Assembly: GCF_015160855.1 (NCBI RefSeq)
Contig: NZ_CP063373.1
Coordinates: forward strand, 9,585,001 to 9,649,000
Length of the DNA: 64,000 nucleotides
Direction: 5' to 3'
From: Streptomyces ferrugineus
GTDB taxonomy: Bacteria > Actinomycetota > Actinomycetes > Streptomycetales > Streptomycetaceae
In this document: positions 1 to 64,000 of the stretch, piece by piece
How the letters are laid out: every line of letters begins with the position of its first letter
Numbering within the stretch: position 1 is the stretch's first letter
The notes under the pieces: model-generated
Told to the model about the DNA's origin: nothing
The model's input: only the letters and a program-made list of their open reading frames with translations
Databases searched by the model: none
Program-made: the position numbers and the translations under genes

Positions 1-585
1 CCCCGCGACCGTCTCCAGGACGCGGCGCCATCCGTCCTTGCGGAACACGTCTCCCATGCGGGCGACGATCGCCGCGTACGCGAGCAGGGAGAGGAAACTC
101 AGGGCGACGTGAATGGCCGCCAGCAGCAGCGAGGAGGAAAGGGACGACCCGTCCGCCGGAATGAACTGCGGCAGCAGGGAGGTGTAGAAGACACCGACCT
201 TCGGGTTTCCCAGACTGGTCAGGGCGCCTTGGCGCCAGTCCCTTCCGGAGCGCGCGGGCGCCTCTTCCCGCCCGGCCTGACGGGCCGCGTCCGGTGTCCC
301 GGTCCGGCGTGCCGCCACGAGCGCCTGCACGCCCAGATACACCAGATAGGCGGCCCCGGCGGCTCTGAGCAGGTTGAACAGCGTCGGCGACGCGGCCAGG
401 GCGGTCGCGAGCCCGATGGACGACATCAGGGCCCAGGCGACCAGCCCCGCGCACACACCGACGGTGGTGCGGACCGCGCTCCTGAAGTCACCGCTCAGCG
501 TGTTGCGCACCACGACGAGCGTGTCGGCTCCAGGAATGATCACCAAGAGACCTGCGACTGCCACGTACCCTGAAATGTCAATCAA
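1..585 (-). CDS. LysE/RhtB-family exporter (3' end outside window)
   Basis: Translating the complement gives a small membrane protein with the LysE/RhtB pattern: an N-terminal helix ending in IIPGADTLVVVRN (the family has PGPD followed by hydrophobics), a second helix with GLVAWALMS, a helix with YLVYLGVQAL, a basic charged loop, then GNPKVGVFYTSLLPQF, which is the family GxxxxxxNPKxxxFF segment. These proteins export amino acids or small amines across the cytoplasmic membrane. I place the start at a TTG (MIDISGYVAVAG) because relatives begin MIDxxxY; an in-frame stop lies 10 codons upstream and no good ribosome binding site is visible. The C-terminal end lies before base 1. The gene is divergent from the formyltransferase operon, so it may export that product; this is inference. 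Confidence 0.85.
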   Translation of the reverse strand, partial: MIDISGYVAVAGLLVIIPGADTLVVVRNTLSGDFRSAVRTTVGVCAGLVAWALMSSIGLATALAASPTLFNLLRAAGAAYLVYLGVQALVAARRTGTPDAARQAGREEAPARSGRDWRQGALTSLGNPKVGVFYTSLLPQFIPADGSSLSSSLLLAAIHVALSFLSLLAYAAIVARMGDVFRKDGWRRVLETVAG

Positions 586-685
586 TGGGATCCACTGCCA
601 GGTAGGCCGAATTCAGCAGGCAGGCCGGGAGAGAAATCAGTCCCAACGAATGTCGGACGCCTGCCCACAACGCTCGAGAGAGAAC

Positions 686-760
686 ATGTCACGAATGAGC
701 GAGAACATTTTCGGTCTCCTGCTTTCTGGGATTGCCAGTTGGTACGGGATTTCCGGGTAA
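686..760 (+). CDS. Possible 24-residue hydrophobic micro-ORF
   Basis: An ATG preceded by GAGAGAG opens a 24-codon frame beginning MSRMSENIFGLLLSG and ending SWYGISG. It lies in the 371-base gap between the LysE start and the formyltransferase start, in DNA of visibly lower GC than the flanks. The peptide is hydrophobic with one Trp-Tyr pair. It could be a leader peptide for the operon that follows, a small membrane peptide or chance. There is no close modification enzyme of a known RiPP class. The rest of 586-956 shows nothing else I can support. Confidence 0.3.
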   Translation: MSRMSENIFGLLLSGIASWYGISG

Positions 761-956
761 TACAGGCTCGGTAGCCCGGTTTCGAGCATCACCTATCACC
801 GTTCAACAACTCCAGCCCCGCGGCCATCATCTCCCTGCAGTGCAGGGACATGAGCCGCATCTGCCGTGGACGGGTCGGCCGGCGGGCTCCCACAGTGGAG
901 CGAGCCATGTCACAACCGCCGCGAACGTCTTCGTGGCCCGAGACAACAGAGACGGA

Positions 957-1805
957 GTGCTCTTGTCCGCACCCACTCCGGCCGGCGCCGCCCTGACGCC
1001 CCTGGCCCGCCGTTCGGCGGCCGGGCCGCTGCGCATCGGCGTCCTGGTCTCCGCCACCGGCGCCAACCTCACCACGCTGCTGGACCTGCAACGGACACGG
1101 CCCGAGGAGTTCCGGGTCTGCCTCGTCGCCTCGCACGCGGAGCGGGTCAAGGCCCTGGACGTGGCACGGCAGGCCGGGGTCGAGGCGTGGCCGGGCGACT
1201 TCGACCGCGTCTGCGGAACGGCGTCGGCCGCCGTCGGCCGGGCGGGCCGCGAGGCCTACCGGGACCGGGCCCGGCGATGGCACGACGCGCTGGACGGACG
1301 GATCGCCGACTGGGAGCGGGACAACGGCGAGCTGGACCTGATCGTCCTCGCCTACCACCGCTGGATCGACGGCCGGCTGCTCGAACGCTACCGGGGACGC
1401 ATGATCAACCAGCACCCGGCCGATCTGTCGGTCCTTGACGAAGAGGGCCACCGGCGGTTCACGGGCAAGGACCCCGTCCGCCTCGCGATGGCGGCGGGCC
1501 GTGAGACGACCCGCACCTCCTGCTTCCTCGTGGACGGCACCCGGGACGGCGGCGCGATCCTCGCGATGGGGCCGGAGGTGCCCGTCGAGGGACGACGGCC
1601 CACCGCCGAGGACGCCCAGGCGCAGGAGATGAAGCAGAAGAGCCTCAGCGACCGGCCCTGTCTGCGGTGGTCGGTGGAGGCATTCGCGGCGGGGCGGCTC
1701 GCCCTGTCGGACCAGCGACACCGCGACAGCAGCCGGGTCGTGGTGGTGGACGGAGAGCCGACCGAGCTCGGCGGACGGCGACTGACCGGGGAGCCCCTGA
1801 CATGA
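957..1805 (+). CDS. PurN/Fmt-like formyltransferase family protein
   Basis: A Rossmann-type formyltransferase core is visible: IGVLVSATGANLTTLLDL near the N terminus corresponds to the PurN segment that binds the substrate phosphate, and MINQHPADLS followed about 40 residues later by DGTRDGGAIL gives the Asn, His and Asp of the formyl-transfer triad. The family transfers formyl from 10-formyltetrahydrofolate to an amine. About 282 residues is longer than PurN (about 200), with an insert of charged helices between strands. The substrate is unknown; this is not expected to be the housekeeping purN. The start is uncertain: GTG 957 is used, TTG 963 has GGAG five bases upstream, and GTG 933 is possible. 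Its stop overlaps the next gene by ATGA, so it is translationally coupled to the aminotransferase. Confidence 0.75.
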   Translation: MLLSAPTPAGAALTPLARRSAAGPLRIGVLVSATGANLTTLLDLQRTRPEEFRVCLVASHAERVKALDVARQAGVEAWPGDFDRVCGTASAAVGRAGREAYRDRARRWHDALDGRIADWERDNGELDLIVLAYHRWIDGRLLERYRGRMINQHPADLSVLDEEGHRRFTGKDPVRLAMAAGRETTRTSCFLVDGTRDGGAILAMGPEVPVEGRRPTAEDAQAQEMKQKSLSDRPCLRWSVEAFAAGRLALSDQRHRDSSRVVVVDGEPTELGGRRLTGEPLT

Positions 1806-3118
1806 CCGACCTCGCCGACGAGCGAATCCCTTCCTTCGCCGGGGCGGGCAACCTGGTCTACCGCGAACCGGACGTCCCCCGGTTCGTCTCCGGCTCGGGC
1901 AGCTGGCTGACCGCGCACGACGGGCGCCGGTACCTCGACGCGGAGGCCGCCAACGGCACCGTCGCCTTCGGCTACGACGCCACCCTGCTTCAGGAGGCGA
2001 TGCGGCGCTGCGAACAGCTGCCCGCCCTGCCCTCCTTCGCCGAGTCGGAGCTGCGGCTCAAGGTGCTCTCCCGGCTGGAACCGCTCGTGTCCGACGTGCT
2101 GGGCACGCCCGGCCGGGTGGAGCTGGACCTCGGCGGAGCACAGGCCATGGAGACGGCCCTGCGCATCGCCTTCGCCGCGAACGGCCCGGGCACGATCGTC
2201 GTCTTCGAGGGCGCCTTCCACGGCCGCTCCGGCGTGACCAGCATGCTCAGTTCCAGCCCGCGCTACCGGGAGTTGCTCGCCGCGTGGGGGCTGGAGGTGG
2301 TCCGGCTCCCGAGCCCGGACTCGCAGCGGTGCCCGCACGCCGTGGCGGGAGCCGGCTGCGGGCCGGGCTGCCGTGCGGCCGTCACCCGGTGGGGATCCGA
2401 GCTGAGCGGCGTCGGGGGACGAGACTTCGGCCGGAAGGTGTCGGCGTTCGTCTTCGAGTCCGTCCAGAACGTGGGCGGCATGGTGGAACCCGACCACGAA
2501 CTGCTGCGCGCCGCCGTGGATCACGCCCGGGAGCAGGGGGCGGTGGTCATCGCGGACGAGATCTTCACCGGCATGCACCGGGTGGGGCCGCGCTGGGGGT
2601 TCCAGCGCTCCGGGGTGACCCCGGACATCGTCGTCACCAGCAAGGGCCTGGCCAACGGCGGTGCGGCGCTGAGCATGGTGTGGTCCCGCGAGCCGCTCGG
2701 CAGCCCCGAGCGGTACCGGCCCGGCAGCCACTCCTCCACGTACATCGGCATCCCGAGCGCCCTCGCCGTCGTGGACACGGTGCTGGACCGCTGGGAGCGG
2801 TGGAGCACGGTCGACAAGGACGTCCTGCGGCTGGAGGAGGCCATGCGCGACCGGCTCACCGAGGTCGCCGCGCGACATCCGGACCTCGTACGGGACGTGG
2901 ACTCGATGGGCGGCACCGCGCGCATCGTCCTCACCGGACCGCACGCCGGCCGGATGCGGCAGCTGTTCCGGTCCGGGCACCCGGACGCCGGTGTCCTCGT
3001 CGCGACGACCGGTATGGCGCCGGACGTCATCAACGTGCACCCCCCGCTCGTCATCGGGGAACGCGAACTGGACTTCTTCGCGGAGGCCTTCGAGACGGCG
3101 CTGAACGGCATCGCCTGA
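1802..3118 (+). CDS. Class III (glutamate-1-semialdehyde-type) PLP aminotransferase
   Basis: A 438-residue fold-type I PLP enzyme. Visible landmarks are GRRYLDAEAANGTVAFGY near the N terminus, a substrate/PLP segment FEGAFHGRSG, VVIADEIFTG with the Asp that contacts the PLP ring nitrogen, and VVTSKGLANGG with the Schiff-base lysine. The fold and motifs are those of ornithine, 4-aminobutyrate and glutamate-1-semialdehyde aminotransferases or aminomutases. An insert around residues 165-205 carries a His/Cys cluster (CPHAVAGAGCGPGC), which is unusual for the family and could bind a metal. It starts with ATG inside the stop of the formyltransferase and ends in TGATG with the next gene, so the three genes form one operon. 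The natural substrate cannot be read from sequence. Confidence 0.85.
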   Translation: MTDLADERIPSFAGAGNLVYREPDVPRFVSGSGSWLTAHDGRRYLDAEAANGTVAFGYDATLLQEAMRRCEQLPALPSFAESELRLKVLSRLEPLVSDVLGTPGRVELDLGGAQAMETALRIAFAANGPGTIVVFEGAFHGRSGVTSMLSSSPRYRELLAAWGLEVVRLPSPDSQRCPHAVAGAGCGPGCRAAVTRWGSELSGVGGRDFGRKVSAFVFESVQNVGGMVEPDHELLRAAVDHAREQGAVVIADEIFTGMHRVGPRWGFQRSGVTPDIVVTSKGLANGGAALSMVWSREPLGSPERYRPGSHSSTYIGIPSALAVVDTVLDRWERWSTVDKDVLRLEEAMRDRLTEVAARHPDLVRDVDSMGGTARIVLTGPHAGRMRQLFRSGHPDAGVLVATTGMAPDVINVHPPLVIGERELDFFAEAFETALNGIA

Positions 3119-4281
3119 TGGGGGTGGAGACGGAGCGGAAGTTCCTCGTCGGCCGCGGCTGGCGCGAGACGGTGGTGCGGACCCGGGAGGTCCGCCAGGG
3201 GTACATGTCCGCCGAACCCGAGCGCGCGGTGCGGGTGCGGATCACCGACGGCGCCGAGGCGGTCCTCACCGTCAAGGGCCCCCGCGACGGAGCGCGCAGG
3301 GCCGAGTTCGAGTACCCGGTGCCGCTGGCGGACGCCGAGGAGATCCTCGCGCGGCTGTGTCCGCAGCCGCTGGTGCAGAAGAAGCGGCACTATCTGGGCG
3401 GGCGCTTCGACGGCTGGACCGTGGACGAGTTCTACGGCTCCAACGCCGGTCTGGTGCTGGCGGAGCTGGATGCCGAGGACGCGGCGGACGTGGTCGACCT
3501 GCCCGAGTGGGTCACCGAGGAGGTCACCACCGACCCGCGGTACGACAACGCCTCCCTGCACGGCCGTCCGTACCCCACCTGGGCGGCGGGGACGGCACCC
3601 GCGCCGCGACCGCTGCGGGACCCCGCCGACGCGGATCTGGTGATCTTCGACAACGACGGCGTGCTCGTCGACTCCGAGCCGATCGCCAACCGCGTGCTGG
3701 CGGCGCTGCTCACGGAGGCCGGGTTCCCCACCTCGTACGAGGACAGCGTGCGCCGCTACATGGGCGGCACCCTGGACCGCGTCCGGGCCATGCTCAGGGC
3801 CGAGACCGGGCGGGAGCTGCCGACGGGGTTCACCGCACACTACCGGGCCCGGCTGATCGAGGCCTTCGAGCGGGACCTGCGTCCGGTCGCCGGCATGGCG
3901 GAGGTCCTGCGGGCCCTGACCCGGCGCGGCACCCCGTTCTGCGTCGCGTCGAGTTCGCCCCGGGACCGGCTCGCCCTCGGCCTGCGCGTCACAGGGCTGG
4001 CGTCGTTCTTCGAGGGCCGGGTGTACTGCGCGGACGACGTCACCCGGGGCAAGCCGGCGCCGGATCTCTTCCTGCACGCGGCGGTCCGGATGGGAGTCGA
4101 CCGCGCCCACGCGGTGGTGGTCGAGGACAGCGTGCCCGGAGTCGACGCCGCGATGGCCGCGGGCATGACCAGCATCGGCTACGCGGCCCTGACCCCGGCC
4201 GACCGCCTGTCCGCCGCGACCCGCGTGGTGCGGGACACCGCGGGCTTGGCGGTGGAGTTGGGGCTGACGATTCCCGGGTGA
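3118..4281 (+). CDS. CYTH domain fused to HAD-family phosphatase
   Basis: A 387-residue fusion. Residues 1 to about 155 form a CYTH (triphosphate tunnel) domain with the signature ExExK seen as ETERKFLV, then alternating charged beta strands (AVRVRITD, AVLTVKGP, AEFEYPV, QKKRHYL, WTVDEFYG, LVLAELD). Residues about 172-387 form a HAD hydrolase of the phosphoglycolate phosphatase/beta-phosphoglucomutase type: LVIFDNDGVLVDSEP (nucleophile Asp), CVASSSPRDRL (Ser), GKPAPDLFL (Lys) and VVVEDSVPGVDAA (acidic pair). CYTH proteins hydrolyse or transfer triphosphates; HAD proteins remove phosphate. The fusion suggests stepwise dephosphorylation of one metabolite, but that is inference. The start overlaps the aminotransferase stop (TGATG). 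It is the last gene before a strong hairpin. Confidence 0.85.
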   Translation: MGVETERKFLVGRGWRETVVRTREVRQGYMSAEPERAVRVRITDGAEAVLTVKGPRDGARRAEFEYPVPLADAEEILARLCPQPLVQKKRHYLGGRFDGWTVDEFYGSNAGLVLAELDAEDAADVVDLPEWVTEEVTTDPRYDNASLHGRPYPTWAAGTAPAPRPLRDPADADLVIFDNDGVLVDSEPIANRVLAALLTEAGFPTSYEDSVRRYMGGTLDRVRAMLRAETGRELPTGFTAHYRARLIEAFERDLRPVAGMAEVLRALTRRGTPFCVASSSPRDRLALGLRVTGLASFFEGRVYCADDVTRGKPAPDLFLHAAVRMGVDRAHAVVVEDSVPGVDAAMAAGMTSIGYAALTPADRLSAATRVVRDTAGLAVELGLTIPG

Positions 4282-4313
4282 GGATCCCGACTCGGCCCGG
4301 GGACGGCCGCGCG

Positions 4314-4349
4314 AAAGAACCCAGGTCAAAGCCTTGACCTGGGTTCTTT
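4314..4349. terminator. Strong bidirectional hairpin terminator
   Basis: A perfect 16-base inverted repeat (arms 4314-4329 and 4334-4349, loop AGCC) with A-rich and T-rich outer edges. It follows the formyltransferase operon on the plus strand. On the minus strand it sits just beyond the tRNA-Thr remnant, so it was probably the original terminator of that tRNA gene. Confidence 0.85.
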
Positions 4350-4353
4350 ATGG

Positions 4354-4395
4354 AGCCGCCTTCGGGATTCGAACCCGAGACCTGCGCATGACGAG
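4354..4395 (-). other. attL-like copy of the 3' half of tRNA-Thr
   Basis: These 42 bases match 10412-10453 of the intact tRNA-Thr gene with two mismatches (CCTGCGCATGACGAG against CCTACGCATTACGAG). The match runs from the 3' end of the tRNA through the T arm to the anticodon loop and stops there. This is the extent typical of attachment sites used by tRNA-targeting tyrosine integrases. The 5' half of a tRNA is absent beyond 4395, so this is not a functional tRNA. Confidence 0.8.
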
Positions 4396-4546
4396 GCCGG
4401 TAGGAGTTGCGCACCCCCGCCCTCTAGCGGAGCGGCTTCCGGCCAGGGGCTGAATGAACCTTGACAGAACCCGAAGAGCGGCGAACGACAGGTGTCTAGC
4501 CTGGCCAAGCGCCAGACCGACGTCCGACTCCTGGAAAGGTGACCCG

Positions 4547-5188
4547 TTGGATTCCATCACCGTCATCCCCGGCGACGGCATCGGTCCCGAGGTCGTCGAA
4601 TGCGCGCTTCAAGTCGTGGACACGCTGGGCATCGGGCTGTCCGTCGATGTCCTCGACCACGTCGGCGCGGACAGGTACCGCCGCGACGGCGTGGCGCTGA
4701 GCGAGGCCGACCTGGCCCGCGTGTCCGCGAGTTCCGCCGTCCTGCTGGGGGCCATCGGACAGCCCGACCTGGAGGACACCGAATATGTGCGCGGTGTTCT
4801 GCTGCCTCTGCGGCACAGCTTCGACCTGTACGCCAACTGCCGACCGGTCCGGCTGTGGCACGACCGGCTCAGCCCGCTGAGGGACCCTGAGCGCCGCATG
4901 CTCGACTGCGTGATCGTCCGTGAGAACACCGAGGGGCTCTACAGCGGCATCGGCGGGAACCTCCGTACGTCCACGCCCCAGGAGGTGGCCATCGACGCCG
5001 ACGTCAACACCTGGCACGGCGTCGCCCGGATCATGGACTTCGCGTTCTCCACGGCCCGCCACGAGGTGTGCCTCGTGGACAAGGCCAACGCGGTCCGGGC
5101 AGGCGGACGGCTGTGGCAGGAGTGCTGGCGCAGGACCGCTGAGCGCCCCCGAGGCCAGGCCTCGGGGCACCCGTATGTGGATCACTGA
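4547..5188 (+). pseudogene. Truncated isocitrate/isopropylmalate dehydrogenase family gene
   Basis: The N-terminal 195 residues are clearly of the beta-decarboxylating dehydrogenase family: ITVIPGDGIGPEVV at the start, LLGAIGQPD, LRHSFDLYANCRPVR, DCVIVRENTEGLYSG with the conserved substrate loop, and VCLVDKANAVRAGGRLW, where the family has HKANV and the catalytic lysine. After that segment the family normally continues for about 150 more residues with the catalytic Asp residues and NAD-binding region; here the frame ends after an unrelated 17-residue tail. Translation probably starts at TTG 4547, which has GGAAAGGTGA eight bases upstream. The protein is therefore truncated and very likely inactive. 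The 3' end overlaps the convergent MFS gene by 7 bases, so the break may be the deletion point that joined them. Confidence 0.8.
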
Positions 5189-6774
5189 CTCCGTCGGCCG
5201 GGGCCGTCCCCGGTCACCGTGGCCTCGCGTGCCTGGGCGGGCGAGGCCGGCCGCTCCGCGGCCCGCGGCCGGGCCGACCGCTGCCTGAACCCCGTCCAGG
5301 CGAGCACTGCCGCCACGGCGGTGCAGGCCGCGGCGATCCCGACGGCCAGCTGGTAGCCGTGCAGGAAGGCATCGACGGCGGGCCGGCGCAACGATGACCC
5401 GAGCTCCTGCACCACCGTGTACACGCGTCCGCCGCCCACGTGGTGTGACTGCGCGAGGGCCGCGGCACGGCGCGTGCCGTCCAGTTCGGACACCTTGTCC
5501 CGCCAGGCCGAGACGGTCGCGTTGACGCCCACGGTGCCGAGCACCGCGAGGCACACCGAGGAGCCGATCTGCCGTGACGCGTTCAGGACGCCGGAAGCGG
5601 CGCCGGAGACGCCGGGGGGCACGTCGCGCATCGCCACATGGGTCACCGCGGGCACGAACGTGCCGAATCCTCCGCCGTACAGCACGTACCCGAGGGCACT
5701 GACCGCGAAGGAGGTGGTCCCCGCCGCACCGAGCAGGAGCACGCCGACCGCGGCCACCAGGATCCCCCAGGTCGCCACCGCCGAGGCCCGGAACCGGGAG
5801 TCGAGCCGCCCGCCGAACTGCGCCATGGTCAGGAACGGGATGTTCATGAACAGCCACGACAGCCCCGTGCGCAGAACCGACCAGCCCGCCACGTTCTGGA
5901 AGTACAGGGTGACCCAGAACAGCGCGCCGCTCATCCCGCCGTAAGCGAGCATGTAGATGCCCGAGGCACTCACGAAGCTCCGTGCCCGCAGCAGCGCCGG
6001 CGGCAGCATGGCGTGCGGGGCACGGCGCTCCCACCAGAAGAACGCGAGCAGCAGGGCCGCCCCGGCCGCCAGGGGCACGGCCACGAGGGGCGCACCCCAG
6101 GGGCGGTCGGACGACTCGACGAACCCGAACGTGAGGCAGACCAGCCCCAGCGAGCTGAGCGACATCCCCGCTACGTCGAGCCTGCGCGCCTGCGGATTGC
6201 GCGACTCCCGGACCGCCACGACCGTGCACACGATGCCCAGGGCGGCGAAGGGCAGGTTGATCCAGAACACGGACGGCCAGCCGAAGAAGGTGAGCAGGAT
6301 GCCCCCGCCGACGGGACCGGCGCCGAACCCGGTGCCGCCGATGGCCGCCCAGGCCCCGATCGCGCCGGCCCGCCGCTCCTGCGGATAGGTCTCCGTGAGG
6401 ATCGACAGTCCCAGGGCGAGCATCGCCGCGCCGCCGACGCCCTGCACGGCGCGGAAGGCGACGAGCGAGGCCGCGTTCCACGCGACGGCGCAGGCGATCA
6501 CACCGATCACGAAGACGACCATCCCGCTCAGGAAGACCCGCCTTCGGCCGTACCGGTCACCGAGCGCCCCGCTGGCCGGGATGATCGCGGCCAGGCTCAG
6601 CGAATAGGCGCTGATCACCCACTCCAGCTCGGCCGCGCTCATGTGCAGTTCGCTCTGCATCGAGGGCAGCGCCACGTTCACGATGGTCAGGTCGAGCGAG
6701 GTCATGAACGTCGCCATGCACATCGCGAACAAGGTCAGACGCCGACGCCAGGATTCGGTGAGAGAGCTCTTCAT
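5182..6774 (-). CDS. MFS multidrug exporter, DHA2 (14-helix) type
   Basis: A 530-residue major facilitator with about 14 hydrophobic helices. It begins with a helix containing ATFMTSLDLTIVNVALPSM, the DHA2 family motif (LDxTIVNVALP), followed by GALGDRYGRRRVFLSG (motif A) and FRAVQGVGGAAMLALGLSIL (motif B). These proteins export drugs and antibiotics by proton antiport at the cytoplasmic membrane. The long basic tail (residues about 495-530) is predicted to be cytoplasmic and disordered. It is divergent from the ECF sigma factor, with 131 bases between starts, so the pair may share regulation. Within the island it could have been the self-resistance exporter of a lost metabolite cluster; that is inference. 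Confidence 0.9.
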   Translation of the reverse strand: MKSSLTESWRRRLTLFAMCMATFMTSLDLTIVNVALPSMQSELHMSAAELEWVISAYSLSLAAIIPASGALGDRYGRRRVFLSGMVVFVIGVIACAVAWNAASLVAFRAVQGVGGAAMLALGLSILTETYPQERRAGAIGAWAAIGGTGFGAGPVGGGILLTFFGWPSVFWINLPFAALGIVCTVVAVRESRNPQARRLDVAGMSLSSLGLVCLTFGFVESSDRPWGAPLVAVPLAAGAALLLAFFWWERRAPHAMLPPALLRARSFVSASGIYMLAYGGMSGALFWVTLYFQNVAGWSVLRTGLSWLFMNIPFLTMAQFGGRLDSRFRASAVATWGILVAAVGVLLLGAAGTTSFAVSALGYVLYGGGFGTFVPAVTHVAMRDVPPGVSGAASGVLNASRQIGSSVCLAVLGTVGVNATVSAWRDKVSELDGTRRAAALAQSHHVGGGRVYTVVQELGSSLRRPAVDAFLHGYQLAVGIAAACTAVAAVLAWTGFRQRSARPRAAERPASPAQAREATVTGDGPGRRSQ

Positions 6775-6905
6775 GTCACCTCCTCCCCGAGGTACGTGTG
6801 ATATGCAATGAAAAAGTGATCATTCGTGCTCCTAGTCGGGTCCGCACTCGTGGGGTCGGCTAGCCGCCCACTAGTGATGACCCGTGGCAACCGAGGAGTG
6901 TGACT

Positions 6906-7793
6906 GTGCAGGAACACGATCGGCTGGCGGAGCGGTTCGAACACTTACGGCCGCATCTGAGGACCGTCGCCTACCGGATGCTCGGCTCGCACGCCGAGGC
7001 GGAGGACGCTGTTCAGGACACCTGGATCAGACTCAGCCGCAGCGACGCGGACGAGGTGGAGAACCTCCCCGCCTGGCTGACCACCGTGGTCAGCAGGGTC
7101 TGCCTGAACGTCCTCCGGTCACGCGCCGCACGCCCGGAAGATCCGGTCGGCGTGCACCTGCCGGATCCCGTCGTCGGACGCGAACCGTCCCACGGCCCCG
7201 AGGACGAGGCGGTGCTGAGCGACTCGGTCAGCCTCGCGCTGCTGATCGTGCTGGACACACTCGCCCCCGCCGAGCGGGTGGCCTTCGTGCTGCACGACAT
7301 GTTCCATCTGACCTTCGACGAGATCGCGGCCGTCGTCGGGCGTACGACGGTGGCGACCCGCCAGCTGGCCAGCCGAGCGCGCCGCCGGGTGCAGGGCGCC
7401 CACGAGACGGACTCCGGCGGCGACCACTCGACTCGGCGTGTGCTGGTCGACGCCTTCCTCGCCGCGGCGCGAGGCGGCGATCTCGACGGGCTGGTGGCCG
7501 TGCTGGACCCGGATGTCGAACTCCGCGCGGACGGCGGACCCGCGCTCGTCTCCGCCTCGGCCGTGCTCCACGGCGCCGGCCCTGTGGCGGAGCGGGCCGC
7601 GCTGTTCCGCCAGCCCGGTGTGACGGTGACCCCCGTCCTCGTCAACGGCGCCCCCGGCGTCCTCGTCGACCGGGACGGCGTCCCGGTGTCCGTCATGGGC
7701 TTCGCCGTACGGCGGGACCGGATCTCGCAGATCCAGATCCTGCTGGACCCGGGGCGCCTGGCCGCGATCGACTTCGGCGCCTTCAAGACGTAG
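6906..7793 (+). CDS. ECF sigma factor with C-terminal SnoaL-like domain (ECF41/SigJ type), TTA codon
   Basis: A 295-residue extracytoplasmic-function sigma factor. Region 2 is at residues about 10-75 (HLRTVAYRMLGSHAEAEDAVQDTWIRL) and region 4 at about 110-165 (LAPAERVAFVLHDMFHLTFDEIAAVVGRT plus TVATRQLASRARRRV). Residues about 180-295 form the SnoaL-like extension (VDAFLAAARGGDLDGLVAVLDPDVELRADGG) that identifies ECF41 proteins, where the extension controls activity in cis. GTG 6906 has GAGGAG seven bases upstream; GTG 6900 is too close to it. Leu14 is encoded by TTA (6945-6947), the rare codon read by the bldA tRNA, so expression may be developmentally delayed. ECF41 genes usually sit beside a COE-type oxidoreductase/epimerase gene; none is here, only the divergent MFS exporter. 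Confidence 0.9.
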   Translation: MQEHDRLAERFEHLRPHLRTVAYRMLGSHAEAEDAVQDTWIRLSRSDADEVENLPAWLTTVVSRVCLNVLRSRAARPEDPVGVHLPDPVVGREPSHGPEDEAVLSDSVSLALLIVLDTLAPAERVAFVLHDMFHLTFDEIAAVVGRTTVATRQLASRARRRVQGAHETDSGGDHSTRRVLVDAFLAAARGGDLDGLVAVLDPDVELRADGGPALVSASAVLHGAGPVAERAALFRQPGVTVTPVLVNGAPGVLVDRDGVPVSVMGFAVRRDRISQIQILLDPGRLAAIDFGAFKT

Positions 7794-7799
7794 GCCGGA

Positions 7800-8690
7800 C
7801 CGGGCGTCTCCTCAGGAGGCGCCCGCCAGTCCCGCTCCCGCCGGAGCCGGGCCCGCTCCTCGTCGTTGACCTCGATGCGCGGCACGGCGCGGCGGAGCAC
7901 CGGCGGCGCCATCAGCGAGGTGGCGACCGCGACCAGCACCACGATGGTGTACGACGCGTGTTCAGCACGCCCAGCCGCAGACCGATCCCGACCACGATGA
8001 TCTGGATGACTGCGCGCGCGTTCGTCCCGGCACCGAGCACGAGGCCGCGGTGGCGATCGAGACCCGCGACGCGGGCGCCGAGCATCGCCCCGGCGAACTT
8101 GCCCGCGGTCGCCACGACGAGCGCCCCCAGCGCCGCCAGGCCGATCACCGCGGTGTCCAGCGCCAGCAGATTCATCCGCAGGCCCGCCTCGGCGAAGTAG
8201 AGCGGCGCGAGAACCGAGAGCGTGACGGAGCGCAGAGGCGCCAGCCCCTTATTCGTCTGTGCCCCGGCCGCTCCTGCCAGCAGGCCCCCGACGAGGGCGC
8301 CGAACGACGCTTCCATGCTCATGCCTGGGTGGCCGCCGCACATCCGACGATCACCACAGTCGCGGTGCCCATGACCGCCTGCGGGGACCGCGCCCTGGCC
8401 ATCAGCCACCGGACCACCGGCCGGCCGAGGAGTACGGCGCAGAACCTGATCAGCAGCATCCAGCCGGTGACATCGTCCACCACACCGACCAGCCCCAGAG
8501 GGATCAGCAGGCCGAAGGCCCCCACCGTGAGCGACGTCCGCCGGGTGCGGCGCACCAGGGCGAGGCCGATCTCCAGCGCGGTCGTCCCCACCAGGAGGAT
8601 CACCCCGAACTGGCCGACCGCGTCCAGCAGATGAGCCTGGGAGGCCTCTGTCATCTGGAGCCAGTGCTGGAACGCCCTGCCTAGGCGTCG
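7800..8690 (-). pseudogene. Frameshifted, truncated CPA2-type cation/proton antiporter
   Basis: Three minus-strand frames hold consecutive pieces of one membrane antiporter. The first (from about 8690) has LLDAVGQFGVILLVGTTALE, the CPA2 segment after helix 3, and DDVTGWMLLI, which recalls the family IDDVxAW motif. The second (about 8320-7960) has TNKGLAPLRSVTLSVLAPLYF, AEAGLRMNL and LVLGAGTNARAVIQIIVVGIGL. The third (about 7950-7800) has VATSLMAPPVLRRAVPR, the family C-terminal end. At least two frameshifts are needed, and the N terminus is missing. This cannot encode a functional protein. It fills the gap between the sigma factor and the dioxygenase fragment. Confidence 0.8.
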
Positions 8691-8728
8691 CTCTCCTGCT
8701 CCTGCCGGACGGTGATCGCCCGCGAGGG

Positions 8729-9154
8729 ACAGACGCGGGGCGCCACTTCGTCCAGTTCCGCCCCTACCTCGGCACCGCGAGCGGGGCGCAGTCGCAGCAG
8801 TTCCGGGTACTCGGCCGACTGCTGGGGGACGGCAAGAGGGAGGGTGAGCTGTACGAGGCCTTCGTGGCGAACGCCGCCCACCAGCGCTGCACCGTGGCCG
8901 ATGTCTGCCGCCTCGGAATCGCCGGCGGCGGTCTGTACCGGGTCGCCGAGGCACTGCTGGATGTGGGCAACGGCTACTGGCGCTGGAAGGTGGCCCACCT
9001 GGGCCTGATGTCGAAGATGGTCGGCGGGCAGCAGGGCACCGCGGGAACGTCCGGGGAGGAGTTCCTGATGCGTCGGATCACACTCCCCTTCCCCGAGTTG
9101 CGGCGGTTGCGCGGCGCTCTGCATGTGGAGGAACTCGCCCCCAGCCCCGCGTGA
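8729..9154 (+). pseudogene. C-terminal fragment of tryptophan 2,3-dioxygenase-like protein
   Basis: An open frame encodes HFVQFRPYLGTASGAQSQQFR at its 5' end, then a helical stretch (GGLYRVAEALLDVGNGYWRWKVAH), then MVGGQQGTAGTSG followed by FPELRRLRGALHV. In tryptophan 2,3-dioxygenases the heme enzyme shows FRxxxGxASGFQSxQFR, a heme-ligand His in RxRHxxxVERxIG, and G(T/S)GGTxGxxYL before FPELWxxR. Here the His lies in WKVAHLGLMSKMVGG and the glycine loop is kept. The N-terminal 150 or so residues are missing, and no start is evident before the homologous part. I treat it as a gene remnant. Such enzymes open tryptophan in kynurenine formation, including for quinoxaline and quinaldate units of nonribosomal peptides. 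Confidence 0.7.
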
Positions 9155-9204
9155 GACCGACCGGACCAGAATCCCATCTCCTCACGAGACAGAAGAGGGA
9201 CTCC

Positions 9205-9432
9205 ATGACAGCAGACGACACCGGCCGGTTCCATCATGTCGTGATCAACCACGAGCGACAGTACTCGGTCTGGCCTGCGGACAGCACGATCCCGGCGGGC
9301 TGGTCCCCCGTCGGCTTCACCAGCACGCTGGACGACTGTCTCGCCCACGTCGACCAGGTCTGGACGGATCTGCGCCCGCAGAGCTTGCGCAATCCCTGCC
9401 CCGGCCGGCCCTACGGCACCGGGAGCAGTTGA
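9205..9432 (+). CDS. MbtH-like NRPS accessory protein
   Basis: A 75-residue protein with the full MbtH signature: HHVVINHERQYSVWP, then PAGWSPVGFTSTLDDCLAHV, then QVWTDLRPQSLR. These proteins bind adenylation domains of nonribosomal peptide synthetases and are needed for their folding or activity. ATG 9205 follows GAAGAGGGACTCC, a good ribosome binding site. The flavin reductase gene starts 3 bases after the stop, so the two are probably cotranscribed. No synthetase lies in the window, so this MbtH is orphaned and could only act on synthetases elsewhere in the genome. Confidence 0.93.
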   Translation: MTADDTGRFHHVVINHERQYSVWPADSTIPAGWSPVGFTSTLDDCLAHVDQVWTDLRPQSLRNPCPGRPYGTGSS

Positions 9433-9435
9433 TCC

Positions 9436-10047
9436 ATGCTGGACATAGACGTGGCGGACATGACCGTACGGCAGCGCGAGCGGCTGCTGTTGTGGAGCGT
9501 GGTCCCGCGGCCGATCGCCATGGTGAGCACGGTCTCCCCGAGCGGAGCGGTCAACTTGGCGCCTTTCTCTTACTACACGGCGGTGGGGTACTCCCCCATG
9601 GCCCTGCTCTTCTGTGCGGGCCGGCGGGCCGACGGCACCGAGAAGGACTCGTGCCGCAACGCCCGTGGGGCGGCCGAAGGGGGCACAGGAGAGTTCACCG
9701 TCAACGTCCTGATCGAGAAACACGCCGAGGCGGCCACCACCTCGGCGAAACCCCTGCCTCACGGTGAGTCGGAGTACGAACTGGCCGGACTGCGGCCGCT
9801 GCCCGGGCGGAGGGTCCGCTCCCCGCGCATCGACGGTTCCCCCATCGCCTTCGAATGCCGGACGTCCGCGGTGGTGCCGGTCGGTGACCACTTCATCGTC
9901 ATCGGTGAGGTCGTCCACGTCACTGTGGACAAGGGGTTGATCCATGAAGCGGACTTCCACGTCGACCTCGACAGACTGGGGTCGGTCGGTCGCATGGGCG
10001 CCGCGGACTACGTCCGGACCCTGGACCGCTACGTCGTCGACGGGTGA
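9436..10047 (+). CDS. Flavin reductase-like FMN-binding split-barrel protein
   Basis: A 203-residue protein of the flavin reductase-like family. WSVVPRPIAMVSTVSPSGAVNLAPFSYYTAVGYSP is the typical N-terminal flavin-binding segment, followed by DGTEKDSCRNARG, EFTVNVL and, later, HFIVIGEVVHVTVD. Such proteins bind FMN and either supply reduced flavin to a monooxygenase or act directly on small molecules. GGAGCAG lies upstream of ATG 9436. It sits 3 bases after MbtH. In the island context it may have supported an oxygenase of a lost biosynthetic pathway; the partner is not visible. Confidence 0.88.
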   Translation: MLDIDVADMTVRQRERLLLWSVVPRPIAMVSTVSPSGAVNLAPFSYYTAVGYSPMALLFCAGRRADGTEKDSCRNARGAAEGGTGEFTVNVLIEKHAEAATTSAKPLPHGESEYELAGLRPLPGRRVRSPRIDGSPIAFECRTSAVVPVGDHFIVIGEVVHVTVDKGLIHEADFHVDLDRLGSVGRMGAADYVRTLDRYVVDG

Positions 10048-10373
10048 CGCCCCCACCCGTGATCAGGTGCTCGAGCGCTGCCCTCGGCCGTGTCAGGGAT
10101 CGAACACCGACGACCTGCACGGCAGGGCTACCGAGCCCCTTGTGGATCTCCAACAGGAATTCTGAATCTCCAGGACCAGCGACCGGGGAAGACCTTCCGC
10201 CATCGTGCGCCGCTCCCACCAGGATGCGATGCGCGGGCTTCTCGTTCCCCCCACCTCCCCACCGGCCCCGCACCGCCGACACGCCCGGACGTCACAAGCC
10301 CTGAACGACGAAGCGAGCATCCACGGCAAAAGTCCTGGTCAGGACCATGGATCCTTACATCCCAACGCGCAAA

Positions 10374-10404
10374 AGACCAGGTCAGAGTACATCTGACCTG
10401 GTCT
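10374..10404 (-). terminator. Terminator of tRNA-Thr
   Basis: A perfect 13-base inverted repeat (AGACCAGGTCAGA, loop GTACA) followed on the minus strand by CTTTT. It lies 8 bases beyond the 3' end of tRNA-Thr. Its arms resemble those of the hairpin at 4314-4349. The rest of 10048-10411 shows no gene I can support. Confidence 0.85.
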
Positions 10405-10411
10405 CAGGTAG

Positions 10412-10485
10412 AGCCGCCTTCGGGATTCGAACCCGAGACCTACGCATTACGAGTGCGTTGCTCTGGCCATCTGAGCTAAGGCGGC
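10412..10485 (-). tRNA. tRNA-Thr (anticodon CGU)
   Basis: The complement folds as a complete 74-base tRNA: acceptor stem GCCGCCT with AGGCGGC, D arm with AGCTCAGATGGCCAGAGC, anticodon stem ACGCA/TGCGT around CTCGTAA (anticodon CGU, threonine), and T arm TCGGGTTCGAATCCCGA. CCA is not encoded. Its 3' half is the probable attachment site of the island to its left. Confidence 0.96.
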
Positions 10486-10580
10486 GCGCCGTCCGCACTA
10501 TGGTGCGATCGGCAACGTCGGTAAGTCTACACAGTTTCCGGGGTGCTCCGTACCAGCCCCTTCGGTGTTCGTGATCAAGG

Positions 10581-12209
10581 CTATGAGCAGCGCTTTCCCT
10601 CGGTTGGCGGAGTGCCTCGGAGGAGGTATGCGTTGATCGTGTTGTCGATGCAGGAGCTGCCCCGGCCGTACGCGGTGTGGCCGTCGCCGTCGTAGGTGAG
10701 GAGGCGGGCGGACGAGAGCTGGGCGGCGAGGGCCCTGGCCCAGCGGTAGGGGGTCGCGGGGTCGCGGGTCGTGCCGACCACGACGATCGGGGACGCGCCC
10801 TTGGCCTCGATGCGGTGGGGCTCACCAGTGGGGGCGACCGGCCAGTACGCGCAGTTCAGGGTGGCCCAGGCCAGGCCCCTGCCGAAGACGGGGGACGCCT
10901 TTGCGAAGTCGGGCAGGGACTTGCGGACCTCGTCGGGGGTCGAGAACGCCGGTGGAAGGTCGACGCAGTTGACCGCCGCGTTGGCGAACATCAGGTTCGT
11001 GTAGCGGCCGTCGGCGTCGCGTTCGTAGTAGCTGTCGGAGAGGACGAGGAGGCCCGCTCCGTCGTTCTCCCGCATCGCCGAGTTCAGCGCGTCACGCAAC
11101 TGCGGCCAGGCCCCCTCGTCGTACATCGCCGCGATCACGCCGGTGGTGGCGAGGGATTCGCCCAGCTCACGGCCGTCCGCGTCGCCGGTCGGGATGGGCC
11201 GTGCGTCGAGCTTTTCGAAGAAGGCCTTGAGGTTGCGGCCGACGTCGGTCGCCTTGGTGCCGAGGGGGCAGTCCCGCTGCCGTACGCAGTCCCTCGCGAA
11301 CGCCTGGAACGCCGTCTCGAATCCCGCCGTCTGGTCGAGGTTCAGCCGGCGGGCGGGCAGGGAGGGGTCCATCGCGCCGTCCAGGACCAGCCGGCCCACC
11401 CGGTCGGGGAACAGCCCGGCGTACGTCGCGCCGAGGAAGGTGCCGTACGACGCCCCCACATACGTCAGCTTCTCGTCGCCCAGCAGCGCCCGCAGGATGT
11501 CCATGTCCCGGGCCGCCTCGGCGGTGGAGACATGGCGCAGCAGGCCCGGCGCGTCCGCCCCGCAGCCCTCCGCGAACTTCTTGTGCGCCGCGATCAGCCT
11601 GCCCGTCTCCTCGGTGTCGTCGGGCGTGAAGTCCGTCTGCGTGTACGCGTCCATCTCCCGCCCGTCGAGGCATTCGACGGGCTGACTGCGGGCGACTCCG
11701 CGTGGGTCGACCGCGACCATGTCGTAGCGGGCGCGGACGTCGGCCGGGTAGCCGATCCCCGCGTACTGCTGGAGGTAGCCGATCGCCGAGCCGCCGGGAC
11801 CGCCCGGGTTCACCAGCAGCGACCCGAGCCGCTTGCCCGGTCCCGTCGCCTTCTTGCGGGCCACGGCGAGCCGGGTCTCCCCGGCCTGCGGCTTCGCATA
11901 GTCGAGCGGCGCCCGCATCGTGGTGCACTGGAATCCGGGCACCCCGCAGCTGCGCCAGGTCAGCTTCTGCCCGTAGTACGGCGTCAGCGCGGCCGGCGTC
12001 GACTGCGGCAGCGCCGCCAGCGCTGCCTCGGCCGCCGGGCTCCCCGAGTGCGTCGACCCGCCGGAGGTGCAGGCGGAGGCCAGCAGCGCGCCCACGGCGA
12101 GGAGGGTGCCGAGCGTGCCGGCTCGCCTGCGGTGCGGGCGGCGGTTGCGTGCGCCGGGCCCGGCCGGGCTCGGGACTGGGCTGACTGGAGAGCTGCGCCT
12201 GGTGTACAT
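10581..12209 (-). CDS. Secreted tripeptidyl aminopeptidase-type alpha/beta hydrolase lipoprotein
   Basis: A 542-residue exported serine hydrolase. The N terminus is basic, then hydrophobic, with lipobox LLASAC at about residues 42-47, so it is probably a lipoprotein facing the outside. The catalytic Ser is in YVGASYGTFLGATYAGLFPDR, preceded by the oxyanion segment LLVNPGGPGGSA. The catalytic Asp is in GTTRDPATPYRWA and the His in YDGDGHTAYG near the C terminus. This order and the CIDNTINAYLLRGTPP ending are those of the Streptomyces tripeptidyl aminopeptidase (Tap/SlpD) family, which trims tripeptides from secreted proteins. It is monocistronic, with 95 bases to tRNA-Thr downstream and 133 to holB upstream. 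Confidence 0.9.
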   Translation of the reverse strand: MYTRRSSPVSPVPSPAGPGARNRRPHRRRAGTLGTLLAVGALLASACTSGGSTHSGSPAAEAALAALPQSTPAALTPYYGQKLTWRSCGVPGFQCTTMRAPLDYAKPQAGETRLAVARKKATGPGKRLGSLLVNPGGPGGSAIGYLQQYAGIGYPADVRARYDMVAVDPRGVARSQPVECLDGREMDAYTQTDFTPDDTEETGRLIAAHKKFAEGCGADAPGLLRHVSTAEAARDMDILRALLGDEKLTYVGASYGTFLGATYAGLFPDRVGRLVLDGAMDPSLPARRLNLDQTAGFETAFQAFARDCVRQRDCPLGTKATDVGRNLKAFFEKLDARPIPTGDADGRELGESLATTGVIAAMYDEGAWPQLRDALNSAMRENDGAGLLVLSDSYYERDADGRYTNLMFANAAVNCVDLPPAFSTPDEVRKSLPDFAKASPVFGRGLAWATLNCAYWPVAPTGEPHRIEAKGASPIVVVGTTRDPATPYRWARALAAQLSSARLLTYDGDGHTAYGRGSSCIDNTINAYLLRGTPPTEGKRCS

Positions 12210-12342
12210 CAGGCGAGCGTAACTCTGTGCAGCGAGTTGGATGCCCTGCGTGCACGGCGCGGCTCGTACGGGTTACATGGTCAACCTCCTGTTGATCACC
12301 GGGGGATGGGGTGGTGGGCGGCCGGTTCGTGCGGTGCGGCCT

Positions 12343-13548
12343 TCAGCCCGCTCTGAGTGCCATCGTCATCGCCTCCACCGCCAGCAGCGGCGCCACATTG
12401 CTGTCGAGGGCGTCGCGGCAGGCGGCGATCGCCTCGATGCGGCGGAGCGTGGACTCCGGGGCGCTGTCGCGAGCCAGGCGCTCCAGGGCGTCCTCGGCGT
12501 CCATGTTGGCGAGGGCGACACGTGAGCCGAGCTGGAGGGCGAGGACGTCGCGGTAGAAGGCGGTGAGGTCGGTCAGGGCGAGGTCGAGGCTGTCGCGCTG
12601 CGTGCGCGTACGGCGCCGCTTCTGCTTGTCCTCCAGCTCCTTCATCACGCCGGCCGTGCCGCGCGGCATCCGGCCGCCCTGGGCCGCACCCAGCGCCGCT
12701 TTCAGCTCCTCGGTCTCCTTGGCGTCGATCTCCTCGGCGAGCTGCTTGGCGTCCTCGGAGGCGGCGTCCACCAGCTCCTGGGCGGCCTTGAGGCAGGCGC
12801 CGACCTCGCCGAGGCGCAGCGGCAGTCTGAGGACGGAGGCCCGGCGTTCGCGGGCTGCCGGGTCGGTGGCCAGGCGGCGGGCCCGGTCGACATGGCCCTG
12901 GGTGGCGCGGGCGGCGGCCGCGGCCACGTCGGGCTCGATGCCCTCCCGCCGTACGAGCATGTCGGCGACGGCGTCGACCGAGGGCGTGCTCAGGTTCAGG
13001 TGGCGGCAGCGGGAGCGGATGGTGGGCAGGACGTCCTCGATGGAGGGGGCGCAGAGCAGCCAGACCGTGCGGGGGGCGGGCTCCTCCACTGCCTTCAGGA
13101 CGGCGTTGGCGGACTTCTCGTTCAGCCGCTCGGCGTCCTCGACGAGGATGATCTGCCAGCGGCCGTTCGCCGGGGACGTGAACGACTTGCGGACGGTGTC
13201 CCTCATGTCGTCGGCGAGGATCTGGGTGCCGACGGCGGCGACGGTGGTGACGTCGGCATGCGTGCCGACCAGGGCCGTATGGCATCCGTCGCAGAAGCCG
13301 CAGCCGGGGGTGCCGCCGAGTGCCCGGTCGGGGCTGACGCACTGCAACGCGGCCGCGAAGGCCCGCGCCGCCTGGTTCCGGCCCGCGCCGGGCGGCCCGG
13401 TGAACAGCCAGGCGTGCGTCATCTTGGACGCCTCGGGGGGCGGCGCGTCGGCGGCCGCGGCGGTGACGAGCGCGTCGGCGTCCCGAGCGGCAGCGCCCAG
13501 CTGCTCACTGACCCGCTCCTGGCCGACCAGGTCGTCCCACACGGTCAT
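12343..13548 (-). CDS. holB: DNA polymerase III subunit delta'
   Basis: A 401-residue AAA+ clamp-loader subunit. MTVWDDLVGQERVSEQL opens it, followed by a degenerate P-loop (TGPPGAGRNQAARAF, where an Arg-Asn replaces the usual Lys-Ser/Thr), a zinc module C-x13-C-x2-C-x2-C (CVSPD to CDGC), VEDAERLNEKSANAVLKAVEEP in the Walker B/sensor region, and SRCRHLNL with the arginine finger. Delta' normally does not hydrolyse ATP, which fits the changed P-loop. It acts with delta, tau/gamma and beta at the replication fork. It lies downstream of the tmk fusion in the same orientation with a 218-base gap, an arrangement widespread in bacteria. Confidence 0.95.
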   Translation of the reverse strand: MTVWDDLVGQERVSEQLGAAARDADALVTAAAADAPPPEASKMTHAWLFTGPPGAGRNQAARAFAAALQCVSPDRALGGTPGCGFCDGCHTALVGTHADVTTVAAVGTQILADDMRDTVRKSFTSPANGRWQIILVEDAERLNEKSANAVLKAVEEPAPRTVWLLCAPSIEDVLPTIRSRCRHLNLSTPSVDAVADMLVRREGIEPDVAAAAARATQGHVDRARRLATDPAARERRASVLRLPLRLGEVGACLKAAQELVDAASEDAKQLAEEIDAKETEELKAALGAAQGGRMPRGTAGVMKELEDKQKRRRTRTQRDSLDLALTDLTAFYRDVLALQLGSRVALANMDAEDALERLARDSAPESTLRRIEAIAACRDALDSNVAPLLAVEAMTMALRAG

Positions 13549-13766
13549 GGGTCACGCCCGCCTTTCGTCACACCTCACGTTGCACGGTCCATTGTGCGGG
13601 GCGGCACTGACAACGGGGGCCGGGCGGGCGGACGGCACCGCGTGCGGGGCGAGCCGGCGCGGGTGTGCGGCGCACACCGACAGAGCACGGCGCCTCAGCG
13701 GCACCCAGCGCCCGGCACCAGGCACCGCCAGGCACCAGGCAAGCCCTCAACCGAGCCGCAACGCCC

Positions 13767-16700
13767 TCAGCGCCGCCGACCCCGGCCCCGGCCGCCCCCG
13801 TCCTCGTCGTACTCGTCCTCATGCGGACCCAACAGCTCGTCCGCCAACGTCGGCAGATCGTCCAGCGGCGTCTCCTCGGCCCAGTCGGACCGAGCTCTGC
13901 GTCGCGACGCGCCCGCCTCGTCGACCTGGGGCATCTCGCGCGTACGTTCCTCATCGCGGAAGTACCCGGGCGGAACCCGGTCCCCGGACTCGTCCTCCGA
14001 CACGGGAGGCAGCACGGCCGTTTCGTCCGCGGCACCGGGCGGGACCGGCGGCAGGACGGCCGTCTCATCGGCCGCACCCGGCGCAACCGGCGGCAGCACC
14101 GTCGTCTCGTCCGCCTCCGAAGGCACCGGCGGCTGCGGCAGCTTCGCCGTCACCTCGGACTCGGACTCGCCCGAAGGACGGTCACCGGCAGCCGGCTCGT
14201 CGCCCGTCTCCCGCTGCTCCTCGTCACGCACCGGCCGCAGCACGGTCGTCTCGTCCGACGCCCCGCCCGGCGTCACCACAGGCGTGGGCACCGTCACCGC
14301 ATCCCCGAAGCCGGCCCCGGCCGCAGGCCCCGTCGGCTTCGGACCCGCCTGAGCCGCGGACGCCGCCTGCTCGGCCCGTCGCCGGGCCTCCTCGGCCCGC
14401 AGCAGGGCCTCCTCAGCCTTGCGCTGCTTCTCCAGGCGGAGGGCCTCCGCCTCGGCGCGCAGCCGGGCCTCTTCCTCGGCCTGCTTGCGGCGCCGCTCCT
14501 CCTCGGCCTTGCGGCGCGCCTCCTCCTCGGCGCGTGCCTTCTCCTCCGCGAGCAGCCTCTGACGCTCCTCCTCGGCCCGTCGACGCGCTTCCTCGGCCCG
14601 CTGCCGGGCCTCCTCCGCCTGCCGTTCGGCCTCGCGGCGTTGCGCCTCCTCCAGCTCGCGCCGCTTGCGCTCCTCCTCCTCGGCGCGCAGCCGGGCGAGC
14701 TGCTCCTGGCGCTCGCGCTCCAGGCGCTCCTCCTCGGCCTTGCGGGCGGCCTCTTCCTCGGCCTTGCGCCGGGCCTCCTCCTCGGCCTTGCGGCGCGCTT
14801 CCTCCTGCGCCTGGATCTCGGCCTCGGACAGCGGCAGCATCTGGTCGAGCCGGTGCCGGACGACCGTCGTCACGGCTTCCGGCTCCTGGCCCGCGTCCAC
14901 CACCAGATAGCGGCCGGGGTCGGCCGCGGCCAGCGTGAGGAAACCGGAGCGCACGCGCGCGTGGAACTCCGTGGGCTCCGACTCCAGCCGGTCCGGTGCC
15001 TCGGTGAACCGCTCGCGGGCGCTCTCCGGCGAGATGTCCAGCAGCACGGTCAGATGCGGTGCGAGTCCGTTGGTCGCCCAGCGGTTGATGCGGGCGATCT
15101 CCGTCGGGGACAGGTCGCGGCCCGCGCCCTGGTAGGCGACGGAGGAGTCGACGTAGCGGTCCGAGATCACGACCGCGCCGCGCTCCAGGGCCGGACGGAC
15201 CACGGTGTCCACGTGCTCCGCGCGGTCGGCGGCGTACAGCAGCGCCTCCGCGCGGTGCGACAGGCCGGCGCTCGACACGTCCAGCAGGATCGACCGCAGC
15301 CGCTTGCCGACCGGCGTCGCGCCCGGCTCGCGCGTGACGACGACCTCGTGGCCCTTGCCGCGGATCCACTCGGCGAGCGCCTCGGCCTGGGTGGACTTGC
15401 CGGCGCCGTCGCCGCCCTCCAGGGCGATGAAGAAGCCGGATGTCGCGGGCACCTGCTCCGGGTCGTCCCCGCCGAGCAGCGCGTCCCGCAGGTCCTGCCG
15501 CAGCGGCACGCCGGAGCGGTCGTCGACCTTGGCCAGCACCAGCGCGGCCACCGGCAGCAGCAGCGCGCCGACCAGCATCAGCGTGAACGCCGCACCGCCG
15601 TGCGCGAAGACGAACTTGCCGCTCTCCAGCCGGTGCGGCCCGATGAGCGCGGCCACCAGCGGCGCGATCACCGCGCCGAGCGCCACACAGACCCGTACGA
15701 CCGCGTGCAGATGCTCCGTCGTGCGCGGACGGCGGAACTCCTCGGCCTCCTGGTCGATCAGCGTGTGGCCGGTGTTGGCGGCCATGCCCGCGCCGATTCC
15801 GGCCAGCGCGATGATCAGCAGGACGGTGGTGACGTCCGGGACGAGGCCCGCGGCCAGCAGCGCGATCCCGGTGAAGGCGATGGCGAGCGCCAGCAGGCGG
15901 CGCCGTGACAGGGCGGGCAGCACGGAGGGGGCCGTACGGATGCCGACGACCACGGCGCCGGTCAGCGCGAGCACCAGCAGGCCGTACAGCACCGGACCGC
16001 CGCCCAGGTCCTTGGCGTGCAGCACCGCGACGGCGACCGCCGCGGACACCGCTCCGGCGACCGCCGCGCACGCCGTCACCAGCAGCGCGATCACGCCGGT
16101 GCGGCCCTTGTCGACGCCGGATCCGGTCTTCGGGCGGCGCAGCCCCTCCAGCGGCGAGCGCGCGCGGGGGGTGCGCGTGCCGGGCAGTTCCAGGAAGGTC
16201 AGCACGGACAGGGACGCGGCGAACAGGCCGGCCGCGACATACGACGCGAGGGCCGCCTGGTGCTGCTCGAACCAGTCGAGCCCGGCGCCGAGCAGGTTGT
16301 TCAGCAGGGCGGCGACGACGAGCGCGGCGGCTGCCAGCGGGACCGACACGAAGCTGGTGCGCAGCGACAGACGGCGCAGGGCGTCCAGGTGGTCCGGCAG
16401 CGGCCGTACCGTCGCGCCCTCCGGCGGCGGGGCCGGCAACAGGGCGGGCGCCGCGCTCTCCCGGCACACCGTCCAGAAGCGCTCGGCGACGCCGGTCACG
16501 AAGACCGTGACCAGCAGCAGCGCCAGCGCGTTGTCCGGCATCCAGTCGATCCACAGGGGTGCGACGATCAGCAGGGCGGCGCGCAGTCCGTCGGCGCCGA
16601 CCATGGTCCAGCGCCGGTCGAGCGGGCCTTCCTGGGAGGTCAGCGATGTCAGCGGGCCGAGGAGTACGGCGCCGAAGAGCAGGGTGGCCAGGATGCGCAC

Positions 16701-16961
16701 GCCGAAGACGGTCGCCACTGCGAACGCCACGCCCCGGTAGCCACCGCCGAAGGACCCTTCGGCGATCGCCGCCTGAAGGGCCAGCAGCACCAGCACCAGG
16801 AGGGCGAGGATGTCGCCGACACCACCCACCAACTGCGCGCTCCACAGCCTCTTGAGCTGCGGTCGGCGCAGCAGGGCGCGGACGGCGCGCTCGCGGGAGT
16901 CCGCCGCGAGGGTGTCGTCGGGGGCCGTGTTGGGGGCCGTTGGCTGCTCGGCTCGCGTCAT
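13767..16961 (-). CDS. tmk: MFS transporter-like domain fused to thymidylate kinase, with coiled-coil and acidic repeat tail
   Basis: A 1064-residue multidomain protein. Residues about 35-490 are an MFS-like membrane region (about 12 hydrophobic helices, few canonical MFS motifs). Residues about 507-712 are thymidylate kinase: FIALEGGDGAGKSTQAEALAEW (P-loop), VVTREPGATPVGKRLRSILLD (the DR(E/D)P-type loop as TREPG), ISDRYVDSSVAYQGAGR and LLDISPESARERF. It phosphorylates dTMP to dTDP. Residues about 712-870 are an Ala/Glu/Arg-rich heptad-like coiled coil, and about 870-1064 an acidic tail with three to four copies of a unit like ADETAVLPPVPPG. The fusion is known in streptomycetes; the transport role of the N-terminal part is unproved. 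It would tether dTDP synthesis to the membrane. Confidence 0.93.
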   Translation of the reverse strand: MTRAEQPTAPNTAPDDTLAADSRERAVRALLRRPQLKRLWSAQLVGGVGDILALLVLVLLALQAAIAEGSFGGGYRGVAFAVATVFGVRILATLLFGAVLLGPLTSLTSQEGPLDRRWTMVGADGLRAALLIVAPLWIDWMPDNALALLLVTVFVTGVAERFWTVCRESAAPALLPAPPPEGATVRPLPDHLDALRRLSLRTSFVSVPLAAAALVVAALLNNLLGAGLDWFEQHQAALASYVAAGLFAASLSVLTFLELPGTRTPRARSPLEGLRRPKTGSGVDKGRTGVIALLVTACAAVAGAVSAAVAVAVLHAKDLGGGPVLYGLLVLALTGAVVVGIRTAPSVLPALSRRRLLALAIAFTGIALLAAGLVPDVTTVLLIIALAGIGAGMAANTGHTLIDQEAEEFRRPRTTEHLHAVVRVCVALGAVIAPLVAALIGPHRLESGKFVFAHGGAAFTLMLVGALLLPVAALVLAKVDDRSGVPLRQDLRDALLGGDDPEQVPATSGFFIALEGGDGAGKSTQAEALAEWIRGKGHEVVVTREPGATPVGKRLRSILLDVSSAGLSHRAEALLYAADRAEHVDTVVRPALERGAVVISDRYVDSSVAYQGAGRDLSPTEIARINRWATNGLAPHLTVLLDISPESARERFTEAPDRLESEPTEFHARVRSGFLTLAAADPGRYLVVDAGQEPEAVTTVVRHRLDQMLPLSEAEIQAQEEARRKAEEEARRKAEEEAARKAEEERLERERQEQLARLRAEEEERKRRELEEAQRREAERQAEEARQRAEEARRRAEEERQRLLAEEKARAEEEARRKAEEERRRKQAEEEARLRAEAEALRLEKQRKAEEALLRAEEARRRAEQAASAAQAGPKPTGPAAGAGFGDAVTVPTPVVTPGGASDETTVLRPVRDEEQRETGDEPAAGDRPSGESESEVTAKLPQPPVPSEADETTVLPPVAPGAADETAVLPPVPPGAADETAVLPPVSEDESGDRVPPGYFRDEERTREMPQVDEAGASRRRARSDWAEETPLDDLPTLADELLGPHEDEYDEDGGGRGRGRRR

Positions 16962-17128
16962 GCTTTCAGCCTATCGGGAGCCACCGACAGCCCGGCCCGC
17001 GCGCCCGAACGTACGGCCGCCCCGACACCAAACTGATGCCGAGGCGTTCGTTTTGCGAACCGTAAGTGAAGAACCGGGCCGCCAACCGGCCCTCATTGGG
17101 GCCCGGTTGGTCCCGAAGCGAGGGCGGC

Positions 17129-19966
17129 TCAGTCCTCCGCCGACGACTTGGAGGCGGTCGCCTTCTTGGCGGCCGTCTTCTTCGCCGTCGTCTTCTTCGC
17201 GGCCGTGGTCGTCTTCTTCGCCGCGGTCTTCTTGGCGGCCGTCTTCTTGGCCGGGGCGGCCTTCTTGGCGGTCGTCTTCTTCGCGGCGGCCTTCTTCGCC
17301 GTCTTCTTGGCGGGCCCCTTGGCGCGCTTCTCGGCGAGCAGCTCGAAGCCGCGCTCCGGGGTGATCGTCTCGACGCTGTCGCCGGAGCGCAGGGTCGCGT
17401 TGGTCTCCCCGTCGGTGACGTACGGCCCGAAGCGGCCGTCCTTGACGACGACCGGCTTCTCGCTGACCGGGTCGGTGCCCAGCTCCTTCAGCGGCGGCTT
17501 GGCGGCGGCGCGGCCCCGCTGCTTGGGCTGGGCGTAGATCGCCAGCGCCTCTTCGAGGGTGATCGTGAAGAGCTGCTCCTCGGACTGCAGCGAGCGCGAG
17601 TCGGTGCCCTTCTTCAGGTACGGCCCGTAGCGGCCGTTCTGCGCGGTGATCTCCACGCCTTCCGCGTCGGTGCCGACGACCCGGGGCAGGGACATCAGCT
17701 TGAGCGCGTCCTGAAGGGTCACCGTGTCGAGCGACATCGACTTGAACAGCGAGGCCGTGCGCGGCTTGACGGCGTTCTTGCCGGTCTTCGGGGTGCCCTC
17801 GGGGAGCACCTCGGTGACGTACGGGCCGTAGCGGCCGTCCTTGGCGACGATCGCGTGACCGGTCTTCGGGTCGGTGCCCAGCTCGAAGTCGCCGCTGGGC
17901 TTGGCCAGCAGTTCCTCGGCCAGCTCGACGGACAGCTCGTCCGGCGCGAGGTCGTCCGGGATGTCGGCGCGCTGGTGCTGCTCGGTGTCCTTCTCGCCGC
18001 GCTCGATGTACGGGCCGTAGCGGCCGACCCGCAGCACGATGTCGTTGCCCACCGGGAACGACGACACCTCGCGCGCGTCGATCGCGCCCAGGTCGGTCAC
18101 CAGCTCCTTGAGGCCGCCGAGGTGGTCCCCGTCGCCGTTGCCCGCGTCGGCCGCGTCGCCGTTGTGGGTGCCCTCGCCGAAGTAGAACCGCTTCAGCCAC
18201 GGCACGGACTGGGCCTCGCCGCGGGCGATGCGGTCGAGGTCGTCCTCCATCCTGGCGGTGAAGTCGTAGTCGACCAGCCGCCCGAAGTGCTTCTCCAGGA
18301 GGTTGACCACGGCGAAGGACAGGAAGGACGGGACGAGCGCCGTGCCCTTCTTGAACACATAGCCGCGGTCGAGGATCGTGCCGATGATCGACGCGTACGT
18401 CGACGGGCGGCCGATCTCGCGCTCTTCCAGCTCCTTGACCAGGGATGCCTCGGTGTAGCGGGCCGGGGGCTTGGTGGCGTGCCCGTCTACCGTGATCTCC
18501 TCGGCGCTCAGCGCGTCGCCCTCGCTGACCTGGGGCAGCCGGCGCTCGCGGTCGTCCAGCTCGGCGTTCGGGTCGTCGGCGCCCTCGACGTAGGCCTTGA
18601 GGAAGCCGTGGAAGGTGATCGTCTTGCCGGACGCGCTGAACTCGACGTCGCGCCCGTCGGCCGCCGTGCCGCCGATCTTGACGGTGACGGAGTTACCGGT
18701 CGCGTCCTTCATCTGCGAGGCCACGGTCCGCTTCCAGATCAGCTCGTAGAGCTTGAACTGGTCACCGGTCAGCCCGGTCTCGGCAGGCGTGCGGAAGCGG
18801 TCGCCGGAGGGGCGGATCGCCTCGTGCGCCTCCTGGGCGTTCTTGACCTTGCCGGCGTACGTCCGCGGGGCGGACGGCAGGTAGTCGGCGCCGTACAGCT
18901 GCGTGACCTGGGCGCGGGCGGCCGCCACGGCGGTGTCGCTCAGCGTCGTGGAGTCCGTACGCATGTACGTGATGTAGCCGTTCTCGTACAGCTTCTGCGC
19001 GATCTGCATCGTGGCCTTCGCGCCGAAGCCGAGCTTGCGGCTGGCCTCCTGCTGCATGGTCGTCGTACGGAACGGGGCGTACGGCGAGCGGCGGTAGGGC
19101 TTGGACTCCACGGACCGGACGGCGAACCGCGTCTGCTCCAGGGCGGCGGCGAGGGCGCGGGCGTTCGCCTCGTCGAGGTGGAGGGTGTTCGCGCTCTTGA
19201 GTTGTCCCAGGGAGTCGAAGTCGCGGCCCTGCGCGACCCGCCTGCCGTCGACGGTCTGGAGGCGGGCGACCAGCGACGACGGGTCCGACGAGTCCCCGGC
19301 GCGGCCGGTCGCGAAGGTGCCCGTCAGGTCCCAGTACTCGGCAGAACGAAACGCGATCCGCTCGCGTTCCCGCTCCACCACGAGTCGGGTGGCCACCGAC
19401 TGCACCCGGCCCGCCGACAGCCGCGGCATGACCTTCTTCCACAGGACCGGCGAGACCTCGTAGCCGTAGAGGCGGTCGAGGATGCGGCGGGTCTCCTGGG
19501 CGTCGACCAGCTTCTGGTTGAGCTGGCGCGGGTTGGCGACGGCGGCCTGGATCGCGGCCTTGGTGATCTCGTGGAAGACCATCCGCTTGACCGGAACCTT
19601 GGGCTTGAGGACCTCCTGGAGGTGCCAGGCGATGGCCTCGCCCTCGCGGTCCTCATCGGTGGCGAGGTAGAGCTCGTCGGACTCCTTCAGCAGGTCCTTG
19701 AGCTTCTTGACCTGCTGCCGCTTGTCGGCGTTGACGACATAGATCGGCTCGAAGTCGTGTTCGACGTCCACGCCGAGGCGGCGGACCTCGCCGGTGTACT
19801 TCTCGGGCACCTCCGCGGCGCCGTTCGGGAGGTCGCGGATGTGCCCGACGCTCGCCTCGACAACGTATCCGGGGCCGAGGTAGCCCTTGATCGTCTTCGC
19901 CTTGGCAGGCGACTCGACGATGACGAGTCGGCGGCCGCCCTGTGCGGTCTCGCTGGTCGGGGACAA
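17129..19966 (-). CDS. topA: DNA topoisomerase I with lysine-rich C-terminal tail
   Basis: A 945-residue type IA topoisomerase that relaxes negative supercoils. The Toprim domain opens the protein (RRLVIVESPAKAKTIKGYLG, then ATDEDREGEAIAWHL with acidic metal ligands). The active-site Tyr is in GYITYMRTDST at about residue 330. The C-terminal part has four Topo_C-type repeats carrying GRYGPY or GRFGPY and, from about residue 877, a tail of repeated KKTA/AKKA units ending SSAED. No zinc-finger Cys clusters are seen, as known for actinobacterial TopA. I chose TTG 19966 because the protein then begins LSPTSETAQGG like relatives and a purine-rich AGAGAAGAG lies upstream; a longer frame to 20185 lacks homology. 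Confidence 0.95.
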   Translation of the reverse strand: MSPTSETAQGGRRLVIVESPAKAKTIKGYLGPGYVVEASVGHIRDLPNGAAEVPEKYTGEVRRLGVDVEHDFEPIYVVNADKRQQVKKLKDLLKESDELYLATDEDREGEAIAWHLQEVLKPKVPVKRMVFHEITKAAIQAAVANPRQLNQKLVDAQETRRILDRLYGYEVSPVLWKKVMPRLSAGRVQSVATRLVVERERERIAFRSAEYWDLTGTFATGRAGDSSDPSSLVARLQTVDGRRVAQGRDFDSLGQLKSANTLHLDEANARALAAALEQTRFAVRSVESKPYRRSPYAPFRTTTMQQEASRKLGFGAKATMQIAQKLYENGYITYMRTDSTTLSDTAVAAARAQVTQLYGADYLPSAPRTYAGKVKNAQEAHEAIRPSGDRFRTPAETGLTGDQFKLYELIWKRTVASQMKDATGNSVTVKIGGTAADGRDVEFSASGKTITFHGFLKAYVEGADDPNAELDDRERRLPQVSEGDALSAEEITVDGHATKPPARYTEASLVKELEEREIGRPSTYASIIGTILDRGYVFKKGTALVPSFLSFAVVNLLEKHFGRLVDYDFTARMEDDLDRIARGEAQSVPWLKRFYFGEGTHNGDAADAGNGDGDHLGGLKELVTDLGAIDAREVSSFPVGNDIVLRVGRYGPYIERGEKDTEQHQRADIPDDLAPDELSVELAEELLAKPSGDFELGTDPKTGHAIVAKDGRYGPYVTEVLPEGTPKTGKNAVKPRTASLFKSMSLDTVTLQDALKLMSLPRVVGTDAEGVEITAQNGRYGPYLKKGTDSRSLQSEEQLFTITLEEALAIYAQPKQRGRAAAKPPLKELGTDPVSEKPVVVKDGRFGPYVTDGETNATLRSGDSVETITPERGFELLAEKRAKGPAKKTAKKAAAKKTTAKKAAPAKKTAAKKTAAKKTTTAAKKTTAKKTAAKKATASKSSAED

Positions 19967-20214
19967 CTTCGCTCTTCTCTCCGGTCGACGCTGGGCCTCC
20001 CCGGCCCCGCTCGGGTTCCGGGGTCGGGTGGTGGTGACGCTGCGGAGTGTGACGGTACATCCCGCCCTGTTGTCAAACGGGAAAAGCCCGCAACGGCCAC
20101 TCGAACGGTAACCCGACTTCCGCCATTCCTGCCGCCCGGAGTGCCCACAGGTCTTTTCGAGCCTTTCCGGAAGACGGCCTGCCAATTACCGGCCGCCCAG
20201 CTCGTGGGCCGTTC

Positions 20215-20412
20215 TCAGAGGCGGGAGAAGCACCATGTTCCGACGATCAAAGCGATCACCGAGACCAGGCTCGCGAGGGTCGCCGATGCGACGGGGCTCA
20301 CACCGTGGGCGACGGGCCGACGCTGTCGCACCCGGGCCGCGGTCCACACCAGCAGCCCGCCTCCGAACAGGGCGAACACCGCACCCGCGAAGATCGCCGG
20401 TCCCCTTTCCAT
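20215..20412 (-). CDS. Small two-helix membrane protein
   Basis: A 65-residue frame with two hydrophobic helices (AIFAGAVFALFGGGLLVW and ATLASLVSVIALIVGTW) separated by a basic stretch TAARVRQRRP. It is on the minus strand upstream of topA, 248 bases from the topA start. A small conserved membrane protein occupies this place in related Streptomyces, as I recall. No function can be assigned. Codon use is typical of the host. Confidence 0.6.
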   Translation of the reverse strand: MERGPAIFAGAVFALFGGGLLVWTAARVRQRRPVAHGVSPVASATLASLVSVIALIVGTWCFSRL

Positions 20413-20988
20413 GGTTCCGCTTGCCCCTTTTCTCCCGTCCGCGAACGCTCAGCCCGGCGAGGCTGACACGCGCGGACGGCGCACAGGCGAACCTCAGGTG
20501 AACGCGGGACCGACGCGGCCGTGGACCGGCGAACCCTCCGGTCCCGATCGCCACAACAGCCCCACAAGATCCTCCACCCTCGTCGACCTCACCCGCCTCA
20601 GACCGCGCCGGGGGGCGGGTGTCTTTCCGGTCGTCCAGGGGTTGTCGGCCCGGCGACCGTGCGCATGATCTTGTGAGCCCGGCGCCAGATCGACTCGAAT
20701 TTGTTCCCGCGCGGCTTGTCGGCGTTGTCGGCTCCGGTTCTTGCGCGTCTTTTCACCGGGTGCCCGAACAGTGCTTATGACCTGATCGGTGCGGGGTTTG
20801 GCACAGTCGACCAAGAGGACCGGTTCCCGCGGCAGTACGGCGCCCGAACGCAGTCCCCGGCCTTCGGCCGACATGAGCCGTCCGAACGGGCGCCAGCGGC
20901 CCGAAATCCGTCCGACGGCCCGGAGAGATCCACCGCGTCCGGCACGCCCCCAGGACGGCCCGCGGCAGGCGCGAGCCCCCTCGCAGGG
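20413..20988. other. 576-base intergenic region without a convincing gene
   Basis: Frames here are Arg/Pro-rich shadows without ribosome binding sites or recognisable domains. A direct TGATCTTGTGAGCC-like stretch near 20665 and GC-rich inverted repeats are visible, but nothing I can name. Promoters of the small membrane protein probably lie at its left end. Confidence 0.4.
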
Positions 20989-22518
20989 TCACCGCGCCGG
21001 CTCGAGGAACCCCTGCCCCACCAGCAGCCGGATCTGCGCGGGCGTGCGGTCACGCAGCAACACCGGGTCTTCGCCCATCAGTTGGGCGATCGCGTCCAGG
21101 ATGCGGCCCGCGCTCAGCGAGCCGTCGCACACGCCGGCGAAGCCCGCGCCGACCGTGTCCACCTGGGTGGCCCGGCGCATGCCGCGGTGCTGGCGCAGCA
21201 CCACGTGCTCCGGATCCTCGGCACCGGGCAGCCCGACCTGCTCCTGCACGACCTCGGCGACGAGCCGGAAGTGGTCCGCCAGCAGTCCCGCGTCGTCCCG
21301 CGCGCGCAGGTAGTCGAGCCGGTCGAAGTGCGCCCGCACCGTGTCGCCGAGCGGCTGCTCGACCGGATGCGGCCACTCCTCCACCGTGATCGAGGGCACG
21401 GCGGCCGACGTCCGGCGCAGGGTGATCCAGCCGAAGCCCACGGCCTTGACCTTGCGCGCCTCGAACTCGTCCAGCCACGCGTCGTACCGCGCCTGGTAGT
21501 CGGCGGCGTCGCCCCGGTGGTCACCGGCGTCCCTGAGCCACAGCTCGGCGTACTGCGTGATGTCCTGGACCTCGCGCTGCACGATCCACGCGTCGCATCC
21601 GCGCGGCACCCAGGACCTGAGCCTGTCCTGCCACTCCTCCCCCTCCACGTGCTGCCAGTTGGCGAGGAACTGCGCGAACCCGCCCTCGTTCAGCCGCTCC
21701 CCCGCTCCCTGAACGATCGACCGGCACAGATCGTCCCCGCCCATTCCGCCGTCGCGGTACGTCAGCCGCGCGCTGGGCGAGATCACGAAGGGCGGGTTGG
21801 ACACGATGAGGTCGTACGTCTCGCCGTTCCTGAGCGGCTCGAACAGCGAGCCCTCCCTCAGGTCCGCGGCCGGGGCGCCGGACAGCGCGAGCGTGAGCGC
21901 GGTGATGTGCAACGCGCGCGGGTTGAGGTCGGTCGCCGTCACGCGCGTGGCGTGCTGCGCGGCGTGCAGCGCCTGGATGCCGGAGCCGGTGCCGAGGTCG
22001 AGAGCGCAGGACACGGGCGTACGGACGGTGATGCCGGCGAGAGTCGTGGAGGCGCCGCCGACGCCGAGGACGACACCTTCGTCCTTGCTGCCGATCCCGC
22101 CCGCTCCGCCGACCGCGCATCCCAGGTCGGACACGATGAACCAGTCCTCGCCCGCGGGGCCGCCGTACGGCCGTACGTCCACGGTCGCGCGGACGTCGTC
22201 GCCGGACTCGCCGCCGACCCGGACCAGCCAGCCGCTCTCCAGGCACGCGTCGACGGGCAGCACGTCCGCCACGCGCGCGTACGGCACGGGCTGCTGCAGC
22301 AGGAACAGCCGTACGAGGGCCTCCAGCGGCGTGTCTCCCCGGGTGGCCCGGAGTGCGGGCACGGTCTCGCTCCGGGCGAGCGCCGCGTACGCGGGCGCGC
22401 CCAGCAGTTCGAGCAACCCGTCGGCAGTGAAGGAGGCCCTCAGCAGGGCCTCCCGCAGCCTGGCGGCGACATCGGGGTGGTCGGAAGTGGGCAGGGCGGG
22501 CAGCGTGGAGTCACTCAC
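20989..22518 (-). CDS. SAM-dependent methyltransferase, HemK/RlmG-like small domain type
   Basis: A 509-residue protein. Residues about 15-150 are a helical N-terminal domain with no motif I recognise. The methyltransferase core starts near residue 165: CALDLGTGSGIQALHAA (motif I, SAM binding), VTATDLNPRALHITALTLAL (motif II), and YDLIVSNPPFVISP, an NPPF motif found in enzymes that methylate planar nitrogen in Gln, adenine or guanine. The C-terminal 150 residues (from about 340) contain a further uncharacterised domain. The substrate is not evident; the closest general class is rRNA/protein-glutamine methyltransferases. GTG 22518 has GAGGGC just upstream. The lipoprotein gene lies 36 bases upstream in the same direction. 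Confidence 0.85.
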   Translation of the reverse strand: MSDSTLPALPTSDHPDVAARLREALLRASFTADGLLELLGAPAYAALARSETVPALRATRGDTPLEALVRLFLLQQPVPYARVADVLPVDACLESGWLVRVGGESGDDVRATVDVRPYGGPAGEDWFIVSDLGCAVGGAGGIGSKDEGVVLGVGGASTTLAGITVRTPVSCALDLGTGSGIQALHAAQHATRVTATDLNPRALHITALTLALSGAPAADLREGSLFEPLRNGETYDLIVSNPPFVISPSARLTYRDGGMGGDDLCRSIVQGAGERLNEGGFAQFLANWQHVEGEEWQDRLRSWVPRGCDAWIVQREVQDITQYAELWLRDAGDHRGDAADYQARYDAWLDEFEARKVKAVGFGWITLRRTSAAVPSITVEEWPHPVEQPLGDTVRAHFDRLDYLRARDDAGLLADHFRLVAEVVQEQVGLPGAEDPEHVVLRQHRGMRRATQVDTVGAGFAGVCDGSLSAGRILDAIAQLMGEDPVLLRDRTPAQIRLLVGQGFLEPAR

Positions 22519-22554
22519 GCCCTCATTGTCACCCGCGCCCGCCCCTCGGGCGGC

Positions 22555-23151
22555 TCAGCCGGTGGCGGTCCCGGCCGACGCGGACGCCACGGCGGCCTGC
22601 TTGCAGCCCTCCTGCGAGGTGAGCGCCTTCTTGGTGTCGCCCGACTCCAGCTTCTTCAGCGCCTTGACCGCGCTCTGGCGCTGGGTCTCGACCTGCTTCA
22701 TCTCGGCCGACACGTCCTTCAGGCCGGACGCGAACTTCCCCTGGTCCTTGGTGTCCAGACCGTCGACCTGCTTCTTCAGGTCGGCGTAGGCCGCGGAGAG
22801 GGCGGTGAGCTTGGTGATGACGTCCTTCTGGATCGTCGCCCCGTTGTCGACGCCCGGAGGCGCCCCGGCGCTGCTGATCAGGCTCGCGCGCGCCTTGTAG
22901 CCGTCGGCGAGGTCCTGGAAGGCCTTGGAGTCGGCCTGCTGGAGTTCCTTGGGCGTGCTCTTGGTGTCCTTGGCCGCCTTGGTGATCGCGACGTAGGCAG
23001 CCGAGATCTTCGCGTTCTGCGCCGGCACGGCGTCGCAGACCTTCTTGGCCCAGGCGTCGAGCTCCTTGTTGCCCTCGTCGCCCGAGCATCCCGTCAGCGC
23101 CAGTGTCAGTACCGCACCGCCGGACAGTGCGGCCGCCAGCTTCTTGTTCAC
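22555..23151 (-). CDS. Small secreted lipoprotein
   Basis: A 198-residue lipoprotein: start VNKKLAAALSGG, hydrophobic segment and lipobox LALTGCSG. GTG 23151 is chosen because GGAAGGGA lies about 8 bases upstream; an in-frame ATG 18 bases earlier has no such site. The mature part is almost all helical, Ala/Lys-rich, with a pair of cysteines (VCDAVP near the start, GCKQAA near the end) that could form a disulfide. The pattern suggests a helical bundle on the cell surface. No enzymatic motif is seen. It may be cotranscribed with the methyltransferase gene downstream (36-base gap). Confidence 0.8.
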   Translation of the reverse strand: MNKKLAAALSGGAVLTLALTGCSGDEGNKELDAWAKKVCDAVPAQNAKISAAYVAITKAAKDTKSTPKELQQADSKAFQDLADGYKARASLISSAGAPPGVDNGATIQKDVITKLTALSAAYADLKKQVDGLDTKDQGKFASGLKDVSAEMKQVETQRQSAVKALKKLESGDTKKALTSQEGCKQAAVASASAGTATG

Positions 23152-23299
23152 CGGTTTGGTCCCTTCCACGGCTCTCGGCCACGGGACCCTACACGCCGCA
23201 AGGGGAACGGGAGTGCACCGAATGCCACATATGTACGGATTTCTCGCTCTTTACACCATGCGAGAGAAGCGTCACGGCAAGGGCGTGAACAAGCGCGAA

Positions 23300-23337
23300 G
23301 CGGGCGGGCGGCGCATCAATTCGCGCCGCCCGCCCGC
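23300..23337 (-). terminator. Terminator of hppA
   Basis: A perfect 15-base GC inverted repeat (arms 23300-23314 and 23323-23337, loop ATCAATTC) about 28 bases past the hppA stop and before the lipoprotein start. Confidence 0.85.
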
Positions 23338-23365
23338 CTCTTGAGCTGGGCCGTCGTAAGACCGC

Positions 23366-25771
23366 CTACGAAACCACCGCGGGGTCCGCCGGGTTGGGCA
23401 CTCGTTCGGCGTTGCCTTCGTCACCCATGGCGATGCCGCGCCGCTTGGAGACGTAGACCGCGCCGACGATCACCAGGAGCGAGAGCACGGCGATCGTGAT
23501 CCTCACGCCGACGCTCTTGTCCTCGCCGTAGCTGAACTGGATGACCGCGGGCGCGATGAGCAGCGACACGAGGTTCATCACCTTCAGCAGCGGGTTGATC
23601 GCCGGGCCGGCGGTGTCCTTGAAGGGGTCGCCGACCGTGTCGCCGATCACCGTGGCGGCGTGGGCCTCGCTGCCCTTGCCGCCGTGGTGGCCGTCCTCGA
23701 CGAGCTTCTTGGCGTTGTCCCAGGCACCGCCGGAGTTGGCGAGGAACACCGCCATCAGCGTGCCGGCGCCGATCGCCCCCGCCAGGAACGCTCCCAGGGC
23801 GCCGACCCCGAGCGTGAACCCGATGAAGATGGGCGCCATCACGGCGAGCAGACCCGGCGTGGCGAGCTCGCGCAGGGCATCCCGGGTGCAGATGTCGACG
23901 ACCTTGCCGTACTCCGGCTTCTCCGTGTAGTCCATGATCCCGGGCCGCTCACGGAACTGCCGCCGCACCTCGTACACCACGGAACCCGCCGACCGCGACA
24001 CCGCGTTGATGGCGAGACCCGAGAAGAGGAAGACGACCGCCGCGCCCGCGATCAGGCCGACGAGGTTGTTGGGCTGCGAGATGTCCATCATCAGGCTCAT
24101 CGGCGCGCCTTCGCCGCTGAGCTTCTCGCCGACGTCCCGGGCGCCGGTGGTGATGGCGTCGCGGTACGACCCGAAGAGCGCCGCCGCCGCCAGGACGGCG
24201 GTGGCGATGGCGATGCCCTTGGTGATGGCCTTGGTGGTGTTGCCGACCGCGTCCAGGTTGGTGAGCACCTGGGCGCCGGCGCCCTCGACGTCGCCGGACA
24301 TCTCGGCGATGCCCTGCGCGTTGTCGGAGACCGGGCCGAAGGTGTCCATGGCGACGATCACGCCGACCGTGGTGAGCAGGCCGGTGCCGGCCAGCGCCAC
24401 CGCGAACAGCGCCAGCATGATCGACGTGCCGCCGAGCAGGAACGCCCCGTACACGCCGAGACCGATCAGCAGAGCGGTGTAGACGGCCGACTCCAGGCCG
24501 ACCGAGATGCCGGCGAGGACGACGGTGGCGGGACCGGTCAGCGAGGTCTTGCCGATGTCCATGACCGGACGTCGGTTGGTCTCGGTGAAGTAGCCGGTCA
24601 GCTGCTGGATGACGGCGGCGAGCAGGATGCCGATCGCCACGGCGACGAGGGCGAGGATCCGCGGATCGCCGTCCTTGGCCGCGATCGCCTCGTCGGTGAT
24701 GCCGTCGAGGTCGGCGTACGACGACGGCAGGTAGATGAACACGGCGGCCGCGACGAGTGCGATCGAGATCACCGCGGAGATGAAGAACCCGCGGTTGATC
24801 GCCGTCATGCCGCTGCGGTCGCTGCGGCGCGGGGCCACGGCGAAGATGCCGATCATCGCGGTGATCACGCCGATCGCGGGCACGATCAGCGGGAAGGCGA
24901 GCCCGGAGTCACCGAACGCCGCCGATCCTAGGATCAGCGCGGCGACCAGGGTCACGGCGTACGACTCGAAGAGGTCGGCCGCCATGCCCGCGCAGTCGCC
25001 GACGTTGTCGCCCACGTTGTCGGCGATGGTCGCGGCATTGCGCGGGTCGTCCTCCGGAATGCCTTGCTCGACCTTGCCGACCAGGTCGGCGCCGACGTCG
25101 GCGGCCTTGGTGAAGATGCCGCCGCCGACACGCATGAACATCGCGATCAGCGCGGCACCGAGACCGAATCCTTCGAGCACCTTCGGCGCGTCGGCCGCGT
25201 ACACCAACACCACACAGGAGGCGCCCAGCAGACCGAGCCCCACCGTGAACATGCCGACGACGCCGCCCGTGCGGAAAGCGATCTTCATGGCTTTGTGCGA
25301 GACGGCGGTGAGATCCTTTTCCGGCTCTCCCGGCGCCGGGGTCGCTTCCCGTGCCGCCGCGGCGACACGCACATTGCTGCGGACGGCAAGCCACATGCCG
25401 ATATAACCGGTGGCCGCCGAGAACGCGGCGCCGATCAAGAAGAACACCGATCGGCCGATGCGCTGATTCCAGTCGTCCGCGGGCAGCAGCATGAGCAGGA
25501 AGAACACGACGACGGCGAATACACCGAGCGTGCGCAACTGACGGGCCAGATAGGCGTTGGCGCCCTCCTGGACCGCTGCCGCGATCTTCTTCATGCTGTC
25601 GGTGCCCTCGCCCGCCGCGAGCACCTGGCGCACGAGGACGCCGGCGACCACGAGTGCGGCCAGCGCGACGACGCCGATGATCGTGATGATGATCCGGTTG
25701 TCGTCGGTCAGCACTGCCGCTGCGAGGGTTGTGGGGTGGTCTAGCTGATGAGGGGTAGAAAGCCCCGCCAT
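23366..25771 (-). CDS. hppA: Membrane-bound proton-pumping inorganic pyrophosphatase
   Basis: An 801-residue integral membrane protein with about 16 hydrophobic helices. It couples hydrolysis of pyrophosphate to proton export, recovering energy from biosynthesis. The substrate signature is complete: GGGIFTKAADVGADLVGKVE, then DDPRNAATIADNVGDNVGD, and near the C terminus a second Asp/Lys-rich site including NSGGAWDNAKK and GDTVGDPFKDTAGPA. The segment GNTTKAITKG has Lys where potassium-dependent enzymes have Ala (GNTTAA), so it should be of the potassium-independent class. ATG 25771 follows AAGGAGG. Monocistronic, with an unusually AT-rich upstream region. Confidence 0.97.
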   Translation of the reverse strand: MAGLSTPHQLDHPTTLAAAVLTDDNRIIITIIGVVALAALVVAGVLVRQVLAAGEGTDSMKKIAAAVQEGANAYLARQLRTLGVFAVVVFFLLMLLPADDWNQRIGRSVFFLIGAAFSAATGYIGMWLAVRSNVRVAAAAREATPAPGEPEKDLTAVSHKAMKIAFRTGGVVGMFTVGLGLLGASCVVLVYAADAPKVLEGFGLGAALIAMFMRVGGGIFTKAADVGADLVGKVEQGIPEDDPRNAATIADNVGDNVGDCAGMAADLFESYAVTLVAALILGSAAFGDSGLAFPLIVPAIGVITAMIGIFAVAPRRSDRSGMTAINRGFFISAVISIALVAAAVFIYLPSSYADLDGITDEAIAAKDGDPRILALVAVAIGILLAAVIQQLTGYFTETNRRPVMDIGKTSLTGPATVVLAGISVGLESAVYTALLIGLGVYGAFLLGGTSIMLALFAVALAGTGLLTTVGVIVAMDTFGPVSDNAQGIAEMSGDVEGAGAQVLTNLDAVGNTTKAITKGIAIATAVLAAAALFGSYRDAITTGARDVGEKLSGEGAPMSLMMDISQPNNLVGLIAGAAVVFLFSGLAINAVSRSAGSVVYEVRRQFRERPGIMDYTEKPEYGKVVDICTRDALRELATPGLLAVMAPIFIGFTLGVGALGAFLAGAIGAGTLMAVFLANSGGAWDNAKKLVEDGHHGGKGSEAHAATVIGDTVGDPFKDTAGPAINPLLKVMNLVSLLIAPAVIQFSYGEDKSVGVRITIAVLSLLVIVGAVYVSKRRGIAMGDEGNAERVPNPADPAVVS

Positions 25772-26054
25772 TCGTCCTCCTTGACGCTTGGGCTGAGCTC
25801 AAGATGTGGACGGATTCTAGGTACCGGAACCTGATCAAAACAGATGGCGGTAAACGGAATTGGCCTTCACATGCCGTTCAGCAAATGATCGACCATCGAT
25901 CACCGAACCCGAAAGTGGTAATGCCTCAAAGGCATTGACGCGGCCATTTACTTGATCAAATGATCACGCGATTGATCGTGAAGGAATTCACGAAATGTGT
26001 CGCACGGGCTGGAACAGGGACCACTGTAGGCCGGACCACCGCGCCCCCGACATG
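25772..26054 (-). promoter_or_regulatory. AT-rich upstream region of hppA with repeated TGATC palindromes
   Basis: Against the GC-rich background this 280-base gap is AT-rich. It holds several TGATC/GATCA blocks (near 25831, 25885, 25896, 25953, 25961, 25972), an inverted repeat ATGCC-TCAAA-GGCAT at 25921-25935, and CATTT-ACTTGATC-AAATG around 25945. No coding frame is convincing. It is likely the hppA promoter region with one or more operators; the regulator is not identifiable. Confidence 0.5.
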
Positions 26055-26085
26055 CCGAAGGGCCCTACTCAGTAGGGCCCTTCGG
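26055..26085 (-). terminator. Terminator of the bldG operon
   Basis: A perfect 14-base inverted repeat (CCGAAGGGCCCTAC, loop TCA) 20 bases beyond the stop of the anti-sigma factor gene. Confidence 0.88.
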
Positions 26086-26105
26086 TACAGAACAGAGGGT
26101 GGGAC

Positions 26106-26543
26106 TCAGGAGAGCACCGCGGCCGGCGGTGTGGTCGGCCAGGTCATACGGATCAGCCCACCATGCTCCCCTGCGGAGACCTCCACGTCGTCGACGAGGC
26201 CGCTGATGACCGCGAGGCCCATCTCGTCCTCCTCGGCCTCGACGTCGCCGTCGACGCCCGCGACACCGGGCACCCGCTCACCGGGAGCGGTGCGTGGTGC
26301 CTCGTCGCCGACCTCGATGGAGAACTGCTTCTCCTCCTCGATCAGCGACACCTTCACCGGCGCCGTGATGCCGACGCTCTGGTGCAGTCCGACGGCCCGG
26401 GTGCAGGCCTCGCCCACGGCGAGCCTGACCTCGTCCAGGACGGCCTCGTCCACTCCGGCCCTGCGCGCCACCGCTGCCGCCACCAGACGGGCGGTCCTGA
26501 CGTGCTCGGGCAGCGCGCTGAAGCGGAGTTCAACGGTGGCCAT
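26106..26543 (-). CDS. RsbW-like anti-sigma factor/ATPase partner of BldG
   Basis: A 145-residue GHKL-fold protein in the place of S. coelicolor SCO3548, whose product is known to interact with BldG. Residues about 10-60 give the helices of the ATP lid (PEHVRTARLVAAAVARRAG, DEVRLAVGEACTRAVGLHQ), and EEEKQFSIEVGDEAP and EDEMGLAVISGLVDDVEV correspond to the later nucleotide boxes. In active RsbW-type kinases the N box has Asn (EAVTNAI), which holds magnesium; here it is Arg (EACTRAV). The G1 box is also weak. It may bind BldG without normal kinase activity. ATG 26543 has GAGGGGG upstream. It lies 123 bases downstream of bldG and is probably cotranscribed. Confidence 0.9.
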   Translation of the reverse strand: MATVELRFSALPEHVRTARLVAAAVARRAGVDEAVLDEVRLAVGEACTRAVGLHQSVGITAPVKVSLIEEEKQFSIEVGDEAPRTAPGERVPGVAGVDGDVEAEEDEMGLAVISGLVDDVEVSAGEHGGLIRMTWPTTPPAAVLS

Positions 26544-26666
26544 GCATCCCCCTCGGAACTTCGGGCGTGCCGTGCCGGGGACCGGGCTGCCGAAAGCCCG
26601 GTCCACCGCCTCTCTTTCAACTTCTGCCGCCCCGGGCCCGCACTACGGCGGGCCCGGGTCCGGTGG

Positions 26667-27008
26667 TCAGTCGGTCGCCGCCACCGCTTCCTCGACCGAG
26701 GTGTGGATCGGGAACACCTTGGTGAGGCCGGTGATGCGGAAGATCTTGAGAATGCGCTCCTGGTTGCAGACCAGGCGCAGGGAGCCCTCATGGGCGCGCA
26801 CCCGCTTCAAGCCGCCGACCAGCACGCCGAGCCCGGTGGAGTCGAGGAAGTCCACGCCCTCCATGTCGACGACGAGGTGGAAACTCCCGTCGTTCACCAG
26901 CTCGACCAACTGCTCGCGCAGCTTGGGCGCGGTATATACGTCGATTTCGCCACCGACCTCGACGACCGTACGATCGCCGACGGTACGGGTCGACAGGGAC
27001 AGGTCCAC
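26667..27008 (-). CDS. bldG: Anti-sigma factor antagonist BldG
   Basis: A 113-residue single STAS domain. [24 protein letters not shown] opens the fold, and [20 protein letters not shown] contains the serine (about residue 57) phosphorylated in SpoIIAA-type antagonists. In S. coelicolor bldG is required for aerial growth and antibiotic production, and works by partner switching with anti-sigma factors. The gene order here (bldG, then the RsbW-like gene, with the helicase divergent) matches that locus, so I am confident of the name. The 83 bases to the helicase start hold the divergent promoters. Confidence 0.97.
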
Positions 27009-27091
27009 GGATCCTCCAGCACCTTGCTATCGAGCGGTCGTCCCTCGGGACACCTTCGGCTTGCAGCCCCCAGGACGGTTCGCCAGCCGCG

Positions 27092-29731
27092 ATGGCATTC
27101 AATCACTTACCGGCAGGCGTGCACGACGCCTTGGTCCCATTGTCCGTCACGCCAGTGACACACTCGGTGCCGATGGCCAAGAATCACCGATCCGATCGAT
27201 CCCCGACGGGCCCCGTCTCCCGGGTGGACCCGAGCACGGTGCTGGGCCGACTCGCCTCGGGGCCGAGCCGGGCTTCGCGCATCACTCATACGGAGCATGT
27301 GCCCCCGCGCGAGGGCCGCCATGCCGTCTGGCCCGACCGGATCCGCGCCGAAGTCATCGCCGCGGTGCAGACGGCCGGAATCGAACATCCCTGGGCCCAC
27401 CAGGCACAAGCCGCCGAGCACGCCCTCGACGGCGACTCGGTGGTCGTCGCCACGGGCACCGCGTCCGGCAAGTCCCTGGCCTACCTCGTGCCGGTCCTCT
27501 CGACACTTCTGGACGGCTCAGAGGCTCCCAACGGCCGCGGCGCCACCGCCCTCTACCTGGCCCCCACCAAGGCTCTTGCGGCGGACCAGTGCCGTTCGGT
27601 GAAGGAACTTTCACATCCGCTGGGCAATTCCGTCCGACCTGCTGTGTATGACGGCGATACTCCGTTCGAGGAACGGGAGTGGATCCGCCAGTACGCCAAC
27701 TACGTCCTGACCAACCCCGACATGCTGCACCGCGGCATACTCCCGTCCCACCCGCGCTGGTCCTCCTTCCTGAAGGCGCTGAAGTACGTCGTCATCGACG
27801 AGTGCCACACCTACCGCGGTGTCTTCGGCTCCCACGTCGCCCAGGTCCTGCGCCGGCTGCGCCGCCTGTGCGCCCGCTACGGCGCCTCTCCCGTCTTCCT
27901 GCTCGCCTCCGCGACCGCCGCCGAGCCCGCGGTCGCCGCCCGCCGCCTCACCGGCCTCCCCGTCGTGGAGGTCGCCGACGACGCCTCCCCGCGCGGCGAG
28001 CTGGTCTTCGCCCTCTGGGAGCCCCCGCTCACCGAGCTCCAGGGCGAGAAGGGCGCCCCCGTCCGGCGTACGGCCACCGCCGAGACGGCGGACCTGCTGA
28101 CCGACCTCGCCGTCCAGGGCGTCCGCTCGGTCGCCTTCGTACGCTCCCGGCGCGGCGCCGAGCTGATCTCGGTGATCGCCCAGGAACGCCTCGCCGAAGT
28201 CGACCGCTCCCTCCCCCGGCGTGTCGCGGCCTACCGGGGCGGCTACCTCCCCGAGGAACGCCGCGCCCTGGAGCAGGCCCTCCACTCCGGCGAACTCCTC
28301 GGCCTGTCCGCCACCACCGCCCTGGAACTCGGCATCGACGTCTCCGGCCTGGACGCCGTCCTGATCGCCGGTTACCCGGGCACGCGCGCCTCCCTGTGGC
28401 AGCAGGCGGGCCGCGCCGGCCGCGCCGGGCAGGGGGCGCTGGCCGTCCTGGTCGCCCGCGACGACCCGCTGGACACCTATCTCGTCCACCACCCCGAGGC
28501 CTTGTTCGACCGTCCGGTGGAATCGACGGTCCTGGACCCGGACAACCCGTACGTCCTCGCCCCGCACCTGTGCGCGGCGGCGGCGGAGATCCCCCTGACG
28601 GACGAGGACCTGGCGCTGTTCGGCCCCGAGGCCGAGGGGTTGCTGCCGCAACTGGAGGCCGCGAAGCTGCTGCGCCGCCGCACCAAGGCCTGGCACTGGA
28701 CACGCCGGGAGCGTGCCGCCGACCTGACCGACATCCGCGGTGAGGGCGGCCGCCCGGTCCAGGTCGTCGAGTCCGGGACGGGCCGGCTGCTCGGCACGGT
28801 CGACGCGGGCGCCGCGCACAGCACGGTGCACGAGGGCGCGGTGCACCTGCACCAGGGCCGCACCTACCTCGTCCGCTCCCTGGACCTGGAGGACTCCGTC
28901 GCCCTGGTCGAGGAGGCCGCGCCACCGTATTCGACGGTCGCCCGGGACACGACGGCCATCTCCGTCCTGGAGACCGACATCGAGGTCCCCTGGGGCGACG
29001 GCCGCCTGTGCTACGGCTCCGTCGAGGTCACCAACCAAGTGGTCTCCTTCCTGCGCCGCCGACTGATCACCGGCGAGGTACTGGGCGAGACGAAACTCAA
29101 CCTCCCTCCTCGTACGCTGCGCACACGCGCGGTGTGGTGGACGGTCACCGAGGACCAGCTGGACGAGGCCCGGATCAACCCGGAGATCCTCGGCGGCGCC
29201 CTGCACGCCGCCGAGCACGCCTCCATCGGCCTGCTGCCCCTCTTCGCGACCTGCGACCGCTGGGACATCGGCGGCGTCTCGATCCCGCTCCACCCGGACA
29301 CGCTCCTCCCAACGGTCTTCGTCTACGACGGCCACCCCGGCGGCGCGGGCTTCGCGGAACGCGCCTTCCACACCGCCCGCTCCTGGCTCACGGCCACCCG
29401 CGAGGCCATCGCCTCCTGCGACTGCGACGCCGGCTGCCCGTCCTGCATCCAGTCCCCCAAGTGCGGCAACGGGAACGATCCGCTGCACAAGAGGGGGGCG
29501 GTGCGGTTGCTCGGCGTGCTGTTGAAGGGGGCGGTGGAGGGGGAGGCCGGGGAACGGAGGGCTGGGGAGCGGGGGGATGGGGCGGAGGACGCCGGGGACC
29601 GGAAGTCCGGGGAGCAGGACGCCGGGGAGAGGGAGGGCACGATGTCCGCGTTGGTCGGGGAGGGGCACGGTGTCGGGGCCGCGGGGTCAGGTCTTGGAGG
29701 TTCCGTCGGTCCCGAAGAGGCGCGCGGCTGA
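27092..29731 (+). CDS. DEAD/DEAH-box helicase with DUF1998 (MrfA/YprA type)
   Basis: An 879-residue superfamily 2 helicase. Motifs in order: HQAQAAEHALDG (Q motif region), VVATGTASGKSLAYLVPVL (Walker A), TNPDMLHRG, VIDECHTYRGVFGSHVAQVLRRL (Walker B, DECH), ASATAAEP (III), AAYRGGYLPEERR and GIDVSGLDAVLIAGYPGTRASLWQQAGRAGR (V and VI). The C-terminal DUF1998 part ends in a four-Cys cluster (CDCDAGCPSCIQSPKCG). Relatives (MrfA, YprA) act in DNA repair. After about residue 815 there is a Gly/Glu/Arg low-complexity tail that overlaps the TadE-like gene on the other strand. At the chosen ATG, Leu6 is a TTA codon (27107-27109), implying bldA dependence; an internal ATG 27173 would avoid it. Confidence 0.92.
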   Translation: MAFNHLPAGVHDALVPLSVTPVTHSVPMAKNHRSDRSPTGPVSRVDPSTVLGRLASGPSRASRITHTEHVPPREGRHAVWPDRIRAEVIAAVQTAGIEHPWAHQAQAAEHALDGDSVVVATGTASGKSLAYLVPVLSTLLDGSEAPNGRGATALYLAPTKALAADQCRSVKELSHPLGNSVRPAVYDGDTPFEEREWIRQYANYVLTNPDMLHRGILPSHPRWSSFLKALKYVVIDECHTYRGVFGSHVAQVLRRLRRLCARYGASPVFLLASATAAEPAVAARRLTGLPVVEVADDASPRGELVFALWEPPLTELQGEKGAPVRRTATAETADLLTDLAVQGVRSVAFVRSRRGAELISVIAQERLAEVDRSLPRRVAAYRGGYLPEERRALEQALHSGELLGLSATTALELGIDVSGLDAVLIAGYPGTRASLWQQAGRAGRAGQGALAVLVARDDPLDTYLVHHPEALFDRPVESTVLDPDNPYVLAPHLCAAAAEIPLTDEDLALFGPEAEGLLPQLEAAKLLRRRTKAWHWTRRERAADLTDIRGEGGRPVQVVESGTGRLLGTVDAGAAHSTVHEGAVHLHQGRTYLVRSLDLEDSVALVEEAAPPYSTVARDTTAISVLETDIEVPWGDGRLCYGSVEVTNQVVSFLRRRLITGEVLGETKLNLPPRTLRTRAVWWTVTEDQLDEARINPEILGGALHAAEHASIGLLPLFATCDRWDIGGVSIPLHPDTLLPTVFVYDGHPGGAGFAERAFHTARSWLTATREAIASCDCDAGCPSCIQSPKCGNGNDPLHKRGAVRLLGVLLKGAVEGEAGERRAGERGDGAEDAGDRKSGEQDAGEREGTMSALVGEGHGVGAAGSGLGGSVGPEEARG

Positions 29732-30306
29732 GGCTTCGTCGACGCGGGCGGGTCTGCGGGCTCCGTCGGCCCTGGAGGGGCGGGTGGCGAAGGCCCCATC
29801 GGCACAGACACCCCCACAGGGTCCCTCGACCCCTCGGTCGCAGGGCCCGGCGGTGAAGTCCCCGTCGGCACAGGCGCCCCCGCAGGCCCCGCTCGTGCCC
29901 TGACCTCCGCCGCGAACGGGCCCCTGCCCGACGCCGCCGTCACGTCCGAGACCTCGCCCACCAGCACGCACCGCACGAGCCGCGCACCCTGGGCCCGGGC
30001 CACCTCTTCCGCCCGGCCGCAGGCCGCCGTAGCGCCCTCCGCCCAGTGGTCGGCCGCCGCCAGCGCCGCGAGGTCCGCGCCGCCGGCCGCGCGATGCCGG
30101 GTCACGACGGCTTGGCCCAGGGCGAGTGCGATGCCGAAGACGACACAGAGCACGGTGATGACGCCGAGGCTCCACACGGTGGCGGAACCCCGATCGGAGC
30201 GCAGACCGGCCGCAGGCTTCCGGGCCGTGCGCCGACCGTCGGCCGCGTCATGCCCGAAGCCGCGCCCGGGAACAGCCCTCCGGATGGTTGCGGAACCTCC
30301 TCTCAT
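29323..30306 (-). CDS. TadE-like protein of the helicase/secretion neighbourhood (Rv3654c-type), with antisense extension
   Basis: The first 140 residues are a TadE/TadG-like pseudopilin: DRGSATVWSLGVITVLCVVFGIALALGQAV is the N-terminal helix after the typical (R)G cleavage region, followed by RHRAAGGADLAALAAA. Relatives end soon after, at about 110-150 residues. Here the frame continues through a Pro-rich stretch (PVPTGTSPPGP, PSPPAPPGPTEPADPP) and then 409 bases on the complementary strand of the helicase gene, where it has no family character. Total length is 327 residues. ATG 30306 overlaps the TadE stop by ATGA. The product is probably a minor pilin of the Tad system. Confidence 0.75.
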   Translation of the reverse strand: MRGGSATIRRAVPGRGFGHDAADGRRTARKPAAGLRSDRGSATVWSLGVITVLCVVFGIALALGQAVVTRHRAAGGADLAALAAADHWAEGATAACGRAEEVARAQGARLVRCVLVGEVSDVTAASGRGPFAAEVRARAGPAGAPVPTGTSPPGPATEGSRDPVGVSVPMGPSPPAPPGPTEPADPPASTKPQPRASSGPTEPPRPDPAAPTPCPSPTNADIVPSLSPASCSPDFRSPASSAPSPRSPALRSPASPSTAPFNSTPSNRTAPLLCSGSFPLPHLGDWMQDGQPASQSQEAMASRVAVSQERAVWKARSAKPAPPGWPS

Positions 30307-30704
30307 GTCCCCGCCCCCACCGTCTCCTCCGCCGACGCCACGGCCTCCTCCCGCACCTCGAACGGGAGCCCGCTCAGCAGCGGCGGCTTGGCGACGACGA
30401 CCACGCGGACCTGGTCCCCCTCCCGGCCGACGGTGATCGTCGATCCGCGCGGTGCCGCCTCACGGGCCACCTCGACCACCGCATCGTGCGGATCCTGCCG
30501 AGCCGCCGCACGGGCTCCCGTCCGGGCCGCGTCCACGCACTGGATCTGCGCCGCCATCACCAGCAGCCCCCACACCAGTGCCATCGCGAACATGACCAGC
30601 ACCGGCAGTACGACGGCCGACTCCGCCGTCACGAACCCCCGGTCCGAGCCCCAGCCCGGCCTCCGGACCGATCCCGGCTCCCTCTCCCCCTCACATCCGC
30701 GCAT
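30303..30704 (-). CDS. TadE-family minor pilin
   Basis: A 133-residue protein with the TadE pattern: DRGFVTAESAVVLPVLVMFAMALVWGLLVMAA, where the Glu five residues into the helix after the Gly is conserved for assembly, then QCVDAARTGARAAARQ. TadE pseudopilins are cleaved by the prepilin peptidase and placed in or at the base of the Flp/Tad pilus. The start overlaps the pilin-like gene by 14 bases and the stop overlaps the next TadE-like gene by 4. Confidence 0.88.
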   Translation of the reverse strand: MRGCEGEREPGSVRRPGWGSDRGFVTAESAVVLPVLVMFAMALVWGLLVMAAQIQCVDAARTGARAAARQDPHDAVVEVAREAAPRGSTITVGREGDQVRVVVVAKPPLLSGLPFEVREEAVASAEETVGAGT

Positions 30705-30915
30705 CGAGCGCCTGCTTCACGATGGCCTGCAACTCCGCGCTGACCTGACCGCTCGTCACGACCTTGTAGAGCACCACGGCGAACGCCACCGCCGCGACGA
30801 TCCCCATCGCGTACTCGGAGGTGACCATCCCCGCGTCCCCCCGCACCCCCCGCGCGGCCCGCAGCCTGACCTTGCACACCAGCGCGCGCATCCGTGCCCA
30901 TACCGCCTTGTACAT
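30691..30915 (-). CDS. DUF4244 pilin-like protein
   Basis: A 74-residue protein of the DUF4244 family, the probable Flp-type major pilin of actinobacterial Tad loci. The N terminus is basic (KVRLRAARGVRG), then DAGMVTSEYAMGIVAAVAFAVVLYKVV, with Glu-Tyr in the Flp-like motif at the start of the hydrophobic helix, and a short amphipathic C terminus. ATG 30915 is used, with GGGGG upstream; a longer frame to 31014 has no homology. The gap to TadC upstream is 132 bases. Confidence 0.85.
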   Translation of the reverse strand: MYKAVWARMRALVCKVRLRAARGVRGDAGMVTSEYAMGIVAAVAFAVVLYKVVTSGQVSAELQAIVKQALDARM

Positions 30916-31047
30916 CACAACCCCCGTAAGGTTCGGCCCCGTTGAAACCGGTTGTTGGAACCAGTCGTTGAAGTTCTGCCGTCGAATCTCTGTCGTTGCA
31001 TCCGTGCCCGGCATGTCCGCCGTGGCGTGTCTGCCGTCCTCACCCAG

Positions 31048-31857
31048 TCATCCGCTGCCTCCTCCCAGCACCCCGCCCGCAAGCCCGATGACGACCGGCG
31101 CCACGCCCACCGCGATGAACGCGGGCAGGAAGCACAGCCCCACCGGCGCGCTGACCATGACGGCCGCCCGTCTGGCCCGTTCCGTCGCGTTCCGCGTCCA
31201 GTCGGCGCGGGCCTCCGCGGCGAGCCGTGCCACCGGTCCGGCCGCCGGAAGCCCCGTGACATCGGCCCGTTCCAGCAACCGCGCCAGCGCCCCGGCCCCG
31301 GGCATCGAGGCCAGCCGCTGCCACGCCTCGCCCGGTTCACCACCGAGCCGCACCTCTGCCGCGCCTCGCGCCAGCCCGTCCCCTACGGGACCGCCCAGGG
31401 CGTCACCCACGGCCTGCGCCGCGATCACCGGTCCGGCTCCCGCCGCGATGCAGGCCGCGAGCAGATCGGCGGCGAGCGGAAGCCGGCGTGCCACCTCACC
31501 GGCGTCGCATTCCTCGGTGGCCACACCAACGGCTCCCTGCCGACGCCGCCACAGCCACAGCCCGCCCGCGACGACCAGCCCCACCGCCGGCCCGGCGATC
31601 CCACCGACCAGTGCCCAACCGGCGCCCACGACCGCCACCAAGGGCAGCCACTGCCGCATGCCCTGCCGAACGTCGAACCGTCTGCGAGCCGACGCCCCGT
31701 CGCCGGACGCCATCACGCCCGCCAGCCGTATCACCCCGGCCAGGCGTCGCCGGACCTTCCGCTCGCAGCGGATCTCCGCCGACCACCGCAACAGCCACCA
31801 GCCGACCAACACCGCACCCACGACCATCCCCAGCCTGTGGACAAACTCCGCGCTCAC
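31048..31857 (-). CDS. Tad pilus membrane protein TadC (T2SSF domain)
   Basis: A 269-residue membrane protein of the type II secretion F family. Two helices near the N terminus (GMVVGAVLVGWWLL, WLPLVAVVGAGWALVGGIAG) precede the cytoplasmic helical T2SSF domain (ADLLAACIAAGAGPVIAAQAVGDALGG, then WQRLASMPGAGALARLLERADVTG), and the C terminus is hydrophobic (VGLCFLPAFIAVGVAPVVIGL). TadB and TadC together form the inner-membrane platform turned by TadA. The GTG start overlaps the TadB stop as GTGA. Confidence 0.88.
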   Translation of the reverse strand: MSAEFVHRLGMVVGAVLVGWWLLRWSAEIRCERKVRRRLAGVIRLAGVMASGDGASARRRFDVRQGMRQWLPLVAVVGAGWALVGGIAGPAVGLVVAGGLWLWRRRQGAVGVATEECDAGEVARRLPLAADLLAACIAAGAGPVIAAQAVGDALGGPVGDGLARGAAEVRLGGEPGEAWQRLASMPGAGALARLLERADVTGLPAAGPVARLAAEARADWTRNATERARRAAVMVSAPVGLCFLPAFIAVGVAPVVIGLAGGVLGGGSG

Positions 31858-32714
31858 ACCGCCTCCGCTCCCCGCACGATCCGCGTCGCCCACCACATCC
31901 CCAGCCCTTCCAGCACTCCGCCGACGACCAGGCACCCGAACCCCGCCCCGGTGTGCAGCAGCACATACAGCGGGTCGGCCCCCATGGCGGCCCCGAGCAG
32001 CAGCCCCAGCACCGGCAACCCGGCGAGCATCACCACCGTCGATCTGGCGCCGGCCAACTGAGCGCGCAGGTCGGCGCGTTGGTCCCGCTCGGCCCGCAAC
32101 GCCCCCTCCAGCCGGTCGAGGCCGGCCGCGAGCCCCGCGCCCTGGTCCACGGCCACCCGCCAGCACGCCGCCAGGCCCAGCAGGCCCTCCGCGCCCGGCT
32201 GCCGTGCCGCGGAGGCGAGCGCACCCGGCACATCCCCGCCGAACTTCGCCGCCGCCAACACCGCGGACTGCGCCTCACCGAGCCCGCCGGAATCCCGTGC
32301 CGCCAGCAGCAACGCCTCACCGGGCTGCCGCCCGGCCCGCACCTCCCCGGCGAGTCCCGCGCACAGCGCGATCACCGCGGCCCCGCGACGCTCCCGCGCC
32401 CGCCGCGCTTCTCGGGCCAGCCGCACCCGCCGCAGCAACGGCACCCCGGCCGCCCCCGCGACGACCGGTAACACCGACGCCCCCAGTACGCCCAGCACCA
32501 GCCCGACGGCAAGCGCCCACCACTCGGCACGCACCCGCGCCCGCAGCCGCCGCAGTCCCCCGGCCAACCGCCGCCAGTCGTCCGGTCCGGCACCCACCGC
32601 CCCGCCGCCCGCCAGCAGCAACTGCGCTCGCCGCGCCCCGGAGTTCGGCCCGCCCAGCAAACAGACGGCCGCACCCAGGCACAGCACGGCCGCGCCCGCC
32701 GACAGCTCACCCAC
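31854..32714 (-). CDS. Tad pilus membrane protein TadB (T2SSF domain)
   Basis: A 286-residue platform protein. Hydrophobic helices lie at residues about 5-20 and 65-90 (WWALAVGLVLGVLGASVLPVVAG), the T2SSF helices at about 110-210 (ALCAGLAGEVRAGRQPGEALLLAARDSGG, GLAACWRVAVDQGAGLAAGLDRL), and hydrophobic helices at the C terminus. It partners TadC. The start lies 8 bases inside the 3' end of tadA, and the stop overlaps tadC, so translation of the three is coupled. Confidence 0.88.
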   Translation of the reverse strand: MGELSAGAAVLCLGAAVCLLGGPNSGARRAQLLLAGGGAVGAGPDDWRRLAGGLRRLRARVRAEWWALAVGLVLGVLGASVLPVVAGAAGVPLLRRVRLAREARRARERRGAAVIALCAGLAGEVRAGRQPGEALLLAARDSGGLGEAQSAVLAAAKFGGDVPGALASAARQPGAEGLLGLAACWRVAVDQGAGLAAGLDRLEGALRAERDQRADLRAQLAGARSTVVMLAGLPVLGLLLGAAMGADPLYVLLHTGAGFGCLVVGGVLEGLGMWWATRIVRGAEAV

Positions 32715-34695
32715 TCAGATCACCGAACCCTTCACGATCACCACGCCCTTCCACCACGACTCGCGCGGCCTCAGGAGCCCGACGGCTGTCCAGTCCGCCG
32801 ACACCCGCACCCGCCCGAGCCGGGCTCCTGTCATCGCCCTCACCCCGAAGCAGCTCCCGCAGCCGCTCCCAGCCCCGCTCGCGCACGAACGCCTCCTCGC
32901 CCCACCGCAAAGCAGGCACCGTCCGCACCAACCCCGACGGATCCCGCTCCAGCACATGCACCTCGGCGATCCGCCGGCGCCCGGTCCGGTCGCGTGCGAG
33001 ATGGAGTACGACCGACAGCGCGGCCGCCAACTGGCTGTGCAGCGCGGCCCGGTCGAGCCCTGCCGCCGTGCCGAGTGCCTCCAGCCGGGCCGGCACATCG
33101 GCCGCCGCGTTCGCATGGACGGTCCCGCAGCCTCCCTCGTGGCCGGTGTTCAACGCGGCCAGCAGATGGACGACTTCGCCTCCGCGCACCTCGCCCACGA
33201 CCAGTCGGTCCGGCCGCATCCGCAGCGCCTGCCGCACCAGGTCCTCGAGGGTGACCAGTCCGGCGCCCTCCTGGTTGGCGGGTCTGCTCTCCAGCCGTAC
33301 GACATGCGGATGCTCCGGCCTGAGCTCCGCGGAGTCCTCGGCGAGCACGATCCGCTCGCCCGGCCCGACCAGCCCGAGCAACGCGCTGAGCAGCGTGGTC
33401 TTGCCGCTCCCCGTGCCGCCGCTGATGAGGAACGACAGCCGCGCATCGAGCAGCGCGCGCAGCACCCGGTCCCCACCCGGCGGCACCGTGCCCGCCGCGA
33501 CCAGTTCGTCCAGCGTGAACGCCCGCGGCCGTACGACCCGCAGTGACAAGCAGGCGCAGCCGACGGCGACCGGTGGCAGCACCGCGTGCAGCCGGGTCCC
33601 GTCGGGCAGCCGGGCGTCCACCCAGGGCCGCGCGTCGTCCAGTCGCCGCCCGGCCACCGCGGCGAGGCGCTGCGCGAGACGTCGTACGGCTGTCGCGTCC
33701 GGGAAGGACACGGACGTCAGCTCCAGGCCGCCGCCCCGGTCCACCCAGACCCGGTCCGGCGCCGACACCAGCACGTCCGTCACCGACGGATCGGCGAGCA
33801 GCGCTTCCAGTGGCCCACTTCCGACCAGCTCCGAGCGCAACTGCTGCGCCGCCCCGAGGACTTCGGCGTCTCCCAGCACCCTGCCCTGCTCCCGCAGGGC
33901 CTGAGCCACCCGCGCGGGCGTCGGCTCGGCCCCGCTCTCGGCCAGCCACTGCCGCACCCCGTCGAGCAGTTCCGACGGCGTACCCGCCCCGTCCGCCGAC
34001 CCACCCGACGCCCAGCGCACACCTGGCGGACCGGCCCGCTCGACCGGCCCCCGCCAAGCACCGTCCATCCCCGCACCGGCCGTACTCACCGCACCGTGCG
34101 ACAGCCGCCGCCCACCACCGACGCGACCGGAACCATCCGGCGTCGCCGATCCGCTCGCGCCCGGCAGCGCCGATCCGCTCGCGCCCGGCAGCGCCACACC
34201 GCCCGACGCCGATCGCGGCACACTCGCACTCGTCCAACCGTCCGACGCCGAACGCGGCACACCCGCACTCGCCACACCGTCCGACGTCGAACGCGGCACC
34301 CCCGCACTCACCACACCGCCCGACGCCGATCGAGACGCGCCCGCAGAAGCCCCGCCGCCAGAAGCCCCGCCGCCAGACACCCCGCGCGGCACGCTCACCC
34401 GTGCCTCGCCGTCCGAGGCCCGCCGAGGCACACCCACACTCGCCCCACCACCGGACGCCGATCGAGACGCGCCCGCAGAAGCCCCGCCGCCACCCGAAGC
34501 CCACCGAGGCACCCCAGTACGCACCCCGTCCCCCGAAGCCCACCGAGGCCTCCCCGAACGAGACGTGCCCGAACAAGACGCACCCGAGCGCGCCCCGCCC
34601 TCCGCCGCCCCACCCGACCGCCGCCGCCCAGCCGACGCCCGTACCGACCCCGCCTCGCCACCGCTCGCCCGCTCGCGCCCCGAAGCCGTACTCAT
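32707..34695 (-). CDS. Tad pilus ATPase TadA/CpaF with long repetitive N-terminal extension
   Basis: A 662-residue secretion ATPase. The conserved part starts near residue 242 (LLDGVRQWLAESG), then DVLVSAPDRVWVDRGG, RLPDGTRLHAVLPPVA, FLISGGTGSGKTTLLSALLG (Walker A), RIVLAEDSAELRPEHPHVVRLESR (Asp box), LRMRPDRLVVGEVRGGE (Walker B) and GHEGGCGTVHANAA (His box). It powers pilus assembly. The first 240 residues are Ser/Gly/Ala/Arg low complexity with about nine imperfect copies of a 13-residue unit (see the repeat entry); CpaF relatives have only short N termini. The start overlaps the tadZ stop by 4 bases. An internal start nearer residue 240 cannot be excluded. Confidence 0.92.
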   Translation of the reverse strand: MSTASGRERASGGEAGSVRASAGRRRSGGAAEGGARSGASCSGTSRSGRPRWASGDGVRTGVPRWASGGGGASAGASRSASGGGASVGVPRRASDGEARVSVPRGVSGGGASGGGASAGASRSASGGVVSAGVPRSTSDGVASAGVPRSASDGWTSASVPRSASGGVALPGASGSALPGASGSATPDGSGRVGGGRRLSHGAVSTAGAGMDGAWRGPVERAGPPGVRWASGGSADGAGTPSELLDGVRQWLAESGAEPTPARVAQALREQGRVLGDAEVLGAAQQLRSELVGSGPLEALLADPSVTDVLVSAPDRVWVDRGGGLELTSVSFPDATAVRRLAQRLAAVAGRRLDDARPWVDARLPDGTRLHAVLPPVAVGCACLSLRVVRPRAFTLDELVAAGTVPPGGDRVLRALLDARLSFLISGGTGSGKTTLLSALLGLVGPGERIVLAEDSAELRPEHPHVVRLESRPANQEGAGLVTLEDLVRQALRMRPDRLVVGEVRGGEVVHLLAALNTGHEGGCGTVHANAAADVPARLEALGTAAGLDRAALHSQLAAALSVVLHLARDRTGRRRIAEVHVLERDPSGLVRTVPALRWGEEAFVRERGWERLRELLRGEGDDRSPARAGAGVGGLDSRRAPEAARVVVEGRGDREGFGDLSG
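34141..34545 (-). repeat. 39-base tandem repeat coding a 13-residue unit in TadA
   Basis: About nine imperfect copies of a unit like RSASGGVASAGVP (residues 51-185 of TadA) lie head to tail, some with short inserts. Within it, at 34145-34200, a 24-base block (CGATCCGCTCGCGCCCGGCA and four more bases) is repeated almost exactly twice. Phase is kept throughout, so the array stays in frame. Confidence 0.85.
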
Positions 34696-35795
34696 GCCAC
34701 CCTCGCTTCCAGCAACGCCCGCTCCCAGAACTCCCGGCAGAAGCGCGCCAGCGGCCCCCGCCCCGCCGCCCCCGGCGGTTCCTTGCTCTCGTGCGGTCGC
34801 AGCAGTCCCGGCTCGACCGGCACCTCGCCCACCAGCGGCAGGTCCAGCAGCCGGGCGACCTCGTGGTCGTCGAGGCCGGGTGCGTAGGGCCCGCGTACGG
34901 CCACTCGCAGGTCCCGCAGGACCAACCGGACCGCGGAGGCCATCTGTCGGGCGGCGGCGACGGCGCGCAGTTCGGCGGGGACCACGAGGACCCCGACGTC
35001 GAGTTGGGCGAGGGCTTCCGCGAGCCCGTCGTCGATGCGGCGGGGCAGGTCGACGACGACCGCGCCACCCCGGCGCCGGGCAGCGGCGAGCACGGCTCGC
35101 ATGGCCGGTGCCGGAACGGCGAGGCTGTCGCCGCGATCCCAGCTCAGCACTCGCAGGGAGTGCAGTCTCGGCAGCGACTCCTCCAGCGCGCCGCTGCCGA
35201 GCCGCCCGCGCGAACCGGCGAACGAGGGCCAGCGCAGCCCTTCGGCCGCCTCCCCGCCCAGCAGGACATCGAGGCCGCCGCCCAGCGGATCGGCGTCCAC
35301 CAGCAGCGTGCGCAGGCCCTCACGTGCGGCCGTGACGGCGAGGGCGCACGCGAGTGTGGAGGCTCCGGCCCCGCCGCGGCCGCCGATGACGCCGACGGTG
35401 AGGGCGGGCCGGCCGACGCCCTCGGCGACATCGGCGATGCGGTCGACCAGCCACTGTTCGCCGTCGGGCAGCATCAGGACGTGGTCGGCGCCGATCTCGA
35501 CGGCCCGGCGCCAGACCCCGGCGTCGTCCTGGTCCCGCCCGACGAGCACCACGCCGCGCCTGCGCCCGGCCCCGCGCACGCGGCGTGCGGCGTCGTCCCC
35601 GACCAGGACGAGCGGCGCGGCCTCCCAGCTCCCTCTGGGCTCGGGCACCCCGTGGTGGACCTCGGGTGTGGCGCCGGCCGCGGCGCACAGGCGCAGCAGG
35701 TCGTCGAGCAGTTCGGCGTCCTCCGTGACGATCAATGGCTTGCCCGGCTGCCCGGAGGCGGCGGGCTGCGGATCGTGTGTGACGGCTGCGGTCAC
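34692..35795 (-). CDS. TadZ/CpaE-like septum-site (Ssd) P-loop protein of the Tad locus
   Basis: A 367-residue protein. Residues about 15-115 are a receiver-like domain without a clear phosphoacceptor (IVTEDAELLDDLLRLCAAAG, LVLVGDDAARRV), and residues about 130-320 a MinD/ParA-type ATPase: VGVIGGRGGAGASTLACALAV is the deviant Walker A with the signature Lys replaced (GGRGGAGAS), and LLVDADPLGGGLDVLLGG the A' box. TadZ positions the pilus machine at the pole or septum. GTG 35795 is chosen because AGGGGGACGG lies upstream; an upstream ATG at 35819 lacks a site. It is the first gene of the seven-gene locus. Confidence 0.85.
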   Translation of the reverse strand: MTAAVTHDPQPAASGQPGKPLIVTEDAELLDDLLRLCAAAGATPEVHHGVPEPRGSWEAAPLVLVGDDAARRVRGAGRRRGVVLVGRDQDDAGVWRRAVEIGADHVLMLPDGEQWLVDRIADVAEGVGRPALTVGVIGGRGGAGASTLACALAVTAAREGLRTLLVDADPLGGGLDVLLGGEAAEGLRWPSFAGSRGRLGSGALEESLPRLHSLRVLSWDRGDSLAVPAPAMRAVLAAARRRGGAVVVDLPRRIDDGLAEALAQLDVGVLVVPAELRAVAAARQMASAVRLVLRDLRVAVRGPYAPGLDDHEVARLLDLPLVGEVPVEPGLLRPHESKEPPGAAGRGPLARFCREFWERALLEARVA

Positions 35796-36387
35796 GGTTT
35801 CCGTCCCCCTTCGCTGCATCACTCGCGCGGCCCTGCGGCCCCGCGATTCCCAAACGTGTGAAGAACCGGCGACCGGCCTCCATATGAACGGCCGATACGA
35901 ACCGGCCAAACACGCCCGACAAACCGGAACCGGCCATGAAGTCGGCCCGAGCGGGACGCGTTGGAATCACGGTGCAGCGATCCCGAAAATCGTGTGGATC
36001 TTGGTCGATAACTGTGGACAACTCGGCGGTTGTGAATATCGCCGTCACCCAAACCGGTGACCCCCCAGCGCCCTCTGACCGACCTCAGTACGACTCCCGC
36101 AGAGCAGCACGACGACTACGCACAGTCACGGATCATGGATGTGGCGAGCGGACGGCCGCAGCCGCCTCGTAGCGGCCCCGCGATCGCACTCCGAAAAGGA
36201 AAACCCACCCGGACATGCGACGACCCCCGCCGGGGGGGAGAGCGGGGGTCGTCTCCACGGCCGACTCGGGGGGGGAGGAGTCGGACCGGGTTAGCACGGT
36301 CGCGAACGATCCGTGACTTCCATGGTGTACCCGAGAGCCCTCTCAGGCAAACCCACGCGCCCACCTTACGCCGAATGGGCTGCGCCT
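35796..36387. promoter_or_regulatory. Divergent intergenic region between tadZ and the HAD gene
   Basis: Nearly 600 bases without a convincing gene. It is AT-richer around 35985-36045. An 11-base inverted repeat (ACGACCCCCGC at 36220-36230 and 36242-36252) could act as a terminator or attenuator ahead of the HAD gene. It should hold the tad promoter on the minus strand. Confidence 0.5.
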
Positions 36388-37221
36388 ATGCTCAGGGTCG
36401 TGGAAAACCACTCCTTGCCCCGCACAGCGGCCTTCTTTGACCTGGACAAGACGGTCATTGCGAAGTCGAGCACGCTCACGTTCAGCAAGTCGTTCTACCA
36501 AGGCGGTCTGATCAACCGCAGGGCCGCCTTGCGGACCGCATATGCCCAGTTCGTCTTCCGCTTGGGCGGTATGGACCATGACCAGATGGAGCGCACGCGC
36601 GAGTACCTGTCCGCGCTCGTGCGCGGCTGGAACGTCCAGCAGGTCAAGGAGCTCGTCGCCGAGACGCTCCACGACCTGATCGACCCGATCATCTACGACG
36701 AGGCCGCCTCCCTGATCGAGGAGCACCACACCGCAGGTCGCGACGTGGTGATCGTGTCCACGTCGGGCGCCGAGGTGGTCGAGCCGGTCGGCGAGCTGCT
36801 CGGCGCCGACCGCGTGGTGGCCACGCGCATGGTCGTGGGCGACGACGGCTGCTTCACCGGGGAGGTGGAGTACTACGCGTACGGTCCGACGAAGGCCGAG
36901 GCGATCAGGGAGCTGGCCGAGTCAGAGGGCTACGACCTCGACCGCTGTTACGCCTACAGCGACTCGGCGACCGATCTGCCGATGCTCGAGACGGTCGGGC
37001 ATCCGCACGCCGTCAACCCGGACCGCGCCCTGCGGCGCGAGGCGCTCGCGCGCGGGTGGCCGATTCTCGACTTCCATCGCCCGGTCCGGCTCAAGCAGCG
37101 GATCCCCTCCCTCTCCGTACCGCCGCGTCCCGCGCTCGTCGCGGCCGCGGCCATAGGAGCGGCCGCGGCCACCGCGGGCCTCGTCTGGTACGCCAACCGA
37201 CGCCGGACGGCAACCGCCTGA
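36388..37221 (+). CDS. HAD-IB family phosphatase with C-terminal membrane anchor
   Basis: A 277-residue SerB-like HAD hydrolase. AAFFDLDKTVIAKSS gives the nucleophile DxDxT motif, VVIVSTSGAEVVEPVGELLG the second motif (Ser), GPTKAEAIRELAE the lysine motif, and CYAYSDSATDLPMLETVG the acidic motif. Residues about 245-277 (PALVAAAAIGAAAATAGLVWYANRRR) form a membrane helix with basic end, so the enzyme is probably tethered to the membrane. The physiological substrate (lipid phosphate or small molecule) is unknown. ATG 36388 matches the start of relatives; a GTG at 36400 preceded by AGGG is an alternative. Confidence 0.88.
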   Translation: MLRVVENHSLPRTAAFFDLDKTVIAKSSTLTFSKSFYQGGLINRRAALRTAYAQFVFRLGGMDHDQMERTREYLSALVRGWNVQQVKELVAETLHDLIDPIIYDEAASLIEEHHTAGRDVVIVSTSGAEVVEPVGELLGADRVVATRMVVGDDGCFTGEVEYYAYGPTKAEAIRELAESEGYDLDRCYAYSDSATDLPMLETVGHPHAVNPDRALRREALARGWPILDFHRPVRLKQRIPSLSVPPRPALVAAAAIGAAAATAGLVWYANRRRTATA

Positions 37222-37269
37222 CCTGCAGACCCGCTTCACCCCCACCTCACCCGGCAAACCGCTGCCCGT

Positions 37270-37298
37270 TTGAAGTGGTTTGCGAGTAAAAGTAAAGA
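37270..37298 (+). promoter_or_regulatory. Putative vegetative promoter of a small RNA
   Basis: TTGAAG (37270-37275) and TAAAGA (37293-37298) are separated by 17 bases, close to the HrdB consensus. They lie 49 bases past the HAD stop and face a 270-base non-coding stretch that ends in a hairpin. Confidence 0.5.
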
Positions 37299-37304
37299 AC
37301 TGCA

Positions 37305-37570
37305 GCGAAGCCTTCCGCTTGGTTGTGGCCTGGAGTACAAAGGACTCAACGGCCCGCGAGACCAAGGACATCCGAGAGGATCACCTTTAATACGCATTTG
37401 GCCCCACGGACCGAGCATGGACATCGGGCACCCACGCGACGTCGACCCGTCGATTACGGGCCAGCCGCACCAGGTGACGGGCAAAGTTCCCGACCTGATG
37501 GGCAACATATCGAGGACGCTTGGTAACCCGGTGAACATGCCAGCGGCGGTACGAATCCTCGTACCGCCGC
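37305..37570 (+). ncRNA. Candidate small RNA, possibly 6S RNA (ssrS)
   Basis: The stretch is bounded by a promoter-like sequence and a perfect 12-base GC hairpin (arms 37543-37554 and 37559-37570, loop ATCC) and has no coding signature: frames on either strand lack domains and ribosome binding sites. As I recall, the S. coelicolor 6S-like RNA was reported between SCO3558 and SCO3559, which is the same position between the HAD and the Fic-like gene. I could not derive the long closing stem of 6S RNA by eye, so the class is uncertain. Confidence 0.5.
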
Positions 37571-37655
37571 AACTCATGTGCGCCACGCGCGGGCCTTTTC
37601 GCGGCCTACGACTTTCAAGTCGCCTCCACCGTCAGGCCACGCACGCGCGCGCCCG

Positions 37656-38480
37656 CTACGCCGCCCCGCGCTGCAACGCCTCGCACACCGCCGTCGACTC
37701 CCGCGCACCGAGTTCGATCGCCCTGCCGCAGTGCGCGATCCACGCGGCCACGCCCTCGGGAGTGCCGGAGACATAGCCGTCGAGCGCCGCCAGATAGGCG
37801 GTGCGGCCCAGTTCGGCGTGGCCGACCTCGGCCGGGCAGACGGACTTCGGGTCGAGGCCGCTGCCGACCAGGACGATGCGCTCGGCCGTGCGCGCGACCA
37901 GGCCGTTGTGGGAGGTGAAGGGGCGCAGTGCGAGGAGTTCGCCGTGCACGACGGCGGCCGTCACCAGGGCGGGCGCGGAACCGCCGGCGATGATCACCTC
38001 GGACAGCCCCTCCAGTCGGCCGTGCACCTCGGCCGCGCTCGGCAGCGGCAGCTCGACCAGTGGCTCGTCGACCGGCTCGCCCTCCTGACGCGGGCGTCCG
38101 ACCTGCTCCTCCTTGCCGGCCGCCGCCACCAGGTGCAGCCGGGCCAGCACCCGCAGCGGCGACTGCCGCCAGATGGACAGCAGTTGGCCGGCCTCGGCCG
38201 TCAGACGCAGGGCCGCGCCCATGGCGCGCGCCTCGTCGTCGCCGCTGAAGTCGGTACGCCGGCGCACCTCTTCGAGCGCCCAGTCGGCACCGGACAGGGC
38301 GGCGGTGCCACGGGCGCCGCGCAGGGCAGCCTCGGAGGTGATCTCGTTGCTGCGGCGCCGCATGATCCGGTGCCCGTAGACCCGGTCCACCGCCTTGCGC
38401 ACGGACTCCACGGACTCGGGCACCCCGGGCAGTGAACCGAGGGCCGCGAGCGGATCGGCGGTCGCACCTGTCGCACTCAT
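37656..38480 (-). CDS. Degenerate Fic/Doc-like protein
   Basis: A 274-residue protein often annotated as oxidoreductase. I read it as Fic-like: the C-terminal half has LLALRPFTSHNGLVARTAERIVLVGSGLDP, which lines up with the Fic loop HPFxxGNGRxxR and the helix after it. The catalytic His is Arg here (RPF), the Gly before Asn is His, and the last Gly-Arg is Gly-Leu, so AMP transfer is unlikely. The N-terminal part has helices with ITSEAALRGARGTAALSG, near where Fic proteins carry the inhibitory helix. ATG 38480 is chosen; no ribosome binding site is visible, so the message may be leaderless. Divergent from the ATPase gene with about 100 bases between. Confidence 0.7.
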   Translation of the reverse strand: MSATGATADPLAALGSLPGVPESVESVRKAVDRVYGHRIMRRRSNEITSEAALRGARGTAALSGADWALEEVRRRTDFSGDDEARAMGAALRLTAEAGQLLSIWRQSPLRVLARLHLVAAAGKEEQVGRPRQEGEPVDEPLVELPLPSAAEVHGRLEGLSEVIIAGGSAPALVTAAVVHGELLALRPFTSHNGLVARTAERIVLVGSGLDPKSVCPAEVGHAELGRTAYLAALDGYVSGTPEGVAAWIAHCGRAIELGARESTAVCEALQRGAA

Positions 38481-38581
38481 GAGTACGACATTACGCACCT
38501 CGGAGCCCCGCCCCTCGATCGAGTGGCCTTCTTCACGCGCGCCTGCCACGTACAGCTATCACGCGACTACTCTTCGTGAAC

Positions 38582-39691
38582 ATGAAAATTGCTTTCGTCG
38601 GGAAGGGTGGCAGCGGCAAGACCACGCTGTCCTCCCTCTTCATCCGCCATCTCGCGACTGTCGGCGCACCGACCGTGGCCGTGGACGCCGACATCAACCA
38701 GCATCTGGGAGTCGCGCTCGGCCTCGACGAGGCGGAGGCCGCCGCGCTACCGGCGATGGGTGAGCGGCTGCCGATGATCAAGGACTGTCTGCGCGGCACG
38801 AATCCACGGATCACCTCTGCCCGGACGATGATCAAGACGACACCGCCCGGAGAGGGTTCGCGGCTGCTGCGGGTGTGCGAGGACAACCCGATCTACGACG
38901 CCTGCGCCCGGCCGGTGGAACTCGACTGCGGCACCGTCCGTTTGATGGTCACCGGCCCCTTCACGGATTCCGATCTGGGGGTCGCCTGCTACCACTCCAA
39001 GACGGGGGCGGTGGAGCTGTTCCTGAACCACCTGGTGGACGGCCCCGGCGAATACGTCGTGGTCGACATGACGGCCGGCTCGGACTCCTTCGCCTCCGGC
39101 ATGTTCACCCGCTTCGACATCACGTTCCTCGTCGCCGAGCCGACCCGGAAGGGGGTCTCCGTCTATCGCCAGTACCGCGAGTACGCCCGCGACTTCGGAG
39201 TCGTCCTGAAGGTCGTCGGCAACAAGGTGCAGGGTCAGGACGACCTGGACTTCCTCCGCGCCGAGGTCGGCGACGACCTGCTGGTGACCGTCGGGCACTC
39301 GGACTGGGTGCGCTCCATGGAGAAGGGCCGCCCGCCCCGGTTCGAGCTCCTGGAGGACACCAACCACCTCGCCCTGCGCCGACTGCACACGGCCGTGGAC
39401 GCGACGTACGAGCTGCGGGACTGGGAGCGCTACACCCACCAGATGGCGCACTTCCACCTGAAGAACGCCCGGACCTGGGCGAACGAGCGCACCGGGATCG
39501 ACCTGGCGGCGCAGATCGACCCCGGGTTCATGCTCGGCGAGAGCGCCGTAGCCCTGCCCGAGGGCGTCGGCGAGGACACCGTTGCCCAACCCGAGGACAT
39601 CGGCGAGAACACCGCTGCCCAACCCGAGGACATCGGCGAGAACACCGTCGACCTCCCCGAGGGCAACTCCCGCCTGACCTCTACTGCTTGA
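38582..39691 (+). CDS. CooC/MinD-like P-loop ATPase
   Basis: A 369-residue SIMIBI-class ATPase. KIAFVGKGGSGKTTLSSLFIRHLA is a deviant Walker A with the signature Lys, VAVDADINQHLGVALG the A' box, and YVVVDMTAGSDSF the Walker B-like segment. CooC proteins insert nickel into metalloenzymes; similar ATPases have other partners. Cysteines occur at CEDNPIYDAC and LDCGTVRL, but no CXC motif of CooC is seen, so a metal role is uncertain. From about residue 320 the tail has a 10-residue repeat (AQPEDIGENT and variants). The 3' end overlaps the convergent lipoprotein gene by 11 bases. Confidence 0.85.
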   Translation: MKIAFVGKGGSGKTTLSSLFIRHLATVGAPTVAVDADINQHLGVALGLDEAEAAALPAMGERLPMIKDCLRGTNPRITSARTMIKTTPPGEGSRLLRVCEDNPIYDACARPVELDCGTVRLMVTGPFTDSDLGVACYHSKTGAVELFLNHLVDGPGEYVVVDMTAGSDSFASGMFTRFDITFLVAEPTRKGVSVYRQYREYARDFGVVLKVVGNKVQGQDDLDFLRAEVGDDLLVTVGHSDWVRSMEKGRPPRFELLEDTNHLALRRLHTAVDATYELRDWERYTHQMAHFHLKNARTWANERTGIDLAAQIDPGFMLGESAVALPEGVGEDTVAQPEDIGENTAAQPEDIGENTVDLPEGNSRLTSTA

Positions 39692-40991
39692 CCGCCGGCG
39701 CCCCGGGCACCCCCTTCGGGGCCGGGGCCGGATGCTTCGACAGGAAGGCGGCCCAGCCCTGCTTCGGGGCCTCGCCGACCCCCAGGGTGCGCAGCTTCTT
39801 CAGGACCGCCGGGTCCTGGGCGTCCAGCCAGTCGGCGAGCTGCCGGAAGGAGACACAGCGCACGTCGGGCTTGTTGCAGACGGCCTCGACGACCTCCTCG
39901 ACGGCGCGCATATAGGTGCCGCCGTTCCAGGACTCGAAGTGGTTGCCGATGATCAGGGGCGCGCGGTTGCCGTCGTAGGCCCGGCGGAAGCCCATGAGCA
40001 GGCCGTCGCGCATCTGGTCGCCCCAGAACTCGTGCTTGTCGGGGTCGCCCTGGCTCGTGGTGCCCGACTGGTTGACCATGAAGTTGTAGTCCATGGTGAG
40101 CTGCTCGTAGGAGTGCCCGGGGAACGGCACGAGCTGCATGGACAGGTCCCACAAGCCCTCCCTCTTCCTGGGCCAGAGCTGGTTGTTGACGCCGCTGGAG
40201 TCATAGCGGAAGCCCATCTCGCGCGCGGCCTTCACGAAGTTCTTCCGGCCTTCCAGACAGGGCGTGCGGGCGCCGATGAGCTCCTTGTCGTAGTCGAAGG
40301 GCAGGGGGGCCGCCTCGGTCATCCCGGTGTTGGTCTTCCAGGACTTGACGAATCGTTTCGCCTGGATGATCTCGTCCTTCCACTCCTCCACCGACCACTC
40401 GCCGACTCCGCCGTTGCCGCCGCAGAAGTGGCCGTTGAAGTGGGTGCCGATCTCATTGCCCTCCAGCCACGCGTGGCGCAACTGCTTCACGGTGTCGGCG
40501 ATGCCCTGCTCGTCGTTGAAGCCGATGTCGGAGCGGCCCGGAGAGTGCTGCGGGGGCCGGTAGAGGTCGCGCTTGTGGTCCGGCAGCATGTACACGCCGC
40601 TGAGGAAGTACGTCATCGTCGCGTTGTTCGCCTTGGCCACCTTGCGGAAGTGCGAGAACAGCTTCTGGCCGTCCTCGCCGGCGCCGTCCCAGGAGAAGAC
40701 CACGAACTGCGGGGGCTTCTGGCCCGGCTTCATCCGCTCGGGCCTGGGCAGATGCGGCTGCGCGCCGGTGTACGCGGTCGACCCGTCGCCGATCAGGCGG
40801 GGCGCGCTCTGCGGCGCGGGAGCCCCCGGCTTCGCCCTGTGCGGCCCGGGTGCGGCGCGCCCGGTGGCGTCCCGGCCGCTCGCGCAGCCGGCGAGCGACG
40901 CGGCGCAGACCGCGGCGACGGCGGTACTGGCCGCGATCCTGTGCGTCGCGGCGATGGTGCGGGGGGCGGTGGACCTGCGGGTGGCGGCCAT
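39681..40991 (-). CDS. Polysaccharide deacetylase-like secreted lipoprotein
   Basis: A 436-residue exported protein: basic N terminus, hydrophobic segment, lipobox AASLAGCASG. The mature part has the NodB-like fold: QFVVFSWDGAGEDG (where deacetylases have TFDDG), MTYFLSGVYMLPD, GNEIGTHFNGHFCGG (the HxxxH-like metal region as THFNGH) and, later, PLIIGNHFESWNGG. The first Asp pair of true deacetylases (DDG) is DGAG here, so catalysis may differ. Relatives are annotated as lipoproteins of unknown substrate. ATG 40991 has AAGGTGG upstream; a longer frame to 41045 is not supported. Confidence 0.82.
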   Translation of the reverse strand: MAATRRSTAPRTIAATHRIAASTAVAAVCAASLAGCASGRDATGRAAPGPHRAKPGAPAPQSAPRLIGDGSTAYTGAQPHLPRPERMKPGQKPPQFVVFSWDGAGEDGQKLFSHFRKVAKANNATMTYFLSGVYMLPDHKRDLYRPPQHSPGRSDIGFNDEQGIADTVKQLRHAWLEGNEIGTHFNGHFCGGNGGVGEWSVEEWKDEIIQAKRFVKSWKTNTGMTEAAPLPFDYDKELIGARTPCLEGRKNFVKAAREMGFRYDSSGVNNQLWPRKREGLWDLSMQLVPFPGHSYEQLTMDYNFMVNQSGTTSQGDPDKHEFWGDQMRDGLLMGFRRAYDGNRAPLIIGNHFESWNGGTYMRAVEEVVEAVCNKPDVRCVSFRQLADWLDAQDPAVLKKLRTLGVGEAPKQGWAAFLSKHPAPAPKGVPGAPAVKQ

Positions 40992-41059
40992 GTTCCGTCC
41001 ACCTTCTTCCTTCTCTCGGTGCCGACAGCGCCGCAAAGGTCGCACGGAGATCGCGAAGG

Positions 41060-41085
41060 AATTAGTACGACAAGCCGACTAATTA
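41060..41085. promoter_or_regulatory. Operator-like inverted repeat between the deacetylase and SulP genes
   Basis: AATTAGT and ACTAATT form an inverted repeat with an 11-base spacer in an AT-rich gap (41046-41170) between two divergent genes. The sequence could be bound by a dimeric regulator. A second AT-rich stretch (TTTATTAGTCCATTTG) lies 25 bases further. Confidence 0.4.
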
Positions 41086-41286
41086 GCCACTTCACCCTTC
41101 AGGGGGATTTATTAGTCCATTTGCTCGGAAAAACTATTCCCTCCCTTTACTTTGCATTACGATTCGTTTACCGACTGTTACATCCCGCCGCTGCACGCCG
41201 TGCCCACACGGCCGCGACCCGACCCCTCGCCCCGAGCGGGGGACCACCAGATACGCGACCGCGCTGACCCGGAGGAGACGGGAAAC

Positions 41287-43893
41287 ATGTCAGCCTGCGT
41301 TCCCACCCGCGCCGACGAACCACGTCGCGAAAAGCACATCCACGAACCCCACAGCCCACCCCCGACCCGGCCCCGCCTCCCTCGCATCGCGGGCGCCGAT
41401 GTGTCGGCCTCGATCGCGGTCTTCCTGATCGCACTCCCCCTGTCCCTGGGCATCGCCCTGGCCACCGGCGCCCCCCTCCAGGCCGGCCTCGTCGCCGCCG
41501 CCGTCGGAGGACTCGTCGCCGGACGGCTCGGTGGTGCCCCGCTCCAGGTCAGCGGCCCCGCCGCCGGACTCACGGTGGTCACCGCCGAGCTCATCCAGCG
41601 GTACGGCTGGCGTACGACCTGCGCCATCACCGTCCTCGCCGGTCTCGCCCAACTCGGCCTCGGACTCCTGCGTGTGGCGCGCGGCGCGCTCGCCGTGAGC
41701 CCCGCCATCGTGCACGGCATGCTCGCCGGCATCGGCGTCACCATCGCCGTGGCCCAGCTGCACATCGTCCTCGGCGGCACCCCGCACAGCTCGGTCCCGG
41801 ACAACCTGCGCGAACTGCCCGGCCAGTTGGCCCGCGTCCATCCCGCCGCCCTGTCGGTGAGCGTGCTGACCCTCGCCATGCTGGTGGTCTGGCCCCGGCT
41901 TCCCGGCCGGGTCGGCCGCTGGCTGCGCAAGGTGCCGACCCCGCTCGTCGCCGTGGCCGTGGCCACCACGACCGCCTCGCTCGCCGGGCTCCACCTGCCC
42001 AAGGTCGACCTGCCGTCCTGGAGCAGCCACGCGCTGGCCTCGCTCCCCGAGGGCCCGGCGCTCGGCCTCGTCGCCGCCGTGCTCACCATCACGCTGGTGT
42101 GCAGCGTGCAGTCGCTGCTCGGCGCGGTAGCCGTCGACAAGCTGGTCGCGGGCCGACCGGAGCAGGCCGCCCGCGTCGGCCGCTCCGACCTGGACCGCGA
42201 GCTGCTCGGCCAGGGCGCCGCCAATGTCGTCTCCGGCGCACTGGGCGGGCTGCCCATCGCCGGGGTCGCCGTGCGCAGTTCCGCGAATGTGCACGCCGGT
42301 GCCGTCAGCCGGAACTCCACGATGCTGCACGGCGTTCTCGTAGTAGTCGCCGCGCTGCTGATGGTCCCGATCCTGGAGCTCATCCCGCTCGCCTCGCTCG
42401 CCGCCCTGGTGATGGCCGTCGGCATCCAGATGGTGTCCCTGCACCACATCCGCACGGTGACCCGCCACCGAGAGGCGCTGGTGTACGCCGTCACCACCCT
42501 CGGCGTGGTCTTCCTCGGCGTCCTGGAGGGCGTCGCCCTGGGCATCGCCATGGCCGTCGGCGTCGCCCTGCACCGCCTGACCCGCACCCGGATCACGCAC
42601 GACGAGAAGGAAGGAGTCCATCACGTACATGTACGAGGACAGTTGACGTTCCTCGCGGTGCCGCGGCTCAGCCGGGCCCTGCATCTCGTGCCCCAGGGCG
42701 CCCACGCCGTCGTGGAGTTGGACGGGTCCTTCATGGACCACGCGGCGTACGAGTCACTGCAGGACTGGCAGAACACGCACACCGCACACGGCGGCTCCGT
42801 CGAGCTGGTCGGCCGCAGGGCCGGGGTCCGGATCGGTGAGCCGACGGGTCCGGCCGGCCTGCATGCCGACGCCGGGAGGTCCACGGCCGGGTCCGCCGAC
42901 TGCCGTTGCCATCCCTGGACGCCCTGGCGCAACCACCAGTGCGAGATCCCCGAGACGGCCGCCCCGCCCCGCGACGGCCGGCCAGGGGAAGCCCGCGCGA
43001 ACGGCATCGACGAAACACCCGGGTCCGGCACGCCCTCCGGCACCGACGCCCCCAACGGCCCCACCGGCACCGACAAGCTCGACACGACCGGCGAGTCCGG
43101 CGCACCCGGCGCCGCCGACGGCACCGTCGAGTCCGGTCGGGCCGAGGACAACCCGGCCGACGCGGGCGGCGGCGGTGGCGCCGACGACAGCCGGCCGAGT
43201 GCGCGTCAACTGGCCCGTGGCATCAGCGCGTTCCAGCGCAACACCGCGCCCCTGGTGCGAAGTGAGCTGGCGCGGCTGGCGCGGGAGGGGCAACGGCCCT
43301 CGCAGCTGTTCCTCACCTGCGCGGACTCACGGCTGGTCACATCGATGATCACCTCCAGTGGTCCCGGTGACCTGTTCGTGGTGCGCAATGTGGGCAACCT
43401 CGTTCCTCCCCCCGCTGACGCCGGGGGGTGCCCCCAGCCCGGCCAGGAGAGCGGGGACGACTCGGTGGCGGCCGCGATCGAGTACGCCGTGGACGTGCTC
43501 CAGGTGCGGTCGATCACGGTGTGCGGGCACTCCGGGTGCGGGGCCATGCAGGCGCTGCTCGCCTCCGAGCCGGACGGCCCGCAGACCCCGCTCCGGCGCT
43601 GGCTGCGGCATGGGCGGCCGAGCCTGGAGCGGCTGTCCGACGAGAGCCGCCCCTGGCCCAGGCTCGCCGGGCGGGCGCCGGCCGACGCGGTCGAGCAGCT
43701 CTGCCTGACGAACGTGGTCCAGCAGCTGGAGCATCTGCGCACCCATGAGTCGGTGGCCCGGGCCCTGCGGGCGGGGGCGCTGGAGTTGCACGGGATGTAC
43801 TTCCACGTGGGCGAGGCACAGGCCTATCTGCTCGCCGAGGGGCGTGAGGACGAGGTGTTCGATCACGTGGGGGTGGCCGATCTGTCGGCCTGA
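41287..43893 (+). CDS. SulP anion transporter-STAS-carbonic anhydrase fusion
   Basis: An 868-residue fusion. Residues about 35-440 are SulP: about 12 helices with ASIAVFLIALPLSLGIALATGAPLQAGL, APLQVSGPAAGLTVV and NVVSGALGGLPIAGVAVRSSANVHAG. Residues about 440-515 are a short STAS domain (HVRGQLTFLAVPRLSRAL, AVVELDGSFMDHAAYESL). A disordered Gly/Thr/Asp linker follows (about 515-640). Residues about 640-868 are beta-carbonic anhydrase with zinc ligands in FLTCADSRLV and VCGHSGCGAM. Transport of bicarbonate coupled to hydration is the likely role. The strong GGAGGAGA upstream of ATG 41287 decides the start. An odd in-frame insert, PPPADAGGCPQPGQESG, sits in the anhydrase domain. Confidence 0.92.
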   Translation: MSACVPTRADEPRREKHIHEPHSPPPTRPRLPRIAGADVSASIAVFLIALPLSLGIALATGAPLQAGLVAAAVGGLVAGRLGGAPLQVSGPAAGLTVVTAELIQRYGWRTTCAITVLAGLAQLGLGLLRVARGALAVSPAIVHGMLAGIGVTIAVAQLHIVLGGTPHSSVPDNLRELPGQLARVHPAALSVSVLTLAMLVVWPRLPGRVGRWLRKVPTPLVAVAVATTTASLAGLHLPKVDLPSWSSHALASLPEGPALGLVAAVLTITLVCSVQSLLGAVAVDKLVAGRPEQAARVGRSDLDRELLGQGAANVVSGALGGLPIAGVAVRSSANVHAGAVSRNSTMLHGVLVVVAALLMVPILELIPLASLAALVMAVGIQMVSLHHIRTVTRHREALVYAVTTLGVVFLGVLEGVALGIAMAVGVALHRLTRTRITHDEKEGVHHVHVRGQLTFLAVPRLSRALHLVPQGAHAVVELDGSFMDHAAYESLQDWQNTHTAHGGSVELVGRRAGVRIGEPTGPAGLHADAGRSTAGSADCRCHPWTPWRNHQCEIPETAAPPRDGRPGEARANGIDETPGSGTPSGTDAPNGPTGTDKLDTTGESGAPGAADGTVESGRAEDNPADAGGGGGADDSRPSARQLARGISAFQRNTAPLVRSELARLAREGQRPSQLFLTCADSRLVTSMITSSGPGDLFVVRNVGNLVPPPADAGGCPQPGQESGDDSVAAAIEYAVDVLQVRSITVCGHSGCGAMQALLASEPDGPQTPLRRWLRHGRPSLERLSDESRPWPRLAGRAPADAVEQLCLTNVVQQLEHLRTHESVARALRAGALELHGMYFHVGEAQAYLLAEGREDEVFDHVGVADLSA

Positions 43894-43909
43894 CGGATGA
43901 GAGGTGAGC

Positions 43910-43934
43910 GCGGCCCCGTCCGGTGCGGGGCCGC
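43910..43934 (+). terminator. Terminator of the SulP-carbonic anhydrase gene
   Basis: Arms GCGGCCCCG (43910-43918) and CGGGGCCGC (43926-43934) with a 7-base loop, followed by GCGCTTTCC, 17 bases past the stop. Confidence 0.75.
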
Positions 43935-44070
43935 CGCGCTTTCCACCGGGTCGGCGTTTCGCCTGCGCACGGCGCGGATGTGAAAGGGATTACACAGATG
44001 AACCGCCTCGTTGCGACATCCGTGGGAACGGATGACCCGGCACCGACAGCAGCTCGGTCCACACTCCATG

Positions 44071-44086
44071 ACAGGTCTAAACCAAT
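44071..44086. promoter_or_regulatory. DasR-like operator (dre) upstream of acs
   Basis: ACAGGTCTAAACCAAT matches 13 of 16 positions of the DasR consensus ACTGGTCTAGACCACT as I remember it, including the palindromic GGTCTA-ACC core. It lies about 86 bases ahead of the acs start. DasR is the GntR-family N-acetylglucosamine sensor of actinomycetes. Confidence 0.5.
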
Positions 44087-44171
44087 TTTCCGTCGACCCT
44101 TGTCATCGGGCCCTCGGGTCTGATGAGCTGTGGCCTGGGACACAACGGACACCCTGGGAAAGGGAGATGTC

Positions 44172-46130
<1,959 letters not shown>

Positions 46131-46161
46131 GCACGGCCAGGGACTGAGCACGACCTTCGCG

Positions 46162-46190
46162 GGCACCCGGCGCCAAGCGCGCCGGGTGCC
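46162..46190 (+). terminator. Terminator of acs
   Basis: Perfect 12-base inverted repeat GGCACCCGGCGC (46162-46173) with GCGCCGGGTGCC (46179-46190), followed by TTTCG. Confidence 0.88.
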
Positions 46191-46254
46191 TTTCGTGTAC
46201 GTACGGTGGACATCGACGGATGCACTTCCGGCCACCCTTAAGTAAGCTAAGCAA

Positions 46255-46330
46255 AACAAATGGTCCTCAGGTGTGCCGGGAAGTCTGGTCGGCAAGTGTT
46301 CTGTCCTACCCACCGACCGGAGGTTCCCAC
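46255..46330 (+). promoter_or_regulatory. Structured leader of nhaA, riboswitch-like
   Basis: The 76 bases before nhaA can form alternative pairings. TGCCG (46274-46278) pairs with CGGCA (46290-46294) as a hairpin. The overlapping GGTCGG (46287-46292) can instead pair with CCGACC (46313-46318), right beside the ribosome binding site GGAGG (46319-46323), and CCTC (46265-46268) can pair with the GAGG of that site. Mutually exclusive stems that hide or free a ribosome binding site are typical of translational riboswitches. The class is not established; ion-sensing leaders such as nhaA-I are known for this gene family. Confidence 0.4.
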
Positions 46331-47770
46331 GTGGCTGCGCCCCGTCCCCCCGCTCCCGCCCGCAAGGTCCTCGGACGCCTTTCCCTGCCCGAGCGGAACT
46401 TCATCGCGGACGCGCTGCGCACCGAGACGGTCGGCGGTGTCCTGCTGCTGCTCGCCGCGATCACCGCGCTGCTCTGGGCGAACATACCCGCGCTGGGCGA
46501 CAGCTACGAGAGCGTCGGCCACTTCCACCTGGGCCCCGAGGCCCTCGGGCTGGACCTGTCGATCGAGCACTGGGCCGCCGACGGACTGCTCGCGATCTTC
46601 TTCTTCGTCGCCGGGATCGAGCTCAAGCGTGAGCTGGTGGCCGGCGACCTCAGAGACCCCAAGGCGGCCGTGCTGCCGGTCGTCGCCGCCTTGTGCGGCA
46701 TGGTGGCACCCGCGCTCGTCTACATCCTGACCAATGTCACCGGGGGCGGCTCCCTGTCGGGCTGGGCGGTCCCGACCGCCACGGACATCGCCTTCGCGCT
46801 CGCCGTGCTCGCCGTCATCGGCACCTCCCTGCCCAGCGCCCTGCGCGCCTTCCTGCTCACGCTCGCCGTCGTCGACGATCTGTTCGCGATCCTGATCATC
46901 GCGGTGTTCTTCACCGAGCAGATCAACTTCGCCGCGCTCGGCGGCGCCGTCGTCGGCCTGAGCGTGTTCTGGCTGCTGCTGCGCAAGGGCGTACGCGGGT
47001 GGTACGTGTACATCCCGCTCGCCCTGGTGATCTGGGGCCTGATGTACAACAGCGGCGTCCACGCCACCATCGCGGGCGTGGCGATGGGCCTGATGCTGCG
47101 CTGCCATCGCCACGAGGGCGAGGAGCACTCCCCCGGCGAGCACATCGAGCATCTCGTACGACCCCTGTCGGCCGGCCTGGCCGTGCCGCTGTTCGCGCTC
47201 TTCAGCGCCGGTGTGGCCATCTCCGGCGGCGCGCTGCGCGATGTGTTCGCCCAGCCGGAGACGCTCGGCGTGGTCCTCGGTCTCGTGGTCGGCAAGATGG
47301 TCGGCATCTTCGGCGGCACCTGGCTGACGGTACGTTTCACCAGGGCTTCGCTCAGCGACGACCTGGCGTGGGCCGACGTGTTCGCCGTCGCCACCCTCGC
47401 CGGCATCGGCTTCACCGTCTCGCTGCTCATCGGTGAGCTCGCCTTCGAGGGCGACGCCACCCTGACCGACGAGGTCAAGGCCGCCGTACTGCTCGGCTCG
47501 CTCACCGCGGCGCTCGTGGCGACGGTGCTGCTGAAGATACGGAACGCCAAGTACCGCCGGATGTGCGAGGAAGAGGACCGAGACGAGGACGCCGACGGCA
47601 TCCCGGACATCTACGAGCAGGACGAGCCTGAGTACCACCTTCGGATGGCCGCCATCTTCGAACGCAAGGCCGCCGAGCACCGCCGCCTCGCCGAGGAGAA
47701 GGCCGCCGCACGCCACGCGCTTGCCGAAGTGGCGGGCAGGGCAGGCGAGGAGGAGCACCGTCGGGCATGA
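46331..47770 (+). CDS. nhaA: Sodium/proton antiporter NhaA
   Basis: A 479-residue antiporter with about 12 helices. The diagnostic pair LTLAVVDDLFAILIIAVFF holds the two aspartates that bind sodium, and WAVPTATDIAFALAVLAVIG is the discontinuous helix with the family Thr-Asp. It expels sodium in exchange for protons. A charged C-terminal tail from about residue 410 (MCEEEDRDEDADGIPD) is rich in acidic residues and probably cytoplasmic. GTG 46331 with GGAGG eight bases upstream is used; the 37 codons before it in the long frame belong to the leader. Confidence 0.95.
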   Translation: MAAPRPPAPARKVLGRLSLPERNFIADALRTETVGGVLLLLAAITALLWANIPALGDSYESVGHFHLGPEALGLDLSIEHWAADGLLAIFFFVAGIELKRELVAGDLRDPKAAVLPVVAALCGMVAPALVYILTNVTGGGSLSGWAVPTATDIAFALAVLAVIGTSLPSALRAFLLTLAVVDDLFAILIIAVFFTEQINFAALGGAVVGLSVFWLLLRKGVRGWYVYIPLALVIWGLMYNSGVHATIAGVAMGLMLRCHRHEGEEHSPGEHIEHLVRPLSAGLAVPLFALFSAGVAISGGALRDVFAQPETLGVVLGLVVGKMVGIFGGTWLTVRFTRASLSDDLAWADVFAVATLAGIGFTVSLLIGELAFEGDATLTDEVKAAVLLGSLTAALVATVLLKIRNAKYRRMCEEEDRDEDADGIPDIYEQDEPEYHLRMAAIFERKAAEHRRLAEEKAAARHALAEVAGRAGEEEHRRA

Positions 47771-47847
47771 TCTGACGGGACGGTACAAAAGACGGAACCG
47801 TACGCACTCAGGCGGAAGACGGAACCGTGACTACGAGGGAGACCGCG

Positions 47848-48345
47848 ATGAGCGCACCCGACGGCAGCCCGGTCGGCGCCGAACGCAGCATCGGCCAGCT
47901 GTTCGCCTCGGCGACGACCGAGATGTCGGCGCTGGTGCATGACGAGATCGCCCTGGCGAAAGCGCAGCTCAAGCAGGACGTCAAGCGCGGCGCGACCAGC
48001 GGCGGCGCGTTCACGGCGGCCGGCGCGGTGCTGCTGTTCTCCCTGCCGATGCTGAACTTCGCCCTCGCGTACGGCATTCGGACCTGGAGCGACTGGAACC
48101 TCGCGATCTGCTTCGTGCTGTCCTTCGCCGCGAATGTCGTCGTCGCCGGTCTCCTCGCGCTGATCGGCGTCGTCTTCGCGAAGAAGGCCAAGAAGAGCAA
48201 GGGCCCGCAGAAGGTCGCCGCCTCGATGAAGGAGACCGCGGGCGTCCTGCAGAAGGCCAAGCCGCACCCGCGTCCGGCCCCCGCTCCGGAGCTGGAGGTC
48301 CGGGCGCCGGCGGCCATCGAGGCTGTGGCACGCTCGTCGTCATGA
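47848..48345 (+). CDS. Holin-X-type phage holin family membrane protein
   Basis: A 165-residue protein with an amphipathic N-terminal part (SIGQLFASATTEMSALVHDEIALAKAQLKQDV, the conserved core of the actinobacterial holin-X family), two hydrophobic helices (GAVLLFSLPMLNFALAYGI, LAICFVLSFAANVVVAGLLALIGVVFA) and a basic C-terminal tail. Despite the family name these are chromosomal proteins of unknown function. ATG 47848 has GAGGGAGA upstream. The stop overlaps the hydrolase start by ATGA. Confidence 0.82.
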   Translation: MSAPDGSPVGAERSIGQLFASATTEMSALVHDEIALAKAQLKQDVKRGATSGGAFTAAGAVLLFSLPMLNFALAYGIRTWSDWNLAICFVLSFAANVVVAGLLALIGVVFAKKAKKSKGPQKVAASMKETAGVLQKAKPHPRPAPAPELEVRAPAAIEAVARSSS

Positions 48346-49280
48346 CGGATCCCGCCGCCCCTACGCCGCAACCGGCCTCGGTCGTACGACTGGATGGTCC
48401 CTGGACACACCGGGACGTGGCCGCCAATGGTGCGCGCTTCCACATCGCCGAGCTGGGCGACGGTCCACTGGTCCTGCTGCTGCACGGTTTCCCACAGTTC
48501 TGGTGGACCTGGCGGCACCAGCTCGTCGCGCTCGCCGACGCGGGGTTCCGGGCGGTGGCGATGGACCTCAGGGGCGTGGGCGGCAGCGACCGTACGCCGC
48601 GCGGTTACGACCCGGCCAACCTCGCCCTCGACATCACCGGCGTGGTCCGCTCGCTCGGCGAGCCCGACGCCGCGCTGGTCGGCCATGACCTGGGCGGATA
48701 TCTGGCGTGGACGGCGGCCGTGATGCGCCCCAAGCTGGTGCGGCGGCTCGCGGTCGCGTCCATGCCGCACCCCCGGCGCTGGCGCTCGGCGATGCTCTCC
48801 GACGTCAAGCAGACGAGTGCGAGTTCCTACATCTGGGGGTTTCAGCGCCCCTGGATTCCCGAGCGGCAGCTCACCGCCGACGACGGGGCGCTGGTCGGCC
48901 GGCTGATCCGGGACTGGTCCGGCCCGCGCCTGCCGGACGACGACGCGGTGGACACGTACCGCAGCGCCATCCGCATCCCGTCCACGGCGCACTGCTCGAT
49001 CGAGCCTTACCGCTGGATGGTGCGCTCACTGGCCCGCCCCGACGGCATCCAGTTCAACCGCCGTATGAAGCGACCCGTGCGCGTGCCGACGCTGCATCTG
49101 CACGGCTCCCTCGACCCGGTGATGCGCACCCGCAGCGCGGCCGGCTCCGGCGAGTACGTCGAAGCGCCGTACCGCTGGCGTCTGTTCGACGGGCTCGGGC
49201 ACTTCCCGCACGAGGAGGACCCGGTCGCCTTCTCCACCGAACTCATCAACTGGCTGAAAGACCCCGAACCCGATCGGTGA
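48342..49280 (+). CDS. Alpha/beta hydrolase, epoxide hydrolase-like
   Basis: A 312-residue enzyme. Residues about 42-60 give LVLLLHGFPQFWWTWRHQL with the oxyanion HGFP, then VAMDLRGVGGSDRTPRGY, and VGHDLGGYLAWTAAVMRPKLV carries the nucleophile Asp (GHDLGG), as in epoxide hydrolases and haloalkane dehalogenases. LHGSLDPVMRT supplies the acidic residue and FDGLGHFPHEEDPVAF the His. The cap domain lies between about residues 155 and 225. The natural substrate is unknown. ATG 48342 overlaps the holin-like gene. Confidence 0.88.
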   Translation: MTDPAAPTPQPASVVRLDGPWTHRDVAANGARFHIAELGDGPLVLLLHGFPQFWWTWRHQLVALADAGFRAVAMDLRGVGGSDRTPRGYDPANLALDITGVVRSLGEPDAALVGHDLGGYLAWTAAVMRPKLVRRLAVASMPHPRRWRSAMLSDVKQTSASSYIWGFQRPWIPERQLTADDGALVGRLIRDWSGPRLPDDDAVDTYRSAIRIPSTAHCSIEPYRWMVRSLARPDGIQFNRRMKRPVRVPTLHLHGSLDPVMRTRSAAGSGEYVEAPYRWRLFDGLGHFPHEEDPVAFSTELINWLKDPEPDR

Positions 49281-49407
49281 CCGCGCCGATGCGCCCGGTA
49301 TCCGGAACTGAACACCTGTCCTACGAACAGCCAATTGCCCGGCGCATAGGCCAATTGGGGGCGCGTGAGGCGGTTATCGACCATGGGGCAGGGGCAGACG
49401 TCGGGGT

Positions 49408-49590
49408 ATGGGCTGGACGCACGACTACAGTGACGCAGCACGCAATCGCCGCTCGGCCAGTGGGCTGAGCTCCCACCAACGGGGCACCGCCCCGCAGATA
49501 GCGGGCGCCGATCCCCGGGTGGGCATTCCGCGCATCCTGCGCCGCCGCGCGCGCTGGGTCTCGGTGCGCCTGCGCCACCCGCGCGGCTGA
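49408..49590 (+). CDS. Small hypothetical protein, 60 residues
   Basis: A frame starting MGWTHDYSDAARNRRSASG, basic and mostly disordered, ending in an Arg-rich stretch. GGGG lies just before the ATG. I believe a similar small protein is annotated at this place in other Streptomyces, but its function is unknown. Convergent with the MarP gene, 18 bases apart. Confidence 0.45.
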   Translation: MGWTHDYSDAARNRRSASGLSSHQRGTAPQIAGADPRVGIPRILRRRARWVSVRLRHPRG

Positions 49591-49608
49591 CGCCGCCGCA
49601 CCCGAACG

Positions 49609-50808
49609 TCAGAGCGCGCAGCTGTCGCTGTCCACCTGCTGGTTGGCGGTACGCCCCTTGACGATGTCCTCCTGGATCTCGTCCGCGGTGAGCGCATAGC
49701 CGGTGTCGGCGTCGTCGAGGGACTTGGCGAACACCACGCCGTACACCTTGCCCTCGGGCGTGAGCAGCGGGCCGCCGGAGTTGCCCTGGCGGACGACCGC
49801 GTACAGCGAGTAGACGTCACGGCGCACGGTGCCGCGGTGGTAGATGTCCGGGCCGTTGGCCGGCAGGCGCCCGCGCACGCGCGCGGCTCGCACGTCGTAC
49901 GCCCCGTTCTCCGGGAAGCCCGCGATGATCGCGCCGTCGCCGCTCTCGGCGTCGGTGGCCGTGAACCGCAGCGCGGGCGCGTCCATGTCCGGTACGTCCA
50001 GTACGGCGATGTCGCGCTCCCAGTCGTAGAGGACGACCTTCGCGTCGTACCGCCTGCCCTCTCCGCCTATCTGGACGGTGGGTTCGTCGACGCCGCCGAC
50101 GACATGCGCGTTGGTCATGACCCGGCGGTCGGCGAAGACGAAGCCGGTGCCCTCCAGGACCTTTCCGCAACTCGTCGCCGTGCCCATGACCTTGACGATG
50201 GAGCGCTGGGCGCGGGCGGCCACCGGGCTGTTGGCCAGGGCCGGGTCGGGCGGCTGGACCTCGTTGATGGGCTCGTTCGAGAACGGGCTGAAGACCTGCG
50301 GGAAGCCGTTCTGCGCGAGCACGGAGGAGAAGTCCGCGAACCAGGTGTCGGCCTGGTCGGGCAGCGCCCGTGAGACGCCGAGCAGCACCTTGGAGCTGCG
50401 GACCTCCTTGCCGAGCGTCGGCAGCGTCGTCCCGGCGAGGGCGGAACCGATCAGCCAGGCGACGAGGAGCATCGCGACGACGTTGACGAGGGCGCCGCCG
50501 GTGGCGTCGAGGGCGCGGGCCGGGGACCAGGTGATGTACCGGCGCAGCTTGTTGCCGAGGTGCGTGGTCAGGGCCTGGCCGACGGAGGCGCAGACGATCA
50601 CGACGACGACCGCGACGACGGCGGCGGTCGTGTTCACCTCGGCGTTGTCGGTCAGCGCGTCCCAGATGACCGGCAGCAGGTAGACGGCCACGAGGCCGCC
50701 GCCGAGGAAGCCGATCACCGACAGGATGCCGACGACGAAGCCCTGGCGGTAGCCCACGATCGCGAACCAGACGGCGGCGACCAGCAACAGGATGTCCAGC
50801 ACGTTCAC
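49609..50808 (-). CDS. MarP-type periplasmic serine protease with CvpA membrane domain
   Basis: A 399-residue protein. Four membrane helices (residues about 1-125; GYRQGFVVGILSVIGFLGGGLVAVYLLP is the colicin V-production family segment) precede a trypsin-like protease: VMTNAHVVGG (His), WERDIAVLDV (Asp) and VVRQGNSGGPLLTPEG (Ser). Two cysteines (TSCGKVL and SDSCAL at the C terminus) match the disulfide of MarP. Mycobacterial MarP is needed for acid resistance and cell-wall peptidoglycan processing. The gene is on the minus strand next to the NUDIX gene, 48 bases away. Confidence 0.92.
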   Translation of the reverse strand: MNVLDILLLVAAVWFAIVGYRQGFVVGILSVIGFLGGGLVAVYLLPVIWDALTDNAEVNTTAAVVAVVVVIVCASVGQALTTHLGNKLRRYITWSPARALDATGGALVNVVAMLLVAWLIGSALAGTTLPTLGKEVRSSKVLLGVSRALPDQADTWFADFSSVLAQNGFPQVFSPFSNEPINEVQPPDPALANSPVAARAQRSIVKVMGTATSCGKVLEGTGFVFADRRVMTNAHVVGGVDEPTVQIGGEGRRYDAKVVLYDWERDIAVLDVPDMDAPALRFTATDAESGDGAIIAGFPENGAYDVRAARVRGRLPANGPDIYHRGTVRRDVYSLYAVVRQGNSGGPLLTPEGKVYGVVFAKSLDDADTGYALTADEIQEDIVKGRTANQQVDSDSCAL

Positions 50809-50856
50809 CGATTCAGGCCTCGCCTCGTCACTCTCCGGTCCACGGCAGACACCCTG

Positions 50857-51552
50857 TCATGACCGCCAGTCGAGCGGGACCTGCTTGCCCCGGTCCCAGG
50901 GCCGCTCCCAGCCCGAGAAATGGAGCAGACGGTCGATGATCCCGGCTGTGAAGCCCCAGACCAGTGCCGATTCGACCAGAAATGCCGGACCTCTGTGGCC
51001 GCTGGGATGGACGGTCGTGGCGCGGTTGTCCGGATTCGTGAGATCCGCCACGGGGACGGTGAAAACGCGCGCCGTCTCGTTCGGATCGACGACGTCGACC
51101 GGGCTCGGCTCGCGCCACCAGCCCAGCACGGGGGTGACGACGAAGCCGCTGACCGGGATGTACAGCTTGGGCAGCACCCCGAAGAGCTGGACGCCGCTCG
51201 GATCGAGCCCGGTCTCCTCCTCGGCCTCGCGCAGAGCGGCCCGCAGCGGCCCGTCGGCCTGCGGGTCGCCGTCCTCGGGGTCGAGCGCGCCACCGGGAAA
51301 CGACGGCTGTCCGGCATGGGACCGCAGCGAACTGGCCCGCTCCATGAGCAGCAGCTCGGGCCCGCGCTCGCCGTCACCGAAGAGAATCAGTACGGCGGAC
51401 TGCCGCCCCGCCCCGCTCTCCGGCGGCAGGAAGCGGCTCAGCTGCAACGGCTCGACGGTCTCCGCCACCCGCACCACGGGCTCCAGCCACCCCGGCAGCC
51501 CATCCCTGCTGAGCACCACTGACCCGTCCCGCGTATCGCTCGCCCTCGTCAT
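50857..51552 (-). CDS. CoA pyrophosphatase-type NUDIX hydrolase
   Basis: A 231-residue NUDIX enzyme. SHAGQPSFPGGALDPEDGDPQADGPLRAALREAEEETGLDPS carries the Nudix box (GX5EX7REUXEEXGU with an insert) preceded by the LLxxRxxxLxxHxGQxxFPGG pattern typical of NUDT7/CoA-cleaving enzymes. It would cleave CoA into 3',5'-ADP and phosphopantetheine. ATG 51552 follows GGGGGTGG; an upstream in-frame ATG at 51594 lacks support. Confidence 0.88.
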   Translation of the reverse strand: MTRASDTRDGSVVLSRDGLPGWLEPVVRVAETVEPLQLSRFLPPESGAGRQSAVLILFGDGERGPELLLMERASSLRSHAGQPSFPGGALDPEDGDPQADGPLRAALREAEEETGLDPSGVQLFGVLPKLYIPVSGFVVTPVLGWWREPSPVDVVDPNETARVFTVPVADLTNPDNRATTVHPSGHRGPAFLVESALVWGFTAGIIDRLLHFSGWERPWDRGKQVPLDWRS

Positions 51553-51646
51553 AGCCACCCCCGTCGTCCTGCCGAGTCCAACGCCCGAGGGCACCTAGAT
51601 CGTTCCGCCCCGGCCGTACCACCGCCCGGCGACGCTTCCCGCCCCG

Positions 51647-52756
51647 TCATCCGGCCCCCAGCGGCGGGGCCGGCTTCCCGCCCGCGTCCAGATAGGCCTG
51701 CGGCGGCTTGAGCCGCTGCCCCGGAAGGCCGCCCTTCTCGTACTTCAGCAGCTTCTTCGCCTTCTCCGGGTCCGTCTCGCCTTCGCCGTACGCCGGGCAG
51801 AGCGGCGCGATGGGGCAGGCGCCGCACGCGGGCTTGCGGGCGTGGCAGATGCGCCGGCCGTGCCAGATCACATGGTGCGACAGATCCGTCCAGTCACTCT
51901 TCGGGAACAGGGCGGCGACCTCGGCCTCGATCTTGTCCGGGTCCGTCTGCTCGGTCCACTGCCAGCGCCGCACCAGCCGCTGGAAGTGCGTGTCCACGGT
52001 GATGCCGGGCCGCCCGAAGGCGTTGCCGAGCACGACGAACGCCGTCTTGCGCCCCACACCGGGCAGCTTCACCAGCTCTTCCAGCCGCCCCGGGACCTCA
52101 CCGCCATGGTTCTCCACCAGCGCCTTGGACAGCCCCATGACCGACTTGGTCTTGGCCCGGAAGAAGCCGCACGGCCGCAGGATCTCCTCGACCTCCTCCG
52201 GATTGGCGCCGGCCAGGTCCTCAGGGGTGGGGTACTTGGCGAACAGCGCCGGGGTCGTCTGGTTGACGCGCAGGTCGGTGGTCTGGGCGGACAGCACGGT
52301 GGCGACCAGGAGCTGGAAGGAGTTGTCGAAGTCCAGCTCCGGATGGGCGTAGGGATAGACCTCGGCGAGCTCGCGGTTGATGCGCCGGGCCCGACGGACA
52401 AGGGCGGTCGACGGCTTGGCGCCGACGGTCCTGACGGTGGAGGCACCCTTCACGGCGGCGGAGGCCTTCGCGGGAGCGACGACGGGCTTCTTGGCGATCG
52501 CCTTCTTGGCGGTGACCTTCTTGGCAGTGGCCTTCTTCGCAGCCGCAGCTTTCTTGCCGCCCGCCGCCTTCTTCGTACCCACGCCCTTCTTCACCGCCTC
52601 TTTCCCGCCACCGGGGGCTGCCCCGCCCGGCGCCTTTTTCGTCGCTTTTGCCGTTTTCCTTCCGCCACCGGGGTCCTGTTCGCCCACAGCGGAATCGCGA
52701 CGTACAACCACCCGCCCAGCCCCCTTGGCCTGTGCTCTCACCGGCGATTTGGACAC
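51647..52756 (-). CDS. nth: Endonuclease III with lysine-rich N-terminal extension
   Basis: A 369-residue DNA glycosylase/AP lyase of base excision repair. The core starts near residue 115 (RRARRINRELAEVYPYAHPELDF), with LLVATVLSAQTTDLRVN, the helix-hairpin-helix LVKLPGVGRKTAFVVLGNAFG carrying the catalytic Lys, VDTHFQRLVRR with the catalytic Asp, and the FeS cluster C-x6-C-x2-C-x5-C (CHARKPACGACPIAPLC). The first 110 residues are a KKA/AKKAT-rich histone H1-like tail, not found in E. coli Nth. It may help binding to DNA; the same style of tail is on TopA in this window. Confidence 0.94.
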   Translation of the reverse strand: MSKSPVRAQAKGAGRVVVRRDSAVGEQDPGGGRKTAKATKKAPGGAAPGGGKEAVKKGVGTKKAAGGKKAAAAKKATAKKVTAKKAIAKKPVVAPAKASAAVKGASTVRTVGAKPSTALVRRARRINRELAEVYPYAHPELDFDNSFQLLVATVLSAQTTDLRVNQTTPALFAKYPTPEDLAGANPEEVEEILRPCGFFRAKTKSVMGLSKALVENHGGEVPGRLEELVKLPGVGRKTAFVVLGNAFGRPGITVDTHFQRLVRRWQWTEQTDPDKIEAEVAALFPKSDWTDLSHHVIWHGRRICHARKPACGACPIAPLCPAYGEGETDPEKAKKLLKYEKGGLPGQRLKPPQAYLDAGGKPAPPLGAG

Positions 52757-52858
52757 CCGGCCAGCCTAGAGCCCGGCACCGACATCCGCCTCGGACCCCG
52801 AAGGTCGGCCCCCAATTGGACCCCTGCCGCTTACCTCGGCACACCTGTGCGGCATCCT

Positions 52859-52872
52859 TGTGACAGATCACA
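52859..52872. promoter_or_regulatory. CRP-like palindrome upstream of crp
   Basis: TGTGACAGATCACA is a perfect 5-base inverted repeat (TGTGA and TCACA) with a 4-base spacer, and contains GTG-N6-CAC. It lies about 90 bases ahead of crp. Classical sites have a 6-base spacer, so it may be weaker or bound differently. Confidence 0.45.
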
Positions 52873-52962
52873 CTGTTTGGACCGTCCGGCAAAATGGGGA
52901 GCACGGTCCCCTGGTACGTGGGGGAGCAAGATCCCCTGAGCAGGTCGACAAGGAGAGAACTC

Positions 52963-53637
52963 GTGGACGACGTTCTGCGGCGCAATCCGCTCTTCGCGGC
53001 TCTCGACGACGAGCAGTCCGCGGAACTGCGCGCCTCCATGAGTGAGGTGACCCTCGCACGTGGCGACTCCCTGTTCCACGAGGGCGACCCGGGTGACCGG
53101 CTCTACGTCGTCACCGAGGGCAAGGTCAAGCTTCACCGCACATCCCCCGACGGCCGCGAGAACATGCTCGCCGTCGTCGGCCCCGGAGAGCTCATCGGCG
53201 AGCTGTCCCTCTTCGACCCGGGCCCGCGCACGGCGACCGCCACCGCGCTGACCGAGGTCAAGCTGCTGGGCCTGGGCCACGGCGACCTCCAGCCCTGGCT
53301 GAACGCCCGCCCCGAGGTGGCCACCGCACTGCTGCGCGCTGTGGCCCGCCGCCTGCGCCGCACCAACGACGCGATGTCCGACCTCGTCTTCTCGGACGTC
53401 CCCGGCCGCGTGGCCCGCGCGCTTCTGGACCTCTCCCGCCGCTTCGGCGTGCAGTCCGAGGAGGGCATCCACGTCGTCCACGACCTCACGCAGGAGGAGC
53501 TGGCCCAGCTCGTCGGCGCGTCCCGCGAAACGGTCAACAAGGCCCTGGCCGACTTCGCCCAGCGCGGCTGGCTGCGCCTGGAGGCCCGCGCGGTGATCCT
53601 GCTGGACGTGGAACGCCTGGCGAAGCGTTCGCGCTAG
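52963..53637 (+). CDS. crp: Cyclic-nucleotide-binding Crp-family regulator
   Basis: A 224-residue Crp/Fnr protein, equal in length to Streptomyces Crp. The nucleotide-binding domain (residues about 15-120) shows GDSLFHEGDPGDRLYVVTEGKVKLH and PGELIGELSLFDPGPRTATATAL, the conserved cAMP pocket with GEL and R. The HTH region is DLTQEELAQLVGASRETVNKALADFAQRGWL. In S. coelicolor Crp controls germination and antibiotic production. GTG 52963 follows AAGGAGAG. A palindrome like its own site lies upstream. Confidence 0.95.
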   Translation: MDDVLRRNPLFAALDDEQSAELRASMSEVTLARGDSLFHEGDPGDRLYVVTEGKVKLHRTSPDGRENMLAVVGPGELIGELSLFDPGPRTATATALTEVKLLGLGHGDLQPWLNARPEVATALLRAVARRLRRTNDAMSDLVFSDVPGRVARALLDLSRRFGVQSEEGIHVVHDLTQEELAQLVGASRETVNKALADFAQRGWLRLEARAVILLDVERLAKRSR

Positions 53638-53650
53638 CCCGACCAAGACA

Positions 53651-53682
53651 CCGGGCCCTGCCTTCTACGAGGCGGGGCCCCG
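53651..53682 (+). terminator. Imperfect hairpin terminator after crp
   Basis: CCGGGCCCTGCC and GGCGGGGCCCCG pair with about two mismatches, 14 bases past the crp stop. The remaining gap to 53972 is Pro/Arg-rich low-complexity DNA with no supported gene. Confidence 0.65.
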
Positions 53683-53972
53683 TCGTAGTCCCCCCCAAGG
53701 ACCCGCAGCCGCGTACGGCGGGAAGGGGACGTGGCGGGGGGTGTCCGCCCGCAGTGGCCGGCGTCAAGAAACGCTCAGCACCCTGCCCAAGGCCAGCCGC
53801 CGGTCCGAGGACGGACACCCCCGCCACGGCCCCGACCCACAAAACACCCGCAGGCGCTACGCGCACCCCCACACACCCCGCAGCGGCGCCGCAGGCATCA
53901 ACACGCACCCCCACCAGCCACGCCCCAAGACCACCCCTCGAACATCCGCCCACCAAGAGATAGCCTCCGCCC

Positions 53973-54842
53973 ATGGCAAACGGGCAGTGGTACCCACGGG
54001 AGTGGCCGGACCGCATCCGCGCACTCGCGGAAGGAACCCTCACCCCCGTCGCCCCGAAACGGGCGGCCACCGTCATGCTGCTCAAGGACGCCGACACCGG
54101 CGGCCCCGCCGTACACATGCTGCGCCGCCGCAGCTCGATGGCCTTCGCCGGCGGGGCGTACGCCTACCCCGGCGGCGGCGTCGACCCGCGCGACGAGCAG
54201 CCCATCCGCTGGGCAGGCCCCACGCGCGCGTGGTGGGCGCAGCGCCTCGGCGTCGAGGAGGCCACGGCCCAGGCGATCGTGTGCGCCGCCGTACGGGAGA
54301 CGTACGAGGAGGCGGGCGTCCTGCTCGCCGGCCCCACCGACGATTCCGTAGTGGGCGACACCACGGGCGACGACTGGGAGGCGGACCGCGCCGCATTGGT
54401 CGCCCGCGACGTGTCGTTCGCCGAGTTCCTCGACCGCCGAGGTCTGGCCCTCCGCTCCGACCTGCTGGGCGCCTGGACCCGCTGGATCACCCCGGAGTTC
54501 GAGCCCCGCCGCTACGACACCTGGTTCTTCGTCGCCGCCCTCCCGGAGGGCCAGCGCACCCGCAACGCCTCCACAGAGGCCGACCGCACGGTATGGATCC
54601 GCCCCACGGACGCCGCCGCCTCGTACGACGAGGGCGAGCTGCTGATGATGCCGCCCACCATCGCGACACTGCGCCAGCTGACGCCGTACGACAGCGCCGC
54701 CCAGGCCCTCGCCGCCGCCCCGACCCGGAACCTCACGCCCGTCCTGGCGCAGGCCCGCCTCGAGGACGGCGAGATCGTGCTCACCTGGCCCGGCCACGAC
54801 GAGTTCACCAAGCACATCCCGACCGGCGGAACCCCCACATGA
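53973..54842 (+). CDS. NUDIX hydrolase, NUDT19-like
   Basis: A 289-residue protein. VMLLKDADTGGPAVHMLRRRSSMAFAGGAYAYPGGGVDPRD, then the Nudix box AIVCAAVRETYEEAGVLL after a long insert, with RETYEEAG holding the metal-binding glutamates. The architecture (PGGxVD, insert, RExxEEAG, then a helical C-terminal half with YDTWFFVAALP) resembles NUDT19/RP2p-type proteins that cleave CoA derivatives. Substrate unproved. The stop overlaps a 21-codon frame leading to the next hydrolase. Confidence 0.88.
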   Translation: MANGQWYPREWPDRIRALAEGTLTPVAPKRAATVMLLKDADTGGPAVHMLRRRSSMAFAGGAYAYPGGGVDPRDEQPIRWAGPTRAWWAQRLGVEEATAQAIVCAAVRETYEEAGVLLAGPTDDSVVGDTTGDDWEADRAALVARDVSFAEFLDRRGLALRSDLLGAWTRWITPEFEPRRYDTWFFVAALPEGQRTRNASTEADRTVWIRPTDAAASYDEGELLMMPPTIATLRQLTPYDSAAQALAAAPTRNLTPVLAQARLEDGEIVLTWPGHDEFTKHIPTGGTPT

Positions 54843-54904
54843 CCGCACCCGCAGCACCCGCACCCGCACCAGTGCCCGCACCCTCGGAAGGCCCCCACGC
54901 ATGA
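54839..54904 (+). CDS. 21-codon translated-spacer micro-ORF
   Basis: ATG 54839 overlaps the NUDIX stop by ATGA, and its own stop overlaps the next start by ATGA. The peptide is MTAPAAPAPAPVPA followed by seven more residues: Pro/Ala-only in character, without a fold. Because both junctions have the same 4-base overlap, ribosomes could pass from the NUDIX frame through it to the metallo-hydrolase. A coupling role is more likely than a peptide function. Confidence 0.5.
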   Translation: MTAPAAPAPAPVPAPSEGPHA

Positions 54905-55731
54905 CGGACGCAGCAGCCCTCCCCGGCCAGCCGCGAGGCGGGGTCCTCACCGGCCCCGCCACCCCCCGCGCCGTCAACGTCCTGGCCCCCAACCCCTCCG
55001 CGATGACCCTGGACGGCACCAACACCTGGATCGTCTCCGAGCCGGACTCCGACCTGGCCGTCGTCATCGACCCGGGCCCCCGGGACGAGGGTCATCTGCG
55101 CAACGTCGTCGCCATGGCCGAGAAGTCCGGCAAGCGCGTCGCCCTGACCCTGCTCACCCACGGCCACCCCGACCACGCCGAGGGCGCCGCACGCTTCGCC
55201 GAGCTGACCGGCACGCGCGTGCGTGCCCTCGACCCGGCGCTGCGGCTCGGCGACGAGGGGCTCGGCGCCGGGGACGTGGTCACCGTCGGCGGCCTGGAGC
55301 TGCGCGTCGTACCGACGCCCGGGCACACCGCCGACTCCCTCTCCTTCCACCTCCCGGCCGACCGCGCCGTCCTGACCGGCGACACGATCCTGGGCCGCGG
55401 CACGACCGTCGTGGCACACCCCGACGGCCGCCTCGGCGACTATCTGGACTCGCTGCGGCGCCTGCGGTCCCTCACGGTCGACGACGGCGTGCACACGGTC
55501 CTCCCGGGCCACGGCCCCGTCCTGGAGGACGCCCAGGGCGCCGTCGAGTTCTACCTCGCCCATCGCGCCCACCGCCTCGCCCAGGTGGAGACGGCGGTCG
55601 AGGACGGCCACGGCACCCCGGCCGAGGTCGTCGCCCATGTGTACGCGGACGTGGACCGCTCCTTGTGGCCGGCGGCCGAGCTGTCGGTACGGGCGCAGAT
55701 GGACTACCTGGAGGAGCACGGGCTCATCTAG
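54901..55731 (+). CDS. Metallo-beta-lactamase-fold hydrolase, LACTB2/endoribonuclease-like
   Basis: A 276-residue MBL-fold enzyme. TLLTHGHPDHAEGAARF gives the metal-binding HxHxDH motif, VPTPGHTADSLSFHLP the next His, VLTGDTILGRGTTVV the bridging Asp, and VLPGHGPVLE the last His. NPSAMTLDGTNTWIV near the start is conserved among LACTB2-type hydrolases. The C-terminal helical domain (VVAHVYADVDRSLWPAAELSVRAQMDYL) is the winged-helix-like part also seen in that family. Convergent overlap of 4 bases with the nucleotidyltransferase gene. Confidence 0.9.
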   Translation: MTDAAALPGQPRGGVLTGPATPRAVNVLAPNPSAMTLDGTNTWIVSEPDSDLAVVIDPGPRDEGHLRNVVAMAEKSGKRVALTLLTHGHPDHAEGAARFAELTGTRVRALDPALRLGDEGLGAGDVVTVGGLELRVVPTPGHTADSLSFHLPADRAVLTGDTILGRGTTVVAHPDGRLGDYLDSLRRLRSLTVDDGVHTVLPGHGPVLEDAQGAVEFYLAHRAHRLAQVETAVEDGHGTPAEVVAHVYADVDRSLWPAAELSVRAQMDYLEEHGLI

Positions 55732-56573
55732 CCCGGCCGATCGGGGCGCGGTGCCTTGATGCCGTGCACGCGCGCGTACTCCGCGGCGAGCCAGGGACCG
55801 AGGTCGTCGACGTACGAGCGGAGCACACCGGCGTCCCCGACCGGCTCGTACCCGAGCACCGCCGCCGCCCGCATCTGCCGGGCCCGCTCGGGGTAGTACG
55901 TGCCGAAGGCCTCGGCCATGTCGGTCAGATCGCTGGTCCAGCCGTTCCAGCGGGGCATGACGAGCGTGAAGCCGGTACGGACGAGACGCCGGGACATGAG
56001 CCGCACGAGCCGCCGCCGCACCCGGTCCGCGTCGTCGGCGGCGTCGGCGTCGGTGTCGGCGATGCGGGTGCGCCAGCGGGGCAGCAGCAGGGCGAGATCC
56101 CCGTTGGTCTCGCGGGCGAGCAGTGAGTCGGGACGATAGCGCGGCAGGTGCCCGGCCAGGTCCTCGCCGAGCAGCGGCGTGCACAGACAGGCGACGAACC
56201 ATCCCAGGTCGTGCCGCTCCAGCTCGCTCAGCACGCGCGCCCGGCTCTCCAACAGGGTCCCGGCCCCGTCGATCTCCCGGAACTCCCTGTCCAGCGCCGC
56301 ATCGAGCGCGCGGGCCTGCGCCCGGTCCCCGGCGCCGGGCTCCTCGTGCAGGACGACCAGCAGATCCAGGTCGCTGCGCCCCACGCGCGCAGTGCCGCGA
56401 GGGATCGACCCGTACAGGTAGGCGCTGTGCAGCCGCGCCCCGAACACCGCCGGCAGACGCTCCCGCGCAGCGGCGACGATGTGCCGGAAGCCATACGGGA
56501 CAAGCCCGAGGGAGCCTTCGCGCGCGATGTACCCCTGGGCGTCGAGTCCTCGGCCCTGAACGGTTTCGACCAT
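55728..56573 (-). CDS. Nucleotidyltransferase-domain protein
   Basis: A 281-residue protein with a polymerase beta-type nucleotidyltransferase motif: SAYLYGSIPRGTARVGRSDLDLLVVLHEEP holds GSxxRG and two of the metal-binding aspartates (SDLDLL). The C-terminal half is helical (VRRRLVRLMSRRLVRTGFTLV and AEAFGTYYPERARQMRAA), like aminoglycoside nucleotidyltransferases and MNT toxins/antitoxins. The acceptor is unknown. ATG 56573 is preferred to a longer frame to 56684. Confidence 0.8.
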   Translation of the reverse strand: MVETVQGRGLDAQGYIAREGSLGLVPYGFRHIVAAARERLPAVFGARLHSAYLYGSIPRGTARVGRSDLDLLVVLHEEPGAGDRAQARALDAALDREFREIDGAGTLLESRARVLSELERHDLGWFVACLCTPLLGEDLAGHLPRYRPDSLLARETNGDLALLLPRWRTRIADTDADAADDADRVRRRLVRLMSRRLVRTGFTLVMPRWNGWTSDLTDMAEAFGTYYPERARQMRAAAVLGYEPVGDAGVLRSYVDDLGPWLAAEYARVHGIKAPRPDRPG

Positions 56574-56697
56574 GGGGCCACTGTGCCCCGCCGGAAGGCC
56601 GCGGGGCCGCCCGTTTTCGGCACGGCAGCGGGCATGACGCCGCCGCTGTTCGGCCTGCCCGGGGCAGGTCCCCGGACAGACCACAGCCGCCGAAGGC

Positions 56698-57165
56698 CTA
56701 CGCCTCCGTCAGCTCCACCTGGACCTCGACCTCGACCGGCGCGTCCAGCGGAAGCACGGCCACGCCGACCGCGCTGCGCGCGTGCACGCCCTTGTCGCCG
56801 AGCACCTCGGCGAACAACTCGCTCGCGCCGTTGATGACGCCGGGCTGACCCGTGAAGTCGGAAGCCGACGCCACGAAGCCCACGACCTTCACGATGCGCG
56901 CGACGCGGTCCAGGTCGCCGGCCACCGACTTCACGGCCGCGAGGGCGTTCAGGGCGCAGACACGGGCGAGGTCCTTCGCCTCCTCGGCGGTGACCTCCGC
57001 GCCCACCTTGCCGGTGACCGGAAGCTTGCCCTCCACCATGGGGAGCTGGCCCGCGGTGTAGACGTACACGCCGGACCGGACCGCCGGCTGGTACGCGGCG
57101 AGCGGCGGCACGACCTCCGGAAGCCTCAGACCCAGCTCGGCGAGTTTCGACTCGACCGCGCTCAT
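56698..57165 (-). CDS. RidA-family (YjgF/UK114) protein
   Basis: A 155-residue protein of the RidA superfamily: AYQPAVRSGVYVYTAGQLPMVEGKLPVTGKVG, then CALNALAAVKSVAGDLDRVARIVKVVGFVAS, and a C-terminal VGVAVLPLDAPVEVEVQVEL. True imine deaminases end in an R-x-PxxxxVE segment; here the Arg of that segment is not at the usual place (SAVGVAVLPLDAPVEVE), so it may be a non-deaminase member. ATG 57165 overlaps the DUF4177 stop by 4 bases; GGAGAGG lies upstream. Confidence 0.88.
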   Translation of the reverse strand: MSAVESKLAELGLRLPEVVPPLAAYQPAVRSGVYVYTAGQLPMVEGKLPVTGKVGAEVTAEEAKDLARVCALNALAAVKSVAGDLDRVARIVKVVGFVASASDFTGQPGVINGASELFAEVLGDKGVHARSAVGVAVLPLDAPVEVEVQVELTEA

Positions 57166-57323
57166 GCCTGCCTCTCCCGCTTCAGGTAGGCCACGAGCTG
57201 CTCGGGGTTGTTCGGCCCGGGCACGACCTGGACGAGCTCCCAGCCGTCCTCGCCCCAGGTGTCCAGAATCTGCTTCGTGGCATGGACGAGCAGCGGCACG
57301 GTTGCGTATTCCCACTTGGTCAT
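57162..57323 (-). CDS. DUF4177 small protein
   Basis: A 53-residue protein: MTKWEYATVPLLVHATK and WGEDGWELVQVVPGP, the DUF4177 pattern of an aromatic N terminus and GWELVxV. A single beta-rich domain with no known function. Its stop overlaps the RidA start (ATGA), so they form an operon. It is divergent from the ArsA-like gene with 105 bases between. Confidence 0.88.
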   Translation of the reverse strand: MTKWEYATVPLLVHATKQILDTWGEDGWELVQVVPGPNNPEQLVAYLKRERQA

Positions 57324-57428
57324 GTGGCCGACTTTATCCGTTGCCCGCAAGGGCGACGCGGCCGACCGGCGGCAGGTTATCCACAGGCCGCCGCGTGGCT
57401 CGCGCACCGACTGGTTAGGCTCGAAGAC

Positions 57429-58406
57429 GTGAGCAGGCTCCAGGTCGTCAGCGGCAAGGGCGGGACCGGAAAGACCACGGTCGCCGCCGCGCTCGCGCTC
57501 GCCCTCGCCACCGAGGGGAAGCGGACGCTTCTCGTCGAGGTCGAGGGCAGGCAGGGCATCGCGCAGCTCTTCGAGACAGAGGCGCTGCCCTATGAGGAGC
57601 GGAAGATCGCCGTCGCTCCTGGGGGCGGGGAGGTGTACGCCCTCGCCATAGACCCCGAACTGGCCCTTCTGGACTACCTCCAGATGTTCTACAAGATGGG
57701 CGGTGCGGGCCGGGCCCTGAAGAAGCTCGGCGCGATCGACTTCGCCACCACCATCGCGCCGGGGCTGAGAGACGTCCTTCTCACCGGCAAGGCGTGCGAG
57801 GCGGTGCGCCGCAAGGACAAGGCCGGGCGGTTCGTCTACGACTGTGTCGTCATGGACGCGCCGCCCACCGGGCGCATCACCCGCTTCCTGAACGTCAACG
57901 ACGAGGTGGCGGGGCTCGCCAGGATCGGGCCGATACACAATCAGGCGCAGGCCGTGATGCGGGTGCTGAAGTCGGCGGAGACGGCCGTGCACCTGGTGAC
58001 GCTCCTCGAGGAGATGCCCGTCCAGGAGACCGCGGACGGGATCGCCGAGCTGCGCGCGGCGCGGCTGCCGGTCGGGCGGATCATCGTGAACATGGTGCGG
58101 CCCGAGGTGTTGGACGCGACCGACCTGGAACTCGTACGGAGCGTCCCGCGCGCGGCCCTCGCCAAGTCGCTGTCCTCGGCCGGGCTCGGCGGGGCACGGC
58201 GCGGCGGGAACGCCGAGCGGCTGGTGGACCCGCTGCTGGCGCAGGCCGACGAGTACGCCGAGCGGCACGCGCTGGAGCACGAGCAGCGGGCGGTCCTGGA
58301 CGAGTTGGGGCTGCCGGTGCACGAACTGCCGCTGCTCGCCGAGGGCATGGACCTGGCGGGCCTGTACGAACTCGCGGGCGAGCTGCGGGAACAGGGCCTG
58401 TCATGA
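57429..58406 (+). CDS. ArsA/Get3-like P-loop ATPase, first copy
   Basis: A 325-residue SIMIBI ATPase. RLQVVSGKGGTGKTTVAAALALALA is the deviant Walker A with signature lysine (KGGTGKT), TLLVEVEGRQGIAQLF the A' box (Val-Glu in place of the usual Asp), and DCVVMDAPPTGRITRFLN the switch II region DAPPTG. In this superfamily such pairs handle membrane proteins or metal ions. The gene is adjacent to a second related ATPase and to wblA, a conserved actinobacterial order. GTG 57429 has no clear ribosome binding site and TAGGCT lies 12 bases upstream, so it may be leaderless. Confidence 0.9.
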   Translation: MSRLQVVSGKGGTGKTTVAAALALALATEGKRTLLVEVEGRQGIAQLFETEALPYEERKIAVAPGGGEVYALAIDPELALLDYLQMFYKMGGAGRALKKLGAIDFATTIAPGLRDVLLTGKACEAVRRKDKAGRFVYDCVVMDAPPTGRITRFLNVNDEVAGLARIGPIHNQAQAVMRVLKSAETAVHLVTLLEEMPVQETADGIAELRAARLPVGRIIVNMVRPEVLDATDLELVRSVPRAALAKSLSSAGLGGARRGGNAERLVDPLLAQADEYAERHALEHEQRAVLDELGLPVHELPLLAEGMDLAGLYELAGELREQGLS

Positions 58407-58483
58407 GTCCGTTCACTAGTCGGGAGCCGTACGCGACACGTCCGGAGCCTTACGCGGTACGTCGGAAGCAGGGGATGTCATGA
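58403..58483 (+). CDS. 26-codon translated-spacer micro-ORF between two ATPases
   Basis: ATG 58403 overlaps the first ATPase stop and its own stop overlaps the start of the second ATPase, each by ATGA. The peptide begins MSPFTSREPYATRPEPYAVR: two imperfect copies of EPYAxR encoded by a 21-base tandem repeat. Both ATG regions share GTCATGAGTCCG, so the micro-ORF looks like a duplication of the start region. Coupling of translation is a likely role. Confidence 0.5.
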   Translation: MSPFTSREPYATRPEPYAVRRKQGMS

Positions 58484-59913
58484 GTCCGGAACCGGCCCAC
58501 GCACACGACGCCGCGCGCCAGCCGCACCACCCCGCGCACCCCCCGCACCTGTCCCCCGCGCGCGCCCTCGACCTCGACCCGCTGCTCGACGACCCGAAGA
58601 CCCGCATCGTGGTGTGCTGCGGCTCGGGCGGCGTCGGCAAGACCACCACCGCGGCGGCGCTGGGCCTGCGGGCCGCCGAGCGCGGGCGCAAGGTGGTCGT
58701 GCTGACCATCGACCCGGCCCGCCGGCTCGCCCAGTCCATGGGCATCGACTCCCTCGACAACACCCCGCGCCGGGTGAAGGGCGTCGAGGGCGAGGGCGAG
58801 CTGCACGCGATGATGCTCGACATGAAGCGCACCTTCGACGAGATCGTCGAGGCGCACGCGGACCCCGAGCGGGCCGCCGCGATCCTGGGCAACCCCTTCT
58901 ACCAGTCCCTCTCGGCGGGCTTCGCGGGCACGCAGGAGTACATGGCGATGGAGAAGCTGGGCCAGCTGCGGGCCCGGGACGAGTGGGACCTCATCGTCGT
59001 GGACACCCCGCCGTCGCGCTCGGCGCTGGACTTCCTGGACGCGCCCAAGCGGCTCGGGTCCTTCCTCGACGGCAAGCTGATCCGGGTCCTGCTGGCCCCG
59101 GCGAAGGTCGGCGGGCGCGCGGGGATGAAGTTCCTGAACGTCGGCATGTCGATGATGACGGGGGCGCTCGGCAAGCTGCTGGGCGGGCAGCTGCTGAAGG
59201 ACGTACAGACCTTCGTCGCCGCCATGGACTCGATGTTCGGCGGCTTCCGCACGCGCGCGGACGCCACGTACAAGCTGCTTCAGGCGCCCGGGACAGCGTT
59301 CCTGGTGGTGGCGGCGCCGGAGCGGGACGCGCTGCGGGAGGCCGCGTACTTCGTGGAGCGGCTGGCCGCCGAGGACATGCCGCTGGCGGGTCTGGTGCTC
59401 AACCGGGTCCACGGCAGCGGCGCCGACCGGCTGTCGGCCGAGCGGGCGCTCGCCGCCGCGGAAAATCTTGAAGAGCCCCGCATTGTCGATCAGGAGGGCG
59501 GGAAAGCTGGACTTCGTAACTCCCCCGACACGTACGACAGTTCAGATTCGGCCGCTTCCGAGGCATCGGCTCCCGACGCAGGCTCCCCCGCCGCGGACAT
59601 GGAGCGAACCGCAGCCACGGACGAGCCGTCAACCACGGACGAGCCGTCGCCCGCCGACCCACAGCCCGTCGCGGCGCATGTGGAGCGGTCCGTCGACCAA
59701 CTCACCGCAGGCCTGCTGAGGCTGCACTCCGAGCGTATGCAGCTGCTCTCCCGCGAGCAGCGCACGCGTGACCGCTTCACCGCGCTCCACCCCGAGGTGG
59801 CGGTGACCGAAGTGGCCGCGCTGCCCGGCGACGTACATGACCTCGTGGGGCTGCGGGACATCGGAAACCGGCTCGCGGCCCGTCGGCCTGAGCTGCCCGA
59901 TCCCGGGGCGTGA
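58480..59913 (+). CDS. ArsA/Get3-like P-loop ATPase, second copy, with long linker
   Basis: A 477-residue ATPase. IVVCCGSGGVGKTTTAAALGLRAAE is Walker A, but the signature lysine is replaced by Ser (GSGGVGK). VVVLTIDPARRLAQSMG is the A' box, DLIVVDTPPSRSALDFLDAP the switch II region and AAPERDALREAAYFVERL a segment shared with ArsA. Between residues about 335 and 405 is an acidic, Ser/Thr/Pro linker in lower-GC DNA. The C-terminal 80 residues are helical. The partner substrate is unknown. Confidence 0.88.
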   Translation: MSPEPAHAHDAARQPHHPAHPPHLSPARALDLDPLLDDPKTRIVVCCGSGGVGKTTTAAALGLRAAERGRKVVVLTIDPARRLAQSMGIDSLDNTPRRVKGVEGEGELHAMMLDMKRTFDEIVEAHADPERAAAILGNPFYQSLSAGFAGTQEYMAMEKLGQLRARDEWDLIVVDTPPSRSALDFLDAPKRLGSFLDGKLIRVLLAPAKVGGRAGMKFLNVGMSMMTGALGKLLGGQLLKDVQTFVAAMDSMFGGFRTRADATYKLLQAPGTAFLVVAAPERDALREAAYFVERLAAEDMPLAGLVLNRVHGSGADRLSAERALAAAENLEEPRIVDQEGGKAGLRNSPDTYDSSDSAASEASAPDAGSPAADMERTAATDEPSTTDEPSPADPQPVAAHVERSVDQLTAGLLRLHSERMQLLSREQRTRDRFTALHPEVAVTEVAALPGDVHDLVGLRDIGNRLAARRPELPDPGA

Positions 59914-59969
59914 TACCGCGGTCGGCTCCTGAGGGAGGCCTCGTGGCCCCCTGTCCGAGGGGTGGCCCC

Positions 59970-60308
59970 TCAGCCCACCGCGGCGTAGTTCTCGTACACC
60001 TCGTCGTCGTCGAGCGGCAGCAGGCCCGCCCCGCGCTCGTACTCCGTGCGTGCGGTCTCCAGCAGCCGGCGCCACGAGGTGACCGTCGGCCGCCTGCGCA
60101 GCAGCGCACGGCGCTCCCGCTCCGTCATTCCTCCCCACACGCCGAACTCGACGCGGTTGTCCAGCGCGTCCGCCAGGCACTCCGTGCGCACCGGGCATCC
60201 GGTGCACACCGCCTTGGCCCTGTTCTGCGCTGCTCCCTGAACGAACAGTTCATCCGGATCGGTAGTGCGGCAGGCCGCCTGCGCACTCCAGTCGGTTACC
60301 CAGCCCAT
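59970..60308 (-). CDS. wblA: WhiB-like regulator WblA
   Basis: A 112-residue WhiB protein. Four Cys of the FeS cluster are in AACRTTDP and CTGCPVRTEC, followed by the conserved GVWGG of the C-terminal domain and the basic DNA-contact helix TERERRALLRRR. MGWVTDWSAQAAC at ATG 60308 matches WblA of other Streptomyces; an ATG at 60365 in the same frame adds 19 residues. GGGAGAGGA lies 10 bases upstream. In S. coelicolor WblA controls sporulation and represses antibiotic production. Confidence 0.95.
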   Translation of the reverse strand: MGWVTDWSAQAACRTTDPDELFVQGAAQNRAKAVCTGCPVRTECLADALDNRVEFGVWGGMTERERRALLRRRPTVTSWRRLLETARTEYERGAGLLPLDDDEVYENYAAVG

Positions 60309-60829
60309 ACCGGCGCCGTCCTCTCCCGAATCGAGGCTCCCCCACGGCGGCAGCGGCATATTCACCGCCGCCAGTTGAGGACGTTACGGAAGGTGGGCAC
60401 AGCGCAACACCCCCTTCGGGCCCAATCTTGAATGGCCCGAACGGACTATGGGTAAGCGGCAGATCACCCGGGGGAGTGAGCTGGCGACATGCGTGACTTT
60501 CCCGGCAAACCGGGACAGTTCTACTGAGTCACAACGGACGCCGGATGACACACAAGGCGGATTCGGACACGTCCCCACCAAAAAAGTGGGCCATCGCCAG
60601 AACGATTCGGGGTCGCCGGACGTATTGATACGTGACCGCGCTGCTGTGACAGTTGAGAGCAGCTTAGGCCAACGCCTGTACGCCTGTCCGGCGAATGGGA
60701 AGGCAGACGGCTGACTTTGCCGTGCCATGACTCACGGCACCCCCGCGCATGGCCTGTCTCACATCGCCGTGCCGGGCTCGCACACGATCGGCCCTCGGTT
60801 CGCTCATGTCTACGGTTTAGGCTTCCCCC
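60309..60829. promoter_or_regulatory. Long divergent upstream region of wblA and the PBP gene
   Basis: About 520 bases with no supported gene. On the minus strand TGACTCAG (60524-60531) matches one half of a BldD-type palindrome, and CCCGG-CAAA-CCGGG (60501-60514) is an inverted repeat. BldD is known to target wblA in Streptomyces, but this half-site alone is weak. Confidence 0.4.
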
Positions 60830-63115
60830 ATGCCAAAGAACCGCTCGGGCAGTGGTCTGTCGCCGACGCAGCAGGCCGCCAAGTTCCTCGGTGTCAGTGT
60901 GCTCGCGGGAGCCGTGCTGGCCGGTATCGCGCTGCCCGCCGTCGGCGCGCTGGGGCTCGCGGCCAAGGGGTCCGTCGAGAGCTTCGACGAGCTCCCGGCC
61001 AACCTCAAGACACCTCCGCTGAGCCAGCGCACCACGATCCTGGACGCCGAGGGCGGCACGATCGCCACGGTCTACTCGCGCGACCGTACGGTGGTCGACC
61101 TCAAGGACATCTCGCCGTACATGCAGCAGGCGATCGTCGCGATCGAGGACGCCCGCTTCTACCAGCACGGCGCGGTCGACCTGAAGGGCGTCCTGCGCGC
61201 CCTCAACCGCAACGCCCAGAGCGGCGGCGTCAGCGAGGGCGCGTCCACGCTGACACAGCAGTACGTCAAGAACGTCTTCGTCGAGGAGGCCGGCGACGAC
61301 GCGACGAAGGTCCAGCAGGCCACCCAGCAGACCCTCGGCCGCAAGATCAAGGAGCTGAAGTACGCGATCCAGGTGGAGGAGGAGCTCGGCAAGAAGAAGA
61401 TCCTCGAGAACTACCTGAACATCACGTTCTTCGGCCAGCAGGCGTACGGCGTCGAGGCCGCGGCCCGGCGCTACTTCTCCAAGTCCGCCAAGGACCTCAA
61501 GCTGCAGGAAGCCGCGCTGCTCGCCGGCATCGTCCAGTCGCCCAGCCGCTACGACCCGGTCAACGACGAGGCCGAGGCCACCAAGCGGCGCAACGTCGTG
61601 CTGCAGCGCATGGCCGACCTCGGTGACGTCTCCCAGGCGGAGGCGGACCAGGCCAAGAAGACGCCGCTGGGCCTGAAGGTCAGCAAGCCCAAGAACGGCT
61701 GCATCACCGCCGTCAAGGGTGCCGGCTTCTTCTGCAAGTACGTCGAGAAGGTGTTCCTCGCCGACCCGGTCTTCGGCAAGAACCGCGAGGCCCGCGCCAA
61801 GACCTGGAACCAGGGCGGCCTGACCATCACCACGACCCTCGACCCGAAGTCGCAGAAGTCGGTCCAGGCCTCGCTCAAGGACCACGTCAACCAGGACGAC
61901 AAGGTCGCCGCCGCGGCCACCCTCGTCGAGCCCGGCACCGGCAAGATCCTCGGCATGGGCCAGTCGAAGCCGTACGGCTTCGGCAAGAACGAGACCGAGT
62001 ACAACTACTCGGTCGACGCGAAGTACGGCGGCTCCAACTTCGGCTTCCCGACCGGTTCGACGTTCAAGCCGTTCGTCGCGGCGGCCGCGCTGGAGGAGGG
62101 CCGGCCGCCGACGCAGGAGTACTCATCGCCGTACGAGATGCCGTACCCGAGCCCGGTCCAGACCTGCGACAGCACGCCGTGGACCAACCGCAACAACGAG
62201 AAGCTGGAGAACGAGAGCGAGTCGGAGCGCGGCCCCTACCGCCTGAAGAAGGCGATGGAGCTGTCGGTGAACACCTACTTCGTGCAGATGGTCGCCGACA
62301 TCGGCCTGTGCCCGGTGGTCAACGTCACCGACAAGCTCCACGTCCGCCAGGGCAACGGCGACAAGCTCCCGGAGACGCCCGCCGTCACCCTCGGCTCGGT
62401 CGGCCTCTCCCCGCTGACGATGGCGAGCGCGTACGCCGCCTTCGCCTCCCGCGGCATGTACTGCACGCCGATCGCCATCGAGTCGATCTCGCAGAAGGTC
62501 GGCGGCCAGCAGAAGTCCCTGGAGGTGCCGAAGTCGACCTGCTCGCGCGCGATGTCCGAGCAGACCGCGGACACCGTCAACAGCCTGCTGCAGGGCGTGG
62601 TCGACTCCGGCACGGGCCGGGAGGCCGGCCTCTCCGACCGCGACAGCGCCGGCAAGACCGGTACGACGGACGAGCGCCGCAACGCCTGGTTCGTCGGCTA
62701 CACGCCGAACCTCTCGGGCGCCGTCTGGGTCGGCAGCGCCACCCAGAAGGTCAAGATGCGCAACATCTACATCGGCGGCCAGTACCACGACCTGGTCTAC
62801 GGCGGCCGGGTGCCGGGCCCGATCTGGCGCGACGCCATGGTCGGCGCCCTGGAGGGCAAGCCCGTCGAACAGTTCAACACCATCCGCATCCCCGACGACG
62901 AGGACCGCGACGAGGGCCGCGAGGACGACGACGAGGGTGACGACGACGGCAACAACGGCGACGACAACGTCATCGGCGGCCTGATCGGCGGCGGCGACAA
63001 CGGCGGGGGCAACGGCGGATCGGACGGCGGCACGTTCCCGACCCCGACGTTCTCGATCCCGGAGGGCTGGTGGCAGGGCCAGACGAACGGGAACGGCAAC
63101 GGGGGACGCGACTAG
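60830..63115 (+). CDS. Bifunctional penicillin-binding protein (class A)
   Basis: A 761-residue membrane-anchored peptidoglycan synthase. An N-terminal hydrophobic helix lies at about residues 18-42. The glycosyltransferase 51 domain shows VAIEDARFYQHGAVDLKGVLRAL (catalytic Glu), GASTLTQQYVKN and AALLAGIVQSPSRYDP. The transpeptidase has SxxK in GSTFKPFVAAAAL, the SxN motif as SVN in MELSVNTYFV, and KTG in SAGKTGTTDERR. The last 90 residues are a Gly/Asp/Asn-rich tail (GDDDGNNGDDN). Start follows TAGGCTTCCCCC without a clear site. Confidence 0.94.
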   Translation: MPKNRSGSGLSPTQQAAKFLGVSVLAGAVLAGIALPAVGALGLAAKGSVESFDELPANLKTPPLSQRTTILDAEGGTIATVYSRDRTVVDLKDISPYMQQAIVAIEDARFYQHGAVDLKGVLRALNRNAQSGGVSEGASTLTQQYVKNVFVEEAGDDATKVQQATQQTLGRKIKELKYAIQVEEELGKKKILENYLNITFFGQQAYGVEAAARRYFSKSAKDLKLQEAALLAGIVQSPSRYDPVNDEAEATKRRNVVLQRMADLGDVSQAEADQAKKTPLGLKVSKPKNGCITAVKGAGFFCKYVEKVFLADPVFGKNREARAKTWNQGGLTITTTLDPKSQKSVQASLKDHVNQDDKVAAAATLVEPGTGKILGMGQSKPYGFGKNETEYNYSVDAKYGGSNFGFPTGSTFKPFVAAAALEEGRPPTQEYSSPYEMPYPSPVQTCDSTPWTNRNNEKLENESESERGPYRLKKAMELSVNTYFVQMVADIGLCPVVNVTDKLHVRQGNGDKLPETPAVTLGSVGLSPLTMASAYAAFASRGMYCTPIAIESISQKVGGQQKSLEVPKSTCSRAMSEQTADTVNSLLQGVVDSGTGREAGLSDRDSAGKTGTTDERRNAWFVGYTPNLSGAVWVGSATQKVKMRNIYIGGQYHDLVYGGRVPGPIWRDAMVGALEGKPVEQFNTIRIPDDEDRDEGREDDDEGDDDGNNGDDNVIGGLIGGGDNGGGNGGSDGGTFPTPTFSIPEGWWQGQTNGNGNGGRD

Positions 63116-63128
63116 GGGTTCCGCACGG

Positions 63129-63177
63129 CGGCGACGGCCCCTGTCCCTTGTGATTGAAGGGACAGGGGCCGTCGCCG
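63129..63177 (+). terminator. Terminator after the PBP gene
   Basis: A 21-base perfect inverted repeat (arms 63129-63149 and 63157-63177, loop GTGATTG), 13 bases past the stop. Confidence 0.9.
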
Positions 63178-63185
63178 TCGTCGCT

Positions 63186-63227
63186 GTCGTCGTATTGCCG
63201 TCGTCGTATTGCCGTCGTCGTATTGCC
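63186..63227. repeat. 14-base tandem repeat, three copies
   Basis: GTCGTCGTATTGCC occurs three times in exact tandem at 63186-63199, 63200-63213 and 63214-63227. It lies between the PBP terminator and the YqeY gene and codes for nothing evident. Confidence 0.9.
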
Positions 63228-63299
63228 GTCGCTGTGTGTCGCCGTCGACGTATACGACCGGTTGGGTGCGGTTACGACGGTCCAGGCGAGCGGGGTCCG

Positions 63300-63764
63300 T
63301 CAGCCCGCCAGCAGCTTCTTCACCGCCGCGGCCACCCGGCCGCCCTCGGCCTGCCCCGCCACCTTCGGGTTCACGATCTTCATTACGGCGCCCATGGCCC
63401 GCGGACCCTCGGCGCCGGCTGCCTTGGCCTCCTCGACGGCCTGGGCCACGATCCGGTTCAGCTCGTCGTCGCTGAGCTGCTTCGGCAGGTACGCGGCGAG
63501 TACCTCGCCCTCCGCCTTCTCCCGCTCGGCCTGCTCGGCACGACCACCCTGCGCGAAGGCCTCGGCGGCCTCACGGCGCTTCTTCGCCTCGCGGGTGATC
63601 ACCTTCTGGACCTCGTCGTCGGAGAGCTCGCGCTTCTCCTTGCCCGCGACCTCCTCCTTGGTGATCGCGGCGAGCGTCAGCCGGAGCGTCGAGGAGCGGA
63701 GCTCGTCGCGCTCCTTGATCGCGGCGTTGAGGTCTTCCTGCAGCTTCGACTTGAGCGTGGTCAT
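63300..63764 (-). CDS. GatB/YqeY-domain protein
   Basis: A 154-residue all-helical protein: MTTLKSKLQEDLNAAIKERDELRSSTLRLTLAAI, then SDDEVQKVITREAKKRREAAEAF, YLPKQLSDDELNRIV and GAVMKIVNPKVAGQAEGGRVAAAVKKLL, the YqeY family order. The domain resembles the tail of GatB. Stand-alone YqeY proteins are conserved but their role is not settled. ATG 63764 gives the family start; a longer frame to 63896 is not supported. Confidence 0.93.
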   Translation of the reverse strand: MTTLKSKLQEDLNAAIKERDELRSSTLRLTLAAITKEEVAGKEKRELSDDEVQKVITREAKKRREAAEAFAQGGRAEQAEREKAEGEVLAAYLPKQLSDDELNRIVAQAVEEAKAAGAEGPRAMGAVMKIVNPKVAGQAEGGRVAAAVKKLLAG

Positions 63765-63905
63765 GGGGCCGATTGTCGCAGGTGTGGAGGGCGGAACGCC
63801 CGTTGATTTCAAGGGGGTGCGTGAGGGGTGGCGGATGTCGGAGGGCGGGCGCATCCGCCAGGCACCCCGGAACGGGACGCTCCACCGGTCTGACACGATG
63901 GTCGT

Positions 63906-64000
63906 ATGCGCGCGCGATACGGAGTACCCCTGGGAATCACGGCGGTTGGCGCCGCCGGTCTGCTGTATTCGGCGGGTTTCGAGGCCCGTTCCTTCCGCCT
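63906..64000 (+). CDS. Metallophosphoesterase, 5' end
   Basis: The frame reads MRARYGVPLGITAVGAAGLLYSAGFEARSFRL before the window ends. A hydrophobic helix followed by GFEARSFRL is the start of YkuE-type metallophosphoesterases, which are widespread at this place in Streptomyces. No ribosome binding site precedes the ATG, which may be leaderless. Only the first 31 codons are in the window. Confidence 0.65.
   Translation, partial: MRARYGVPLGITAVGAAGLLYSAGFEARSFR

Follow-up and report, generated by a model that had tools for sequence, protein, structure and literature searches.

Three genes read in the same direction lie close to the left end of the window (the whole stretch analyzed, 64,000 nucleotides of the Streptomyces ferrugineus chromosome, contig NZ_CP063373.1) and code for a formyltransferase (FT), a class III pyridoxal phosphate (PLP) enzyme (AT), and a CYTH triphosphatase-family domain fused to a HAD domain; a LysE-type exporter is encoded divergently (Table 1). 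FT has a GTG start, with TTG at 965 as an alternative, and its end is joined to the start of AT by a 4-base ATGA overlap, while AT and CYTH-HAD share a single base (TGATG). The perfect inverted repeat 3' of the CYTH-HAD gene is the likely terminator of this operon. Gene positions and Pfam matches over cut-off thus agree with the first-pass annotation, which had read three overlapping genes and a divergent exporter, but its description of a three-gene operon missed the larger extent of the locus, as the window begins within a bigger cluster.

Table 1. Features at the left end of the window, with positions numbered from its first letter
Feature	Position	Strand	Basis
LysE-type exporter, 5' part	1..585 (start ~585)	-	PF01810, 103 bits (cut-off 25.6); 57 bases continue past the left edge of the window (L059:17944-18585)
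Divergent intergenic region between the LysE and FT operons	586..956	.	Gene positions
Formyltransferase FT, PurN fold; N151, H153, and D197 invariant	957..1805	+	Pfam, alignments; below PurN equivalog cut-off
Class III PLP enzyme AT; invariant K281, other residues at the switch-Glu and flipping-Arg positions	1802..3118	+	Pfam, alignments
CYTH domain of fusion protein (gene 3118-4281); EXEXK motif, Y29, K53	3118..3582	+	Pfam, alignment
HAD-IA domain of fusion protein; motif I DND	3613..4281	+	Pfam, alignment
Perfect 16-bp inverted repeat (hairpin), likely operon terminator	4314..4349	+	Sequence; fold of 4305-4355, z -4.37

Positions 957 to 4281 form the right-hand operon of a ~30-kb specialized-metabolite cluster, the left part of which lies outside the window and codes for SbnA and SbnB, an OTC-like carbamoyltransferase, and two AurF-type proteins. 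LysE shares an operon with AurF1, the OTC-like protein, SbnA, and SbnB, and a Haem_oxygenas_2 protein is also encoded in the cluster. SbnA and SbnB exceed their NCBIfam equivalog cut-offs (404.9 versus 349.95 and 405.5 versus 326.9, respectively) and the AurF (PF11583) and OTC domains exceed those of Pfam; the OTC-like protein is below the ornithine carbamoyltransferase cut-off (223 versus 281). The exporter is 97 to 98% identical in the two nearest loci and 68 to 70% identical in L040 to L042. It accompanies the near subgroup, L038 to L042, together with L045 (61 to 98% identity), with a single 35% match in L046, and is tied to these loci and not to the core in general.

FT belongs to the Formyl_trans_N superfamily (PF00551, 39 bits; cut-off 26.1), and the Asn-His-Asp triad attributed to it is present and invariant in alignments of 19 and 13 rows. 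It scores 54 bits against the PurN equivalog (TIGR00639), for which the cut-off is 150.1, and the family is set apart by a wide score gap from other formyltransferases among the matches listed. All 13 solved structures that it matches at an E value below 0.05 are GAR transformylases. The genome has seven formyltransferase-domain matches, and a separate PurN (224 bits) and a separate Fmt (225 bits), both over cut-off, are encoded elsewhere; FT is therefore not the sole purN or fmt, a point that the first-pass annotation had asked to be checked, and a housekeeping role as PurN or Fmt is ruled out. A tblastn search of plasmids with FT gave one PurN-like match (25.5%).

AT has the class III fold (PF00202, 175 bits; cut-off 30.5) and the Schiff-base lysine is present in all 28 aligned rows, as originally read. 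Three arginines of AT, R21, R85, and R154, are invariant as well. The switch Glu and flipping Arg, whose roles we take to be those of GABA-AT, together define the 2-oxoglutarate-type class III transaminases, and AT has neither: in 28 of 28 rows the first position is Val or Ala and the second is Asn, Ile, Ala, Met, Cys, Val, or Ser. These replacements suggest that AT may not be an ordinary transaminase. They do not exclude transamination, however, since many control enzymes lack the same residues; by automatic alignment, the 22 other class III enzymes of the genome have Arg or Lys at the flipping position in 13 cases and the switch Glu in 9, and the remaining nine at the flipping position comprise five Gln, one His, one Tyr, and two gaps. 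By VIA-align the AT model fits racemases and GABA transaminases equally well, for the families listed. A tblastn search of plasmids with a Roseomonas AT gave 1,743 records, every one below 60% identity.

The fusion of CYTH and HAD domains is confirmed, with both over cut-off (PF01928, 37.4 bits versus 23.2; PF00702, 100 bits versus 26.4). The EXEXK motif is present in seven of the seven CYTH domains aligned, placing them among the CYTH/triphosphate tunnel enzymes, and Y29 and K53 align with a Tyr and a Lys of the CYTH chain 2fbl (N. europaea NE1496), which is presumably NeuTTM. These two residues are the dyad described for NeuTTM, the inorganic triphosphatase of Nitrosomonas europaea (PMC3440374). 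The CYTH domain retains this dyad and may hydrolyze inorganic triphosphate (PPPi). In seven loci Ser replaces the second motif-I Asp of the HAD protein, which may therefore lack phosphatase activity there.

Both FT and AT are members of a conserved module that further includes NDK-like and NagA-like proteins; two cupins and a HAD protein usually accompany these, and CYTH sometimes does. The module is found in Actinomycetota and Pseudomonadota, as well as in Bacteroidota and cyanobacterial metagenome-assembled genomes (MAGs), and we therefore reject a gene set peculiar to this strain, a possibility raised at the outset. Among Streptomycetaceae, FT (E<1e-100) is present in 7 of 394 genomes and AT (E<1e-60) in 7 of 388, exactly the seven with FT, which has a chance probability of 4e-15 if relatedness is ignored. 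The NagA-like family (E<1e-20) is in 13 of the 388; in 26 genomes tested further, nine have the NDK-like protein and eight the cupin family (E<1e-50), and all three sets include the same seven. In 21 related loci, AT is present in 19, the NDK-like protein in 18, and the NagA-like protein in 16. No AT is seen in L055, the contig of which begins beside FT. An NDK-AT fusion protein (P0153) and a second proteobacterial run of NagA-NDK-AT-FT (L107) were also found. Mantel correlations are high (r 0.91 to 0.97 for 15 loci, with vertical descent uncontrolled). Gene calling passed over both NDK-like genes of L102, and the G048 stretch (L103) has no core gene by gene calls and blastp, although the NDK-like profile matches there.

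Co-conservation, predicted for all three families, therefore holds for FT and AT but does not extend to CYTH-HAD, which directly follows AT in 4 of the 21 related loci and the present one, all near relatives. The triad is thus not the conserved unit, and the usual partners elsewhere are the NDK-like and NagA-like proteins, often with cupins and a separate HAD protein. Because CYTH is present in only 5 of the 21 loci, a triphosphate step is not shown as general.

The NDK-like protein, in which K73 and H190 are retained, matches an NDK of solved structure (3e-10), and the NagA-like protein retains HxHG, EGP, and other His and Asp residues, with a weak NagA match (1.9e-5). The two cupins scanned have no Pfam match and the family profile finds nothing in the PDB below an E value of 0.8, but a cupin fold is predicted by AF2 (pLDDT 94), with thiol-dioxygenase cupins the nearest structures (TM 0.38 to 0.46). 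Cupin-family matches (E<0.001) are absent from the Roseomonas, Nostocales MAG, and Cellulomonas genomes. Plasmids from Alkalihalophilus, Rhodococcus, and S. xanthii also carry NagA-like homologues, in contexts that do not settle the substrate; the NBC_01591 stretch is unannotated.

We tentatively favor, at somewhat less than an even chance, a module that makes a formylated amine via phosphorylated intermediates and that is joined here to diaminopropionate, carbamoyl, and N-oxygenation genes. The NDK-like protein would phosphorylate a phospho-intermediate further, to the di- or triphosphate level, and AT would hold the amine as an aldimine, with chemistry that need not be transamination and is possibly the elimination or replacement of phosphate. 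FT would place a formyl group from 10-formyl-THF on the amine, the cupins could provide an oxidation step, and the NagA-like enzyme would cleave an N-acyl group. CYTH-HAD would strip tri- and monophosphate, either from an intermediate or from released PPPi, and LysE would export the product. In this strain the module lies with genes that would supply L-2,3-diaminopropionate, transfer a carbamoyl group, and carry out diiron N-oxygenation, so that the final compound is probably amino-acid-like or a small peptide and bears formyl, carbamoyl, and N-O groups. Of the small metabolite with amino, formyl, and phosphate groups envisaged originally, the phosphate chemistry is plausible given the NDK-like partner, the CYTH PPPase dyad, and the PurN-type loop of FT. 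A more specific and rather improbable version has tripolyphosphate as a PLP leaving group, in which the NDK-like protein would form an aminoalkyl triphosphate, AT would eliminate or replace PPPi, and CYTH-HAD would destroy PPPi and PPi.

Several other readings share parts of this evidence. The starting compound could be an amino-sugar phosphate (glucosamine-6-phosphate, for example), with AT an ordinary transaminase, FT acting as an N-formylase, the cupins as isomerases, the NagA-like protein as a deacylase, and HAD as a phosphatase. In L051 and L058 the core has as a neighbor a gene read as GlmS from its sequence, in L044 and L050 a GFO/IDH/MocA oxidoreductase lies close to the core, the NagA-like profile weakly matches N-acetylglucosamine-6-phosphate deacetylases, and D-lyxose isomerase is among the cupin model matches. 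However, the usual aminotransferases for amino sugars are of the DegT type and AT is class III, the GlmS-like gene is in only 2 of 21 loci, and the cupin model ranks mercaptosuccinate dioxygenase first, followed mostly by thiol dioxygenases, so that we consider this origin unlikely, if worth keeping in view. We give still less weight to formyl as a protecting group, analogous to acetyl in arginine synthesis. Here FT would formylate an amine and the NDK-like protein would activate a carboxylate; the derived semialdehyde would be transaminated by AT, and the formyl group removed by the NagA-like protein. Acetylornithine transaminases are among the best AT matches in NCBIfam (all below cut-off) and FT co-occurs with the NagA-like amidohydrolase, but AT lacks the flipping Arg, no semialdehyde dehydrogenase is a constant neighbor among the open reading frames (ORFs) scanned, and FT is missing from 6 of the 13 genomes with the NagA-like family.

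A product related to 4-formylaminooxyvinylglycine (FVG) is very unlikely. Functional counterparts of the gvg genes are present, including the Haem_oxygenas_2 protein, but among the ORFs scanned there is no gvgA-type esterase and the carbamoyltransferase found is OTC-like and not NodU-type, and none of the homologues listed (120 of 139 in the case of FT, 120 of 662 in that of AT, many of them unnamed) is named from Pseudomonas; we have not adopted membership in the FVG cluster, as the carbamoyltransferase found is of another type. That the three genes are together by chance or drift, with no common pathway, deserves almost no credence. The restriction of CYTH-HAD next to AT to near relatives would fit, but for FT and AT this is strongly disfavored by cross-phylum adjacency, the NDK-AT fusion, and the identical seven-genome sets, the last of which lead us to reject FT and AT as chance neighbors.

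The first-pass annotation knew of no pathway with FT, AT, and CYTH-HAD, and none was found in the literature searched, either for that set or for FT and AT with their other partners; the available parts of PMC11479980 and PMC9248904 do not describe the module. As the FT and AT set recurs in several phyla with no pathway found, it could point the way to small molecules of a new kind, and such a compact cross-phylum enzyme set would be a marker for related unknown metabolites. The families paired here (PurN-fold formyltransferase, class III PLP enzyme lacking the customary carboxylate switch, NDK-like protein, NagA-like protein, and cupins) were not met together in the literature searched, and their pairing makes specific chemistry testable. 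Tripolyphosphate-leaving-group chemistry, if true, would be a biosynthetic logic absent from that literature. The association of the module with an amino-acid exporter and with genes for diaminopropionate, carbamoyl transfer, and AurF-type oxygenases suggests an antimetabolite-like product.

The components can be compared with their closest known counterparts. FT shares with PurN (GAR transformylase) the fold family, the catalytic Asn, His, and Asp, and the S..G.N loop, but is longer and has its own conserved C-terminal QK..SD motif. AT differs from GABA-AT, ArgD, amino-acid racemases, and ethanolamine-phosphate phospho-lyase in lacking the switch Glu and flipping Arg, and the best 25 of its 69 NCBIfam matches all fall below their own cut-offs. 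The CYTH domain shares EXEXK and the Tyr/Lys dyad with NeuTTM (matched at E 7e-11), but is fused to HAD. SbnA and SbnB, both over curated cut-offs, correspond to the L-2,3-diaminopropionate pathway, which here is a supply branch inside a larger cluster. By gene content, the cluster as a whole appears to resemble the gvg (FVG) cluster of Pseudomonas fluorescens WH6, in which formyltransferase gvgI is beside class III aminotransferase gvgH and the other products include LysE exporters, a heme-oxygenase-like protein, and a carbamoyltransferase (PMC8067088). The two have in common a formyltransferase, a class III aminotransferase, LysE, carbamoyl transfer, and presumed N-O chemistry, but the carbamoyltransferase is NodU-type there (gvgF) and OTC-like here (among ORFs of the ~30 kb scanned), and SbnA/SbnB, the NDK-like and NagA-like proteins, and the cupins are present here in addition.

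The operon in the window is real and non-random. As the first-pass annotation proposed, its three ORFs, for a PurN-fold formyltransferase (FT), a class III PLP enzyme (AT) and a CYTH-HAD fusion, are joined by stop/start overlaps, and a LysE-type exporter gene is divergent. The first overlap spans 4 bases and the second a single base, the Pfam domains are all over cut-off, and the LysE gene is cut by the window edge; a perfect 16-bp hairpin lies 3' of the operon. The gene set is broader than the three genes then claimed, and the window begins inside a cluster that extends upstream, with outer limits judged by homologue content and family names taken from the ORFs scanned. The order is MFS, LuxR-type regulator, NDK-like, two cupin-like proteins, NagA-like protein, AsnB (over cut-off), a nucleotidyltransferase-like gene (named by its homologue in related locus L045; NTP_transf_2, 21.3 bits against a cut-off of 21), PqqD-like protein, second AurF-type protein, ATP-grasp, PIG-L, MFS, VioD-like PLP enzyme (below cut-off), DapF (over cut-off), Haem_oxygenas_2 protein, 2OG-Fe dioxygenase, SbnB and SbnA (both over cut-off), OTC-like carbamoyltransferase (over the Pfam but below the NCBIfam cut-offs), AurF1, LysE, and FT-AT-CYTH/HAD. 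The scanned members of the NagA-like and cupin families had no Pfam match, so these names rest on other comparisons.

Coordinates of the operon, its cluster and neighboring features
Feature	Coordinates	Reference
FT	957-1805	window
AT	1802-3118	window
CYTH-HAD	3118-4281	window
LysE (minus strand)	from about 585 off the left edge	window
tRNA-Thr(CGT) gene	10411-10485	window
tRNA-Thr 3'-half copies	4352-4383; 10410-10441	window
Dehydrogenase-like ORF	4454-5188	window
Second AurF-type protein	4248-5330	L059 (upstream stretch)
Whole cluster	about 9,559,488 to 9,589,281	NZ_CP063373.1

In this genome the second AurF-type protein is encoded next to AsnB and the PqqD-like protein. Its N-terminus, which follows the pattern MCGxVGxFxGCSAxxxCPKxAL and precedes a variable linker, is conserved in loci L043, L045 (seen only in upstream translation) and L047-L050; the protein may be a peptide-like carrier. 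The 3' half of the tRNA-Thr gene is duplicated, and its 28-base core has just two matches genome-wide (≤2 mismatches). The 6-kb stretch between the two copies, which begins just past the operon's hairpin, may be an old integration. It includes a short, probably truncated ORF resembling isocitrate/isopropylmalate dehydrogenases, which covers positions 2-206 of the 348 in the profile.

The set is not confined to one strain: 80 stretches fitted a pattern scan and 21 were confirmed as related loci, scored for gene presence by tblastn. Co-conservation of the three families holds for FT with AT (19/21 loci; missing in L054, where FT is partial, and L055, where the contig begins beside FT) but not for the fused CYTH-HAD, which follows AT in just four, with CYTH in five. 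NDK-like genes are present in 18 loci (partial in L041 and L054), NagA-like in 16 (missing in L038-L040, L042 and L054), each cupin in 13, and HAD matches in 18, although those of L045 and L051, 32% identical and kilobases away, are perhaps unrelated. The cupin pair is carried by the genomes behind L038-L040, and lies ~20 kb from FT in the window's own genome. AT is directly after FT in six loci, the order is FT-NDK-AT in 10, and AT lies ahead of FT in three. In a further genome (L107) NagA-NDK-AT-FT are consecutive, and protein P0153 is an NDK-AT fusion. HAD motif I is DNS, not DND, in seven loci (L044, L046-L050 and L053).

Among Streptomycetaceae, which overlap with the 21 loci such that the two counts are not additive, the identical seven genomes carry FT (E<1e-100; 7/394) and AT (E<1e-60; 7/388); FT matches in the other 360 (E 9e-10 or worse) are assumed to be PurN-type. 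The NagA-like family (E<1e-20) is in 13/388, one a short match, including all seven. In 26 chosen genomes, 13 with and 13 without this family, NDK-like genes occur in nine (the seven, G114 and G048), and cupins (E<1e-50) in eight, as a pair in each of the seven and a single copy in G114, with weak matches in two more. The G114 locus has NagA-like, two NDK-like, cupin and HAD genes without FT and AT, and a putative CYTH-like ORF recognized from the motif EIERK. On a Streptomyces xanthii plasmid, a NagA-like homologue (68% identical) belongs to a different cluster that also encodes ATP-grasp proteins, methylaspartate mutase and aspartate kinase.

FT is not the sole purN or fmt of the genome. It is the weakest of seven Formyl_trans_N matches and falls short of the NCBIfam PurN cut-off; a separate PurN (224 bits), Fmt (225 bits) and two PurU are over theirs, and the two remaining matches, in ORFs as taken, are below.

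Gene content, co-conservation, the conserved catalytic residues and the NDK-AT fusion are shown directly, whereas the order of steps and the substrate are inferred. Chemistry through phospho-intermediates is favored because the PLP enzyme and the PurN-type FT are repeatedly accompanied by three phosphate-type enzymes (NDK-like, CYTH and HAD), and because L048 has a thymidylate-kinase-like protein. The rarity of CYTH is the strongest caution against this reading. An AT-related class III PLP group in Pseudomonadota (L108-L117) has motifs such as FNVGGSQSIED and Thr in the flipping-Arg position.

That the set has no described pathway is borne out in the literature searched, which took in few subscription journals: searches on the gene combination, oxyvinylglycines, CYTH enzymes and phospho-lyases found no description of it. 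The nearest described system is gvg, the 4-formylaminooxyvinylglycine cluster of Pseudomonas fluorescens WH6. Clusters like gvg are reported, Streptomyces included, with gvgA, B, C and F as core genes (PMC8064604); these differ from the genes recognized among the scanned ORFs of the S. ferrugineus cluster.
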